Shown here: piece by piece, positions 1-64,000 of the stretch
How positions within the stretch are numbered: position 1 is the stretch's first letter
Layout of the letters: every line of letters begins with the position of its first letter
DNA from: Thraustochytrium sp. TN22
Taxonomy: Eukaryota; Sar; Bigyra; Thraustochytrida; Thraustochytriidae
DNA: 64,000 nucleotides
Assembly: GCA_013306675.1 (NCBI GenBank)
Contig: JABLUY010000047.1
Span: 1 to 64,000, forward strand
Direction of reading: 5' to 3'
Notes under the pieces: generated by a model
Told to the model about the DNA's origin: nothing
Seen by the model: the letters and a program-made list of their open reading frames with translations, nothing else
The model's database searches: none
Translations under genes and position numbers: made by a program

Positions 1-1
1 C

Positions 2-178
2 GCCGTGCACGAGTCCGAGACGCACCTCGAGGGCTACGCGGACTTTCACGAGTACATCGAGTCGGTGCCTGACGTCTGCCCAAACCTTTTCCGGGACGTC
101 AAGTCGCTGCCTGTTCGGCGTGACTACTACGAGGAGGAGTCCTTTTTGGGTGAGCTCATCCGTCGATGCCTTGTCTAG
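2..178 (+). CDS. 3' end of an unidentified gene (partial)
   Basis: An open frame enters from the left edge (frame 2) and stops at 176-178, giving 58 residues rich in Asp, Glu and aromatic residues, for example YADFHEYIESVPDVCPNLF. The composition is protein-like and unlike the low-complexity sequence that follows. A GT donor-like site (G150-T151, context GG/GTGAGC) lies before the stop, so the exon may end near 149 and the gene may continue. I do not recognise the family. Confidence 0.4.
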   Translation, partial: AVHESETHLEGYADFHEYIESVPDVCPNLFRDVKSLPVRRDYYEEESFLGELIRRCLV

Positions 179-771
179 CTAGGATCTCTGGGCTTGAGCC
201 CGGACGATCTTTGTTTTCTCGTTTCGTTCCTTTGTCGTTGTTGAAGAAGCAACAGTTCGCATGTTATTTTGTCCTCGCGAGTCCTCTTCTGTCCGTCGTT
301 GCGGCGCGCCTTGTCATGGAACGTGTCGAACTAAGACGACCGATTGGTTGGCGCCGGAGCAGTCGTAGTCGCTGAGGTACGTGATGGAGGCCGTGGCGGC
401 GGGCTCCGACCCGAAGTCCGTGAACGTAGCGTCAGAAGCCATCCTCGGCAAAACAGTCGAGGAAGCTTCACGAATCCTATGGTACTTAGTAACTACGACA
501 AGTGTCTGGTGATCGAGAGTGGCCGCTCCAGCTCGCATCGCAAGGCTCCCTCGCTGCCATTGGATTGCGGTCTTGCAGCTCTGACCCGTCGCTGCTAGCC
601 AGCTCCCCCGATCGTGACACGTACAGGCAGTTTGCTCGTGCGTCCACATCGCACAGTCCTTCAAGCCCCGGCCTCTCCATGCGGCGCGCTGTAGCTCCAA
701 GCTCAAGTCGTCGACCTCGCCTGCGAGGTCTCCCACCTTCATCACCGGCTGCATACGCCTCATTCGACGAG

Positions 772-815
<44 letters not shown>

Positions 816-916
816 CCTCGTCCTCGTCCTTGTCCTCGTCCTCGTCCTCGTCCTTGTCCTCGTCCTCGTCCTCGTCCTCGTCGTCGCCCTCGTCCTCGTC
901 CTCGTCGTCGCCCTCA

Positions 917-947
<31 letters not shown>

Positions 948-1162
948 CACCATCCTCGTCCTCGTCGTCCTCGTCGTGGTTATTGTCGTCGTCCATTCGT
1001 GGCTTGGCCATGGTCGCCTGCGTCGACACCGGGCCCCAGGAGAGCAGCGAAGCAGCCCGAAATCAACGGCGCAGCGCTCGGAGGCGCCGAGCGTGACGGC
1101 GCCGAGCTCGAAGGCGGAGGCGGGCTCCACGGCGGGCGAGACCGGCGGCGGCGGCGACGTGA
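179..1162. other. Gene-poor stretch around the microsatellite
   Basis: Apart from the CTCGTC microsatellite and a CTAGCTAG motif at 175-182, I see no supportable gene. Open frames here are short or made of repeat. If the flanking 58-residue segment and the topoisomerase-like segment at 1,163 belong to one gene, this would be its intron, but no splice pair is convincing. Confidence 0.5.
766..984. repeat. CTCGTC hexanucleotide microsatellite
   Basis: About 220 bp of imperfect (CTCGTC)n with occasional CTTGTC, GTCGTC and CCCTCGTC variants. All six frames stay open across it, producing Leu-Val, Ser-rich or Glu-Asp-rich pseudo-proteins. No domain flanks it in any frame, so I treat it as non-coding repeat. 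Confidence 0.85.
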
Positions 1163-1447
1163 GCGGCTTCCGTACAACGAGGGTCCCATGAAGACTACTT
1201 TGAGGTGATCGACAACGCAGTGGACAACAGCATGCGCTCGGATGGGAAGGCGCCCACACCGTTGATCAAGGTGGTGCTCGATGCAGACCGTGTGATGGTG
1301 ACGAACGATGGCGCGGGCATTCCGGTCGTGAATTGTGACAAGAAAGGACGCCGAGTCCGGGCTGCGGCCGTGCCCGCGCAGCGCGGCGCCGCAGACTGGC
1401 CTGGTGGCAAGGCACAGGCAGGCCTGGCCTGCCAGCCTGGTACATGA
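1163..1447 (+). pseudogene. Topoisomerase IIA-like ATPase fragment (exon or remnant)
   Basis: The frame opens after a stop at 1160-1162. From about 1,187 it reads HEDYFEVIDNAVDNSM, then IKVVLDADRVMVTNDGAGIPVV up to about 1,340. This is the N-box (E, then DNA/DN) and the G1 box (DGxGIPVV) of the GHKL ATPase of type IIA topoisomerases. The homology stops soon after GIPVV, where the region leading to the ATP-lid should begin, and the frame runs on as low-complexity sequence to 1,447. No ATG precedes the homology. It may be one exon of a gene with unrecognised introns, or a decayed fragment of a second topoisomerase II. The intact homologue at the right end of the window has a different sequence, so this is not a recent copy of it. 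Confidence 0.45.
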
Positions 1448-2568
1448 GTCTCTTGCTAGAGCGAAGACGTTGCCGGCTCAACTTGCTTGAACTTCAAGTT
1501 GCCAGCCTCCAGGCTCCTTGCCAATGCGGTGCAGTCACTGCAGTGGTGCAAGTCGTCGGCAACCCGCGTTCTCCCGCTCCAAGGAGGAAAAGCCGCGATC
1601 AGCCTGATGCCTGTCGTCGCCGTATGATACCGTAACAGCGCAAAGTTACCACAAACAAAGAACAAAGTCAGTAAAAGCCGCGTGTCAGCCGCGTGCCGGG
1701 CCACGCGCAGTGCGACGCAGTGCGACGGCACACGCCCGGCTCGGGCCTTCACCTTTGAGATCAACGTGACTCGGTGACTCGGAGCCTGCAGCACTGCAAG
1801 TTCCCCGCGGCCCGCGACCGGGCGCCACCGTCAATGCCGTCCGACCGTCCGCCGCCACAACCGGGGCCTTCTCGATGGTCAAGCGCAAACGTCGCAGACA
1901 GAGATCCAAGTTGGTCGCTTCGCGAGCCGAGCCCGGCCGAGTCTCAGGCTCGGCAGGCTGCGAGCCAACTCGACGAGACGTGACGAGCGCCCCCAACGAC
2001 TGGCTGCAAGCCTTGCCAGGCCAAGGCCGCAAGGCGACGCAAGGGAACGCAACGCGCGACGGCCGCTCTCCAACCAACCAACACGATCACCGCTGACGGC
2101 CGCAGCGAGCAGCCCGGCCCGGCGTTCGAGAAGGCCGTGGTTGTGGCGGCAGCGAACCGTGACTCAGACGGCGAGCACTCCAAGTTGCACAAGTCTTGCA
2201 GAGCAGCCTCACTGCAACTCGAACCTCAAGATGGACTCGAACCGTGGCGAATGCCAGTGGGAGCGTGTGCCGCCAGTGCCGCCGCGCGTGGCGTGCGTGG
2301 CGCCTAACGTTGGCGCGGCCGCCGGTGTTCCTCCGGCCAAATCCTTGGTTCGTCACGTCCAGCGCTCGAGAAGGCGCGGTTGCGCGAGAGCGGCGGCAGG
2401 CACCAGACCTCAAACGGAGCGGGCAGCGGAGCTGGGCGGCCTGCGCGGCGGCGGGCGGGCGGGCGGGCGGGCCGGCGGCGGCGGCGGCGGCGGGCGGCGC
2501 AACGCGTCGACGAGCGGCGCTGCTGGGCAGCTGCGGTGGCGACGGGCGGCGACGGCAGTTCGAAGAAC
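1448..2568. other. Intergenic, upstream of the TIR gene
   Basis: No supportable gene. Open frames are short or shadow each other. The last 200 bp (about 2,370-2,568) are GC-rich with GGGC runs. The frame of the next gene is open back to 2,380 without protein-like features, so this part is probably promoter and 5' leader. Confidence 0.5.
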
Positions 2569-5016
2569 ATGGCGGCACGGGACGAGGATCTCGGCGGCGT
2601 CTCGCAGAGGCCTGACGACGCGAACTCGGTCGGGTCGAGCCAGAGCCATGGCGAGGGCGATAATGACAGCCCGGAACAGGCGCCGTGTTCGCAGCGCTCG
2701 TTCGAGTCCACGTTCGATTACTCGCTCCAGTCGACGATCCCCATGTCGCAGGGGGGGGGTTTCGACGAAGAATTTAGTGACAAGGCGCAGGCGCAATCCA
2801 AGATGCTGGACGAGAGCGCGGCGGCAGCGCCAGCGGCACCTTCTACCACTTCCGAACGCGTGCACACCGAGACTCTGGTGCGGCTCTTCGCGCAGTGGTG
2901 CTCCGATCTCGTCTCCGCCGGCCGCTGGCTGTACAGTGTGCGCGTGCAGGTCGTCACTGCGAATGGCGAAGGCGATGCCGCCGCTCAAACCTCGGGTGCT
3001 GAACTCTCGCCCACTATCAGCATCCACCATGGCGCCAAGCTCACAGTCGTCCTGGAGCACGTAGACCAAGGGGCGGCGGCAGGCCGCGAGGACACGCCTG
3101 TGCCTAATGGCTCGCTGGGCTCGGACGCGCTTAGCGTCGGGCAGGACACTACCACGGACACCATGTACTTTGTCAGCTGCGATACCGACCTAGATGTGAG
3201 TCTTGAACTCGAGCATGCCAACCCGCACCTCCGCGCACGATTCTTCGTGGACGACGTCGAGCGCATGCTCCTGCCCATCAACGAAGGCAGCGGCCTTCAA
3301 GAGGGAAGCAGCGCCCGGATGGCCTCCGGGGGTAGCGGCGATGGCGGCGGCGGCGATGACGATGACGATGGCGATGACGATGGCGATGACGATGGCGATG
3401 ACATTGGCGATGGTAATGACGGCGACGGCAACGACAAGGCGGCGCGGGACAGCGCGGACGACCCATCCAAGAAGAAGCGCAAGAAGGGAGATGAGCCTCA
3501 GGACGAGGCAGCGCCAGCGGAAGCGAACGCGCCTCACACGCGAGGCCGTCTACGCCGCCAGGCCAGCCTGCTTGCCGAGAAGCGCATGAGAAGCGCCGCT
3601 GCGGCCGAGCGACGCGCCAAGTGCGGTGCACCGGCTGGCCCCGATCCGCCCCAGCCCCAGGACGCCGATCCGTCCCGGGTAGCCTCCCCGCCGCGCGCAG
3701 GGAAGCGAAGCTCGCCGCGAAGGACGCGCATGCAACGGGAAGCCTCGCCACAGCCGCGGATCAACGGCAACGAGTGCACCACCGTGGCGGCGCTGGCGCC
3801 CGCGCCCGTGACCCGACCATCTCGAGCAAGAGGCCCGGCCGTGCCTGCGCAGCCCCCGCCCAAGACGCGCCGAGTCTCCGAAGACGCGCAGGCGGCGGCC
3901 GCCGCGGCGACCCCGGTGCTGCCGCCGGCTGACGCGCAAAAGCTGCAGATCTCCGTCTTCGGGCCCAGGAGCATGGCAGATTTGTGGGACGACACACCGG
4001 ACGACATCGGCAATCGCAGCAACGGTAGCCTCGATAGCCTCTGCAGTCAGGGTGGCTCCTGTCAGGTGACGGTCTGGCTGCACTCACCGGAGGCAGCGGC
4101 CGGTCTTGCAAGTGACGAGCTGGAGAAATCGAATCGACACCTGATCGAGTCCAAGGTCGGCATTCGTGTGCTTCGGCCGAGCAATCCAATCCTGGTGAGC
4201 GCGCATTTCATCAGTCGCAGCGACGGGCTTGAGGCCGATAGCGAGCGATGCCTTGAGCAACAATGGTGGGGTGACGCCACGAACTTCCCCTTCTCCCTAC
4301 AGTGTGACCTGTCAAAGACTAGGGCTCCTCGGTTCGATGTACATGTCCACGTCGCGACGCAGCCCGCGGTGTACGTGCCAGTTCGCTTATTCTGCCGCTC
4401 CGCTTTCAAGATGCCTCTTCGTCAGCCTCACCTCATGCCGCCTCTTCCCCGGCGAGCGCATCTCATGCCGCCGCTTGCGCATGGCTTCGATCACCACATC
4501 TTCTTCAGCTACCGGCGCACGAAGGTGGGGATCCCCAAGCTCTTGTCCGCCGAGCTCAATCGCCAGTATGGCTACACGTCCTTCATCGACACGAGGAGTC
4601 TGCGGGCTGGCGTGGAGTACCAGAAGACGCTCGAGGAAAGCCTCCAAGCTGCCACCTTCGTTGTGGCGATCTTTACCGCGGCACCGTCCGCCCGTGACGG
4701 CTACCGCAAGCACCTTTCCTCGCTTGGGAGCATCAAGGAGTGGGTGCGCTCGCACGCGCGTGGAGGCACAACCACGGACTGGTGCTACCGCGAGCTCCAG
4801 CTCGCCTTCAACCTCGGCAAGGTGGTGATTCCCATTTACGCTGGCGTGGAGCGCGAAGAAGAGAACAAAGATCTACCAGACGACATCGCATGGCTTGCAT
4901 CTCGTCAATGCATTGAATCGTCCTCTGAATATGATGATGATGACAAGTTCGTCAAGGAAATCCACGAGACCATCCAGTACAACCTCCAGAGAAAACAAGT
5001 CTGCCCCGGGCCGTGA
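2569..5016 (+). CDS. TIR-domain protein with acidic, NLS-bearing N-terminal region
   Basis: 815 residues from the ATG at 2,569; the open frame extends further upstream but is Arg/Gly-rich. The C-terminal part (about 640-815) is a TIR domain. It has a first strand HHIFFSYRR (D641 to R649), then a FIDTRSL strand, a strand ending in VVAIFT, the W738-C739-x2-E742 motif, and an IPIY strand. In TIR NADases (SARM1, plant TIRs) the catalytic glutamate sits in an equivalent W-C-x2-E segment, so E742 is the candidate catalytic residue; NAD+ cleavage is inferred. The N-terminal half is low complexity with a DDDDGDD tract encoded at about 3,350-3,425 and a basic KKKRKK cluster (residues 301-306) that could be a nuclear localisation signal. 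Two beta-rich segments (about 90-240 and 460-620) have no family I recognise. It is convergent with the carrier gene, with 137 bp between the stops. Confidence 0.8.
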   Translation: MAARDEDLGGVSQRPDDANSVGSSQSHGEGDNDSPEQAPCSQRSFESTFDYSLQSTIPMSQGGGFDEEFSDKAQAQSKMLDESAAAAPAAPSTTSERVHTETLVRLFAQWCSDLVSAGRWLYSVRVQVVTANGEGDAAAQTSGAELSPTISIHHGAKLTVVLEHVDQGAAAGREDTPVPNGSLGSDALSVGQDTTTDTMYFVSCDTDLDVSLELEHANPHLRARFFVDDVERMLLPINEGSGLQEGSSARMASGGSGDGGGGDDDDDGDDDGDDDGDDIGDGNDGDGNDKAARDSADDPSKKKRKKGDEPQDEAAPAEANAPHTRGRLRRQASLLAEKRMRSAAAAERRAKCGAPAGPDPPQPQDADPSRVASPPRAGKRSSPRRTRMQREASPQPRINGNECTTVAALAPAPVTRPSRARGPAVPAQPPPKTRRVSEDAQAAAAAATPVLPPADAQKLQISVFGPRSMADLWDDTPDDIGNRSNGSLDSLCSQGGSCQVTVWLHSPEAAAGLASDELEKSNRHLIESKVGIRVLRPSNPILVSAHFISRSDGLEADSERCLEQQWWGDATNFPFSLQCDLSKTRAPRFDVHVHVATQPAVYVPVRLFCRSAFKMPLRQPHLMPPLPRRAHLMPPLAHGFDHHIFFSYRRTKVGIPKLLSAELNRQYGYTSFIDTRSLRAGVEYQKTLEESLQAATFVVAIFTAAPSARDGYRKHLSSLGSIKEWVRSHARGGTTTDWCYRELQLAFNLGKVVIPIYAGVEREEENKDLPDDIAWLASRQCIESSSEYDDDDKFVKEIHETIQYNLQRKQVCPGP

Positions 5017-5153
5017 CCCAGCGGACTCATTGCTAGAGAGTGACGACTCGTTTGTTTCATGTACATGTACGCATCTGCCTCTGTCTGTTTCCCGTGCGTG
5101 CAACTTGATGAACGCCGTTGCCGTTGCGCTGGCGATATGGTGTATCCCGTGGA

Positions 5154-6068
5154 CTATGCGCCGGGGCTCCTTTGCTTGCCGCCGGCCAAGAGCCTGCGTG
5201 CCACCTCGACGAACTCCTCCTTGGTGGTGAGGAGGAGCGCCGTGGACAGGGTGGACTTTCCTAGCTGCTCCTTGAGGCCCTTGTACAGGCCTTGCGGGCC
5301 CTCGTGGGTCCAAATGTGGCGCAGCGTCGCGGCGAGTGTCGCGGGCATCCCGCTACCTGGGTGGCGGGCTGCCGCCTGCATGAAGACCTTGGCGCGAATG
5401 AGCGGGTAAATGAGCGAAAGCGTGAACGCCTTGGTCGCCATGCCGAGCAGGAAGAGCTGGCGCGCCGTGAGCACGTCTTGATGCAGGCGGCGCAGTAGCA
5501 GCGCCTTGGCGCGGTCAAAGGTGGTGAACTGCAGCGCGGGGTTCAGGCCAAGGAGCAGCGAGGCGCGAAAGCCCGTCCACAAGCTCAGGATGCCCGTCGG
5601 GTGCGCGAGCGCCGCGCGAAGGTGTCGGACGACCCCGCCGCCGTCATCCGCGTCGACCGGGTGCTCCGCCACGATCCGCGTGGTCAGCGTATCTACCGGG
5701 TGCGCGACGATTTGCGTGACGCAGGCGGCGCAGAAGCCGCTGAGTAGCGCCTCGAGCGCCGACAGCTCGCGCTGCAGCACGACGCGCAGCTTTCCGGCCA
5801 GCGCTGCCGACACCCAAAAGTACAACGCGTCTGAGAGCACAGCGCGCGCCAGCACCGGCGTCACCCCTTGCAGGAGGCCGCGCGGCCCGCTCGCGGCCAG
5901 CGCCTCCCGCACCACCTCGCCCGCGCCGCTGTACTTGGCGCCGTGCGCCTGCAGCCTGGTCTTGACCAGCTCCAACGGGAAGAACGTCACCGTCGCGACG
6001 GCCGCGCCCAGGCCAGCGCCGGCGGCCTGCACCAGCGCCTCCGCCGCCGCCGCGTCCTCGTGCGCCAT
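5154..6068 (-). CDS. Mitochondrial-carrier-family transporter, peroxisomal adenine nucleotide carrier type (PMP34/SLC25A17-like)
   Basis: 304 residues, the usual carrier length. Three repeats are visible with signature motifs PLELVK (31-36), PVDTLT (124-129) and PLIRAK (222-227); the third is degenerate. The repeat 2-3 region has GLNPALQFTTFD, and an N-P-A-[IL]-Q segment is typical of peroxisomal ATP/CoA/NAD carriers of the SLC25A17, ANT1 and PXN group. A six-helix membrane protein exchanging nucleotides or cofactors across an organelle membrane is expected; substrate and organelle are inferred. The frame is open 86 residues upstream, but MAHEDA is chosen because the transmembrane homology begins about 10 residues later and the upstream part looks non-coding. 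Confidence 0.8.
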   Translation of the reverse strand: MAHEDAAAAEALVQAAGAGLGAAVATVTFFPLELVKTRLQAHGAKYSGAGEVVREALAASGPRGLLQGVTPVLARAVLSDALYFWVSAALAGKLRVVLQRELSALEALLSGFCAACVTQIVAHPVDTLTTRIVAEHPVDADDGGGVVRHLRAALAHPTGILSLWTGFRASLLLGLNPALQFTTFDRAKALLLRRLHQDVLTARQLFLLGMATKAFTLSLIYPLIRAKVFMQAAARHPGSGMPATLAATLRHIWTHEGPQGLYKGLKEQLGKSTLSTALLLTTKEEFVEVARRLLAGGKQRSPGA

Positions 6069-6844
6069 CCTGCTCGCGCTGCGCGCCGCCGCGTGGCCGC
6101 GTGCGACCGAGTCCGCCGGTTCTGGTTCTGCCGGCGCCGCCAACAGACAATGTAGTTTGTCACAACTGCACGAGCCGCCGCCGCACGTCCCGCACGCCCG
6201 CGACTCGGAGGCGCTGCCAGGCCAGTGCAGTGGGCCCGATCCGGGGCTCTTGGAGTCGCCGCGAGGGATCTTCAACAACGTTGAACTTGACGCGACCCAG
6301 CTACGGCGCGAACTTACTTCCTGCAAGACTCGACAATGATTGACAGTGGATGACGATGTAATGTCACCGGCCGCGGGCCCGAGGCGCCGCGGGCCCCGGG
6401 GCTCTCGTTGCGAGCCTTACGCCGGCGCGAACTTCAAAGCCCGCAAACTCGACAACGATTGAGCGTGAATAATCAAAGGCAGGTCAAGACGATGCCGCCG
6501 CCGCCCGTGCCGCACGCCCGCGAGGCGCGCGGGCCCGAGGCGGGGCTCTCGTCGCGAGGGATGGGCTCGGGCCAAGCAGCCTAACGCGAGGCCGCCGCTG
6601 ACGCACGCAGCTCCGGCGCGAACTTCTTAGGTTGTTGAAGCCCGCAAAAGTCGAAGCCCTAGGCCGAGCCAAGCGGCGGTCACGGCGGCCGCGCGGCGGC
6701 GGCGGCGGCGGCACTGCAGGCGGCGGCCGGGCAGCGCAAGGCGCGGGTTGCGGCGTGCAGGTCGCGGCGGCGTGCAGGCAGGGCAGGGCAGGGCAGGGCA
6801 GGGCAGGGCAGGGCAGGGCAGGGCAGGGCCCGGGCCGGGCCGGC
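6069..6844. other. Divergent intergenic region between carrier and Misato genes
   Basis: About 780 bp between two divergent starts, so probably a shared promoter region. It has short near-repeats (CCCGCAAA-type segments near 6,437 and 6,642) and ends in a GGGCA pentanucleotide repeat. No open frame with protein-like content was found. Confidence 0.5.
6781..6830. repeat. GGGCA pentanucleotide repeat
   Basis: Nine exact GGGCA units plus a tenth ending GGGCC, finishing 14 bp before the Misato ATG. On the sense strand this would be a purine-rich 5' leader element or promoter-proximal repeat; no function is evident. Confidence 0.9.
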
Positions 6845-8827
6845 ATGGCGGCGCTCGCCGGCGCGAGCGACTGGTCGACGGGCGGCGGCGGCGGCGAGGT
6901 GCTGACGCTGCAGCTGGGGCGCGCGAGCAACTTCGCCGGCGCGCACTTCTGGAATGCGCAGGACGAGCTGCTGGAGCTGGACCGCGACGAGCGGTCGGGC
7001 GCTGCGGGGCACGAGCGCGCCGACCAGGCAGGCTGGGTCGAGGCCGTCGCGGACGCGGCCGGCGGCGGCCGCGCCGCAGCGCAGGACGGCCGCGAACTGA
7101 GGCCGGAGCTTCTCTTCCGCGTGAGCGAGCACGCTGCCACGCCGCGCCTCGTGGCCGTCGACTTCCGGCGCGGCGTCGGCGCGCTCAAGCCGCTGCAGGC
7201 GCTCGTCAGCGGCGCGCCCAAGGATCTCTTCGAGCTCAGCGACGAGGACCTCGCTGGCCAGACGCAGGCCGTCTGGGACGGCCCCGTGCAGGTGAGTCGC
7301 GAGCGGCCTCTGGCACAGAACGCCTTTCTCGATTGGCTTGAGCAGGGCGCCTCGGCAGTCCAGGGCGTCGCGCTCGGCGCCGGCGGCGGGGGCGGCGCCA
7401 AGGACCCCTTTCAGCACCAGCACCAGCACCAGCACTATCAGCAAGCGCATAGCGAGCAGCTCGAGGACGGCGACGACCAGGAGGAGCAGGACCTCTACGA
7501 GGCGCGCCGCGTGCGGGACGAGGACGTCAAGTCCTGGGGCGACTTCTTCAAGTCCAACGTGCACGAGCGCAGCGTCTGCCTGCTGCACCGCTACGGAGAG
7601 TCCGACTTCGACACCTTCAATGCCGGCCACGAGGCAGCGCTTCAGGGCAACCAGCTTGACCATGTGCTCGAGTCCGTGCGCTTTTACCTCGAGGAGTGCG
7701 ACCGCCTCCAGGGCGTGCACGCGCTCGTCGACATCAACACCGGCTTCGGCTCCATCGCACAGACCATTTTGCAGGAGATCCGCGAGGAGGCCCGCAGTGC
7801 CGCCATCTGGTGCCTCGGCGTCGTGGAGCCCACGCCAACGCGCGCCTCGCCCGAGGCGCACATTACTGCGATGCGCAAGCGCGCCACCAACGAGGCCATC
7901 GCGCTGGCCACCTTCTCGCGCCTCTGCCACCTTTACACGCCCGTACCGCTCTACGCACTGCAGGAGGACCCAGCGCGCCTCGCCGCGCTTCCTTACCTTG
8001 CCAAGGACCGTTTCGACGCCTCGTCGCTTTTCCACACCACGTCTCTGGTCGGCGCAGCCGTCGACGCCGCGTCCACGCCCTACCGCCTAGCTCGCCCGGC
8101 GCACGGCGTGCATGCGGCGGCGACGCTGGCCGAGGTATGCGCCCGCGCAGGGCCCTCCGAGGACACGCGCATCGCGGGCCTGCACGTCTCGCTGCCCTTT
8201 CCGCACCCGGATATCTCCCCCACGGACCTCGGCGAGCTCCTCTCGCACGCGGATCCCCTGCACGAGCGCAAGCCTGTCGTGGGGCTCGACCTCTCCGCGG
8301 CGCTCCCGTACACGAAGCCGACCAGGACGCCCTCGCCCGCGGTCAAGGTGCACGGCGCCAGCCTCGTGCTGCGGGGCAACCGGCCGGCACGCACCGACGC
8401 CATCGCGCGCCGCGACCTCGAGACAGCACTCGGCGCCTACCTGGACCGCACGCGACTCTCGCTCACGCCCGCGCCGCTCATCTGCTGCGCCGCGACGCCG
8501 AGCCCCATCACGCTCGCGCACCCTGACATCTTCCGCAACCAGGTGCTTGGCGTCCACGGCGAGATTGCGGTGGGCCGCAAGACCCCGCCGGTCTCCATGC
8601 CGGCACTCGTGAGCCTCGCCTCCTCCACGCGCTCCGCCGCCAATATCCTTCACGCGCAGGACGCCCTGCGCGCCCCAAGCCTCGCCACCCGCATGCAGTA
8701 CGCGAGGGGCCCCGCCGGTCTCGGCCAGGACGAGTGGACCGTCCTGCGCGAGGACGTGGCGCACAACATTGCCCCAGCGTACGGCCTCGAAGACCCGGGC
8801 TCTGACGATGCTGACTTGGACAGTTGA
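6845..8827 (+). CDS. Misato/DML1 family tubulin-like protein
   Basis: 660 residues. The N-terminus has EVLTLQLGRASNFAGAHFWN, matching the Misato opening strand and the W-N-x-Q-D segment (residues about 18-40). A second hallmark block begins FNAGHEAALQ and continues into RFYLEECDRLQG and a DINTGFGS segment, the degenerate tubulin-type nucleotide-binding region of the family. Misato (MSTO1) and yeast Dml1 are linked to mitochondrial distribution, fusion and mtDNA inheritance. A QHQHQHQH stretch (CAGCAC repeat near 7,413-7,440) interrupts the conserved blocks. The frame extends upstream through the GGGCA repeat, but the ATG at 6,845 sits directly before the conserved N-terminus. Confidence 0.88.
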   Translation: MAALAGASDWSTGGGGGEVLTLQLGRASNFAGAHFWNAQDELLELDRDERSGAAGHERADQAGWVEAVADAAGGGRAAAQDGRELRPELLFRVSEHAATPRLVAVDFRRGVGALKPLQALVSGAPKDLFELSDEDLAGQTQAVWDGPVQVSRERPLAQNAFLDWLEQGASAVQGVALGAGGGGGAKDPFQHQHQHQHYQQAHSEQLEDGDDQEEQDLYEARRVRDEDVKSWGDFFKSNVHERSVCLLHRYGESDFDTFNAGHEAALQGNQLDHVLESVRFYLEECDRLQGVHALVDINTGFGSIAQTILQEIREEARSAAIWCLGVVEPTPTRASPEAHITAMRKRATNEAIALATFSRLCHLYTPVPLYALQEDPARLAALPYLAKDRFDASSLFHTTSLVGAAVDAASTPYRLARPAHGVHAAATLAEVCARAGPSEDTRIAGLHVSLPFPHPDISPTDLGELLSHADPLHERKPVVGLDLSAALPYTKPTRTPSPAVKVHGASLVLRGNRPARTDAIARRDLETALGAYLDRTRLSLTPAPLICCAATPSPITLAHPDIFRNQVLGVHGEIAVGRKTPPVSMPALVSLASSTRSAANILHAQDALRAPSLATRMQYARGPAGLGQDEWTVLREDVAHNIAPAYGLEDPGSDDADLDS

Positions 8828-9624
8828 TTCTGTGCGCATATCGACCGACCCCAGCTCCGGATTCGCCTGCAATGCAGACGAAGACCGTGCAGCGCCCGTG
8901 TGCTTGCTCAAAAGGCCATGCAGCGCTCGTGCCCTGTGCCGTGCGGTGCTCATGCCGACGACATTTTCCACCAATTCCGCGCAACGCTTGTGCGTACGAC
9001 CGCCAATGCCGCGCCACGATCTCGCGCGCTAGCCTTTCTTGCCACAACCACCACTGCAAGATCTCCACGTCTCACTCCTGTCACTAAAGTCTATGTCCGT
9101 GCGCACGTTCTTTTGTCCGCGAGTCGCCCATGCGAGGCGATACGAGCTGCGCCTGCCTGGCCCCGCGCGGCGCCCTTTTTCCGAGTCCCGCGCCGCGCCC
9201 ACCTCGTCCCAGTCCCGGCTGCCCCGTGCTCGCGCTCCCTTGAGATCCCTCGCAGCTGGCCCCCACCCCGCATTCTGCGTGCGTCGGCGAGCGTCTCCAG
9301 CGTGCTGGCTTGCCCTGCCTCCGCGCGACGCCCCCGACGCCCGAGTTGGCCTGCGCCAGCTCGACGGCCAGGTCCAGGTCCAGGTCCAGGTCCGGGTTCG
9401 CGCCCTCGTCTACGAAGCGCCCCAAGCCGCAAGAAGCGGCCCAACCACGCGGCGCAGCCGCGGCCTGAGCGCTCCAGAGCAGAGCTGCGCGCGGGCGCGG
9501 GGCGGCGCGGCGCGGCGCGGCTGTGCGGCGCGGCGCGGCGCGGGCGGGGCGCGGCGGCGCGGCTGTGCGGCGCGGCGCGGCGGTGCGGCGCGGCTGTGCG
9601 GCGCGGCGGCGCGGCGGCGCAGCC
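8828..9624. other. Intergenic, upstream of galectin-RRM gene
   Basis: No supportable gene. From about 9,490 to 9,620 the sequence is a tandem-like run of GCGGCGCGGC units ending at the next ATG. A short CAGGTC repeat (about 9,370-9,393) is also present. Confidence 0.5.
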
Positions 9625-11586
9625 ATGACGACGATCCGCATCAAGCTGCCCAAGGGCGGCGCGGCCGCGGCGGCGAACGTGGACGTGGACATCAGCAGCA
9701 GCAGCGAGGACGAGTCGGACGCCGACTCGGTGTCGCGGCGGTCGCTGGAGGAGGAACCTACGGACAAGCGCGACGCGCAGGACGCGGACTACGCGCCGCG
9801 GCAGACGGCAGGAACCGCCGCGGCGAGGAGAGGCGCCGTGGCGGCAGGCGCAGGAGGCGGGGCGAAAGCAAGAGGACGCGGCACACGCAGACCCGGCGCG
9901 GCGGGCGGGGGCGATGACGACGATGACGACGACGACGACGACGACGACGACTCGCTGGACAAGTACATGACGGCCAAGCCTGCGCCCAAAGTGGCTGCGC
10001 CCAAAGCGGCTGCGCCCAAACTCGCGATCGCGACCTCGCCGGCAGTGGCGCCCGCGGCCGCACCAGCAGCGCCGGCCGCGCCGCTCAAGGACCCTTTCGA
10101 GCACCTCTCGCTCCCGGACCGGTACAGGCCGCTCATGCACGAGCTGACGGAGCAGGAACGCCGTTTGCTGGACAAGTTCGTGCACACCAAGAAGCTTGTG
10201 CTCAAGCAGTCGGCCCGCGCGGAGCAAGTCATGGCGGCGCGGCGCGCACGCGAACTGGAGGAGCGCAAGCGGCGGGGCGGCCTCTTCAGCGACCGGGTCG
10301 CTCCCGTGAAGCGGCCGCGCGTCAACACCATTCAGGACAACTCGCCCGTCTCGCCGCCGGCGCACGCGGGTGGCAGCGGGCCAATCCCCGCGGTGGGTGC
10401 CTCCTCGACATCTTCGTCCTCGTCTTTGGCCGCGCCCCTGGCGCCTCCGCGTGTGCAGGCGCCGCCGCCGGCCATCTCGCCGCGATTGGGCCACCAACTG
10501 GACCAGGGCAAGTCGATCAGCATGCTAAGCTCGAGCTACGACGACACCGGGGTGCTCATGCTCTCCGATTGGCGGTCCACAGAGAGCAAGGAACCGCTGG
10601 TGATCGAGCTTCCAAACCTCCTGCATGAGCCGACCTGGCCCGCGGGCAGCGCCGCGCCGGCACAGACCGGCAATACCGTGGTCGTGTGGGGCACTTTCCC
10701 GGACGCTTCGGAGCGCTTCTGCATCAACTTGGCACCGTCCACCTCATACAAGGAGAGCGACTCAAACACGATCTTCCTCTACCACTTCAACCCGCGCGAC
10801 GGCTGGGGCAAGAAACAAATCCAGCAGAACGCCTTCGTTGACGGCAAATGGGGGCGCTCGGACCAGGCGGTGCAAGGCATGCCCATTACCAAGGGAAAGC
10901 GCTTCGAGCTTCGCATCACCGTCACACCGAAGGAGTTCCTCATCTTCCTCGATGGCAAGCTCTTCGATACCTTTCGCAACCGCGCCGACCCGCGCTACTT
11001 GCAGGCCGGCCGCACCCTTTACCTGATCGTACCGCTGGTCGAGGACCACTACGGCGACAAGGAGGACATCAAGGTGCACGGCGTCTGGTGGGGCTACCGC
11101 GCGCCGCGCGTTCGCAGCCCGTCCACTGGTAGCAAGTCGTTCTCGCCCGCGCACCGATTCGGTGGCCCGCACGGTGGGGGGGCGCACGGCGGGGGGCCGC
11201 ACGGCGGCCGGGGCGGCTTCCATGGCGGCGGCCCGCCCGGGGGGTCCGGTGGGCCCGGCGGCCCGCCCGGTCACCGCCGCCCGCGCGGCGCTCCGCAATT
11301 TGAGGAACGAGTGGTTTTCGTCGCAGGGCTGCCCAAGGACACGCCGACAGCGTATCACGAGCTGATCCGCATCTTTGAGCCCTTTGGCCTCGACAAGGAT
11401 CATCACACCGGCAAGCCGCGCATCCGCGTCATTGAGGGCAAAGACTTCGCCTTCGTGACGCTTCGAGACGAGACCAGCATGGCGGAAGCCATCCGAAGTC
11501 TCGACGGCAAGCCGGGCATGCCCGGCCACACGCTCTCCGTGACACGCGCGCGCAAGAGGCAGTCGTTTCACGGCGGGGACCGCTGA
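9625..11586 (+). CDS. Galectin domain fused to an RNA-recognition motif
   Basis: 653 residues. The N-terminal 300 residues are disordered: an acidic/serine SSSSEDES stretch, a run of 13 or so Asp, and Ala/Pro-rich linkers. A galectin-type carbohydrate-recognition domain follows at about 320-500. It has a VVVWGTF strand, the sugar-binding signature H387-F388-N389-P390-R391, an N and W409-G410 pair (NAFVDGKWG), and a FLIFLDGKLFDTF strand. After a Gly/His-rich linker (about 512-555) comes an RRM at about 560-645, with RNP2-like VVFVAGLP (V563-P570) and RNP1-like KDFAFVTL, ending in LSVTRAR. The combination suggests a nuclear or ribonucleoprotein-associated lectin. Sugar and RNA targets cannot be read from sequence. 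The usual Glu after W-G (WG-x-E) appears as R-S-D here, so sugar affinity may be altered. Confidence 0.85.
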   Translation: MTTIRIKLPKGGAAAAANVDVDISSSSEDESDADSVSRRSLEEEPTDKRDAQDADYAPRQTAGTAAARRGAVAAGAGGGAKARGRGTRRPGAAGGGDDDDDDDDDDDDDSLDKYMTAKPAPKVAAPKAAAPKLAIATSPAVAPAAAPAAPAAPLKDPFEHLSLPDRYRPLMHELTEQERRLLDKFVHTKKLVLKQSARAEQVMAARRARELEERKRRGGLFSDRVAPVKRPRVNTIQDNSPVSPPAHAGGSGPIPAVGASSTSSSSSLAAPLAPPRVQAPPPAISPRLGHQLDQGKSISMLSSSYDDTGVLMLSDWRSTESKEPLVIELPNLLHEPTWPAGSAAPAQTGNTVVVWGTFPDASERFCINLAPSTSYKESDSNTIFLYHFNPRDGWGKKQIQQNAFVDGKWGRSDQAVQGMPITKGKRFELRITVTPKEFLIFLDGKLFDTFRNRADPRYLQAGRTLYLIVPLVEDHYGDKEDIKVHGVWWGYRAPRVRSPSTGSKSFSPAHRFGGPHGGGAHGGGPHGGRGGFHGGGPPGGSGGPGGPPGHRRPRGAPQFEERVVFVAGLPKDTPTAYHELIRIFEPFGLDKDHHTGKPRIRVIEGKDFAFVTLRDETSMAEAIRSLDGKPGMPGHTLSVTRARKRQSFHGGDR

Positions 11587-11716
11587 TACCGAGTTTCCCT
11601 GATTGATCTTCAGGCAGGACTGACTGACTGACTGGCCGATGAGCCTTTGGTGGAATGAAAAGTGGAAGACGGCTTTCTTTCTTTTCTCACTCTCTTACTT
11701 TCTTACTTTTTCTTGC

Positions 11717-12865
11717 TTACTTCTTCTTCTTCTTCTTGGCAAGCTCCGCTTCGTCAAAGGCAGTCTGGCGCTCGTAGGCGCGATCTCGACCCTCGGCAAT
11801 CTCTCGCGCGCGGTCCTCTTGTGCTTGCATGAACTTGCGCATGCGCTCCTCCTGCCGAGCCTGGGCGCGTGCGTCTGCAGCGCGCTCCTCCTCGAGGCGG
11901 GTCTGCTCGCGCTTCTCCTCGATCTCCACGGCTTGTCGGTGCTGACGCGCGGCGAAGAGCTTGCCGCGGCGCTCGAGCGCGTTCTCGCGATATAGCGCCT
12001 TGTTCTCCTCCAGCTTGGCGAGGATGGCGTCCATGTCGGCCGGCGCCGGTGTGCCGTTGAAGTCAAGGTCAAGGGAGCGCAGCGTTCGGTTCTTGCGGAT
12101 CGCACGACTCAGGAGCGCCGAGCCCTGCAGGCCGAGGCTGCAGCGCGCCAAGTTGAGGCATTCGAGGGCGTCGTTCTGCAAGAGCGCGTCCGCGAGCGCC
12201 GCAACGCCGCTCAAGTCGTGGCCGTCGTCCGTCAGGTTGTTGTCCTCCAGCGAGAGCGTCAGCAGACGGCTGTTGCCGGCGAGTCCCTCAGCGAGGGCAG
12301 CCAATCCGGCGGGCCCAATCCCCGAGCGACGCAGTTCGAGGCGTTGCATGCTGGTCGTGCCAGCGTTGCCCAGGGCGGCGCCCAGGGCGCGTGCGCCCTC
12401 GTCGCCCACGTTCCCGTTCGAGAGGTCCAGAGCAATGAGCGAGGTGCAACCCGGCAAGGCGCGCGCCACAACACGCGCCAGCGAGGCCGTCCCGGCGGCG
12501 AAGGTCACCTCTGAGGATGTGCGGTTCTCCACGGCTAGGTCCAGAAAGAGCCGCAGCGCGCCATGCGACGCAATCAGCTGCGCGTCCTCGCGTTCATGCG
12601 CCAGTCTGCGCTGTTCCTCGCGCAGACGATCCTGCTCCTCGATAATGCGCTGCGCGCGCTCGCGCTGCGCCGTCTCGTACGCAGTGAGGTTCTGCTCGAA
12701 CTCGTCGTCGTAAACCTCCTGCAGGGCGCGTTCGTCCTCAGCGGGAATGCCCATCACCTGCAGGCCGCGCGCCTGCAGCTCGTTGCGCACGTCCTCGCGC
12801 GACATGCCCTTGCACGTGCGCCGCCGCGGCTCCTCCAGCGCCATACTGCCATCGTCCGCGTCCAT
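11717..12865 (-). CDS. Leucine-rich-repeat (RNI-like) protein with flanking coiled coils
   Basis: 382 residues from MDADDG. Residues about 45-100 and 290-375 are charged coiled-coil segments (Glu/Arg/Gln-rich). Between them lie about six ribonuclease-inhibitor-type leucine-rich repeats, for example SLIALDLSNGNVGDEG, LLTLSLEDNNLTDDG and LRSLDLDFNG. The protein ends in six lysines from a TTC repeat on the + strand. This arrangement is common in cytoskeletal and ciliary scaffold proteins, but I cannot assign a specific family. A second in-frame ATG lies 7 codons later. It is convergent with the galectin-RRM gene, with 130 bp between stops. Confidence 0.7.
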   Translation of the reverse strand: MDADDGSMALEEPRRRTCKGMSREDVRNELQARGLQVMGIPAEDERALQEVYDDEFEQNLTAYETAQRERAQRIIEEQDRLREEQRRLAHEREDAQLIASHGALRLFLDLAVENRTSSEVTFAAGTASLARVVARALPGCTSLIALDLSNGNVGDEGARALGAALGNAGTTSMQRLELRRSGIGPAGLAALAEGLAGNSRLLTLSLEDNNLTDDGHDLSGVAALADALLQNDALECLNLARCSLGLQGSALLSRAIRKNRTLRSLDLDFNGTPAPADMDAILAKLEENKALYRENALERRGKLFAARQHRQAVEIEEKREQTRLEEERAADARAQARQEERMRKFMQAQEDRAREIAEGRDRAYERQTAFDEAELAKKKKKK

Positions 12866-13215
12866 CCGCTTCGCTCTTGCTCTGCCCCGCCGTGCCCAGC
12901 CCGGGTCCTCCTCGTCCGCACGTCCCCCCGCCTGCCTCGGGTCGTCCGAGCTCTCCGCGACCAGACTGACGCCAGCCGCGCTCGGCAGACCCCGACGGCA
13001 CGTGCACGTACCCGCGCGCGCGCCGCGCGCGCTCTCTCTTCTCTTCTTGATGCAGCTGCAGTGCGCGCGAAAGAAAGCGGCGCATCTTGTCACCCCAAAC
13101 CGGCCATCGTAACGGAATTCAAGTTGAAGATGAATCGTGCTGACCACGAGGCAGCAAAAACTCCCCGTCACACTGACCACGAGAGACCTGCCAGTGGGGT
13201 AACCAGAGCGCGTTT
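12866..13215. other. Intergenic between LRR gene and MSH4
   Basis: 350 bp between two minus-strand genes: the 3' flank of MSH4 and the promoter side of the LRR gene. The LRR frame stays open through most of it but without conserved content. No other feature seen. Confidence 0.5.
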
Positions 13216-15861
13216 TCAGATTGTTACAGACGCGGCGGACTCGGGCGCGGCGCACTCCGAGTCGGTGGTCTGGCCCAGCTTGGCCAGGGCGGCGCGAAGC
13301 TCGGCGAGCGTCATCATGTGGGCGTCGCGGAGCAGAACGGCAAGGCCGGCGCGTCGCGCAGCGTGCGTCTGGCGCGCCTCAAGCAGGTCAGCGCGCGCAG
13401 CCCGCGCGTCCTCGAGCGCGGCGCGCGGAAACCCGCATGCCTCGGCGAGACGCAGCCCGTAATCCTCAGGTCCGCGCAACGTCGAGGTAAGGCCGCCCGG
13501 ACCCCCTTGCGCGCCGTCCTTGCCTCCTTCGCCGCCGTCGCCGCCGTCGTCATCCACCTCCTGCCGCACAGCGTGGCTGAGGACAAGCGCTTGTGTCACC
13601 TCATCCACGGTGACGGCAAAACTGAGAACCTGGACGCCGCGCAGCGCCTCGAGCTGGCGAAAGTGCGTTGCGAAGAGCGTGAGCGTGCGTGGGCGCTGCA
13701 GGAGGAATTCGGCGGCCGCCCACGCGAGCGCAAGGCCCTCGCGAGAGCTCGTGCCACGGCCCAACTCGTCGATGAGCACGAGCTGGTGCTGGCCGGAAGC
13801 GGCGGTCGGCGGCGGCGAACGTGTAATGTGGGCGAGCTCCGTCATCTCCAGACTAAAGGTCGATGCGTTGGCCTCCAGGTTGTCTTCGGTCCCGATGCGT
13901 GTCAGCAAGCGACGCACGAGTGGGACGCGCGCCGCAGCGGCTGGGACCCATGCGCCTGCATGCGCGAGGATGACGATGATTGCAGTCTGTTTGAGCAGCG
14001 TCGACTTGCCCGCAGAGTTCGGCCCGGTGACAATCCCCATCGACCGCAGCGAGAGGTCATTCGACACAAAGACGCTCTTGGTGCTCTCAGCCCCGTCCAC
14101 GGACGACACGACGCTGGCCCCGTCTTCCGCCGCCGCGATGGCAGCGACGCGAGCTGCACGCAGCTCCTGCTGCTGCAGCGAGGAAACCACGAGAGGATGT
14201 CGGCCCTGCACGATATGCAAGGGCGTATTGGACTGTGACCCGACGCTGGTGGTGGTGCTGGTGGTGGTGCTGCTGCCGGCGCCAGCGCCACTGGCGCGGC
14301 TGCTTTCCTCGTCATCATGGCGACCACCGTCGTCATTGACATCGTCCATGTCGACCTCGCCGCCGCCGCCAACATGGGGCCGCACGACCTCGGCCTCGGA
14401 CGCTTGCTGCGCAAACCCCTGCAGCACGTCCAGCAGCGCCACGGCCTCGGCGATGGCGTAGAGCGCCGGCAGAGCCGCTCGAACCTTGCCGCGCAAGTCC
14501 TCGAGGTGCATTTCGGTGCGGCGCAGCGCTTCGCGCGTCGCCTGCTCCTGCTTCAGGTTCAGGCTTGCCAGCGCCTCGGTCGTGCAGTCGACCGTCTTCT
14601 TGTGCACGGCCGTCTGGATGAGCAGCGCACCGACGCGCGCCGGCGTTGCGCTCTGGCGTGGCACGCGTAGGTGGTAGCCGCGCTTGACCGAGTACCACAG
14701 GCAGGCGTCCAGGTCGGCGTGCTCCTCGTTGAGACTGGACACGTACTGTTTCATGGCAGAAACCTTCTCGGCATACGCCTGGCGCGCAACGTCCAGCACG
14801 CCGTCAAGACCGGGGCGTACGCAGAAGATGGCCTCGACGCGTTGCTCCTCAGGGCTGCGGTGGAAGCTCACATCGGCGTGCAGGCGCTGGGCAACCTCCT
14901 CCTGCAGCGCCTCCAGCTGCGCATGGGCGCCGCTCACCGTGGCGACCAGGGCACGGCCAAGGCGCGAGCGCAGGCGGCCCTTCAGCGCGTTTTCCAGCGC
15001 AGCGAGCGCGCGCACGGCCTCCAGCAGCCGGATCGTGTTGTCCGCCTCGCGCTTCAGCGTCACGAGGGTGAACTGCTTGGGCCGCGCCGCGTAGTGCGAG
15101 GTGAGCTGGTCCAGGTCGTGCAGGCCACGGAGGTGATCCTGCGCCGTCGACCGGAGCGCGTCGGCCTGCGCGAGCTCGTGCACGAGGTCCTGCCGGGCGC
15201 GGACCACGTCACGCTCGCAGGGTGGTGCCACCAGCTCTGCGCGCAGGCGGCGCGCGCCGGGCGCCGTCACCGTAAAGTCCATGAGCTGCACGACGCTCGC
15301 GCCTCGTGCCTGGCGCGTGGGGTCCAGCACGCCGCGCCGGTCCTCGAGGAGCTCCAACTGCGCCACGGTGACGGCGTCCAGCGTCATTCGCGAGGCGTCG
15401 TCGTCGTCGTCGATGCGCACGCGCAGCGAGCCCACGGCGAAGCGCGCGTCCTGAGTGAGCTCCACAAAGCCCAGCAGCGCCGCCGCGGCGCCCCTGCACA
15501 GGTAGCGGCGGTCCAGCTCGCGCAGGTCCAGCTCCACGGCACTCAGCTTGCGCACACGCTCCAGGCCGGCATCCTCGGAGAAGACGCGCCGCGGTCGCGT
15601 CTCCACGCGCCAGCGCAGGCCCTTTTCGCCGACGAGCGCTGCGTACAGCGCGCCCTGCGTGTGCGTGGACGGGAAGACGACCACGCTCGCCCCGCACGAC
15701 GTCAACGCCGCTACCGTCGCCTCGTGAAGCTTGCCGTCCCGCAGTTGGCTCAGGTGCAGCTCGGGCTTGCTCAGGTCCAGCCACGCCAGCCCGACCTCCG
15801 CGTTCTTGTTGCCAATCGCCGCGGCCACCACCGACCCGGCGCTCGCGCTTGCATTTGTCAT
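13216..15861 (-). CDS. MSH4: MutS homologue MSH4 (meiotic)
   Basis: 881 residues. The N-terminus has AEVGLAWLDLSKPELHLSQ, matching the start of MSH4. The mismatch-recognition domain I of MSH2/3/6 is absent, as in MSH4. Connector, lever and clamp regions span about 100-560, with an acidic/Ser-Thr insertion at about 510-560. The ATPase domain has Walker A TGPNSAGKST (K619), the TRIGTEDNLEANASTF segment typical of MSH4, Walker B LVLIDELGRGTSS (D698, E699) and the LFATHF motif. MSH4 pairs with MSH5 to stabilise crossover intermediates in meiosis I. In other MutS proteins Walker A usually reads GPNMGGKST or GPNMSGKST; here it is GPNSAGKST. A Gly/Asp-rich insertion (about 760-785) lies near the C-terminus. 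The start is an ATG directly before the conserved block. Confidence 0.87.
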   Translation of the reverse strand: MTNASASAGSVVAAAIGNKNAEVGLAWLDLSKPELHLSQLRDGKLHEATVAALTSCGASVVVFPSTHTQGALYAALVGEKGLRWRVETRPRRVFSEDAGLERVRKLSAVELDLRELDRRYLCRGAAAALLGFVELTQDARFAVGSLRVRIDDDDDASRMTLDAVTVAQLELLEDRRGVLDPTRQARGASVVQLMDFTVTAPGARRLRAELVAPPCERDVVRARQDLVHELAQADALRSTAQDHLRGLHDLDQLTSHYAARPKQFTLVTLKREADNTIRLLEAVRALAALENALKGRLRSRLGRALVATVSGAHAQLEALQEEVAQRLHADVSFHRSPEEQRVEAIFCVRPGLDGVLDVARQAYAEKVSAMKQYVSSLNEEHADLDACLWYSVKRGYHLRVPRQSATPARVGALLIQTAVHKKTVDCTTEALASLNLKQEQATREALRRTEMHLEDLRGKVRAALPALYAIAEAVALLDVLQGFAQQASEAEVVRPHVGGGGEVDMDDVNDDGGRHDDEESSRASGAGAGSSTTTSTTTSVGSQSNTPLHIVQGRHPLVVSSLQQQELRAARVAAIAAAEDGASVVSSVDGAESTKSVFVSNDLSLRSMGIVTGPNSAGKSTLLKQTAIIVILAHAGAWVPAAAARVPLVRRLLTRIGTEDNLEANASTFSLEMTELAHITRSPPPTAASGQHQLVLIDELGRGTSSREGLALAWAAAEFLLQRPRTLTLFATHFRQLEALRGVQVLSFAVTVDEVTQALVLSHAVRQEVDDDGGDGGEGGKDGAQGGPGGLTSTLRGPEDYGLRLAEACGFPRAALEDARAARADLLEARQTHAARRAGLAVLLRDAHMMTLAELRAALAKLGQTTDSECAAPESAASVTI

Positions 15862-16444
15862 GGGGCAGCCTGAGATGGCTTGACGCGGAATCGAGACGTG
15901 AGGAAACGAACAGTAGGCCTAGGCCTAAACTTCGATCTGCTCGCCACGCTCGCGCCGCAACTTGAGGGACAACCAAGCGACAGAGGCCATGCAATTCGTG
16001 TCTACGAGCGCGTCCCGGGCCTCCGCGCCTTGGTGGTGAAAATTCGAAAACCAAAAAAGGACTTGGTGTCTTCTTTCACTGCACACGAGGCGCCCGGCCA
16101 GCGGCTGCTGCATGACCTAACCGACATGGCTGCGACTGCAGTCGCGTCGTTCGTCAGCTGCTCTGCGTAGCGGAGCGGAGCGCCCATGTCGGCTGGCCTT
16201 GGCGCGTGCGAGCGAGCGCTGTGGGCTCGCTCGCGCGCTCCAGGTCGGACGTCGCCAGGTGCCGGACTTGCCGGATGCCGCCTCGGCGAAGGCTGACGAC
16301 GCCACCGTGACGGTGGCGGCGCTCGTACTGCGACTGGCTGGGCGCCAGCAGAGCGCGTTCACCAGTGAGCCCGAGCAGCCGACACTGGCAGCCAGCGAGG
16401 CCGAGCCGCGGCATCCGACTCGGCGCACGCAGACGACGAGCAAG
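15862..16444. other. Divergent intergenic region between MSH4 and SDR genes
   Basis: 583 bp between divergent starts. It contains AGGCCTAGGCCTA at about 15,915-15,927, some 55 bp upstream of the MSH4 ATG. The SDR frame is open from 16,199, so an N-terminal extension of up to 82 residues is possible but lacks SDR features. Confidence 0.5.
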
Positions 16445-17263
16445 ATGGCGGCGACCAAGAGCAGCAGCGAGGGCTTCTTGAGCAAGACCTTTGACGTGTC
16501 GCGCAAGGCCATCCTTATCACCGGCGCGTCGAGCGGCTTCGGCGAGCACTTCGCGCGCATGTACGCCAAGGCTGGGTGCCGCGTGCTGGCGCTACTGGCC
16601 CGGCGCACGGACCGCCTGGAGGACTTGGCGGCCGAGCTTCGCAGGGACTTTGAGGGCATGACGGTCGTCCCTGTGCGCTGCGACGTGAGCCGCGTCGAGG
16701 ACATCCCGGCGGCCTTCGACGAAGCGGAGAAGGCCAGCGGCCGTGTTTTTGACGTCATCGTGAACAATGCAGGCATCGGCCCGGTTGTGCGCGTGCTGAA
16801 CGAAACGCGCGAGTCTTTTGGCAAGACGATGGACGTGAACCTCTACGGGTGCTTTTTCGTGGCGCAGGAGGCTGTGCGCCGCCTTAAGGCCGCTGGCATC
16901 AAGAACGGGAGCATCATCAACATCAGCTCCATCTACGGCAAGCGCGTCGGCCTCGGCCACGCCGCATACAGCATCAGCAAGGCGGCCGTGACGCAGATGA
17001 CCAAGGCTATGGCGATCGAGGTGCTCCAGGACGGCATCCGCGTCAACTCGGTGCACCCGGGCTTCTTCCGCACGGAGCTCACCCAGGACTACTATGACTC
17101 GCCCAAGGGTGACGCCTTCCTCAAGAAGCACGTGCCCATGGAGCGCCTGGGCCTCCTCGAGGAGCTCGACGGTCCCATGCTCCTCCTCTCGAGCGATGCC
17201 TCTAGCTTTATGAACGGCGCCGAGATAGTTATTGACGGCGCGCACCTCACTGCCAGCTTGTAG
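16445..17263 (+). CDS. Short-chain dehydrogenase/reductase (SDR)
   Basis: 272 residues, a classical SDR length. The Rossmann motif TGASSGFG (26-33), an NNAG motif (107-110), catalytic S162 in NISS and the Y175-x3-K179 pair are all present. The PG motif after the catalytic helix (HPGFFRTEL) and a C-terminal segment ending in EIVIDGAH are typical of NAD(P)-dependent classical SDRs. LARRTDRLEDL after the second strand carries basic residues (R53, R54) where NADP(H)-preferring members carry them, so NADP is my guess. The substrate is unknown. MAATKSS is chosen as the start, about 25 residues before the glycine motif. Confidence 0.85.
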   Translation: MAATKSSSEGFLSKTFDVSRKAILITGASSGFGEHFARMYAKAGCRVLALLARRTDRLEDLAAELRRDFEGMTVVPVRCDVSRVEDIPAAFDEAEKASGRVFDVIVNNAGIGPVVRVLNETRESFGKTMDVNLYGCFFVAQEAVRRLKAAGIKNGSIINISSIYGKRVGLGHAAYSISKAAVTQMTKAMAIEVLQDGIRVNSVHPGFFRTELTQDYYDSPKGDAFLKKHVPMERLGLLEELDGPMLLLSSDASSFMNGAEIVIDGAHLTASL

Positions 17264-18177
17264 GCAAGCGCATGCATTTTTCACCAACCACAAGTTGAAG
17301 CGCGTGCCTTGGTAACTTACAGTAGGGCCTAAGATCGCGGCTGGACGGTGGCGGACGGCGGCCAGTAACGTAAAAACCGTGGTACCCGGTACTGTTTAGT
17401 TAGACACAACTTGAAGAGCCTGGCGGCCGCCGCGGCCGGAACTTTCTGGCCTGGCCAGTGCCGCTGCCAGTGCGGACTCGGCCCGGGTCGCACATGTGAC
17501 TGTGAAAGCGCCCACTGGCAGACAGAGGCTAGGCCTACTAGCTAGCCAGAGGCAGTGCATCCGAGTCGACCGATCTCCGCCTCGCCCGTCAGGCACCCGC
17601 GCAGAACCCAGCGCAGAACCCAGGCCAACACCGACTACTCTCACTGCGAATCGAGCGGGCAGCGGCAATCGAGCGAAGTTCCGAGAACTCGGCCTTGCCA
17701 GACTCGGACCGGTGGCAGTGCAGTGAGGCCGGCTGCAGCCTATGACAGTCCTTTCGGCCACCATCCGGTGCGCCGCGAATTTGATTGCCGCCACCGCTCG
17801 ACTTCGAGAGTCGGCCTTGGCTGGGCTGGGATCTGCGCGGGTGCTGACGGGCGAGGCGGAGAACGGACTCCTACGAGCTTAGCCTGAGAGCGCCGGCCCC
17901 TCGAGTCAGCTGTATCATGGGTACCATTGGGTACCCCCCGATACTGGTACTTGGCCATCAGATCCCAAACGCAGCCGCGACAAACCAGGCAGGCAGGCGG
18001 GCGGGCGGGCGGGCGGGCGCGCGCGAGGCCCACGAGCGGTGACGGCGCAGCGCGCTCGCGAGCGCGGCCCTGTGAGAGGCCGCGGAGCACGGATCCGGAT
18101 CCGGAGCCTGATAAGGGCAATCCCCGCCCCTGCAGGCAGACGGGGCGCTGCTGCAAAGGAGGAGGGAGAGGATCGTG
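17264..18177. other. Intergenic, SDR to RBR gene
   Basis: About 910 bp with no supportable gene. It holds a CTAGCTAG motif at 17,538-17,545 beside AGGCCTA, and an AGGC/GGGC tetranucleotide repeat at about 17,986-18,025. The frame of the next gene opens only a codon before its ATG. Confidence 0.5.
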
Positions 18178-19848
18178 ATGTTCTTCTCTGGGACCAGCGG
18201 CGCGTGGAAGGCGCAGGAGACGCCGGAAGAAGATCAGAGTAAGGCGAAACCCGAGGAGCCAAAAGAAAAAAAGCGTGTCGTCACAATGGTGTTCCTGAAC
18301 GTGGGCGATAAGACCGTGGAGATCTGGCTCCGAAGAGCGAAGCGCTGGGATCAATGCGTCAAGTTAGGGTCTGTGCTGCCCTCGCAAGGGCTGCGCTGCG
18401 TGGTCGCGGATGATGCAGATCTGGCATGGGGTGTGCCACCTTATCATTTTCTCATTCCGAACAAGACGTATTGTAGTTTGCGCACCGTGCCCATGCCAAC
18501 GACAAAGCGAGGATATTGCGTCCTAAAGGCAGGTGGCTGGATGTTCACCATGGAGGACCTTGCCACATCGCACCGCGTCCCTTTTGACGTTTCCAGAGAC
18601 TCCAGCCGGACGCGCGACAAGCTGCTGGATGTGGCGTTCCGGCAGGCCATACCGAACTTCGCAGCGAGCACCATCCAGGCCGCAGTGCGCGGCTACCTGG
18701 CCCGCAAGCCCACCATCTGCCACCTCTGCTGGGAGCCTTCTCCCGGCGCCCGCGTAATGCGGGTGGTTCCGCATTCAAAAGACGAAACCATTGTTCTGGA
18801 GAACGTTGACCTGGCGCTGGCCAAGCTCGGCAGCTCTCCGGTGCAGGAGAGGTCAGGCCCGCCTGATGCCGACCCAAAGCCCGCCTCGCGGGGCGCTTCG
18901 GTGCGCATCGCGGCGCCTTGGTTCCGAAAGCAGGTCGACGCCAAGAGCCACGTCACACGAACAGCGCGCCTGTGCCTGTCATGCCTTCGCGTTTCCATCA
19001 GCGAGCAGATCCTTTTGCGCCGGGCCACGAGACTCTTGTTCCCGAGCCTGCCGCACACAGTCATTCAGAAGGACATGCTGGTTAGGTTGGCGTCGCGCAG
19101 GCTCATGGCGCTGGTCAAGAGCAATGTGTCTTTTCTGCACCTACGCGTGGCGAAAGTGCAGGCTCACTGGCGTGGCTACAAGCTGCGGCAAAAGACCGAG
19201 TGCCCGATCTGCATGGAGGAGATGCCGATGGGCTTCATGCGCACTTTCACGCACGGCGACCACGCGTGCTCGTGCTGCATCAGGTGCTGGCGGCGCCAGA
19301 TTGAGACCGCACTAGCGGACGTCAAGTTCTACGTGCGCTGCACCCATGCCTGCGACTGCCGCTCGGTGCTTTCGGAGAAGGAAATTCGCAGCATCTCGGG
19401 CTGGAGGACGACCATCGCACTGCGCCGCGCGGCCCTGCGCAGCCGCGAGGAGTACCTGCAGTCCTTGCGTCTCGGCGGGGCCGACCCATACTTCCTTTCT
19501 TGGGCCAACACGTACACGCGTCTCTGCCCGGAGTGCAGCGTCATCATCTACCGCTGCTCGGGCTGTACGCACATGACCTGCACGTGCGGATGCGAGTTCG
19601 ACTGGCTTAAGGCCCCGCGCTTGGAGGCAGAAGTGCCGGCCGGCCTCGAGACGGTCTTCGACAACAACCCAAACGTTGTCGCTCGCGAGCTCCGTGACGG
19701 GCCTGCTGCCGCGCGCGACGCCGCAGAGTTCCGAGAGATGCAAGCTCGAGCGAGGGGCTTCACGGGCGCGCCGCCTTTTCAACCACCTTGGCGGCCGCGT
19801 CGCCGTCGCTTCCGCCGTCTGCGGCGCTGGCTATGCTTGTCTGCCTGA
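18178..19848 (+). CDS. RBR-type E3 ubiquitin ligase with IQ motifs
   Basis: 556 residues. The N-terminal part is of unknown fold. An IQ-like motif IQAAVRGYLARK (about 166-177) is followed by a CHLCWEP zinc-ligand pair, and a second IQ-like motif VQAHWRGYKLRQK lies just before the first RING. RING1 begins C342-P-I-C345 and runs through HACSCCIRCW. A Cys/His-poor IBR-like segment follows. RING2 begins C450-P-E-C453 and ends C468-T-C470-G-C472. In Parkin numbering, C463 aligns with catalytic C431 and H465 with catalytic H433 (GC-x-H-M-x-C). This predicts a thioester-forming E3 whose regulation may involve calmodulin or another EF-hand protein. The IBR is the weakest part, with few visible zinc ligands. 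The last 70 residues are Arg-rich. Ligase activity and substrates are inferred. Confidence 0.75.
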   Translation: MFFSGTSGAWKAQETPEEDQSKAKPEEPKEKKRVVTMVFLNVGDKTVEIWLRRAKRWDQCVKLGSVLPSQGLRCVVADDADLAWGVPPYHFLIPNKTYCSLRTVPMPTTKRGYCVLKAGGWMFTMEDLATSHRVPFDVSRDSSRTRDKLLDVAFRQAIPNFAASTIQAAVRGYLARKPTICHLCWEPSPGARVMRVVPHSKDETIVLENVDLALAKLGSSPVQERSGPPDADPKPASRGASVRIAAPWFRKQVDAKSHVTRTARLCLSCLRVSISEQILLRRATRLLFPSLPHTVIQKDMLVRLASRRLMALVKSNVSFLHLRVAKVQAHWRGYKLRQKTECPICMEEMPMGFMRTFTHGDHACSCCIRCWRRQIETALADVKFYVRCTHACDCRSVLSEKEIRSISGWRTTIALRRAALRSREEYLQSLRLGGADPYFLSWANTYTRLCPECSVIIYRCSGCTHMTCTCGCEFDWLKAPRLEAEVPAGLETVFDNNPNVVARELRDGPAAARDAAEFREMQARARGFTGAPPFQPPWRPRRRRFRRLRRWLCLSA

Positions 19849-20244
19849 TCGACCACATAAGTTAGCCGCGAGACAGTTGAGACCACACGTCTGACAGGCT
19901 TCGCCATCGCCAGAGAGATCCACTGTCGGCTAGGCATTGCATTGATCACGCATGTACCACTTACATAAGAATAACTTTGACTCAAATGACATGACTCGGC
20001 TGCACGCTTGCCTGCAAGCCGACCATCGCAGAGCCTCCACCGCCGCCGTCATTGCCTTCCGGGCCGTCTCATGACCAGCATCGAGTCCCTCAGCTCATTC
20101 TTCACTTCAAGTTCGCTGTCACTCACACAAGTCTGGCTCGGCTCAGTGGCACAACGACCGCCGCGCTGCGTGAGCGCAGTCGGTGGCCAGGCCGGCCCCT
20201 GGCCGGCGTGGGCAAAATCAAAGAGCGCTCGGCGGCGGGACGCC
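19849..20244. other. Intergenic, RBR to PCIF1-like gene
   Basis: 396 bp with no gene. It is locally less GC-rich around 19,920-20,000. The next frame is open from 20,008, but protein-like content starts at the ATG at 20,245. Confidence 0.5.
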
Positions 20245-21924
20245 ATGGCCGGACGGCGCAAGCGGCGCGCGGGCGCGGACGCCGAGCCGGAGGTGCTCTT
20301 GACGAAACGGCGCGCCCGGCCTGCACGCGGCGCGGGCGGGCTAGCGGATGCGGGGCATGACCAGCAGCACCTGCACCACCCTGCGCACCAGCACCAGCAG
20401 CGCCAGCTCGCCAGCGCTTCGCACCACGAGGGCTTTGGCCACGCCGCGGGCGACCTGGGCGAGGCACCGCGCTCGCTAGATGGCCCGTTGCCGCCGGACG
20501 GGCACCTACAGCAAGACCACCGGCACGAAGGAGCACAGCTGGACCTGGACCTTGACACAGCGGGCCATCATCCACAGTCTCACTCGCATCAGCAGCACCA
20601 GCAGCACCAGCACCAGCACCAGCACCAGCAGCACCAGCACCAGCACCAGCATCAGCACCAGCAGCAAATGGAGGCCACCACCTCCCGCGGCAGCACTGGC
20701 ATGGCAGACCCGGCGCCGCCGGTGGAGCCCGAGCGTGAGATCGCCTCGCTGCTCGCGGTGCGCGCACTGCTGGACCACTTCAAGGCAACCGCCGGGCTGT
20801 GGTTACGTGGGCGCATTCAAGGCCACTTCGAGAACTGGCTGTGGCGGCGCAGGGAGGATGTGGGTGCCAAAACCGTGCTCTTCGAGGTGGACAGAAGTCA
20901 ATTCGCCGAGAACGACAATGACAAGCACAAGCTCGTGGAGTGCGAGCTTGTCCGCAAGCTGCAGCTGGCCGGTGCCGAGGATGCGGAGGCCATCTCCGCC
21001 TCGCTGGACGCCAAGATCAGCGAGCTGTATCAGCAGGTGGCTACCGCAGAGCGCGACTCGGAGGAGAATCCCCTACCGCGTGGCACGGTGAACCGCCAGG
21101 ACCAGTCTCAGCTCATGTGTTCTTTCCGCTTCATAGCCCCTGACGGTACGCCCGTGGCCGCCATCCCGCTGCTCCGGTCTTACTACGAAGGCCGTCTGTG
21201 GGACCTGTGGTGCAGCTCGCGCAAGGGCCACGAAGCGGAAGTGGCGAACCAGGGCTCTGAGGCGGGCCGCTCGCAAGCCTACGACGACGCGGTGTTTTGT
21301 CTGCTGTGCCGCTACCTCGTGCTGCAGGGCGGCGAGCTCAAGGGCGCTGGCGGCAACCAGTGCGCCGTGCTGGACACCGTGCTGGACGTGCTGCAGATGG
21401 AATTCCAGGTGCAGGGCGAGTGCTTCGGGTCGCCGCTCAACACGCGGCTTCCATGGTTCTGCAGCATGTTTCCTGACCTTGAGTGCCGATTCGGCAGCCA
21501 GGGCAGCTTCTTCGACCAGAACTTTGTGCGCGGCTCCTTCGAGGCTAACCCGCCGTATAGCCCGGATATTGTCAAGCGCATGTACGCACACATGAGGGAT
21601 GCGCTGGAGCGCGCGGACGCGGCCGGCGAGATACTGCAGTTCTTTGTCGTCATCCCGCACTGGCCTTCGCGAGCGCAGGTTCAGGCGCCGGAGGCCTACG
21701 CCGAGCTGGACGACAGCCCCTTCAAGCGGAGCGACATTGTGCTGCGCCGCTCCCGCCACGCCTTTCGCGAGGGCGGCCAGCACTACAAGGGCGTGGCCGA
21801 GGTGCGCGTCTCCTCTGAGGCCAGCTGCATCTTCGTGCTTCAGACGCAGGCGGCGCTCCAGGCCTTTCCGGTTGACACTCGTCGTCGCGCTGCCCTCGAG
21901 AAGGCTTTCGAGGCCAAATCATGA
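20245..21924 (+). CDS. PCIF1-like cap-specific adenosine N6-methyltransferase
   Basis: 559 residues. The N-terminus is basic (RRKRR at 4-8, KRR at 21-23), consistent with nuclear import, followed by a Gln/His-rich stretch encoded by CAGCAC repeats at about 20,580-20,668. From about 170 the protein matches the PCIF1 (CAPAM) core. SPLNTRLPWFCSMFPD is followed by a RFGSQG segment, then the catalytic motif N435-P436-P437-Y438 in GSFEANPPY, a FFVVIPHW strand (PCIF1 has IPEW) and a C-terminal SCIFVLQT strand. PCIF1 methylates the first transcribed adenosine of capped mRNA to m6Am and binds the phosphorylated RNA polymerase II tail through a WW domain. I see no WW domain here, so recruitment may differ. 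NPPY rather than NPPF is the usual motif of other N6-adenine methyltransferases. Confidence 0.82.
   Translation: MAGRRKRRAGADAEPEVLLTKRRARPARGAGGLADAGHDQQHLHHPAHQHQQRQLASASHHEGFGHAAGDLGEAPRSLDGPLPPDGHLQQDHRHEGAQLDLDLDTAGHHPQSHSHQQHQQHQHQHQHQQHQHQHQHQHQQQMEATTSRGSTGMADPAPPVEPEREIASLLAVRALLDHFKATAGLWLRGRIQGHFENWLWRRREDVGAKTVLFEVDRSQFAENDNDKHKLVECELVRKLQLAGAEDAEAISASLDAKISELYQQVATAERDSEENPLPRGTVNRQDQSQLMCSFRFIAPDGTPVAAIPLLRSYYEGRLWDLWCSSRKGHEAEVANQGSEAGRSQAYDDAVFCLLCRYLVLQGGELKGAGGNQCAVLDTVLDVLQMEFQVQGECFGSPLNTRLPWFCSMFPDLECRFGSQGSFFDQNFVRGSFEANPPYSPDIVKRMYAHMRDALERADAAGEILQFFVVIPHWPSRAQVQAPEAYAELDDSPFKRSDIVLRRSRHAFREGGQHYKGVAEVRVSSEASCIFVLQTQAALQAFPVDTRRRAALEKAFEAKS
20580..20668 (+). repeat. 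CAGCAC-type repeat encoding a Gln/His tract
   Basis: Imperfect CAG/CAC (with CAT) codon repeat in the N-terminal region of the PCIF1-like gene, encoding alternating Gln and His. It is in-frame and probably length-variable. Confidence 0.85.
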
Positions 21925-22262
21925 GTCTCCTCGTGCTCGTAGACATTTGTCTCCATTTGCAGTGCCAAATGGGGTGAAGACTTTGCGAGCGCGGCGTGTC
22001 GCGAACGTGTCGCGACGTGTCGCGAACGTGAGGTGGGCTGGGCTGCCTCACGGCCGTTGTGAGCTCGTGGATGTGTCTCGTGGGAAAACAGATTTTCGTT
22101 TTGTTCTAAGTAAGAGTCATGCCGCCACGGCGGGCAGGAAAATGGGGCAGGGCGTCACGGAGATGATGTGAACGATTCCAAACCAAGCGCGTCTGGGGAG
22201 CGTGAACGGGCAGAGAGGTCCAACCTCTGCCCGAGCCTCGACAGCAGCGGCTCCTCCTGTTG
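21925..22262. other. Convergent intergenic region
   Basis: 338 bp between the PCIF1-like stop and the HAD-like stop. It contains two near-identical GTGTCGCGAACGTGTCGCG-type units around 21,996-22,031, a short direct repeat. No gene seen. Confidence 0.5.
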
Positions 22263-23345
22263 CTACTGTGCGTCGCCACAGGCCTCGCCGCGAAGCAGCG
22301 CCTTGGCAAGAAGAATGGCCGCGGTGCGCAGCCGCTCCCGCTCGTCGACGCCAAAGGCGGAGAGGCACTCCTGGTACGCTTTGGAATAACTAAAGTCGGA
22401 GTCGTTGATGACGCGCATCTGCCCGCGACTCTGCTCCTCGCTCGGGTCCCACCAGGAAGAGAGCACCGTGCAGGCGCGCTGCGGCTGGTGCGCGTTGATG
22501 AGCTCGGGCGCCTCCTGCAGCACAAAGTACGCGTGGAAGACGTTGTCGTCGACAAAGATAATGCGACGGCGCTCCGGTGCGATCTCGTGCATCGCGAGGT
22601 GCGCCACGAGCTTTGCCTTGTCGTAGCCAGCGCTGAAGACGCGCGTGCCGGCGATGCGCTTGATGTCGACGCGCAGCGCCTCATTGCGCAGAACGTGCAC
22701 GCGCGCGGCGGCGGCCGCAGCGGCGGCGCCTGACTCAGGGGCGGCGCCGCCCGTCGCGAAGAGCTCCAAGAGGCGGTGCGCGTCCAGCGCGCGCAGTTTG
22801 GCGTGCAAGTCGAGCAGGAGCTCGGGCGTGGCGCGCGCCGTGGCGATGAAGAGCGGCACGCCGGCTGCGCGCAGCGCGCGCAGCGCCGCGACGGTGGCCA
22901 GGCCGCCGCGCACCAGCGCGCAGGCGCCTGCGTCGGGCCCGTTCCCGACGCCGGCGCCCGGGTCGTTGGCCAGCACCTTGTCAAAGTCCAGCACCACCGC
23001 TGTGCGGCGCAGGTCCGGGTCGCCGTCGGCGAGGCTGGCCACGAGCGCGGCCAGGCCTGCGCTGGTCTGCAGCCTCAGCGGCACGGCGCTCGCGTCGCCG
23101 TGCGCCACGCCGTTCCCGGCCAGCACCGTGAGCGCCGGCACTCGCGCCGGCGCGGTCCCCGGCGGGCAGCTGCCGGCCCTGTGCGCGCCTCCGCCTGCGC
23201 CTGCGCCTGCGCCTGCGCCTGCGCCTCCGCCGCGCTCCCGCCGCGGCCGCCCCGCCGGCGTCGCGGCGCGCCGCCCTCGTTCCTCGCCGGCCGTGCCCCG
23301 CCGCTCCCGGGCCCTGGCCTCCCGCCGGCTGTCCGCCGCCGCCAT
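22263..23345 (-). CDS. HAD-superfamily-like protein
   Basis: 360 residues from the ATG at 23,345; an earlier in-frame ATG at 23,492 would add 49 Arg/Ala-rich residues. Residues 1-70 are low complexity with an (AG)n run from a GCGCCT-type repeat. From about 115 the protein resembles a HAD hydrolase. Motif I is VVLDFDKVLAND (D120, D122), a PLFIATARATPE segment may be motif II (T/S), and IIFVDDNVFHA is a motif IV-type acidic pair. Motif I lacks the usual Thr/Ser after the second Asp (DxDGT/V becomes DFDKV), which fits outlier HAD groups and may alter activity. Substrate and location are unknown. Confidence 0.65.
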   Translation of the reverse strand: MAAADSRREARARERRGTAGEERGRRAATPAGRPRRERGGGAGAGAGAGAGGGAHRAGSCPPGTAPARVPALTVLAGNGVAHGDASAVPLRLQTSAGLAALVASLADGDPDLRRTAVVLDFDKVLANDPGAGVGNGPDAGACALVRGGLATVAALRALRAAGVPLFIATARATPELLLDLHAKLRALDAHRLLELFATGGAAPESGAAAAAAAARVHVLRNEALRVDIKRIAGTRVFSAGYDKAKLVAHLAMHEIAPERRRIIFVDDNVFHAYFVLQEAPELINAHQPQRACTVLSSWWDPSEEQSRGQMRVINDSDFSYSKAYQECLSAFGVDERERLRTAAILLAKALLRGEACGDAQ

Positions 23346-24222
23346 GCCGCGCCCGCGCCGTCGCCGCGCGCTGCGCCGCGCCCTGCGCGCCCGCCGCGCG
23401 CCGCGCGGCGGGCGGCGCCGCCGGCGCCGCGCCCTGCTCCGCTCCGCTCTGCCGCGCGCCGCCGCCGCGCCCTCCGCCGCGCGCGCCGCCATGCCTTCGC
23501 CGCCCGCCCGCCCGCCCGCCCGCCCCTCCGCGCGCCGCGCCTCGCCGCCTCCGCCGGAGCCCCTCCTCGCCTCGGCTCTGTCCGGCGCCGGCAGAGCGCG
23601 GCGGCGCGGCGCGGCGCGGCGCAGCGCGGCGGCCGCCCCAGGCTCGGCGCCCTCCCGCCCTCCTCCCGCCGGCGGCGCGGCGCGGCGGCGGCGGCCGGGT
23701 CGAGGCGAGCCGAGGCCGGCGGCGGCCGGGTCGCGCGGTCGGCGCGCGCGCGCCAGCTCGTACGCCGCGCCGGAGCGGCGGGGGCGCGGCGCATGCGGAG
23801 AGCTACGCTGGAGGCCGCAGCGAGCTCTAGCTAGCTAGTAGCGAGCGAGCGAGCGAGCGAGAGCAGGCGGCGCGGCGGCGCGGCGCGGCGCGCGCGGCGC
23901 GGCGGCGCGCGGCGGCGCGCGGCGGCGGCGCGCAGAGGCGCACGGCGCGGCGGCGGCGCGCGGCGCAGGCCAGGCCAGGCCAGGCCGGGCCAGGCCGGCC
24001 GGCGGCCCGGCGCGCGAGGCCGGCGGCGCGGCGGGCCGGTCAACCGCGCGCGGAGGCGAGGCGAGGCGAGGCGGGGCGAGGCAGGCGCGGCGGGGCGGCG
24101 CGCGCGCGCGGCAGGCGCGAGGCGGCGGGGAAGCTGGCGCGGCGCGGGCGCGGGCGCGGGCGCGGGCGAGGGCGCGGCGCGAGGCGCGCGGCGGGCGGGC
24201 GGGCGGCGGCGGGCCGCGCGAG
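23346..24222. other. Extremely GC-rich divergent intergenic region
   Basis: About 880 bp between the HAD-like and C2-FKBP-SAM starts. Most of it is GC-only simple sequence: GCGGC/GCGCG runs, GAGC repeats near 23,840-23,862 and GGCCA repeats near 23,965-23,995. A CTAGCTAGCTAG motif lies at 23,827-23,838. Arg/Ala-rich frames across it are composition artefacts. It probably contains both promoters. Confidence 0.55.
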
Positions 24223-26649
24223 ATGGCGGGCGGCGGCAGCGGGCGGCTGCAGCTCAAGGTGTGCTCGGCGCGCAACCTGAGCAATGACAAGACGGTGTAC
24301 CCCTTCGTGCAGGTGGTGGCCGGCCTGTACAAGGAGAAGACGCCGCATCGAAAGTGTGTGCTGGGGCAGAAGAACGTGTACTGGAACCAGAAGTTCGTGG
24401 TGGACGAGGTGATGGCGGGCGGCTCCGTGCGGCTGGAGATCAAGAACAAGGAGTCGTTCTTGACGCCGCCCACGCTCATGGGCGTCGTGCAGCTGCAGGT
24501 GCCCAAGATGCCGGGCCAGCTCGAGGATATCTGGATCCCGGTGCTGGAGCCAAAGTCCATGGAGGCCACCATCGCGGAGCTGCACTGCGTGTTCCAGTTC
24601 GAATCCTCGATGCCGGCCGGCATGGCGCACATGATGCGGAGCCCCAGCCACATGGGCGCAGCCGGGACCGCGGCGGGGTCGCCGCCCTCGCCGCCCCTGG
24701 CGGCCGGCGGCTTCGGGCCGCGGTCCCCGTCCTCGGCGCTCCACCAGCACCAGCATAGCCAGCACTCGCTGTCCGTGCACGCGAGCTCGTCTTCGGGCTA
24801 CGGTGGGGCGGCCTCCACCGCCTCGGGCGCCGCCGCGGCCGGCAGCTCGCACTTTGGCGGCGGCGGCGCCGCCGCAGCAGCTGGGGACGCTTCGATGCGG
24901 CCTCCGCCGCGGTCGCCCAGCGAAAAGCAGCGGCCCTCGTCCGGCTTTGACGGCCACACAGCGGCGCTCACCATCAACGAGCTCATGGACTCGCTCGAGA
25001 AGGTTAAGCGCATCATCGAAACGCACGGCGGCGCCAGCATGGGCGGCGGCGCCGTGGTGGTGCGCGACTCCGACCCGGAGCGCCTCGAGCTGCTCCGCAG
25101 CGCGCGAGACGAGCTCGATAGCATCCAAGCCCAGATCGAGGCGGAGGACACCATTGCGCAGGACTGGCGCGCCAAGCTTGTCGACCTCGCCTCAGCCTAC
25201 GGCGCAGACCTGGCCGTGCTGCTCAGCGCCGAGGCCTGGGATGACGTCAACCGGCGCAGGTCGCGACGCATGAGCGTCAAGCCCGGTGCCGGTGGCGCGG
25301 GCGAACCGCAGGACGGCTCCGGCGGTGCGGGAGGCGCCGGTGGCGCCGGGGCCCCACCTCGCTTTCAGGAGACCACCAAGAACTTCACCATCGAGAGTCT
25401 CGATCTCTTCGACGCACTGCTTGACAAAGGCTTCGCCGTGGAGATCCTCGAGTCCGGCGAGTCCGGCGCCACGCCCATCGCCAAGGGCGACCACGTGCTG
25501 CTCGACTACATCGTGTACATATGGGACTCCGTCAACATGCTTGCGGTCTCCTATGCGGACTCTGCTTCCAGCGGCAATCTCGACGTTGTCGTGGGCGACG
25601 ACTCGCATCCGCCCGGCCTCAGCCTCGGTCTCGAGGGCCTGCGCCAGGGCACACGCTTCTCGCTTTGCATCTCGCCGCCGCTCGCCTACGGCGAAAACGG
25701 CACCACCGACGTCCCGCCCAACACGCACGTGCTCTACGAGGCCACCGTCGTGCGCGTCGAACCGCACGCCGCCTCGGCGGCGGCGGCAGAGGCGGCGGCA
25801 GAGGTTGCCGACGAGGACGCCGCGGCCTCGAACCCGGCCGCCGATTCGAACGCGCTCATGAAGGGCAAGCGAACCTCGATGCGCTTCCCGGCGCGCCAGA
25901 ACCGAGTCTCGCTCGCCGCGCCGGGCGAACCTATTGACGTCTCGCACGGCGCCGCCACCGCCGCCGCGGCCGTCAAGAAGGGGCCGCCACCGGCGCCGCC
26001 CCGTGTACCGGCCGCGAAGGTGTCTGAGCCCCCTGCCGCGCCGCAGGCTCGCGAGGACGAGAATCGCCCGCCGGCTGCCGACAACCCGCCCCCGTTGCCG
26101 CCGCGCAGCGACTACGTTCCGCCCAAGCCACCCGGAGCCAGGGTCCCGCCACGGCCCTCCACGCGCAACCTCAAGTCCACCTCGGTCAGTGCCCCGACAC
26201 CGCCGCCGCCGCGCCCGCGGAACCGCACCTCTTCCTCCTCCACCACGGCCACCGCGGTCTCGGACGGCGTGGCGACGGTCCCGTCCGCCGCGTCGGCGCC
26301 ACCTGCGAGCTCCGTCACGGCAGAGGCCGTCACCGAGACCAGCTCCACGACCGCCCCGCCACCGCCGCCCACGCAGTCCTCGGACACGGCGCCCTCTTCG
26401 CCGCAGCCGGACGCCGCCGAGACCTCCTCGTCGGCGTCTAACGGCGTTGGCGCGCCCAAGACCGTCGACGCCTGGCTCGCCGACATTGGCTTCGCTCAGT
26501 ACGCGCAGGCCTTTCACGATCTCGGCGTTGAGGAACTCGCCGACTTCGGTCTTCTGCACAAGGCGGATCTCGAGAAGATTGGGATGCGCCTCATCCAGGT
26601 CCGGAAGTTCATCGCTCACGTTTCCAACATTGGCATCGACATTATCTGA
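24223..26649 (+). CDS. C2-FKBP-SAM multidomain protein
   Basis: 808 residues. A C2-type domain at about 6-125 begins LQLKVCSARNLSNDKTVYPFV and has WNQKFVVDEV. A Ser/Gly/Ala-rich linker and a short helical segment (about 245-350) follow. An FKBP-type peptidyl-prolyl isomerase domain lies at about 405-510, with GDHVLLDYIVY, SLGLEGLRQG and SPPLAYGENG (the conserved Y-G of the 80s loop), then VPPNTHVLYE. A long Pro/Ser/Thr linker carries PPPAPPRVP and PPPLPPRSD motifs that could bind SH3 or WW domains. A SAM domain closes the protein (about 746-808): VDAWLADIGFAQYAQAF, DLGVEEL and LEKIGM. The architecture suggests a membrane- or lipid-associated scaffold with a prolyl isomerase module. Isomerase activity is uncertain because several FKBP pocket residues differ. 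Confidence 0.8.
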   Translation: MAGGGSGRLQLKVCSARNLSNDKTVYPFVQVVAGLYKEKTPHRKCVLGQKNVYWNQKFVVDEVMAGGSVRLEIKNKESFLTPPTLMGVVQLQVPKMPGQLEDIWIPVLEPKSMEATIAELHCVFQFESSMPAGMAHMMRSPSHMGAAGTAAGSPPSPPLAAGGFGPRSPSSALHQHQHSQHSLSVHASSSSGYGGAASTASGAAAAGSSHFGGGGAAAAAGDASMRPPPRSPSEKQRPSSGFDGHTAALTINELMDSLEKVKRIIETHGGASMGGGAVVVRDSDPERLELLRSARDELDSIQAQIEAEDTIAQDWRAKLVDLASAYGADLAVLLSAEAWDDVNRRRSRRMSVKPGAGGAGEPQDGSGGAGGAGGAGAPPRFQETTKNFTIESLDLFDALLDKGFAVEILESGESGATPIAKGDHVLLDYIVYIWDSVNMLAVSYADSASSGNLDVVVGDDSHPPGLSLGLEGLRQGTRFSLCISPPLAYGENGTTDVPPNTHVLYEATVVRVEPHAASAAAAEAAAEVADEDAAASNPAADSNALMKGKRTSMRFPARQNRVSLAAPGEPIDVSHGAATAAAAVKKGPPPAPPRVPAAKVSEPPAAPQAREDENRPPAADNPPPLPPRSDYVPPKPPGARVPPRPSTRNLKSTSVSAPTPPPPRPRNRTSSSSTTATAVSDGVATVPSAASAPPASSVTAEAVTETSSTTAPPPPPTQSSDTAPSSPQPDAAETSSSASNGVGAPKTVDAWLADIGFAQYAQAFHDLGVEELADFGLLHKADLEKIGMRLIQVRKFIAHVSNIGIDII

Positions 26650-26740
26650 TCGACACCGACGTCCCCGCTCTTGCCGCATTGCAGCTGCTCATCCGCGCCT
26701 TCCTTTCCCTGACGATGATGATGTCGATGATGACAATGAC

Positions 26741-26782
<42 letters not shown>

Positions 26783-27164
26783 TGAAGAAGATGATGATGG
26801 TTGCTTCTGGCTTTCGGCCAGCAGACCCTAGACGAACTGTGCTGTAAGTAAGCTATGACCTCTTCCTAGCTCTAGCTAGAGCTAACTAAGTTAGAGGCAA
26901 GCTAAGCTGTTCGGGTTGCTGGCTCGGAAAACCTTTCAACTTGTTGTGAGCCCCACCTCCCGAGGACCCCGAACCCGGCTGCGCAGGCAAGCAAAGCCGC
27001 ATCAGTCTCCAGACGACGGCGGGCCGCGGTTGCGGCGCTCAGGCTGCCGCTACTGGCGCCGCAGCCGCAGCCGCCGCCGTCGCCGCCGCCGCCGCCGCCG
27101 TGCGGCGTCAAACAGAGATAGGCGCCAGGCGCCGGCCGCCGGCCGCCGTTGGCACGGCGTCGTC
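26650..27164. other. Intergenic with GAT repeat and a perfect 18-bp palindrome
   Basis: A GAT trinucleotide tract lies at about 26,714-26,800, mostly uninterrupted between 26,739 and 26,780. A perfect palindrome TAGCTCTAGCTAGAGCTA lies at 26,867-26,884 within AT-richer sequence. A CGCCGC/GCC run at about 27,056-27,100 precedes the next gene. No gene seen. Confidence 0.6.
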
Positions 27165-28316
27165 ATGGCGGACGAGGACAGCGACGCCGACGAGCGAGAG
27201 GGCCTCCTCGGGCGGCCAGGCAGAGCGCGGCTCGAGCTCGCCGAGGTCCGATCGCTCACGGCGACAGCCAGCACGCTCGTGCTGGGCGCCCTCGTCGCCT
27301 TCGCCCTCGGAAGTATCGTTGGCACGGCGCTGCTCTGCGCCAAGGTTGGCGGCGCCGCCGAAGCGGCGTCGTGGCAGCAAGTCTTTGCGCCCTTCTTTGC
27401 CGGCGAGGCCTTGTGCGGCGGGCTCCAGGTCGCGGCCATCGGCCTCGTGATCGTGGATCTGCGGAGACGAGTTGCCGCGCCCCTCAATGCGGAGGTGAGC
27501 TCCTCCGACGAGCTCGCAGGCCTCGCACGATTTGTGCTGCGCCATGTCTGCTACGACCCGTACCTAGCTGTGACGCCGCCACTGCCTGCGCTTGGCCTCG
27601 TCATTGGCTCCCAAGTTGCGCTCATGCGCCGCTTGCAGGGCCGCAACAACCTGCCTGCGCTCTCCATTGCTTCGCCGCTGCTCGCCCTGCAGGGGCTCGC
27701 GCTGGTGCACTTGACGCTCGTGCGGTCCAGGGGCACCCTCACGGCCGCCTTTGTCGTGCTGAGCGCATCGCTCACGCTAGGTATCGCGAGCAAGGTCGAC
27801 GGTCTTCTGCATGCGCTTAGCTGGTGGTTCGTCTTCGCGCCGGTCTGGCTCTGGACGTCTGTGACGCTCGGCTTCTCCGCGGCGCAGCTCTTCCGTATCC
27901 GTCAAAACATCATTCAGCTTAGCAAGGTTCAGGAGCGCGCCTTTGCCGCCAGCGCAGCGGCCGGTATTCTCTCGCTCGTCGCCTCTGTGGCCCTCTGCAG
28001 CCTGCTTTCTGCCGTGGATCGTGGCACTCTAATGGTTGATACGTCGCGTCATCAGCTCACCTTTGCGTCGCTTGCGGCCGCACTGACCCTCGCGCAGCTC
28101 GCGCTCGGCACAGCCGCTGTCCTTGTCGGGGCGGACCAGAGTCGCCGTCTTCACGGCGGCAGCACTCAAGGCGGCGGCACCTGGCAGGTCGACGTGCGCA
28201 ACGGGGCGCCTCGCGTCGTCGTGGAGGACTGGGGCCTTCTCGGACAGGTGGCTGTCGTGATGGACCCGGACGGACTCGCGCAAAAAGAGGTTGAAGAGAA
28301 CTCTCCTGCTTTGTAA
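27165..28316 (+). CDS. Polytopic membrane protein (possibly TMEM185-like)
   Basis: 383 residues with about eight hydrophobic segments, for example LVLGALVAFALGSIVGTALL, LSIASPLLALQGLALVHL, LTAAFVVLSASLTLGIA, WFVFAPVWLWTSVTLGF and ILSLVASVALCSLLSA. The KVDGLLHALSWWFVFAPVW segment resembles the repeat core of the TMEM185/fragile-X-F transmembrane family, but the match is partial. The soluble N-terminus is acidic (ADEDSDADEREGLL) and contains an acidic-dileucine-like sorting signal (EREGLL). Function is unknown. The start is the ATG at 27,165; the upstream open frame is Arg-rich. Confidence 0.65.
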   Translation: MADEDSDADEREGLLGRPGRARLELAEVRSLTATASTLVLGALVAFALGSIVGTALLCAKVGGAAEAASWQQVFAPFFAGEALCGGLQVAAIGLVIVDLRRRVAAPLNAEVSSSDELAGLARFVLRHVCYDPYLAVTPPLPALGLVIGSQVALMRRLQGRNNLPALSIASPLLALQGLALVHLTLVRSRGTLTAAFVVLSASLTLGIASKVDGLLHALSWWFVFAPVWLWTSVTLGFSAAQLFRIRQNIIQLSKVQERAFAASAAAGILSLVASVALCSLLSAVDRGTLMVDTSRHQLTFASLAAALTLAQLALGTAAVLVGADQSRRLHGGSTQGGGTWQVDVRNGAPRVVVEDWGLLGQVAVVMDPDGLAQKEVEENSPAL

Positions 28317-28471
28317 TGGGGGGATGGAGCATACTCGTGGCTCGTCGCTGGAGCACGAGGCTCTTAAAGCTGAGCAGTAGGCTCTCGTTGCTGTGCAGTA
28401 GGCTCTGGCTGCCGAGCAGCTCCTGCAAAGACCTTCTGGTACTGGTACAAAAAAAAAGAATCAGGCGGTCC

Positions 28472-29467
28472 TCAAGACGCCTCCAAGAGCTCTGTGCTAA
28501 AGGCGTCGTCCATGCCGAGCGAGTCAGCCTGAGCCCTGCCCGCCGGCGAGTCTCTTTCCTGGAGCCGATTGCGAGGTAGCCAGTAATACACGAAGATGGT
28601 CGCTGTAATGGGGAGGTGGTATGCGCAGATCTTGAGCGAGATGCGCAGGAGCTCCTCAAAGCCCGAGTCGAACACCACACAGCGCGCTGGATCGCTGCGT
28701 CCATGTCAAAGGGCTGCGCGTTAGTCTTCGGCGGTCCCACCCTCTGTTCCACTTTTCCTCGTCAGGCCGTGGACGTACACATAAACGAATTTGAGCCAAA
28801 TGTCCAGGATCACCTGTGAGCCGGCGCCAATGGCGTTGACAGCCAGCAGCGTTCGGAGCGCGCGCTGCTGGCGCTCCACCTCGAGCTGGTCGCCGATGGA
28901 GAGGTCGGCGTAAATATGACTCCAGTGCATAGCGCCTGCCAGCTTGCGCATCACTTGCAACCCTGGAATGGAGAAGAGGAGTACGATGACGAGCTGCGAC
29001 ACCGACATGACGAGCCAGCGCGGGTGAAAGCAAATCTCCTGGCGGCGCGCCATGGCCGCCAAGAAGATGCAGGTCAAGTAGATCACGAAGAAGCCCAGCA
29101 GCGGGAAATAGTACCTCGAGAAGACTTCCGGGTCCGTCCCCGTCTCCGCTGCGCTCTTGGCGTAGTTGGCGCACGTGATGAGCGCTTGCACGCCTCGCGT
29201 GTACGCCGCGGCAAAGGTGAGCTTCTGATCCTTGTCCACCAGATACTTGATCGTTAGAAACATCGCCTGCAGCATGCCCAGCGTCAGCATGAGCACGTTA
29301 AGAGCGTACCACCCCGTGCGTGCGTAGACCGCCAGGATGCGCAGCGTCGCGTACGCGCACAGCACGAGGAGCCCAGCGCTCGCCATGCCCAGCGTTACGC
29401 CGCGGATGCACTCCCAGTCGAAGAGGTCCGGAGGCCCACCGGCCATGCCATCACAGTGCGGCCACAT
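28472..29467 (-). CDS. Seven-helix membrane protein in two exons
   Basis: Exon 1 is 29,467-28,741 and exon 2 is 28,686-28,472, giving 313 residues (942 coding bases). Unspliced, the frame stops at 28,721 after 248 residues and six hydrophobic helices. Removing a 54-nt GT-AG intron keeps the frame and adds a segment with a seventh helix (ICAYHLPITATIFVYYWL) and a charged tail. Helices 1 to 6 include GLLVLCAYATLRILAVY, LNVLMLTLGMLQAMFL, LLGFFVIYLTCIFLAAM and LVIVLLFSIPGL. No GPCR signature or named family is recognised. A second in-frame ATG (MAGGPP) lies 7 codons downstream of the first. It shares a 275-bp divergent promoter region with the coiled-coil/WD40-like gene. Confidence 0.6.
28687..28740 (-). 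other. Predicted 54-nt GT-AG intron
   Basis: The minus strand reads GAACAGAGG/GTGGGACC at the donor and GCGATCCAG/CGCGCT at the acceptor. Splicing is in phase 1 and joins the six-helix and seventh-helix parts. Other AG sites close by give a non-membrane frame or a stop, which favours this one. Confidence 0.55.
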
Positions 29468-29742
29468 GGGCTGGCCGCCACCGCGCCACGCCGCCGCCGC
29501 CGCCGCCGCTGATCAGCGCCGCGCAGCGCCTCGCCTCGCCTGGCTGGCGGCGAAGTCCGTCTGCCGAGGTCAAAGAGGCCTCGGAGGCCGGTACCGGCGC
29601 GTGGGACCGGGACTCTCCGACCCGTTGACTGGGCTCCAGCAAGAGCACTCACTCACTCTGTACTGCAGACCCAGGCCCAGAATCGCTTGCGCTTGCGCGC
29701 GTGCTTGCGGATGCGCTGCGCGAGGCGGCGCGCAGCGAGGGC

Positions 29743-29857
29743 ATGGCCGACGCGGACGATGCCCCGAGGCTGGGGACGTGGCCCTTGAGGCGATCGCTCA
29801 GCAGCTGGCCGGAAGGCGGCGCTGGAGGGGACGACGAGGAGGAGGCAAACTCACCGC

Positions 29858-29916
<59 letters not shown>

Positions 29917-32900
29917 AAGGATGCGAGCAGCGAGAGTAGGGAAATCGAGGCGAGATCGTTCAGTATTCGGGCCAGCAAGCTGGTGCGACGCAGCAGCGAA
30001 CGACCCGGAGGCAGCATGCGGTCTCTGCCGTCCGTCGCAAACGAGGAGGCAGATGTCGGCAGGGCGCTCCTGGACGAGCTTCTCGCCAAGCCGACAAGCG
30101 CGCTGACCGAAGCTGACCTAAAGCTGATCGAGATTGAGTTTGCGCAATGGGAGCAACGCACCGACAGCCTGCGCGAAAAGCTTTCGCAACACCAAACCTA
30201 CCACCAGACCAAGCGCGCCGAGGAGATGCGCGGAGAGCTTGTGGACCTTGACCTGCGCGTAAATCAGGAGCGAGAGGAGCGAGAGAAGCTCGAAGCACAG
30301 CTACAGATACTGCGCGAGCAGGAGGCCACCTACGCGGTCGAGGACGATCGCATCGAGGAGGAGCTGCACGGCATGGAGCTCCAGCACCAGCTTGAGCAAG
30401 TGGCCATGCTGCGTATTCGCGCGGACCGCATCCGCGAGCAGCGGGAGGCGCTCGAATCAGCGGAACTTCTTCACAAGGCCGAGATCGACGCCATCGCTGG
30501 GGAGCAGTCGCGTCGCAGCCACCTGGGCGAGGAGACGCTGCGTCGTCTGCTTGAAAAGGTTGACAGCCTGCGCAGCGAGCTGCAAAGACCCGAATACGCG
30601 GAAGATGAGCCCTTTCAGCAGGAACTGCATGCCTCCTTCGCCGCTGGAGAGGGCGGTGAGGCTGCCGACCTCCCTCCCGATGGCGGCGCGGACTTCGCAC
30701 GCCTGTTTGACAAGGTCGCGCAGGTACGCGAGGAACGCTGGGAGGGCCGGCTACGAGACCTGGAGGGCGAACTCGAGGAGCTCTGTGCCGAACGCGCCCG
30801 CCTCGCACGCGAGGAGACCGCGGTAAAGTCGCGTCGTCAGGAGCATAAGATGCTCGTCGGTCAGGGCATTGACTACTTGGTCGAGCTCGAGCTGGGCAAC
30901 GCGCCGCCGGCTGCCTTCGTTCTCGCCAACAAGGACGGCTCCGCGGCAGACACTGCAGGAGAGGGCCAAGGCTCGACGGCGGACCCGGCGGAACAGGGTC
31001 AAGGCCCAGCGGCTCGCGATGTGTCATCCGGCGACCACGACCTCGACCTTGACACACATTCACTGGATGCGCTCGTCGCTCAGGTCGAGCAAGGCATGAC
31101 GCTGGCTCAAACTCGCATCGAAGAGGGCCAGCAGGACTTACGCGCGCTCGCGCGCGAGCGCGAGTGGGTCCAGCAGGACTCGGTGCTGAGTGCAAAGGAG
31201 CGCGTCCCGTACGGCGGTGAGCTGGGGCCGGCCTCGTATGGCAAAGAGCACCTGCAAAGTTACCACGTTGTGCGGAGCGTGGTGCTTACCGTCGTGGACG
31301 ACTTTTTGCAGCGCTACGCGCCCAGCTCCAGCGCTGCGCAAAAGAAGGAGGCCGAGCTGGCCATGCAGCAGTGGAAGGCCTCCGGCGCCATGCTGGAGCG
31401 CCGCCTCTTCGAAGAGACGTACGAGCGCGCCGTCCGACTCATGGCCGACGAGATTATTGCCACCACGCTAGAGTCCGTGGTGCGCGGCATTTACGGCGAG
31501 ATCCAGACGGGCCAGGTGCTCTCGTCGAAGATCGCCGACAAGCTAGTATTAGGCGCCATCTTTAGTCTGTGGCAGGGGCCGGGCGCGGTGCCCGAGGAGA
31601 CGGAGCTTCAGGTGCGCAGCACCTTCCGAGAGTTGCAGGAGCGCCGCGACGCGCACGACGCGGCGCAGCAAGCCCACACGCGCCTTCCCGCTGCGCAGCT
31701 TTCGCTCAAGCTCGAGCGCCCGCTGCTCCCGCAGGACGTCAGCGTCTTCTACACAACCAATGCGGCGTACAGCGAAGCGTCCATGGCGCGCATTCGCGAA
31801 GAGCTTGAGAAAAAGCGAGCCCGGGAGCAGGACTTCGAGGAAGAGGCCGACGAGGCTCGCTACGAGCTGGAAATTGACGCCGGCGAGCAGGGTGCGGCTG
31901 GAAAGGAAGCTTCTGAAGAGGATTCTGACGATGGAGTTGAGGAGGACACAATGCAGCTGCGCTTTGGCACAATCCCAACGCTCGTGCCAGATACCGTGAA
32001 CAAGCGCGACCCTGGCTTTCGAGGACTGGAGCAAAGGTTTTGGAACCGCATCTCGTTCCGGTCCAAGCACATTAAGCTCGCGCACGGCGTGGGCTCGGCC
32101 TCAGCCATCGCAGGCTCCGCCTCGGGAGACTTTCTCGCCGTGGGCACAGACGCCGGCTTCGTTCTCGTGTACGACGTGCGCCCGGAGAAAGAGGCCCTCC
32201 TGCTGCGCAAGCACCACCCCAGAGACGCCCCGGAGGCCATCACCCAGGTGGTCTGGAGCATCGACGCCGGTTCGCAGCTCCTGACCCTCGGCGAGGAGGG
32301 CACAGTGACGCTCTTCAGCACGCAGAACCCGGCCAACACTGAGAGCAAGGAGAAAGGGAAGCCGCCGAAGGCTGGCGCCGCATGGCGGAAGACGTACCGG
32401 CCTCCCCCGCTTCGGGTCATGTTGCGGCTTACTTGGGAGGACTTTGAGCGGCCTGTGCAAGAGAACCTCTACAAGGAGGCGGGTGATATCGAGGAGTACA
32501 AGGCGCGGGTTCGAGCGCAAAAGCGCCGCCGTGCTCAGCACCGGAAGCGTGCGCAGCTGCGCGAGGCGGACGAGGCTGGCCTGCAGCCCGTACATGTCGC
32601 CTTCCACACGGCACACACGCTCTTCGGACTTCAACTCAGCATCCTGGTGGCGCTGCAAAACGGTGACATTGTCAAGTACAACACCGACCACGGCGAGAAC
32701 TACGGCGACCGCAGCATCTTTTGTCCTTCGCACGCGCAGGTCGAGCCCCAGAATCCGCGTGACGCCAGCTTGGTACCGGGCCAGCCTCGTCCCAAAGGAG
32801 CGCTGTTCGGATCTTCCATCCGTCGCGAGTTTTTCCAGGACCACAAGGCGCCGCCCGTCTTTGTCGGTTTCGTAAATCGCTGTTCGGAGCTCATGTACTC

Positions 32901-33873
32901 GGTCGACGCCAAGCAGCGCATGCGCCTCTGGCCCTATGAACCGAGCCAGTTCTCCGGCTTCGGCTGGTTCGTTCCTGTGCAGCGCTTCGCCCTGGATCTG
33001 CGCTCCATCACGTACACCGCGGAGAAGGTCATCCCGGTCGAGAAGCTCTTTCCACCACCCGGTGTGGAGGTTCCCGCGCCCAAGAAGCCCGGCGGCGACG
33101 AGGATGCCGCCATTCGTGCCGATGCGCACTTTTGCGCCCTCGCGGCGGAGGAGGAACGCCTCATCGCCATGCTAGACTTGCAGGAAAACCCGTGGCTCGT
33201 GCGCGACACGAGCGAGAACGGCCGTGTAATGCAAATCTTCGCGCCCGAAGACCTCCCAGTCGACGCAAGCAGCGGCCATCACGTCCTGGTCCACTCCAAG
33301 GGAGGTATGCTCGTGCAGCACCTGGTCTCGTATTTTGACCCATCCGTGGCGGAAGGCACGCTCGAGGACATTGCTCTCTCCCACACAGGCTCAGAGCTTT
33401 TCTTTCTCGTGCGGTATCCGGCGACGGCGGAGAAGCTCGCGTCGCTGCGCGTCTTCATTTTTGACACTGGGACAATGCAGCTCGAGCCTACGGCTGTCGA
33501 GCTTCTTATGAAGGGCAAAGTTCGTCCCAGGCTCGCCGTCTCGCCCATCTTGGGCGATCTCGGCTCGGACTACATTTACGTCCTGGTGGACTCCGTGGTG
33601 CACGTGGTGTCGCTCACAAATGGTCTTTTTGCCACGCAGGCGCTCAGGCCGCTCAGCAACAAAGGCGAGGCTTCGCTCAACCTCACAGACCTCGTCTTGT
33701 TTCGGGATCACGAACATCTGGCCTGCATCGGGCCCAACACGGACACCATCTACCTCTTTGCGATTGATCAGCAGGCCGACCCGCTCGCGTCCGAATCTGA
33801 CAACGCGGAAACGCGCCACGAGGGCAAGTACCGGCCTCGCATGCAGACCACGCCACGAGAGTGCGACGCTTGA
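29743..33873 (+). CDS. Coiled-coil and WD40-like beta-propeller protein
   Basis: 1,376 residues from MADADD. The N-terminus has a 19-Gln tract (29,860-29,916). Residues about 110-420 form long charged coiled coils (QREEREKLEAQLQ types). A further helical region with KKRAREQDFEEEADE lies at about 690-720. From about 750 to the C-terminus there are WD40-like strands, such as DFLAVGTDAGFVLVYDV, SQLLTLGEEGTVTLFS and DYIYVLVDSVVHVVSL; canonical WD dipeptides are mostly lost. It could be a scaffold of cilia, the cytoskeleton or membrane traffic, but I cannot name a family. It is convergent with the giant gene, with only 51 bp between stops. Confidence 0.65.
29860..29916 (+). repeat. (CAG)18-CAA polyglutamine tract
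   Basis: Eighteen consecutive CAG codons followed by CAA, in frame near the N-terminus of the coiled-coil/WD40-like protein. The long uninterrupted CAG run should be prone to length change. Confidence 0.95.
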
Positions 33874-33924
33874 TCAAAGGTGACTTAGAGAATGTTTGCT
33901 GGGATGTAAGTTATGCTACGGAGG

Positions 33925-34498
33925 TCATGCCAAAGGATGGCCGTCGCTGTCGTCGCTCATGTAGTTCGGGCGCTGCTGCTGTTGTCGCTGCTGCTCTTGC
34001 CCTGCGCCAAACTTCTTCGCGGCCACGGGCGGCGGAACTGGCCTCGCAGCACTGTTTGCACGCTGAGTTGCTTGCGGTCGCGGCGCGCCGCCGAGACGAG
34101 CCATGACCTGCGATCCGCCGCCCCCAGTGGGGGGCGCCGAGACGCGTGCCGAAACGTGTGTGCGAACCTCGCTTGACTTGCTGGGCAACGGTGGTGGCAC
34201 GCGTGGCGACGCGGGTCCTGCGGGTCGCGACTGTGGCGGTGGCACCGGCGGTGCCGCCGCCGCGCTGCGCGTTGCCGTGAAGCTCGCCTGTGGCATGCTG
34301 TGCGGCTGGGATGTGGATGCCGTCCGGGGCAACGGTGCCGCGGGTCGCGGCGCCGCGGGCCGGCTGCTCGGCACGGAGGTCCGTGCGCCCGCAGCAGGCG
34401 CCGGTATCGGTTCTGGTACCGTCGGTGCCCTCTGTAGTGCCTGTGCTCGTGCCTGTGCTTGTGCCTGTGCTTGTGCTTGTGCTTGTGACTGCCGTTGC

Positions 34499-34567
<69 letters not shown>

Positions 34568-37500
34568 GGTGCTGGGGCCGGGGCAGCCGCCGTAAAGTTG
34601 GACCTGGGCATTGAGCTCGTGCGGGGCAAGACAGGCGGCGGCGTTACCTGTTGTGACCGCTGCTGTTGCTGTTGCTGTTGCTGCTGAGGCGGCGGCGGCG
34701 GCGGCGGCGGCGATTGGGCCGCAGCGCTTGCGTTGGACACGGCAATCGGTGCTGGCATGGGCATGTGTGTGATGGTCTGCAGGTCGGAGGACTGCTTTCC
34801 GCGCGACTTGCCAATGGCGTCGATGTCGCTCTGGCTGAGGTTGAAAAGGCGGTCGCGCAGGTCCCAGATGACCTCCTTCTCGGGGAACTCGTGGCCCTCA
34901 GTGACAAACATGGTCCTCAGCGAGTTGACGACCCAAATGGAGCCGGGGCGTCCGCCGGAGGCGCCCGAGTCTTCCCACACCTTGACGGGCTTGAGCGAGG
35001 AGCGTACGCACCAGTGCTTGGGCACGCAGCGCACAGAGGTGACGTCAGGTGGGGCGTCCGTGGTGGTGGCGACCATGCCGAGCGCGACAAAGGCGTCATT
35101 GGGCGGAATGGGCCGCCATGCAAAGAACGGCGAGCCGTGTTGCTGGCTCCAGACCTGGTTGAAGCGCAACGGCGGCGGAAGAATGCGATTGATGAGTGGC
35201 AGCATGAGCTCGCTCTGGCCGGACACGCCCCAGCGCTCGTTGTCGCGCATCTCGAGCGTAAACTTGACGCCTCGAAGCGGGTCGGAGACCGAAGCCTTGG
35301 AGCCGAAGAAGGACTTGGAGTTGCCCGGCTTGTCGAGGGAGCCGTGCGCGTAGTGGCCAAGGCAGATCTTGACGCGGTTCTGCTTCAGCAGCGAGGACTC
35401 CAGCTCGGGACCCCAGACGCTGGCCTTGAGCTTGGTCATGGAGCCCTGCGAGTTCCACACACGCGTGAAATGGTGCACCTCCTTAACCTTGGCACGGTAG
35501 TGGATGACCACCTCGGCCTGCATCGCCTTGTTCTCGAGGATGACCTGCTGGCCGTCCTCCGCGTTGCCGTGCAGCTCTTTGATGCGCTTGGGCTCGATCA
35601 CGACGTCGGCGAAATTCTCCTGCTGCACCAGACCGCGCTCCGACATGGATGCCTCCAGACGGCGGTCGTAAAAGGCGCGGCGGAACTCCTCCAGGGACAC
35701 GTAGCCGTCACCGTTGGTGTCTACGCTGCGCATGACGGCGTACACCTGCTCCGGCCCCACGCGCAGGCCAAGCCACTCGAGCGCGCCGTAGAGCTCGGAG
35801 CAGCCGATGAAGCCGTTGCGGTCCGAGTCGAAGGCGCGGAAGGCGTCCAGAATGAACATGCCGCGCTGGTAGATGAGACCACGAATGCGGCTGATGGTGG
35901 CGCGCTCCTCGAGCAGGCCGTACTCGTGATCCGTGTCGAAAAGACGACGCAGCAGGGTCTCTCGCGCCGAGCGCCGCGAGCGCCGCCGACACTCGCGCAC
36001 CTCGTCGAACCAGCGCTCGCGCTGGGCGCGGTGGTTCACCTGCAGTGCACGCAGTAGCATGTTTACATGGCGCTCCTTGTAGTACAGTTCGCTATTGATG
36101 AAGCGAAAGGTCTCGTAGTACGAGGTCTGGTGGTACTCGCTGCCGGAGCCGTAGCCCTGCGTGGTGTCGAGCAGCGACTTGCTGAAGAGCGAGTGCATGC
36201 CCACGTAGGCGTTCGGGTTACCGTCGAGCATGGGCTTGCTCTGCCGCTGGCGCATGTGCATGAGGCCGCGCAGGGCTTCGGCCTCGTACAGGGACAATAC
36301 GGCGAAGTGACGGCCTTCTTGCAGGTGGTAGAAAGTGCGCTGCTCGATGAGCGCCTTGAACTCGTTCAGGTCGACGCCGCCCAGCGCTCCGGTCTGGGCA
36401 GCGCCGCGCAGCTTCCGCAGGGACTCGGTGAGCTCGCGCTGCAAGAACCCCTCCAGGTGATCGCGTTGCGCCTCCCACGACAGGTCGCCGCCGGGCGCGC
36501 CGGTGGACGCGGCGAACTTGGACTCCTCCGCCTCGATGCGGACGTCGTCAAAGCCGAGAACCTCGTTGCCGAGACGCAAGAACTCGTCCGGCGCCACGTC
36601 GAGCGCGAGCATAAGCTCGAAGAGCTCCTGCTTGTCCAGGCGGCCGTTGCCGTCCAGGTCAAGCATGGAAAAGGCCCGCTGCAGGTGCGCCCAGGTCTCC
36701 TGCGAAAGGTGTGTGGTCTTGCCAGCCGAGGTGCCCCCGGCGAGCAGGGTGGCGGAGCCCACGAGCGCTGCCGGATCTGGGACCCACTCCATGAGGATGA
36801 TGACGTTCTTGATGCGCCGGTGTGTCTTGAGGCTCCAGCCGGGGTCGTAGTGGTTCCGGCTGATGTACATGGCCTGGGGAAAGCTGATGGGCGAGGGCGA
36901 CTCCGTCAGCTTGCGGTGCATGGCAAACTCGGAGCAGGAGAAGAACTTCATGGCCGGCGCCGCGTTCGGCTTGCCAAGCAGCTCCACGTCCCACGGGACG
37001 GGCGCCTCATCCTTGCGCGAATACTTCTTCTTGACATACTCCTCCGGCTCCACCTGCTGCTCCTGCTCCTGCTCCTGTTCTTGCTCCTGTTCTTGCTCCT
37101 GTTCTTGCTCTTGTTCTTGCTCCTGTACCTGCTCGGCGTTGAAGGCCTGCTCCTTGGCGACATCGTCCGGGGACCCGACGCCCTCGACACCGGCCAGCGT
37201 CGGCACGAGCGAGCCAGAGTGCGCGCCGACGCGGCTGCGCTCCTCGGCGAGATCCACCATGCTCACGATCTCGTTGACCGTGGTGCGGTCGCCGTCCGAG
37301 GCGATGAGCGCGGCGTTGTCCGCGACGAGGGAACGAATCTTCTCCGCAAAGGGCTTGGAGCGCGGCACCGTGGTGCTCACCGAGTAGTCGACGCGTTCAC
37401 GGAAGGCGTCCACCGAGGTCTCCAGGAACTGGAGCTCGGAGCCGGCATCCAGCGCGCGCTCCCCAATGCGCGCCGCGTGGTTGATCATGAAGTGATGCGC

Positions 37501-40500
37501 GCGCTTGCGCCAGACGTTGCGCGTGCTTTGCTCGCAGAGAAGGTTGAACTGGATCTTCTCGGACCGCATCGAGTTGATTACGAGCCACTCGGTGATCTCC
37601 TTGAGCCGAGCGGCGAGCTGGGCGGAATGCGTCGCGTAGCCCTGGCCCTCGTCGCGCTTGCGCTGCGCCTCCTGCGCCGCAGCGTTCTCCTCCGAGAGCT
37701 TGCGCAGTTCAGCCGGACTCACAGTGGTGCCGTGGCCGGCCGCCACCTGCAGCTTGATGAGCATGTCGACCTCCGGGATGACCAGCACCTCGATGGTCTG
37801 ACCTGCGCCGATGCCGCGCATGCGAAAGGCGCCCTGCGCGTAGTCGCGAAAGGTCATGTCCTTGCCGAGCGTGAGCGCCGCGCGAGCGCTGATGGCCTGT
37901 TTGATGTCCATGCCTGTGGTGTGCACCTGGTCGTACACGGAGAAGCGCCGGTTTGGCGCGATCCCGGAGCGGTCCAGAGGAATCACCTTGCCAGACCGGG
38001 TCAGCACCATCTTGCGATCCGCGCTGTCCAGAAAGACAACGCCCTCCATCTCCTCGGAGAGGCCGTTGCGCAGCAGAAAGGCGGCCACTTCAAGGTTGCT
38101 CATGCCCGTGATGAGGGCGCCCGTGTCGATGAGCGCGTGGTACGGCGGCCGCATGCAGGCGATGGACCGGAGCAGGCTCTCCACGGACCAGCCGGACTCG
38201 ACGAGCCGGAAAGAAACCACCTCCGGGTCCGTCAGGTAGTGCAGCATCTTGCCGTCGGAGCCCTTCTCGTAATGGCACTTGCCGAGCTCGACCGGTAGCA
38301 GGTCCGAGGGTGTTCCGCTGAACCCAAGGCGCCGCTGGAACATGATGTTGCCGCCGAGCTCCTGGCCGCAGGCGGAGATCTTGAGCCCGTGGTGCTGCAG
38401 CGTCTCGGGGAAAATGTACGCCGTCAGGTAGTACAGAATGGCGTGCGGCGACTTGTGCAGCAGCCGGTACAGGACGTCCACCTGGTAGGTGTCCCCGAGG
38501 TCGATGAGCTGGAGCGGCCAGAGGTCGTCGAACTCGGAGCTGGAGCCGTCCTGTGGCGTGCCGTCCTCCACCGCGCCAAGCGGCGTTTGGGGCTCGACGG
38601 CAGCGCCCATCTCTTCTTCGTCCGCGTCTGCCTCCGCGTCGGCGCCGCCGCCGTCCGTGTCTGTCTTGGCCTCCAACGCGTAGTTGCCCCGTGACGGGCC
38701 AGCCGCACCAGTGGCGCCCTTGAAGCGGCGGCGGTGCGCCTCGACCTTGGTGCCGCGCACGCGGCCCCCGGCAAGCGACACCCAGCGAATGTAGAGCCGG
38801 CTGGCCTCGCGACGAATGTAAGGGCCGACGTCCTCCTCGAGGCGCTCGCGCAGGTGGCGCATCAGCCAGAGAAAGTCCGACCGGCGCAGGCCCTCGTAGC
38901 GGTAGGCCAGGATGGTGAGACCGATGACAACGTCCGGGTGCGAGAACTCGGATGCGCGCGAGGGGCAATCCTTGCCAATGAACGGGATGGCCAGGAGCTT
39001 GCGGTTCTTGGGCATGAAGGGATCGAGCGCCTCGAACTTGGCGAGATCCGCCTTGGAGAGCAGGCCGTACTTGACACGGTTGATCTTGGCCAGCACAAAG
39101 GGCAGGAAGGTAGACAGCCACTCGCGCGCCAGGTTGATCATCTTGATGTTCTCGTCCGTGAGGTTCTCCTGCACGGCCGCGGCTGCCTGAGGCGCCGCCT
39201 TGGGGCCGCGTGTCATGTAGTCTAGCGCGTCTTTGTCGGAGATGCCGTGCAGGCCGCGCATGGAGAGGAAGAGCAGCATCCACTCCGCGAGAAGCTTGCG
39301 CAGCTTGCCCGTGTAGAAGGAGCGCGAGAGCAGAACGAGGTGCGGCTGCTGCTGCATGAGACGCAGGTCGCAGCCATCCGCGATGGCCTCGTGGATCTGG
39401 CGCAGCAGCGCGGCCGCGGACCGCGAGCTCGTGTAGTCCAGCGTGGTCTGCTCCGGCGTTCGCGCAAAAAACGCGTCGAGGAGATGGAAGGGGACCATCC
39501 AGCGCATGCCGTCGTGGCCCTTGACGTGGCTGCGCGTAAAGTCGAGGGGCACCTTGTTGCCAATGGGCCAGTTCAGCTCGGAGCGAAGCGGGTGCAAAAT
39601 GAGGTCGACCTCGTCGAGGAGGAGGACGCCGTCGCGGAAGAGGTCCAGAATGCGTGCCGAGAGGCGCACCTGCTCACGCAGCTGGGACTCCTCGCCCTTG
39701 GAAAGCGCGCGCTGCGTCTTGCTGGTGAGGCGCAGCGCCTCACGGAAGAAGGACTGGATCATGTTCGGCGCCGAGTTCATGTCCTCCGCTGAGGCATACT
39801 TTGCGGCGTCGAGGAGGTGCGCAGCCTCCACGAGCTTGAGAAAGAAGCTCTTGAGCGCCGTGGGCGTCGTGCACACCACGGCGCGCGACTTGCGCGCGAT
39901 GAGTAGCTTGCGAAACATCTGTTTGTTGACGGCAGTGAAGCGGTCGAAGTTGAAGGTGTAGACCGGCTTCTGGATGACGGCGGAGAACTTGTCTCGCATC
40001 ACAGCGCGCGAGAACTCCAGCAGCGCGTGCGGGACAACCTGCACGACGAGCGACTTGCCGTCGCCCAGGAGAAGCGCCAGCAGCGGCCCGACGACTGTCG
40101 TCTTGCCAGCGCCCATGATCATTTGGTGGCAGCGCGACTCGCCGCGCTGCAGGGCGCCCATGAAGTCGTGCACCAGGCGCACCTGCGAGGCGCGCAGCAG
40201 GATGCTGTACGTGAACTCGAAGACGAGGAAACGCGGGTCGAAGGCGTAACGCGTTCCGCCCGTTTCGGGCTGCTTGACGTAGTGGCGCTGCGCCGCGAGC
40301 TCCTGCACGACGGCGTCACTCTTGAGCTGCAGCGAGGGCTCTGGCTCGGCTGCGGCCAGCGCACGGTAGAGCTCGTGCGTCGCGCCGATGGCGCGCAGCG
40401 TCTGCGCCATGCGGTTTACACGCATGAGCGTGGCGGTGCACAGATCGTGCACCTCGGCGAGCGTGTCCTTGGTGAGAAAGGGGTTGAGCTGCGACAGGTG

Positions 40501-43500
40501 AAAGTCGCCCAGCTTAGACATGAGGTTGCCCACGAGCAGCTCGAACCAGATGCGCGGTTCGTTGCCGCTGTACTGGTGCAGCAAGAAACCGAGACGCTTG
40601 CGCATGCCGTACTCGCCGTAGGCGTCCCGCGTCGACACGTCCACCCAGTTCGCCAGGTCCAGCACACTCTGAATGGCGGCCTCCGCGATCTTGGCGTCGC
40701 GCTCGTAGATCTGCTCTAGCTTGAGGATGAGATCCTGTGCGCGCTCACGGTCGCGCAGCTTGTTGATGTTGGCCGCATTTGTAATGGCCTCAAAGGCCTC
40801 GGCGTCCTCGCGCATGCGCTGAAGCAGGTCCTGCGCAATGTGCGAGCGCGCCACGGCGTGCTGGTCCACCGGCAGGAGGTCAGTCGCCTTGCCGCCCGGC
40901 AGGAGGTGAACCTCGGGCAGGCCCAGCGAGGCACGCGTCTCCTTGGAAACGTGCGCGCTGAGGCCAATGGAGTCGAGCGGCGAGGTGCTGAAGGCGCGCG
41001 CCTCCTGTGCGTCGAGGCCCACGGAGCTGGCGCCGTCCGGGCCGGTCGCCTCGAGCGGGCCGAAGTCGCGCTGTTCGAGGCCCAGATCGAGCACGCGCGG
41101 CGCGAGCCAGGCGCGGTCGCGGCGCGGGTTTGGCGTGAGCGGGAGGCTGACGTGGGAGCCGGGCCGCCACGGCGTGTACTGCTGCGACGTGGACGGCCAC
41201 TTGATCATGGCCGCCTTGCCGCGCAGGGTGGAATTGCACTTTTCCAGGAGCCGCTGGATGACGTTCTGGCCCTTGAAGATGATGGTAAACTTGTGCTTGC
41301 GATCATCCTCGTACTTGGGCATGTCACGGATGAGCTCGGGGTTGTTGGCAAGGATACGCAGGACCGATGTCATGGTCTGCGTCTTCTTGAACTTGCGCGA
41401 CGGCATCATGTGGAGCAACACGCACGCCCAGTTGTAAGGGTTGTCATCGTCCAGCACGCGCACTGACAGCGTGCCGGTCATGAGCTCGTACAGGAACGGA
41501 AAGCCCTTGGACGTCTGTCCGCCGCGAATCGACACGCCGCGGTTGATCATGTCGTGGAAGAGTCGCAGGCCGTCCACGCCGCTCAGGTCCGTGGGCCGGT
41601 CGTATGACATGGGCTTGAGCGAGGAGAAGGCGCGCAGCGTCTTGCGCCAGGACGAGGCGTTTTTGCGGTCCTCTAGCGCCGTGTCATCGCGCACCTGGTC
41701 AAAGCAGACGCTGGCGCGCGGGCGTTGCGGGTGGTACACCAGGAGCTCCTCGCTCTGCGCCCCTTGGCCCTTGGGCGCATGGCCAAGCATCGTCAGCTGC
41801 ATCGCGTTGAGCAGCGCGCGCCGGTTGAAAAGGATCTGACCATGATTGCGCTTGGACGCGCGCAGGAGATTGCGCGCCGGCGCGTTGTTGGCAATCTCCT
41901 CCAGCAGCGTCAGCTCCTCCGACACCGACAGGCGGCAGGAGGCCGCCACGCGGCGGTGTTTGATCGCGTAGAGCGACATCTCCTGGACGAGGTTCCAGGG
42001 CAGCTTGATGATGTCGCGCGCACCAAGGGTCACCAGGCTGAGCTTAAGCCGGCACGCGTGCGCGTCTGGGTGCAGGTCGAAGTTCAGGCTGCTCAGGAGG
42101 TCCACGATCTGGTCCTCCTCGGCGGTCAGCGGCGTGTCGGTGACACAGGCGTCCGCGAGCCGGAAGGCGAGCTCATACCTACGCGCCATGAAGCGCATCA
42201 GAAAGAGGTAGAGCGCGGAGCTCAGCGTCGGCGTGAAGAGGAAGATCTTGGACAGATGCACCGGGTACAGATAGTGGCGCACGTCGCCGAGGTTGACGTT
42301 CCAGTCCGGACTCGTGCGGTTCAGCACGAGCTCGGTCGGGAAGAGCATCCCCGGCACGACGGGCCGTGTCGGGTACGCGGTGGCAGCCAGGAGCACGAAG
42401 AGCTCGCCCTTCCAGTTCTCCAGTAGCACGGCGTGCGGCAGGCCCTCGATGAGGTTGATGACGCGCGGGTCGCGGTTGGAGCTGATGTACAGCCCGGTGT
42501 GCTCCTCGCTGAAGAGCTTGCGGTCCGCGGGCGCGCCGGGTTGCGCAGCCTCCTCTTGCAGCCGAAAGGAGAGTCGCACGCGGGGCAGCTCGACCAGGTC
42601 GATCCGACACACGTCGTCGGGCTTCTCAACCTCCGCGAAGGTCCACACGAGAATGTGACTCAGGTTGTCGAGGCGGAGCAAGATGTTGGAGAGCTCCTTG
42701 AGCGGGCTGGCGGGCGGCGCGTGCAGGAGGTTGAGCAAGGTGTGGCACTCCTCGCGGCCTGTACCCGGACCGGCATCCACCGTCACGTAGCGACGCACCA
42801 GCGCGTAGGCCTTAGAGTTGCCGTAGCCACTCGTGTCGTCGGGTCCGTGCGGGATGATCTTGACGTGCAGCCGCGACTTGGGCTTGACCACCTGGCGCAG
42901 GCGTTGTTTGGGGTCGTCCGCGTCGCGCGGGCCGTCGTTGAGCCCCTCAAAAGACTTGTCCCGGCCAGCACGCTGCCACTTCTCATAGCCGATGAGGGAC
43001 TTGTCATTGAGGTCCTGCCAGAACTCGTACTCGTCCAGAAGGCACTCTGGCAGCAGGCCCTTGAGCAAGCGGCGCGGCATGAACTCCTGCATACCCATCT
43101 CCTTGGTGAGATTGCGGCTGATGACGAGCGAGGCCTCGGGTGAGCGCGGCACCTTGGGCACGGCGCCAATGCTCAGCGTGGGATTGCCGGCGGCCGACCA
43201 GCTCAAGCTCGGCACCTCGCCAAAGTCGCCCAGGCAGAAGCGCGGATTCGAGCTAAAGACCAGCGACCGGTACCAGCGACGGCCGTGTTCGATGACCTCG
43301 TACACGTGCACGACCGGGGGTGTCTGAAAGACGACCACCTCCAAGAGCAGCGGCGGCAGGCGGCGCGGCGCCTGGGGCTGATTGGGCGCGTTACTCGTGT
43401 CCAGGTAGTTGCCGTCCGGCGGCTGCACGAGACCGGCCAGGACCGCAAAGCTCTGATTGCCCGCAGAGGCCCGTGGCATGGCGAGCTCCACGTGCTGCAG

Positions 43501-46500
43501 CACGGTTCGCGCCACCGGGTCGAGCGTGGTCCGCACCCAGTCCTCCGAGGCGTCGAGTCCAGACGGATACGGGCGAGGGTGTGGGTTGGCGATGTCGGCG
43601 CGCACGTCTGGCGTCCAGAGCTGCACATCGTGGCGGCGACCCACGAGACGCTTCCACTTGCGATTGACCGTGTCCTTGACCTCGGCGCACTGAACGCCGT
43701 GGCCTTGGCTTGGGTCGATGTCGCCAAAGACCTCGCGGAAGTCCTCCATGAAGACGAAGCTATCGTCCAGGAGCTTCATTGGGTGCTTCTTGAGCGTGAA
43801 CTCGCCGATCTGCACATTGATCTCGGTGTCGACGCTCTGCGTGGTGACGACACGCATCCACTCCTCGAAGTCGAGCACCTCGTTTGCAGCCTCGAGGCAC
43901 TGGCGCAGCGCGCTGACCTCGGTATCCGGCATGAAGCGGCCGAGGCAGCCCGCCATCTCGGGCGACTGCCAGCGACGGATGAGCATGTCGTCCGCCTCAT
44001 CACCGTCAGCGCCCGTCTTGGACTCGGTGGTGGGGCCCCCAGCGTGGGCACCGCCGGCCTTTGGCGCGTGACGCTCGTCCGTGAGGCTAATGACGCGCAC
44101 GATGGCCTCCATGGTCTTGTTGCAGTCGTGCGGGTTGGCCTCGAGCCAGCGCAAAATCTTGCCGCGGTGCTTCTGGTAGAGCGAGAAGAACTCGTTCGGC
44201 GAGATGCCTAGGTTGAGGGCGTCGTCGGCCTCACCGTCGGACTTCTTACCGGCGCGGCTGGTCCCCTTGGCGCCAGTCTCCGGATCCAGCTCCATGTGGA
44301 AGCGGAAGTTGACTGTGACGAAGATGTAGGAGATGAGCATCGCCGAGACGATGCGGCGGTTCAGGCTCGCCTCGCGCGTCCCCAGGTATAGGTAAGCCAT
44401 ATGGGCATGGAAAACGCAGGCCAGCTGCATCTTGCGCGCCTTGGTTGCGACGCGGCACCACTGATCGAGCATCGGGTAAATGGAGGCGTCGAGCTTGTCG
44501 CGCAGCTTGTCGCGCAGGGCGCGCAGGTGCGGCACGGACTGCGCCGTGGCACCAGCCAGGTAGAGGCCGCGCGCCATGGAGCGCGGGCCGCTGCGCGAGA
44601 TGGCCTCCGAGATGCGCTGGGCGCGTTCCACCTCGAGCTCGTGACGCTCGATGAGAAAGTTCATGTACTCGAGGACGCGCACGACGAGACGCGTCACGTA
44701 GAGAATGACCTGCGAGGATCCGGGGGCGTAGCGGCCGACGTCGAGCTCCATGGCGTAGAAGAGCATGTTCTCGACGGCGTCCAGCACGATCTGCGGCGAA
44801 TGCTGCAGCTCGTTGAAGAGCAGGCCGACCGGCGTGGCAAGGTGCGAGCGATCCTTCGCCGGCACGGTGCGCGGCTCCGGAACGATGCCGTCGGGCTGCC
44901 ACATGCCGGGCTCAAAGAGGCAGGCGTCAAGGACCTCCTGCAGCTTGGGCTCCGCCAGCGCAGAGATGCGGATCTGGTCCGCGAAGAATTGCAGCACGAG
45001 TGGGATGCGCAGATAAGGCGCCGTAAGGTACTGCAGCAGGAGCTCGGAGTCGCTGGCCCGAATCTTGCCGCCGAAGTCCGGCAGGTCCTTGACGTGCAGG
45101 ACATCATCCTCCGTGTTGATGTTCTTCCCGGCGAGGTTGGACGGGTTGGCGCCGGACGGCGGCGCGCGCGGTTGCGTGGAGCTGCCGAGACCTACAAAAT
45201 CGAGGAGCGACTGCAGCGTGGACTTTTCGATCTGCGCGTCCGCACGGTACGTGCGGACGTAGGCGGCGCAGGCCAGCTGATCCTTGCCGAAGCCGGCGAC
45301 CTCGAGCGCCACGCGCAGTCCCGCGGATGTGGCCTGCTGCTGCGACGGATCCGGGGCCGCGTCGCCGTCCGAGATGGTCTTGCCAACGGTCCAGAACAGG
45401 CGCGCGTCGGTGGCCCGCCAGTGGCGCAGCTCCGGTAGCGCATTGGCGGTGGGCGCTAACAGCGACTTGAAGAGAAAGACAATGTCACGGAAGAGCGCGA
45501 GCTCAGGGTAGTGGTCCACAAGCACCGGGTCGCGGCCCGTGAAGTAGGCGGCGAGCCCTGGAACGCCATTGGCGCGGCTGAAGCCCATCTGCACGCAGAG
45601 CTGGTCCACGAGGCGGCGCTCGGCGTCGCCAAAGCTCATGGAGTGCTCGAAGCGGAAGAGCAGGTGGTCTGTGCGCACGGATTCCCTCAGCGCTGTAAAG
45701 TAGTCAAGCACTTGTGTGCGCGCCGTGGTCAGGTACGGGTCCGCGAAGGCGAGGAAGCCACTCTCCTCAACGAAGTAGCCGATGTCAAAGGCGAAGGGGC
45801 TGACTGGGCCGGCCGCCTGGCCATCGTAGTGGAGCGAGAACTGCGACGGGATGTCTGCGGCGTGCACGCGGACGACGCAGTCCGCGATGGTGGCGATGCA
45901 GGCCATGGTGATGACGCGCGCGGCGTCGAAGCTGCGGGTCACGCGCACGGAGAGCGCTGCGGAGACGAAGTGGCGGCCGACGTGCTCAAGGAGGCGCAAA
46001 ATGTCGGCCTGGGTTTCGTAGCGCATGGGCCGCGCGTACCAAAAGCAGTGGTCCGGACGGCGCTTGTGGCCGCGCGGGAGCGGAAGCGGAATGACCTGCG
46101 TGAAGAGGTGCTGAATAAGCGCGACGCGGATGCAGTAGGTGTTGCGGATAAGGTCCTTCTGGTTATCCAGCAGCGTGCAGACGTTAACGCAGTGGCGAAG
46201 CGCCGCAGCCACGTCGTTGAAGTCCTCCACCGTGTCCGGGACGAGCGTGAGCTGCACGGGTCGAAGAATGGGCGGCGGCGTGCTGCCACCGGCCAGGTGC
46301 TCAACGCTGCAGTCTCGGCGAAAGGGCCCGAACATGGGCATGCAGGCGGCCCACGGAACTGTGGCGCCGTTGGGGAGCGCCAGGACGGGCGGGAGGCGGC
46401 GCTCCTCGTGCGGCTGAAGAAGGATTGTGAGGCGGCCGTCGATGTCATTGATGAGCGCCGCGATCTCCTGCAGGTGGTCGGTGGTGGTGGGTGAGTTCTT

Positions 46501-48397
46501 CTCCTCGAGGCTGCGCTTGGCGGCGTTGTCTGCGAGCTGCTTGAGTGCAGCGCGCATCGTGACGGCGTCGCCGGCGTAAAGCATGCGGATCTTGCCAAGG
46601 TCCGCCTGCAGCATCTCGCACACTTGCAAACGAAAGAGCAGCGAGACGTGCTTGGCCTGGTAGTGGTTGAGCCCCAAATAGAGCAGGTTCTGGCGCATGC
46701 AGGCCTTGAGCAAGTGGAAGAAGGAGCCGTCCGCGACGTTGCGCTGCGTGCGCATGTCCATGACTGCGAGGTCATAGGAGGCGCGGTTCGCATACGGGTG
46801 CTGGCGCACGAGGTACGAGAGGAGCGTCTCGTAGACGAACTTGGCTGTGTTGTGGCCGTTGTAGAAGATCTTGGCGCGGAAGAGCAGGAACCAGAAGGAG
46901 GCGTCCACGAGGCGCTCCGGCGGGATGTCATCCACCGCGAAACACAGGTTGCGCTTCATCTTACCGGTCTCCTCATCGAGGCGCGCGGCGTGGTAGTCAA
47001 AGCCGTCCCAACGGGCCGTCGCGTCGCCGCCGTCCTGGTTCTGCTGCATCTGCTGGTCCTGCTCAGCGAGTGGGTTGCCGGTGTTGCAGATGGCCAAGGT
47101 GAAGGAGTTCTCGCGACGCGTCAAGATGTACATGACCAGGTGCGAGACGACCCCGCGAGCTGCTTGCTGTCGGGCGGCCTCACGCGCGGCCGCGCGCGCG
47201 CTACTGTCCAGATTCTTGCTGCTTTTGCTGCTGCTGATGCCGTTGCCGGCCTCCGGCTTGCCGTTGGACGTGGCCGGGTCCTTCACGTTCGTGGCGGATG
47301 CGCGCTTGCGCAAGCTCTGGCGCTTCTTCACGCTGAGCCGTTTGCCAGAGCCGGAACTCGAGGCGTCACCAGCATCTGAATCGTCGTCCGAGGAGTCCGA
47401 GGACTCCTCGTCCGCAATGCCCGCCACGGACTGATCCGAGGTCCAGCCGCCGGGAAAGCAGATGACGTCGCCGTTGCGCATGCCCCGCACGCGCTGCACG
47501 AAGCCGTGCAAAAACAGGTGAAAGTGCTGGTCCTGGTTGATGGGGTTGAGCGGTAAGTTCGCGACGACCCAGCCGGCCATGGTAAAGGATTTTTTCAGAT
47601 TGCGCAGGCCCCACTTGTCCCCGTGCTTGGCCACCAGCCGATCCAGGGCGAGGCTCATGAACTCCAAGGTCATGCGCAGCGACCCGATCTCGTCCACTGG
47701 GTTTGAAGGCCAGGTTCCCTTGATGAAGCGGTCCGCGCACATGCCGATGAACCCCGGATGCCGCCAGAGCGGGTCGCGCCCAAAGAGAAAGCTGCTGCCC
47801 GATTGATCTTGTGAGTTTGGTTGCTGTGGTGGTGGTGGTGGCTGCTGCTGCTGCTGCTGCTGCTGCTGCGGCGGCGGCGCAGGCGGTATCTGGCCTCCTC
47901 CGGTACTGGCGTGCCCTCCGCCGAGTGGCACCGCGCTGGGAATGGCTGCCGCGGCGCTGGTGGAGGCGCCAGCAGCCGCGCGCCCTTGGTTCGCTGCGTA
48001 CGCGGGCCCGGACCCACCCAGGTTCACGCGCAGCGTCGGGGTCGACGCGATGCCAGCGGAAGACACCGCCGCGGGCGTTGATGCTGCCGCTGCAGCCGAC
48101 GTCGACGCCGACGCCGCGGTTGATGAGCGCACTGGCATAGTCGGGGCAGGCGTAGTGGCCTCAGCGGGAAGCTCCTCGCAATAGTTTTTAGGGATGAGGC
48201 CTGCGCGGCCGCGCACCGAGCCCCACCACCACTCGAGGTCTTCTGACTCGACCACGCCAATGATGTCGCCCGCCTTGACGGCTAGCTCGTCCTCCGCGCT
48301 TGGCTCAAAGTCCCACACGACGCGCACTCGGCGGCGCGGGCTCGCCGCAGACGCGGGCTTGTCCGGCGGCGCTCCCTGGCCCTGCCCCTGCTGTTGC

Positions 48398-48430
<33 letters not shown>

Positions 48431-48690
48431 TGGACGACTTTGGGTTGCTCCACCTCCTGCTCTTCTTCCTCCTCGGCAGCGTCCTCCTGGTCTTTGGCGA
48501 GCTGGTCAGGCTCCTCGTCGATGACCTTGACATAGTCACGCGGGAAGAGGCCCTCTCGGCCGCCGGGCGGCTTGCCCTTCCACCAGCCGGATACATCGCT
48601 GGCATCGGTGACAAGGATGACGTCGCCCTTGCGGAGCGCAATCTCGTCCTCGGACTGCGCCTCGAAGTCGTACAGCGCCCTCGCCTTCAT
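33925..48690 (-). CDS. Giant SH3/DUF3638-DUF3645/EF-hand/Vps62-like protein
   Basis: 4,921 residues in one uninterrupted frame. SH3 domain 1 starts at residue 1 (ARALYDFEAQSEDEIALRKGD), and SH3 domain 2 lies at about 122-175 (VRVVWDFEPSAEDELAVKAGD, then WWWGSVRGRAGLIPKNY), with a polyGln linker between them. The body is the large DUF3638/DUF3645-type module of eukaryotic giants: QMIMGAGKTTVVGPLLALLL (K2863), a Walker A-like segment, then VVCTTPTALKSF, DEVDLILHPL (Walker B-like) and SFYTGKLRKLL. Databases often label these proteins ubiquitin hydrolase-like, but I see no catalytic peptidase motif. A Gln-Glu repeat lies at about 3,853-3,875. EF-hands follow at about 4,005-4,030, 4,285-4,300 and 4,318-4,335 (DLDGNGRLDKQE, DSDRNGFIGCSE, DTNGDGYVSLEE). 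Near 4,500 a Vps62-like segment reads FAWRPIPPNDAFVALG, related to VPS13 proteins. The last 280 residues are polyGln and Pro-rich. A Ca2+-regulated scaffold or remodelling ATPase is a guess. Confidence 0.8.
34501..34566 (-). repeat. (CTG)22, encoding 22 glutamines on the minus strand
   Basis: Twenty-two perfect CTG units, read as CAG on the coding strand, in the Pro/Gln-rich C-terminus of the giant protein. A GTGCTTGTGC-type repeat beside it (about 34,440-34,490) encodes Gln-Ala pairs. Confidence 0.95.
37057..37132 (-). repeat. Gln-Glu dipeptide-coding repeat
   Basis: CTCCTG/CTCTTG hexanucleotide repeat encoding alternating Gln and Glu, in a linker of the giant protein before its EF-hand part. 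It predicts a single charged helix. Confidence 0.85.
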
Positions 48691-49131
48691 GGCGCTGGCG
48701 CTCAGCGCAACGGCGGGGGCCTCACTCGCCGCGCCCTGCCGCCGCTGCCGGCCGCCAGTCGCCTGCCTGCCTGCCTGCCTGCCTGTCTGGCCGCCGGGCC
48801 CAGGCTCGCCGCCGCCGCGCCGCCGCCCAGCGCGCGCGCTCCGCGCCGCCGGCGAGACCTTGCGCGCCTGCGGCCGCCCGCCGGCGCAGCCCGAGATATC
48901 AGCTCAGCTCAGCTCATCCGCTCAGCTAGCTAGCTAGGCCAAGGCTCAGTCCTCGGACGGCGATCTGACTCATCTCGCAGGGAGGCCAGGCCCGACTCGG
49001 AGGCGAGGCAGACTGCGCTGGCCGCGCAGCGCTGGCCGCCTCGCGCAGCCACGGGCTCGGCGTCTCGTCTCGAGCGAGCGCGAGAGCCCCAATCCAGATT
49101 GGGTTCGAATTCGTTGGTATTCGAATTCGAC

Positions 49132-49311
49132 ATGATGAGTCTTCTTCGACGTGACTTCGACGTGACTTCGACGTGACTTCGACATGACTTCGACGTGACG
49201 TGGACGCGACTTCGACGTCGTCGACGAGACTTCGACGAGACTTTGACGAGACTCCGACGAGACTTTGACGTGACGTGACGTGACGTGACGTGACCGTGAC
49301 GTGACCGTGAC
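49132..49311. repeat. GACTTCGACGT / GACGT degenerate tandem repeat
   Basis: About 180 bp of GACTTCGACGTG-type 12-mers shading into GACGT pentamers and GACCGTGAC units. It abuts the left end of the transposon exactly. Confidence 0.85.
49306..49311 (+). other. Target-site duplication, left copy (CGTGAC)
   Basis: CGTGAC directly before the left terminal inverted repeat. The same six bases follow the right repeat at 54,196-54,201, in the same orientation. The left copy lies in a GTGAC-rich repeat, so a chance match is somewhat more likely than usual. Confidence 0.65.
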
Positions 49312-49328
49312 GGAGGGGTCGGTTGGTC
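49312..49328 (+). repeat. Left terminal inverted repeat of the transposon
   Basis: GGAGGGGTCGGTTGGTC, a perfect 17-bp match to the reverse complement of 54,179-54,195. The similarity ends abruptly on the inner side. Confidence 0.85.
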
Positions 49329-49385
49329 GCTCTGGCGGCCCATATTAGCCTGGGAAGCGTTCCTCGCACAGTCCGCCGCGGTTCC

Positions 49386-49454
49386 GCGCTCGCTCGCGTA
49401 GCGAGTGCGCGTTATGAGGCTCTAGCGCTCGCTCGCGTGGCGAGTGAGCGCTAG
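49386..49454. other. Two adjacent hairpins inside the left transposon end
   Basis: Hairpin A pairs about 49,385-49,394 with 49,400-49,409. Hairpin B pairs 49,422-49,435 with 49,441-49,454: a 14-bp stem with one G-U pair and a 5-nt loop, beginning CTAGCGCTC. They share the CGCTCGCTCGCGT core. They lie about 120-190 bp beyond the transposase stop and may be subterminal binding sites or a 3'-end RNA structure. Confidence 0.65.
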
Positions 49455-49575
49455 CTGAGCTCCCAGCGCGCGCGTTGTGGCGGCTGCGCGTGAGACTTAC
49501 GCTCCACGTCGAGGCGGTGAGAGATCCAGATCATCGTCAAGTGATGCCTTTGTGTCAAGTTCTTGTCCTTTCCTC

Positions 49576-52500
49576 TCAGTTAAATAGTTTTCTTGCGCCG
49601 TTAGAGGCAGTGGCCGCCGCATCGTTCATGGCCTCGCGCAAAGCCTTGGACGCCTGGTCCAGACGCTGCGCTGTCGATAGCAGCGCGCGAGTCACCTGGC
49701 TTTGGCGGAAGGCCAGCGCCCAGCCCATGGAGCTTCCCGCCGATTTGACTCGGACGATCTGGGCGAGCGTCTGAGCCGGGTTGATGCCGAGTGCTGTGAG
49801 CGGAAAGTCCGCTTCAATGTGATGCTCGTTTGTAGCCAAGAAGGCTCGAATGATGGCCCTGCGCGGGTCGCTACCTCGGTTGCTGGAGCCATGGACTCCC
49901 ATCGGCTGGAAGCGGAGGCCGTACACCTTCGACTGTGCTAGGATGACGACCGTTTTCTCTGCCCGGCGCCCTTCCCTCGTGATGAGCTCGATCGTGGGCT
50001 CACGTTTGTTGGAGCGAAAGCCGAAAGATACCCAGAGCTTCTTGGACGGCTGTTGCGGCGAGCTTCCCTGCGTTGTCTTGAATGTTTCATGGCTCACCAC
50101 GTTTGCGCCTTGTGTCATGTGTGCCAGGATCGCCGTGGTGCAGAGGACCTTGTGATTGGTCTTGCTGGTCGGTGCCTTGAAGCTTGTGACCTGCGCGCGA
50201 TCTGGGTCCCGCATCATGCTGAGCGCCTTGAATCCACCGCTATACGTCTGGTCGCGCGATGTGGAGGACCTTTGGCGTGCTCGTTCATTGACTTGCTCAG
50301 CACTGGTCGCGCAATACCTTCTGAGCGAGTCGCGCAGCGTTGTTGTGCGTGCGCGATTCTCCATCTCGTACATCGCGCGCAGTTGCTCCGTCCACGCTTC
50401 GCACGTCTTTGGCAGTTTGGTTTCCTTGGCGCACCCGTCCCATGCGTTGTTGTAATACATGGGCCCGCAGAGTTTTTCGAATGGGTTCACACAGTCTGAG
50501 GACTCGACACGAAGAAACTCGCCCGCCTCGATGCGCTCTCGCTCCATGGTCGAGTACTGCGCCATGATGTCCCGAGACGTTAGAAGGATGTACCCGCGCC
50601 TGGGCTCGGCGAGGACAGCCATGCGAAGCGCGCATGCGCCAAACTGGCTGAGGCCGGTCTTGATGCTGATGTCTTGGCAGGGCTCGCGGATCATGGAGTG
50701 CAGCGTCTCGTTGTCCATGGACTGGAGTGCGCGAGGGACGATGCTGTCTGCGATGCCTTCTTCGTGCGAACGTTGTTCTAGCTCCCGCCAGACGCTGCAG
50801 AAGCTGATGAGGTTGCGGAACGTTAGCGTGGAGATGAAACCGCTGGTGTTGGTCTTGCCGTTGATCGGGACGTGATAGTCGTGATACCAGGCCTCCAGCT
50901 TGACCTGGATATGCTGACCAGCGGCGGCGACCTCTCCGATGCTTCGGTCCTGGCGCTGTGTTCGTTTCACCTCACACGCCCGGAAGTCGTCTTTTTCGAA
51001 GATGTAGTACATGTCTGTGCCGATCTGCATCAGCTCGGCGAGGACGCCCGTGTGCTCGCTCAGCTCTGCCATCCGCAGGACGCGTTGGACGGCAGGCGAG
51101 ATAAGCTGGAGTCGGAGCTTGCAGTTCATCGGATCAGAGTCGTCGAGCGCAGCCGGTGTGACGAGGATCCTCATGGCGTTGCGAATGGCCTCGTGAGCGG
51201 AAATCCGCAGCTTGGTTCTGCTCTCGTCGAGAAATGCGCTGGCCGGGAGCACCTTGGCGAGGCATTCGATGGACTCCGGCGAGAGCCCGCCAGCGAGCAA
51301 TTCTTGCAATGGGATGTCCGCGCTCCTGCACAGGCCTTTGGCGCTCAGGCATGGTTTGTTGTTGCGCAAACCGATCAGGAGCTCGATGAGCTGGTACGAT
51401 TTGCCCTTGTGCCGGAGTTGTTTCCTACGAAGCTGCCCCACGAAGGCCTTGACAATGTGGTCCTTGTCCAGGACCAGCCTCGCAGGGGAGGCCGCAGGAG
51501 CAGCGGGAGGGTTGGCCGCCGCACTGTCCTCCTCACATCCGTCTTGATCTTGCTCGCGTACGTCGTGATCCTCGAGGTCTGAGTCGTCATCGTCCGCTTC
51601 CTCGTCCTCTTCGTCGACCCCGTTGGCCCCGGGCCGAGTGGCTTCGTCAGAGATTGCACTCTGGGCGAAACCCTTCTGGTTGCTTGCCGCGGCGTCCGAG
51701 CAGACCGCCATTGGCTCGAGCCTGTCCCCAGAAGCCTCCCGCACTCGCTCGACGACGTCGTTCACAATTCGGGAGATCGCGCTGGCGTTCTCGCTCCGCA
51801 CAGGGACGGCGGCGACCGGGATCCGAATGCGGTTGTCGGGACTCTTGAGGATGACTGTGTCGAGCTTGGCTGCCGCGATGCTTCCGCGGAAGGTGAACAG
51901 CTCTTGCACAATGTCTGCCTCTTCCTTCCCCTCGTCCTTGTGCCTCGCGCGGATGCGCTCCTCTTCGTAGTAGTCGAGGCCGATCAAGTACGGCTTGCCT
52001 TCGAAGGAGGCCACCTCGAGGAGACCGTCCCTCTTTGCCTCGATCCCGTCCATCGTAATCACGTAAAGAAGCGAGCCTTTCGCGAGCATAGCTTTGCAGA
52101 AACGCTCAATGCATCCGCTCCGGAACGGTGTGTAGGGCGAGCCGAGCCTCCCCACGCTCTTCTGCAGCGTTGTCACGGTCGGGATGGGTAGGTTGAAAAG
52201 GTGGATGTCGATTGACTCCTTGTTGGCGTTGTTCTCGCGACTCATCTGGCCATAGCCGTGAAGTGCATTCAGGATCCGCGAGGAGTGTGGCAGCATGTGA
52301 ATGAACATGAAGAATGACTTCACCACACGCGAGTGTGGGTTTTTGTCCCAATGGTACTGACCCTTGCCTCTCATGTAGGCCTCCATGGCGTGGTACATAG
52401 AGAACGTGAACTTGTAGAGGAAGTGTGACGACGGCACGTTTACACGTTCAATGAGCTCGACGAGCTCGCGCGTGGACTCGCTCCCCTCTGGCTCGCGGGG

Positions 52501-53541
52501 ACGCGATTGCTCTGCGGTGATCCTCTTGATCTTCCTCTCGAGGTCTTCGTTGGTGCGCCGCATCCGCACGATCACCTCCACGAGCTTGTCAAACGTCAAG
52601 CCATCGTCGAGCGTAACGTCCCGCGTCATGAGTGCCGTTCTCAGCCGGCACATGTAGGGCCTGTTGCGGTCATACGCCTTCACGCACGCGTCACATCGTT
52701 TCGTCGCGGTTCCGCCCGTGCACGTGGTGCTCCACCCGGTCGTGCCGTTTGAATCGACGCTGTCAGAGAAGCAATAGGCTGCTGGAAAGCCTTGGCAGCG
52801 CGCTGCGGGCGGCGCAGGCGCGCCTCCGGTCTCGGGACCTGCGTTCCGCGAGGACCTAACCACCGGCTGGTCATCGGCGGGAGACGCACTCGCGTCTGTT
52901 CTGTGACGCTTCTGATCGATCTCCTGGTTAGCGGCCCGCACCTTAGTCAGGAGGTCGTCAAGCGCCGCCTTATGCTCGGGCGTGAGGTCGTCAGGGCCAC
53001 CTAGGAGGTCGTTTTTGAGCCTGTGGACGGTCTCGTCGTTGTTGTAGTCATCTGCTGGCACGATCGAATACCAGATGCGGTCGAGCTTCTTCTCCAAGCT
53101 ACGCAGCAGGAAGTGCTGGCCGCCGTTGAGCTCGAAGCCCACGATGTTATTTGAACTTGTTGGTCTCCACCTTGATGAGCGCGTGAAGCCCCGTGGCATG
53201 ACCCCCTTCTGCACATCCCACCATCTGCCGCACAGGATGGGAGCCGAGGCAGCATGTTCGGACAGGGCCGCAACCAGCACTGTCTGCTTCTCGCTTGCAC
53301 GTCCACGCTTGCCACGCGCCATGGCCTCGCTGTCTTGCAAGTACCCGTGCCGCGGATCCCTGGCGCGGATCCGCGGATGTCTGATGCCTCGCCGTCGCCT
53401 TGCCAGGACGGGAGGCAGAGGCGCGCCAGGGCATCGGCAGCCACGACTAAGCGCAAGCACCTCGTGCGCGCTCTCGCCGAGTAGCTTCACCACCTCGCTA
53501 GCTCGCGCACTGACAGAGATGTTGGGACAGCTGCCATGCAT
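49576..53541 (-). CDS. Transposase-like protein of the 49,312-54,195 element
   Basis: 1,321 residues from the first ATG (53,541). The frame is open without ATG up to 53,721, and that part encodes a Cys-x2-Cys and two His (YCALCKSAVL, then SHAQLVH), so an upstream exon or non-AUG start is possible. Visible parts are a basic N-terminus (ARGKRGRASEK), a Cys cluster (KRCDACVKAY, then RPYMCRLR), a helical segment DLERKIKRITAEQ, a conserved-looking block with HLFNLPIPTVTTLQKSVG, acidic residues in VITMDGIEAKRDG and VCSDAAASNQKG that could be DDE-type metal ligands, a long acidic insertion, and a C-terminal DNA- or RNA-binding-like basic part. The layout recalls P-element/THAP9-like transposases, but the match is weak. 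Its position between matched inverted repeats is the main reason for calling it a transposase. Confidence 0.65.
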   Translation of the reverse strand: MHGSCPNISVSARASEVVKLLGESAHEVLALSRGCRCPGAPLPPVLARRRRGIRHPRIRARDPRHGYLQDSEAMARGKRGRASEKQTVLVAALSEHAASAPILCGRWWDVQKGVMPRGFTRSSRWRPTSSNNIVGFELNGGQHFLLRSLEKKLDRIWYSIVPADDYNNDETVHRLKNDLLGGPDDLTPEHKAALDDLLTKVRAANQEIDQKRHRTDASASPADDQPVVRSSRNAGPETGGAPAPPAARCQGFPAAYCFSDSVDSNGTTGWSTTCTGGTATKRCDACVKAYDRNRPYMCRLRTALMTRDVTLDDGLTFDKLVEVIVRMRRTNEDLERKIKRITAEQSRPREPEGSESTRELVELIERVNVPSSHFLYKFTFSMYHAMEAYMRGKGQYHWDKNPHSRVVKSFFMFIHMLPHSSRILNALHGYGQMSRENNANKESIDIHLFNLPIPTVTTLQKSVGRLGSPYTPFRSGCIERFCKAMLAKGSLLYVITMDGIEAKRDGLLEVASFEGKPYLIGLDYYEEERIRARHKDEGKEEADIVQELFTFRGSIAAAKLDTVILKSPDNRIRIPVAAVPVRSENASAISRIVNDVVERVREASGDRLEPMAVCSDAAASNQKGFAQSAISDEATRPGANGVDEEDEEADDDDSDLEDHDVREQDQDGCEEDSAAANPPAAPAASPARLVLDKDHIVKAFVGQLRRKQLRHKGKSYQLIELLIGLRNNKPCLSAKGLCRSADIPLQELLAGGLSPESIECLAKVLPASAFLDESRTKLRISAHEAIRNAMRILVTPAALDDSDPMNCKLRLQLISPAVQRVLRMAELSEHTGVLAELMQIGTDMYYIFEKDDFRACEVKRTQRQDRSIGEVAAAGQHIQVKLEAWYHDYHVPINGKTNTSGFISTLTFRNLISFCSVWRELEQRSHEEGIADSIVPRALQSMDNETLHSMIREPCQDISIKTGLSQFGACALRMAVLAEPRRGYILLTSRDIMAQYSTMERERIEAGEFLRVESSDCVNPFEKLCGPMYYNNAWDGCAKETKLPKTCEAWTEQLRAMYEMENRARTTTLRDSLRRYCATSAEQVNERARQRSSTSRDQTYSGGFKALSMMRDPDRAQVTSFKAPTSKTNHKVLCTTAILAHMTQGANVVSHETFKTTQGSSPQQPSKKLWVSFGFRSNKREPTIELITREGRRAEKTVVILAQSKVYGLRFQPMGVHGSSNRGSDPRRAIIRAFLATNEHHIEADFPLTALGINPAQTLAQIVRVKSAGSSMGWALAFRQSQVTRALLSTAQRLDQASKALREAMNDAAATASNGARKLFN

Positions 53542-53659
53542 GCTGTGCGACAAGAACCACTCTGCCGGCGGGCCGGGCCTTCGGGTGTGTACTAGTTGTG
53601 CGTGACTACGGTCCTTACTAGCGAGTACCGCTGACTTGCACAATGCACAGTATTGAGAG

Positions 53660-54140
53660 GGTAAATGAAACAAACATCGACATGAAATTTCTCCGTCAAA
53701 ATTAAGTGAGATGAGTTGAAATTAGCTCTAATAGGTAGCTACGCCAAGTCTCCGTCATGTGGTGAAGAAAAATTACAGTTTCACATTGAGCGAAATAAGT
53801 AATACATGTGCAAAGTTGAGAACTATGAAGAACCATGGCATGTGCAAAAGGTTGAATTCGAGATGGTGGGAGTGCCCAGGTCGAGACCATACAAATTCTA
53901 AAGAGGTAGGAGCCTTCCACCTGTTCGGGGGCAGCCTTTTGCACATGTGATGATTGTACATAGTTCCCAACTTTGGAGTGTGATTTTACACCCAAAATTC
54001 ATTATTTCGGTAATTGGAATGTGCATATTGTACAAAAAGGCTGTGAAAATTGATTCCAATGGCTTTGAGCCCAGATGTTGTTGAAGGTAATTTGCTACAT
54101 GGTCATGAAAATAGACCGGGTTCGCCGTCAAACCGGTCTA
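53660..54140. other. AT-rich 5' segment of the transposon with long inverted repeat
   Basis: About 480 bp, far less GC-rich than the rest of the window. Arms 53,811-53,854 and 53,932-53,975 (44 nt each, outer and inner blocks matching 16/17 and 15/16) form an inverted repeat around a 77-nt spacer. A second small hairpin, TAGACCGG with CCGGTCTA, lies at 54,112-54,140, near the right terminal repeat. It may hold the transposase promoter, a nested small element or transposase-binding sites. Confidence 0.7.
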
Positions 54141-54178
54141 ATCTGCCCCCCGTTGCGACTCGGACGCCCTTTTCTAAG

Positions 54179-54195
54179 GACCAACCGACCCCTCC
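54179..54195 (-). repeat. Right terminal inverted repeat of the transposon
   Basis: GACCAACCGACCCCTCC, the exact reverse complement of the left end, followed immediately by the CGTGAC target duplication (54,196-54,201). It lies only about 120 bp upstream of the NFACT-R gene ATG, inside its likely promoter. Confidence 0.85.
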
Positions 54196-54315
54196 CGTGA
54201 CGTTGAATTTGCACGCGACATCCGCCGTCGACCTGGACCACGAGGGAAAAACCGGCCGGCTGATGCTGAGTCATTGTCAGCCAGGCAGCAGCAGTCCGGC
54301 GCAGTGGACCGCGGC

Positions 54316-55569
54316 ATGGCGCTTCGCGCGCGGCTGCTGGCGCCGCGCGCGCTGGCGGCGGGCCGCGGGCTGCGGCGGGCCGCGGCCCGGACCGGCCCCG
54401 GCCCCGGCCTGGCGCCGCCGACCGCGCCGCTGGCTGCAGCGACGCCGGTGGCGCTGCGGCGGCTGGGCATGCCGGGCGCGCGGCAGGGCTGGGCCGGAGC
54501 GGCGCGGAGCCGCGGGCTCGCCGCCGCGGCAAGCGCGCCCAGCGGCGGCGGCGGCGGCGGGGAGGAGGCGGAGCAAGAGGAGGACGAGGCGCTGATGGAG
54601 CGGCACTTCGCGCTGAGTGAGGCGATTCGAGCCGGGCTGACCAAGCTGGCGCGCGCGCAAGCAGCGCTGGAGAGGAGCGCGGCAGAGCTGGACGGCCTGG
54701 AGGACCTGAGGGAGCGCGGGGACCTGCTGGTGGCCAACATGGGCGCAGCCAAGCAGACGTTCGCCAAGGCGCGGTCGAGGGCCGAGGCGTCGGCAAAGTT
54801 TACGGCGACCAAGTACCTGGAGGACGGGAGCGTGGCGAGCGTGGAGCTCGTGCTCGACACCCGCAAGTACGCGACGGCGGCAGATCAGGCAAGCGCGATC
54901 TTTAAGAAGGTGCGGCGCATGGAGCGCGGCGTAGAGGTGGTGCAGGAGCGGCTCCTGGCGGCCATGGAGAAGCAGGAGGTGGTGGAGGAGCTGGCGGGCC
55001 AAGTGGACGCCTGGGCCGGCGGTGACGAGGCCAGCCTCGCGGCGCTCGAGACAAGCGCTGGGCGCAACGCTGACGTGGAGTGGCCGCCGCGCACAGGGAA
55101 GCGCAAGGGCCCGGGTCAGCTACCGCCGCGCGCGAAAAAGTTCAGGCGGTACCCTGGCGCCGAGGAAGGCGCGGAGATCTGGGTTGGGAGGAACCGACGT
55201 GAGAACGAGGAGCTCACGCTGCGTGTGGGCCGCCCAGGCGAGGTCTGGATGCACGCGCGGGGCAGCCCAGGCTCGCACGTTCTGGTACGAATGTTTGGTG
55301 TCGTAAAGGAGCCGGGCCCCGAGACGCTGCAGCGAGCTGCAGACCTGACCGCGCTCTACAGCAAGCTCAAGGCGGACACCAAGGTACCCGTGACCTTGGC
55401 AGATCCGAGGCACATTCGCAAGGCGCCGCGCACGCCGGTGGGCACTGTGATGCTCATGTCTGAGCTCGGATCCATGATTGGCCTCCCCGAACGTGTGCGT
55501 GACTTGGACGAGCTCGAGCAGGCTGAAGACGAGGATACAAGTAGCGTGACGGAGGCAAGTCCATCTTAG
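54316..55569 (+). CDS. Mitochondrial-type NFACT-R (RqcH/NEMF family) protein
   Basis: 417 residues. The first 75 residues are Arg/Ala-rich with almost no acidic residues (ALRARLLAPRALAAGRGLRR), a typical mitochondrial presequence. A coiled-coil segment follows at about 95-245. The NFACT-R domain is at about 276-400: FRRYPGAEEGAEIWVGRN, then GEVWMHARGSPGSHVLVR (W311, H313), ETLQRAADLTALYSKLK and a final PVGTVMLMSE. In RqcH, Tae2 and NEMF this domain sits on stalled large ribosomal subunits and helps C-terminal tailing of the nascent chain. The NFACT-N and HhH parts of RqcH are not visible, so this is a short form. A role in mitoribosome rescue is inferred. The TTG-initiated frame upstream is ignored. 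Confidence 0.82.
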   Translation: MALRARLLAPRALAAGRGLRRAAARTGPGPGLAPPTAPLAAATPVALRRLGMPGARQGWAGAARSRGLAAAASAPSGGGGGGEEAEQEEDEALMERHFALSEAIRAGLTKLARAQAALERSAAELDGLEDLRERGDLLVANMGAAKQTFAKARSRAEASAKFTATKYLEDGSVASVELVLDTRKYATAADQASAIFKKVRRMERGVEVVQERLLAAMEKQEVVEELAGQVDAWAGGDEASLAALETSAGRNADVEWPPRTGKRKGPGQLPPRAKKFRRYPGAEEGAEIWVGRNRRENEELTLRVGRPGEVWMHARGSPGSHVLVRMFGVVKEPGPETLQRAADLTALYSKLKADTKVPVTLADPRHIRKAPRTPVGTVMLMSELGSMIGLPERVRDLDELEQAEDEDTSSVTEASPS

Positions 55570-55929
55570 CTGGTGAAAGCTGGAGTTGGAGTAACGTACG
55601 TTTACTGTCAGACACTGGCACAAAGGGGGATCTTCTTGGAGACCCGCGCGGCACGTGCTTGCGTGTCACTTCGTTGACGTACAGGTTGACGAACACGTTG
55701 GCGAACGAGTTGGAGAAAGATACTTTCACTGCACACGAAGGATTTCCTTGGAGACCCGGCCCCGCCACGCGGCGGCGCCTGCTTGCGTGTCACTTCGTTG
55801 ATGTATTCGTTGACGAACACGTTGGCGAAACGGGTTGATGAACAAAGAAAGACACACAGAGACAGAGAGGTCTTCTCGAAGCTAGCTCTAGCTACCAGTA
55901 ATAATAGATCAATCGCGTGACGACCATTT
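55570..55929. other. Convergent intergenic region with a tandem duplication
   Basis: Two copies of an imperfect unit lie at about 55,635-55,713 and 55,747-55,838. Both begin CTTGGAGACCC and contain GCTTGCGTGTCACTTCGTTGA and GTTGACGAACACGTTGGCGA. Their period is about 112 bp. No coding content is seen. Confidence 0.75.
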
Positions 55930-57987
55930 TCACAGCTTGACGTTGGTATGCCCGGCATCGTCCGCCTCATCGTCACCATCGTCGTCGTCGTCGTCACTGT
56001 CATCGTAGCCCTCCCCGAGGCCCTCGGGGGCGGGCGCCTCGGGGTCGTCGCCGCCGGCGATGTCCTCCGGCATATTGGTCTCGTAAACCTGGAGGAAGCC
56101 GACATTGTTGCCGGTCTGGCTGACGTGCGGGACGCTGAGACGCGGCGCGATGGAGAAGTGGCGCGAGGCGCGGGTGTCCTCGCGGGCCAGAAAGTCGACG
56201 TCCGGGACGTCGTGCTGCACGAAGCCGCGCAGGCCGACGCGGTTGTCGGCCTCCTCCCAGCGGCTAACGGAGACCTCGTACTCCTGGTTGCGCTCCTCGA
56301 GCAGCCTGCCGGCGAGATCGAAGGCAGCCTCACTCTCCAGCTCGGCGCCATCGTTGCTGTCGTCGTTAATGCCGGCGTACCAGCGGCCCACGCGAACGAC
56401 GCCCGAGGTCGGGTCGCGCACGGCCTTCTTCACGCCCTCGTAGATCGTGCGAAGGCGCCCGCGGATGGCCCGCTCCTCGTCCGGGAGCGGGGCCCGGTAG
56501 CGTGCGGCGGGAAGTCGCATCGTCTTGTCGAGCAAGAAGATCTCGAAGATGATGTCGACGTCGAGGTCGTTGGACTTGGGATGGAAGGAACGCATGTCGA
56601 GGATCTCCAGATCGTGTGCCATGATGGCGCGCAGAAGGCGGTCCTGCAGGCCGAAACTGCCCTTGCTCCGCGTCTGCACGAAGTAGTAGAGGTGCGGGTT
56701 GCCGCGGGCGCCGTCGCCGGTGTCGCCACGGGCCTGCAGAACGGCCTTGTCGGCCAGGCGCGAATAGTGCAGGATGACGAGGCGCAGAACGATGGGCGCC
56801 ACGAGAATGGTGATGAGAATGGCGAGGATGATGCTGGCGGCAACGTCGTCATCGACATACTCCTCCTGGCGCGCGTAGACGATGACGATGAAAGCGAACT
56901 CACCGAGCGCGCTCATGGCCGCGGCGACGACGAGCGCATTGAAGCGCGTGAGCGGCCGCGCCCAGACAAAGGTGGCAAGCTTGCCGACGAGCGCGATGAG
57001 GATAATGAGCGCGTTGTAGATGACGTGCGGCGAGCCAAAGCTCTTCACCGGCACCTCGAAGCCGATGGTGCAGGCGAAGAAGACGCGCAGCAGCCAGGTG
57101 AGGATGCGCTTGACCTGGCTGATCCATACGCGACTCGTCTCCGCGGACGTGCAAAAGGAGAGGCCGGCGATGAAGCAGCCGAGCAGGTAGCTGCCGCCGC
57201 TGGCGCGCGCCGCGGGCGCCAGCCCGAGCGTGAGCGCGAAGAGCAAGCCGAGGGCCACGTTCTCACGCTGCGTCTTACGCACGCGCGGCAGGATGTAGCG
57301 GTTCATGATGGGCGGGATGACATAGATGGCGAGGAAGCCAAAGCCGAAGAGCAGCAGAAAGGCCGAAAGGATGGGCCGAATCACGTTCCAGCCCGTCGGG
57401 TGGTCGAGCGACGACAGCTCTGACAGCAGGATGAGCGCAATGATGTCGTCGAGGACAGCAGCCGCAATGATGAGCTGGCCCGTGGGCGAGTTGAGCAGCT
57501 TGCCCTCGCGCAGCACGGACAGCGCAATGCCCATGCTGGTGGGCGACATGCAGGCGCCCACCACGAAGCTGCCCTTGACGTCGAGCTCGAAGACGTGCTG
57601 GCCGATCAAGTAGCCGATAGTGAGCGGCACCATGCTGCCCAGAACGGCCACGATGCCGCCGCGCACGCCGATGAGACGCAGCATCTCAAGATCGACCTCG
57701 ACACCGGCCTCCACGACCAGCAGCATGAGGCCAATCTCGCCGATGAGCTTCCAGCCGCCCACCTTGGGCACGAAGTCGAGCAGATACGGCCCGAGGATGA
57801 CGCCCGTGATGATCTGGCCCACAAGCGGCGGCGCGCCGATAAAGCTCACCGCCTTGCCCACGAACCAGATCGACAGCAGGAACACCAGCGATGCGTACAG
57901 CTGGTCGAAGGTGTAGGACTCTTCGCCGCCATCTCCCCCCGACAGTAGCCGCCACTCGGCCATCTCGGCCATGCCCTCGAACAGCAT
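55930..57987 (-). CDS. CPA2-family cation/proton antiporter (KefB/NapA-like)
   Basis: 685 residues. About 12 membrane segments occupy residues 25-400. Family features include PPLVGQIITGVILGP in an early helix, ELMLLVVEAGVE-like half-helix sequence, and the paired aspartates D180-D181 in AAVLDDIIALILL, which correspond to the ion-binding DD of electrogenic CPA2 exchangers such as NapA. An SALGEFAFIVIVYA segment follows later in the membrane domain. The C-terminal 280 residues are soluble with no TrkA-N motif visible, ending in a DDSDDDDDDGDD acidic tail. Exchange of Na+ or K+ for H+ is expected; the membrane is unknown. It is convergent with the NFACT-R gene. Confidence 0.82.
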   Translation of the reverse strand: MLFEGMAEMAEWRLLSGGDGGEESYTFDQLYASLVFLLSIWFVGKAVSFIGAPPLVGQIITGVILGPYLLDFVPKVGGWKLIGEIGLMLLVVEAGVEVDLEMLRLIGVRGGIVAVLGSMVPLTIGYLIGQHVFELDVKGSFVVGACMSPTSMGIALSVLREGKLLNSPTGQLIIAAAVLDDIIALILLSELSSLDHPTGWNVIRPILSAFLLLFGFGFLAIYVIPPIMNRYILPRVRKTQRENVALGLLFALTLGLAPAARASGGSYLLGCFIAGLSFCTSAETSRVWISQVKRILTWLLRVFFACTIGFEVPVKSFGSPHVIYNALIILIALVGKLATFVWARPLTRFNALVVAAAMSALGEFAFIVIVYARQEEYVDDDVAASIILAILITILVAPIVLRLVILHYSRLADKAVLQARGDTGDGARGNPHLYYFVQTRSKGSFGLQDRLLRAIMAHDLEILDMRSFHPKSNDLDVDIIFEIFLLDKTMRLPAARYRAPLPDEERAIRGRLRTIYEGVKKAVRDPTSGVVRVGRWYAGINDDSNDGAELESEAAFDLAGRLLEERNQEYEVSVSRWEEADNRVGLRGFVQHDVPDVDFLAREDTRASRHFSIAPRLSVPHVSQTGNNVGFLQVYETNMPEDIAGGDDPEAPAPEGLGEGYDDSDDDDDDGDDEADDAGHTNVKL

Positions 57988-59870
57988 CTTGGCCGCGCGC
58001 GCTGCGCGCTGCGCTGCGCTGCGCTACGCGCCGCTGGCCGTCCGAGCGCCCGTTCCGAGGCCCACGGCCAACCTCTCACCCCTGCCTGCGCCGGTGAGTG
58101 AGGAGCGCTCGGCGCTCCAGCGCGAGCGCCTTGCCTCTGCGGCCTCGCCTCGGGCCGGCCGCCTCGGGTCTGTTCTGCTTGGCCGCGCGCCGCTGCGCCG
58201 CGCCGCGCCGCGCCGCGCCGCGCAGGTCTGGCTGGCAGTGGCTGCAGAGCGCAGCTCCGCCCGCCGCGTGCCAGTCGTTGTGCGCGCGCGCGCGCGTGCG
58301 GCCCTTCAGCACCTGTGCAGTGCAATGCAGTGCTGACTGCCAGAATCAGCAGGCAGCACTGATAGGCCCAGTGCAGGCCCCTGAGGCTGGCGGCCTCCGA
58401 GGCAGGCTGGCCGCTGGCCCTGGCACTGGCAGCCCTGCACCGCCGCGCTGGCAGCGCCGGCAGCGCCGCTGTCGACGCGCTCTCGGCGCCGCTTCTTCCG
58501 AGCTCGTCGGGCTCGTAGCGCCGTGCAGTCACGGTGGAACGGAGCGGGCAGGCAGGCAGGCCCCTAGCTGCCTACTAGTAGCTAGCAGCGACACGGCAGA
58601 CGCCGCGCCGCGCCGCGCCGCGCCGCGCCGGCCGCGCCGCCGCGCCCGGCGGGAGGGCGCTGGAGCGCGCAGCCGCGGGGCTCGGGCTGCGCGGGCCCTG
58701 CGCCCGCGAGCGGGCGGCGAGGGCGAGGGCGAGGGCGAGCGAGCGCGCGAGCGAGCGAGCGAGAAAGGCGATTTGCGCAATGGACGACTGCACGCGGGCG
58801 ACGACGGAAATTGGAGGCGCGCACACTCGGCGAGCGATGGCGAGCGGGCGAGCGGGCGAGCGAGCGGGGAGGAAGGTGGCGCCAGTGCCGCCCTGCCAGT
58901 GGTCTCGACTCGCTGGCGGCCCAGCGCGGCGGACGCCCGGCGTCGAAAGGAGCACAGAAGCGCCGCTTGTGCACGACACTGCGTGGCGGGACGGGCGACA
59001 AGGCCCGACAGCCAGATCAAGGTGACTCGCTGCGCGCTTTGGCGCCGCTTGCTGGGTTCTCCTGCTCTGCCTGCCTGCCTGCTCTTGCTTTTCGTTTTCC
59101 GTTTGATTGCTCTTTGGCTCTTGCTCTCTGACTCTCGCGCTTGCCTTTGCTTTTCAACTTGGTCTTCGAGCGCCTTTGACTGCCAGCTGCTCTTTCTCTC
59201 ATCTTCTCCATCACCACTTTCATTCACCGAAAGGATCCGCTCCGTGGGACCATTCGCTTCCGCGAACTTCACCAGTGTGTCAAACATGGCGCTTCACAAT
59301 TTCCGCCCCAAGGCCTAGCTAGCTAGCTAGTAAGAGAGACCTACGCCGGGCCGGGAGCGAGGCCTGCACCAGCGGCCTGGCGGCTGGCGGCCAGCCAACA
59401 GCGAGTCGCCTCGGCGGCCGCGGCCCGCGCACCAATGTCGGCCCGCCGCATCTTGGCGCTTGGATTTCAGCGCGCGTGAGCCACGGCACGCGCTGTGACA
59501 AGGTGCGGGCCCCGTCTCTGGCCCCAATCAAAGCGAGCCGCGGCGCGGCGGCCGTTCCTTCTCGAGTGCAAGTCTTGCAAGAGTTCAGAAACTGGCATGA
59601 CTGGCCGCTGGTGCGTGAAAGGTCTCCCAAAAGGCGCGAACTATGCCTACGCCGCGAAGTTCAAGTTGTTCGGAGATTGGTGGCTCTGACGAGTCATCGA
59701 AGGCAGCACCGAGTGTCAATGAGAATGCATCTTCTACGCCTTCTGTAGCTACGCCCTCTACTAGTACGCCCTTTACTTGTTCTGCGCGCTGTCCTGCAGC
59801 GTCTTCCGCCGCACTCAGGGGCCAGTGCGTCCGGGAGTCAAATTTCGTCAAAACGTGGCACATGAGTCAG
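57988..59870. other. Long stretch without a supportable gene
   Basis: About 1.9 kb. It contains GCGCC repeats (58,196-58,222 and 58,601-58,630), GAGCG/GCGAG repeats (58,705-58,765), a pyrimidine-rich segment (about 59,050-59,215) and a 16-bp CTAG repeat (59,316-59,331). A frame at 58,098-59,318 (+) is open but low complexity and lacks an ATG-led conserved region. A 92-residue ATG-led frame at 59,585-59,863 (-) lies just past the topoisomerase stop and is unlikely to be a gene. It holds the promoter of the antiporter and the 3' flank of topoisomerase II. Confidence 0.5.
59316..59331. repeat. (CTAG)4 microsatellite
   Basis: Four exact CTAG units, the longest of several CTAGCTAG copies in non-coding parts of the window. 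Confidence 0.9.
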
Positions 59871-62800
59871 TCATGCGTCCTGCGCCATGAAGGCGTCCAC
59901 GAGCACCTGCAGCCTGTCGAGGTCTTGCAGCCAGAGGTCCTCGGGGCGGCTAGCCTGGAGAGCGTCGTGCTCGCGCTGCACAGCCGCGAGGTCCGCCTCG
60001 ATGCGCGTGACGTTCTCCTCAGTCAGGTCCCAGAGCGGCGTGTTGAGCAGATAGTCGTACGGCCCGCGGCTGGACCGCGATACCCGAGCCAGGCTTTCCT
60101 CGTCGCCGTCGTCCTCGCTGGCAGCGGCAGGCCCATCGCTAGCAGGGCTCCCCTCGCCGCCCAGCTCCGACTCCGGCAGGTAGCCCTCCTGCGCCAGGCG
60201 CTCGAGAATGGCTGCCTTGGTCTTGCCATGCACGGCAAGCTCGCCCTGGCTTATGCTGCGCACAAAGCGCGCCTGGTTGCGGAGGCGGTCCAGGCGCGCG
60301 CCGAGCTGGCGAAGCAGCGTGGCGCGCCGCTTCTCGTAGAGGGCGAGGCGCACCGGGAAAAACTCCTCGAGGATGGCCTCCGGCGTTTCGTACGCCTGCA
60401 CGCGACCCTCCGCGTCAAAGAGGTGCATGTTGGTCGTGTTGATGCGCGAGCGGAGGCGGAGCACGTTCTGGTCTTCCAACACGGCGTCGATGGCCTCGCG
60501 CGAGCCCTTGATTTCAAAGAGCACGGAGCGCTCGTCGTGGTGCTCGGCGAAGTCTGAGAGACGCTCCGAGGCGACCAGCTCACGCAAGGTCGCCTTGAAG
60601 TCGTCGGTCCAGCGGCCGATCGGCAGCTCCGAGATGCGCGCAGCGCGGTCTGAGACGCGCTCCACGACGCCGATCGACTCAAAGCCGCCCGAATAGTCGA
60701 CCTTGCCATCCCGCGTCACCGTGCGAGGCTCAATGGCGCCCTTGAAGCCGCGATACCAAGGTTGCATCGGCACAAGCGGCTCGCCACGAATGCGCCGACG
60801 CACGTTCGCGATCACCTCGCGCGGATCGTGCGCCGGCAACCAGGTTGACCAGCCCGTGCCGATGCCCTCGGCGCCATTCACGAGCGCGAGCGGGATGACC
60901 GGCTTGTATACGACGGGCTCCACCAGGACGCCATCGTCCTCATTGTAGTCCAGGAGCGCGTCGTCCTCCTTGGGAAAGAGCGCGCGCGTGTAGGCTTGCA
61001 GGCGCGTGAAAATGTAACGCGGGCTCGCTGCGTCGCGGCCGCCCTGAAGGCGCGTCCCGAACTGGCCTGCCGGGTACAGGAGCGGCAGGTTGTTGCTGCC
61101 CACGTAGTCCTGCGCCATGTTGATGATGGTCTGGTGGAGCGACTGCTCGCCGTGGTGGTAGGCCGTCTGCTCAGAGCAGTAGCCTGCCAGCTGCGCCACC
61201 TTGAGCTCGCGCGTCGTCACGTTGCGCTTCAGCGTGGCAAAGAGCACCTTGCGTTGCGACGGCTTGAGACCGTCCACCAGGGACGGGACGCTGCGCTCCA
61301 CGTCGTGCTGTGAGAACAAAACCAGTTCCTGGTTGATAAAGTCGTCCAGGCGCAAAGAGTCCTGGTTGTGGTCCACATACTGGAACGAGCCGTTCGCTTG
61401 CTGGCTGAGCGCCTGCGAGATCCAATCCCGCCGGTCGCGCGCACGCTTCTTGTTGAAGGCCATGTCGATCAGCTCACCCGGGTCCACCTCGGCCGTCACC
61501 TCATCACCGGCACTGCGGCGCGTACCCACGGTCGTCCCCGTCGCGGCCGCGGCCGCCGCAGCAGCGCCGGGCCAATCAAAGGATAGAACGTGCTTTGGGA
61601 GGTCGCAAAAGTACTCGCGCGCCTCTGCTGATGTGCTGGTGCCCAGACCCTTGTAGTACTTGACATCAAATCTACGCCTCTGCTGCTGCTGCCGCTTCTC
61701 GTCGCGCGCCGCCTCCTGCTCCTGCGCGAGCCACGTCGCGTAATCCTGCTGCGTGAAGAAGCTCAGCGTGCCGCCCGACTTGCGGCCCGTGGAAACCTTG
61801 ATGAGCGGCGTGACGAACTCGCACATGAAGCCCGGCCGCCGAAGCAGCTCGGGCCAAAAGAAGTGGAAGACGTTCAGCAGCAGGCCCTTGATGTGCGAGC
61901 CGTCAAAGTCCTGGTCCGTCATGAGCATGACTCGCCCGTAGCGCAGCGTGGCAAGCTCGCGCGGCGTCTTGTACGACTTCTTGAAGTCGAGCCCCAGAAT
62001 CGTCACGAGGTTAGACACCTCCTCGTTCTTGAGCACGCTGCGCGAGGGCGCGTCGCGAACGTTGAGCGGCTTGCCCCGCAGCGGAAAGACGCCATAGCGG
62101 TCGCGTCCCACAACCGGAAGGCCAGCAACGGCTAACGCCTTGGCTGAGTCGCCCTCGGTCAGGATGAGCGTCGCGTCCTGGGACCGAGCCGTGCCGGCCC
62201 AGTTTGCGTCTTCCAGCTTCGGGATGTTGAGCAGCGCCTTGCGCGACGTCTTACGTGGCGCGCGCAGGAGCACCGAGTCCTCGCGTTGGGTGATCTCATT
62301 CACCAGGCTCTGCACAATCCCGGTGCGCTTCACGAGTGCCTCGATGAAGGCATCCGGCATCCGGCAGCCGGTCTCGGCCGTCAGCTTCGACGTCAGCTTG
62401 TCCTTGACCTGCGTGTCGAACGAGGGGTTCGGAATGCGGCAGTCCACAAAGAGCGCAAGCCGCTGCTGCACCATCTTTCGCGTAACCTTGGCCTCCGACG
62501 ATTTGGGCAGCTTCTTTGCCACCGCCTCCTGCAGAGCCGGCTCCACTTGCGCCAAAATATGCGACACGTGCTCGCCGCCGCGCGGCGTGGCCATGCGGTT
62601 CACAAAGCTCTCGCACAGCGGCTCGCCGTCCAGAGGCGACGCCATCGCCAGGACGCGCCATTGGTCCGACGAGAAGCTCGCCATGCGCCGCTTCAGGGCC
62701 ACCTTGGTGCCGCGGAAGAAGAGGCACGCATAGTCCTCCAGCGAACCGACCGCTACGTCCTTGCCGTCCCACGTCACGCTCACGCGGGGCGCCAGCAGAC

Positions 62801-63629
62801 CGGCCACGTCCCGTACGCGCCGGTCAATTACCTTGAGTGTGCCGCGATCCATGGAGGTCATCCCAAAAACGCTCAGGTCCGGCACGAAGCTCACGGAGGT
62901 GTACCCGCCGCCGCGCGCCGCTACCTCTGCGGCGCTCAGCTCCGTGATGGTCGGCGCGCCCCGAGCCTTCATGTGGTCGCTCCACTCCATCTCGAAGAGC
63001 AGCCCGCGGTTCGCGTCCAGCGTCTCCACGCGAAAGTACGAGGACAAGATGTTGGTCAGCTTCGCGCCGTACCCGTGGCGCCCGCCCGTGAATCGCTCCA
63101 CCGTGTCGTCGAAGTTCGACCCCGTCAGCAGGTGTCCCAGCACCAGCTCCGGCACGTAGAGCTTCTCCTTCTCGTGCATCACCACCGGAATGCCCTCGCC
63201 ATCGTTGCGCACCGTGAACATCTTCGACTTGGCGTCGTAGCTTACGTCGATACGCGTCATGCTCGCCGACCTCTCCACGTTGTCCGCCGCATTCACCAGG
63301 ATCTCGTCAAAGAGCTTCACCAGTCCGGGAGAGTACGCCACTGACTCGCGCACCATGCGCCGCGCCTTGCGGTCAAACACGAAAAGGTCCTCCTGCACCT
63401 TCTCCACGCTGCCCACATACATGCCTGGCCGCAGCAGCACATGTTCCTCCGGCGTCTTGCGCTCGTACCGGCTCGACACCTCCCGCGCCGACGCCAGCGC
63501 CCGCCACCCGCGCCCGCCGCCCGCCGCCGCCGCGGCCCGCACCACTGGCGCGCGCGACACGCCGGGCCAGGCGCGCCGGCCCAGCCCGCGCGCGCCGCCG
63601 CGCCACGCCGCCGCCGCCGCGGCCCGCAT
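59871..63629 (-). CDS. Eukaryotic-type DNA topoisomerase II with mitochondrial presequence
   Basis: 1,252 residues from the first ATG. The N-terminus MRAAAAAAWRGGARGLGRR and the next 30 residues are Arg/Ala/Gly-rich without acidic residues, a mitochondrial presequence. Then come RYERKTPEEHVLLRPGMYVGS, the ATPase N-box FDEILVNAADN and the G1 box NDGEGIPVV, a Gly-rich ATP-lid motif GGRHGYGAK, the TOPRIM motifs TEGDSAKALA and MLMTDQDFDGSHIKG, and the breakage-reunion core with catalytic Y872 in ASPRYIFTR, then INGAEGIGTGWS-like NGAEGIGTGWSTWLP. All are topoisomerase IIA features in the eukaryotic order. The C-terminal domain after about 1,200 is short and acidic, much shorter than in nuclear enzymes. 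The role is decatenation of mitochondrial DNA, inferred from the presequence. Confidence 0.88.
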   Translation of the reverse strand: MRAAAAAAWRGGARGLGRRAWPGVSRAPVVRAAAAAGGGRGWRALASAREVSSRYERKTPEEHVLLRPGMYVGSVEKVQEDLFVFDRKARRMVRESVAYSPGLVKLFDEILVNAADNVERSASMTRIDVSYDAKSKMFTVRNDGEGIPVVMHEKEKLYVPELVLGHLLTGSNFDDTVERFTGGRHGYGAKLTNILSSYFRVETLDANRGLLFEMEWSDHMKARGAPTITELSAAEVAARGGGYTSVSFVPDLSVFGMTSMDRGTLKVIDRRVRDVAGLLAPRVSVTWDGKDVAVGSLEDYACLFFRGTKVALKRRMASFSSDQWRVLAMASPLDGEPLCESFVNRMATPRGGEHVSHILAQVEPALQEAVAKKLPKSSEAKVTRKMVQQRLALFVDCRIPNPSFDTQVKDKLTSKLTAETGCRMPDAFIEALVKRTGIVQSLVNEITQREDSVLLRAPRKTSRKALLNIPKLEDANWAGTARSQDATLILTEGDSAKALAVAGLPVVGRDRYGVFPLRGKPLNVRDAPSRSVLKNEEVSNLVTILGLDFKKSYKTPRELATLRYGRVMLMTDQDFDGSHIKGLLLNVFHFFWPELLRRPGFMCEFVTPLIKVSTGRKSGGTLSFFTQQDYATWLAQEQEAARDEKRQQQQRRRFDVKYYKGLGTSTSAEAREYFCDLPKHVLSFDWPGAAAAAAAATGTTVGTRRSAGDEVTAEVDPGELIDMAFNKKRARDRRDWISQALSQQANGSFQYVDHNQDSLRLDDFINQELVLFSQHDVERSVPSLVDGLKPSQRKVLFATLKRNVTTRELKVAQLAGYCSEQTAYHHGEQSLHQTIINMAQDYVGSNNLPLLYPAGQFGTRLQGGRDAASPRYIFTRLQAYTRALFPKEDDALLDYNEDDGVLVEPVVYKPVIPLALVNGAEGIGTGWSTWLPAHDPREVIANVRRRIRGEPLVPMQPWYRGFKGAIEPRTVTRDGKVDYSGGFESIGVVERVSDRAARISELPIGRWTDDFKATLRELVASERLSDFAEHHDERSVLFEIKGSREAIDAVLEDQNVLRLRSRINTTNMHLFDAEGRVQAYETPEAILEEFFPVRLALYEKRRATLLRQLGARLDRLRNQARFVRSISQGELAVHGKTKAAILERLAQEGYLPESELGGEGSPASDGPAAASEDDGDEESLARVSRSSRGPYDYLLNTPLWDLTEENVTRIEADLAAVQREHDALQASRPEDLWLQDLDRLQVLVDAFMAQDA

Positions 63630-64000
63630 CGCGCCGCGCCAGCGCCGTGCCAGAGGCCCGTCGCGCGTCTGGGCTCTGGTCTGCCTGCGGCCCGATGTGG
63701 TGTGGTTGGACTCCGAGACGCCGCAACGCAACTCCCGCCCGAGTCCTCGTCCTCGGCTCGTGAGTGACAACAACCCACGAGCCGCTCGGTCCAGGACGCC
63801 CGCCCCATGAGGCCGGCCAGGTCCACGCTCTGCTGCAGTATGCTCGGAACATCAAGCTTTGTTGCACCATCATGCTCAAATTGAAGCTTGAGTCTGATCG
63901 TTGTCTGCTCCTTCTGGGCCATGGATGCACTCGGTCGGCGGCTCCCTTGAAGAAGGCAGGCTATAGCTCCAAGAGGAGTGGGCTCCGAGGCCAAGGCCGA
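63630..64000. other. Right edge, upstream of topoisomerase II
   Basis: 370 bp. An ATG-led minus-strand frame starts at 63,922 (AQKEQTTIRLKLQFEHDG, then VPSILQQSVDLAGLMGRAS) and looks more protein-like than chance, but it runs into the Arg-rich sequence overlapping the topoisomerase start in another frame. It could be an exon of a gene further right or a 5' leader frame. Unresolved. Confidence 0.3.

Follow-up and report, generated by a model that had tools for sequence, protein, structure and literature searches.

An open reading frame joining a galectin domain to an RNA-recognition motif in a thraustochytrid

A single open reading frame of Thraustochytrium sp. TN22 encodes a galectin domain and, further along the same chain, an RNA-recognition motif (RRM), an arrangement that we rate as a novel pairing of known domains. 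The frame lies within a 64,000-nucleotide stretch of contig JABLUY010000047.1 (hereafter the window), where it runs for 653 codons without interruption on the plus strand, from an ATG at 9625 to a TGA at 11584-11586, and on the basis of the open frame and its codon choice we take it (9625..11586) to be a single-exon gene. The fusion is very probably a real protein. The most economical reading, the RRM being on the galectin's own chain, is that this protein serves as a nucleocytoplasmic RNA-binding adaptor, and we put the probability of that mechanism as a whole at roughly 45%. The original prediction had placed both domains on one chain and proposed a domain search and structure prediction as checks. 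The shared chain is borne out by Pfam matches in one frame and by a structural model with the RRM order, and the motif positions were confirmed (HFNPR at residues 387-391, KWGR at 408-411, VVFVAGLP at 563-570 and KDFAFVTL at 606-613).

The galectin domain is the stronger of the two Pfam matches. When the whole protein is searched, Gal-bind_lectin (PF00337) matches residues 345-458 (10657-10998, plus strand) with 64.8 bits and an E-value of 6.8e-18, against a curated cut-off of 22.1. A search of the PDB matched 156 sequences at E ≤ 1, starting from E 1.7e-14; the best 60 of these 156 are all named galectins except one putative fiber protein, two of them being listed under an earlier name, 'lectin, galactose binding, soluble 9', and their best stretches fall inside residues 328-459. 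The top solved match is entry 4hl0, 'galectin', with galectin-8 lower in the list. From these Pfam and PDB matches the domain as a whole probably extends over residues 320-492 (10582..11100, plus strand). Structure prediction was less informative for this part of the chain: the AlphaFold2 model of residues 303-500, made from the single sequence, reached a pLDDT of only 40.9, so that the case for the galectin fold is made by sequence comparison.

The RRM shows the converse pattern, with a marginal profile score and a confident model. It occupies residues 561-645 (11305..11559, plus strand) and contains an RNP2-like VVFVAGL and an RNP1-like KDFAFVTL, labelled according to the RNP1 and RNP2 consensus; the RNP1 aromatics F608 and F610 are both present. 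Searched with the whole protein, RRM_1 (PF00076) matches residues 564-629 with 20.4 bits (E 4.7e-4), falling 0.3 bits short of the 20.7 cut-off, whereas residues 556-653 alone (98 residues) give 26.9 bits (E 4.5e-6) and pass it. The proposed domain search thus confirmed the galectin domain outright and the RRM on the fragment but not on the whole protein. The AlphaFold2 model of residues 552-653, again from sequence alone, has a mean pLDDT of 82.3 and a pTM of 0.73, and its elements follow the order E-H-E-E-H-E-E, the RRM order plus a short additional strand; of the two pieces proposed for structure prediction, therefore, the RRM gave a clear answer and the galectin piece did not. A short basic end after the RRM closes the protein.

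The N-terminal region is of low complexity: residues 1-150 are acidic and rich in Ala and Gly, with an Asp run encoded by a triplet array at 9912..9951 (plus strand), as expected from the acidic N-terminus originally described. A charged, probably helical stretch follows at residues 165-222 (10117..10290, plus strand), and includes a cluster of basic residues (RKRR at 214); searches of Pfam and the PDB with this stretch yielded nothing significant (best E 0.12 and 0.21, respectively). The two domains are joined by a linker at residues 493-560 (11101..11304, plus strand) which contains a 15-base repeat and whose composition (Gly 24/68, His 6/68, Pro 12/68) agrees with the Gly/His-rich character first attributed to it. 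The highest hydropathy over 19 residues is 1.19 in the whole protein, and the first 45 windows of that size peak at 0.46; by hydropathy, therefore, neither a membrane segment nor a signal segment is evident.

Whether these parts belong to one protein is a question that the open frame itself does little to settle. Long open frames are frequent on both strands of the GC-rich DNA of the window, including an antisense frame of 468 codons over 9091-10497 that overlaps the galectin-RRM frame, and because they are so common openness alone is little proof. The evidence for the gene is instead the two domain matches together with codon choice. Using a codon-choice table built from five long open reading frames of the window, which themselves score 0.17 to 0.55, synonymous codon choice over the whole frame is 0.443 in frame versus -0.05 and -0.30 in the other forward frames; within the two domains the in-frame values are 0.53 and 0.40, and both other forward frames are negative there. 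An artefact of annotation or assembly, in which two genes or a hidden intron in the Gly-rich linker have been read as one frame, would find room in the linker, a low-complexity, repeat-bearing segment where the codon test does not choose a frame (0.374 in frame versus 0.432 in +1), as expected because of its repeated GGN codons, and in the general abundance of open frames. We nevertheless consider this explanation the least credible of all: the galectin domain and the RRM lie in a common frame, which codon choice favours in both, and the translation has no Met between residues 419 and 619, so that the RRM could not start alone from an in-frame ATG. The window also contains no N, and other frames in it run free of stops for 1300 and 4921 codons, which fits intron-poor genes.

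The frame stands between an upstream gene for a Misato-like protein with tubulin-like domains (6632-8827, plus strand; PF10644, PF14881) and a downstream gene for a leucine-rich-repeat protein (11717-13255, minus strand; PF13516). Further upstream, the C-terminal part of a frame at 2380-5016 (plus strand) resembles a TIR-type domain by eye. A GCGCGG-rich tandem repeat at 9487-9620 immediately precedes the galectin-RRM start codon and may affect the 5' end of the transcript. An Rfam scan of the window gave no matches, and a sigma-70 and terminator scan behind the gene found nothing, a result that is not meaningful for a eukaryote.

What the galectin domain might bind was approached by aligning it with five reference galectin domains, four taken from the PDB matches and the fifth being galectin-1. 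The sugar-contact residues of galectin-1 are H44, N46, R48, N61, W68, E71 and R73. Five of these seven positions are kept, as H387, N389, R391, N402 and W409: HFNPR (10783..10797, plus strand) retains the H, N and R that contact galactose, and the Trp is retained in W409-G-R-S412-D-Q414 (10849..10866, plus strand). The changed positions are E71 (S412), R73 (Q414) and V59 (Q400). The Glu at the E71 position is present in all five references, which vary elsewhere, R73 being Ile in the first domain of galectin-8 and N46 being Ser in one other domain. In galectins E71 and R73 touch the second sugar, and the loss of their equivalents suggests altered or weaker glycan binding; with Ser and Gln at these positions, classic beta-galactoside binding is therefore not assured. 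The predicted sugar site is accordingly only partly canonical, and the sugar-binding signature originally noted holds for H387, N389, R391 and W409, whereas the changes at the E71 and R73 positions weaken a plain sugar-binding reading.

These substitutions could also be taken to mean that the galectin domain is a degenerate structural module that binds no sugar, and that the protein is an ordinary Gly-rich, hnRNP-like RRM protein. The changes at the positions of E71, R73 and V59 point this way, and proteins that pair a Gly-rich stretch with a single RRM are common. The retention of five galactose-contact residues, however, would be unexpected for a long-dead site, and we regard such degeneracy as possible but rather unlikely.

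The same five residues (H387, N389, R391, N402, W409) favour the opposite view, in which the galectin domain reads sugars on nucleocytoplasmic proteins and links those proteins to RNA, the candidates being, for instance, a beta-Gal-containing hydroxyproline glycan of the Skp1 type or the sugars of O-GlcNAc/O-Fuc proteins. Two glycosyltransferase families tied to nucleocytoplasmic glycosylation have matches in the genome: PF13844, the OGT/SPY family (7 matched stretches), and PF11397, a family linked to Skp1 (8 matched stretches, spread over 6 contigs), although the Skp1 pathway is putative here. Two bacteria among the 14 control genomes also match PF13844, and its presence alone is therefore no proof of O-GlcNAc or O-Fuc. 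According to a review, nucleocytoplasmic Skp1 bears a beta-Gal-containing glycan in numerous protists (PMC8724618), and this, with the matches to the two families, makes an intracellular sugar ligand for the galectin domain possible by analogy. Another source points both ways: it reports that the link of galectin-3 with U1 snRNP is lactose-sensitive, but also that O-GlcNAc alone does not bind galectin-3 and that the spliceosome contacts of galectin-1 do not implicate sugar binding (PMC11239732). Given in addition the changed E71 and R73 positions, we hold a dedicated reader of intracellular glycans to be unlikely.

A more specific alternative is suggested by the order of a charged N-terminal stretch followed by an RRM, which this protein has in common with NELF-E, the subunit that carries the RRM in NELF, a pausing factor of Pol II. 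On this account the protein would stand in for NELF-E, with a galectin domain inserted between the N-terminus that binds NELF-B and the RRM. NELF-B holds the N-terminus of NELF-E and thereby tethers the RRM, as has been reported (PMC4940160), and the genome encodes NELF-A_N, NELF-B and NELF-C/D. The stretch LTEQERRLLDKF..KK resembles LSEEEEALQKKF..KK of human NELF-E, and among 352 stretches taken from the translations of 11 other open reading frames of the window only 5 reached the N-terminal score against NELF-E; 83 of 1000 shuffles, however, reached it too. For the RRM alignment with human NELF-E, 1 of 1000 shuffles scored as high, and kinship between RRMs would be enough to explain this. 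At E ≤ 10 human NELF-E has 6 matches in the genome; all lie over its RRM part, and the galectin-RRM protein is not one of them. NELF-E is likewise absent from the 27 PDB matches of our RRM at E ≤ 10. The N-terminus of NELF-E alone gave no match in the genome, an empty answer that shows nothing since the search had no positive control. The protein also stops shortly past its RRM, whereas the tail of human NELF-E is longer. With the shuffle test, the genome search and the PDB matches all unsupportive, NELF-E was rejected as the main reading, and a NELF-E counterpart seems to us highly improbable. A wider idea, which we think improbable, is that a galectin with its own RNA-binding domain reads an intracellular glycan or a transcription or RNP partner in a probably unicellular eukaryote; its boldest form would make the protein the RRM subunit of a NELF complex with a bromodomain-bearing NELF-B, and would tie pausing to glycan and acetyl-lysine signals.

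The NELF genes all lie outside the window. The NELF-B (COBRA1) gene (L018:1789-5394:-, contig C453) has a bromodomain in the same 1201-codon frame, with COBRA1 at residues 304-462 (E 3.7e-25) and the bromodomain at 552-635 (E 2.9e-17), the best solved relative of the latter being TAF1 (E 1.6e-17). Such a protein would join a pausing factor to an acetyl-lysine reader and merits separate attention; the fusion is not the subject of any literature match listed, judged by title or abstract opening. The NELF-C/D gene (L020:1572-4268:-, 898 codons) matches TH1 (E 1.8e-46) and has an N-terminus that looks WW-like by eye but gave no Pfam match at E 0.01, and the gene with the NELF-A N-terminal domain (L019:1411-2589:-, 392 codons) matches at E 2.2e-8.

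We therefore return to the adaptor as the preferred reading. The C-terminal RRM would grip single-stranded RNA through its beta-sheet, while the galectin domain, beside the flexible Gly/His-rich linker, would hold another molecule: the surface of a protein, as has been reported for galectins in the nucleus, or a sugar chain carried by a protein inside the cell. Further contacts may come from the acidic tail and the basic helical stretch. RNA binding, partner binding and a nuclear or cytosolic location are what we infer. The roles first suggested, a lectin-linked RNA-processing factor or a glycan-RNA binder, are candidates, as is a part in splicing. The adaptor is favoured because both domains lie in one frame with in-frame codon choice, because the RRM model is confident, because there is no Met for a separate RRM protein and no strongly hydrophobic segment, and because families PF13844 and PF11397 are present in the genome. 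It is weakened by the 0.3 bits that the RRM lacks on the whole protein, by the galectin model with its pLDDT of 41, and by the changed E71 and R73 positions. It is further favoured because intracellular galectins with RNP partners have been described (PMC11239732, PMC5338267): galectins 1 and 3 participate in splicing (PMC11239732), and galectin-3 is reported to act on one mRNA through its partner hnRNP-L (PMC5338267). The original prediction had stated that both of these galectins function in splicing without an RNA-binding domain of their own; the splicing role stands for both, and these sources support the absence of an RRM for galectin-3 (PMC5338267, PMC11239732).

A six-frame search of the 37.9-Mb assembly with PF00337 found one galectin place, which is this gene, and the protein searched against its own genome recovered itself along with 5 weaker matches (E 1.0e-4 to 9.0e-4). 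Of these, four lie over parts of residues 62-174, which are acidic or Ala-rich, and one over 435-548, spanning the end of the galectin domain and the linker; we take all five to reflect composition. Scans for relatives gave 600 pattern matches in viral contigs and 591 in prokaryotic genome contigs, with none confirmed in either, which says little as these collections are not eukaryotic. Among the literature matches listed, which mostly leave subscription papers outside, no title or abstract opening names the fusion. The protein could be conserved within a single group. The nuclear roles of animal galectins have so far been hard to interpret, and a natural chain with both domains offers a simple way to ask whether the two kinds of binding cooperate in cells, what ligand a galectin has there and if it can act on RNA directly.

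Comparison with known systems places the protein between several families. With hnRNP-like Gly-rich RRM proteins it has in common a Gly-rich stretch and one RRM, but here a galectin domain is added. It resembles NELF-E, other subunits of whose complex are encoded in the genome, in its charged N-terminal stretch and C-terminal RRM, and differs in having a galectin domain, no significant N-terminal match and no long tail past the RRM. With galectins (PF00337) it shares the domain itself, the HxNxR...N...W part of the sugar site and the lack of a strongly hydrophobic segment, whereas here the domain sits inside a 653-residue protein with an RRM and carries Ser and Gln at the E71 and R73 positions. 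A parallel in layout may be drawn with galectin-3, the chimera type, in which a Gly/Pro-rich flexible tail adjoins the galectin domain much as the linker does here. Galectin-3 has been reported in RNP complexes (PMC11239732) and is described as having no RRM (PMC5338267, PMC11239732), whereas in the thraustochytrid protein an RRM lies on the same chain, past the linker.
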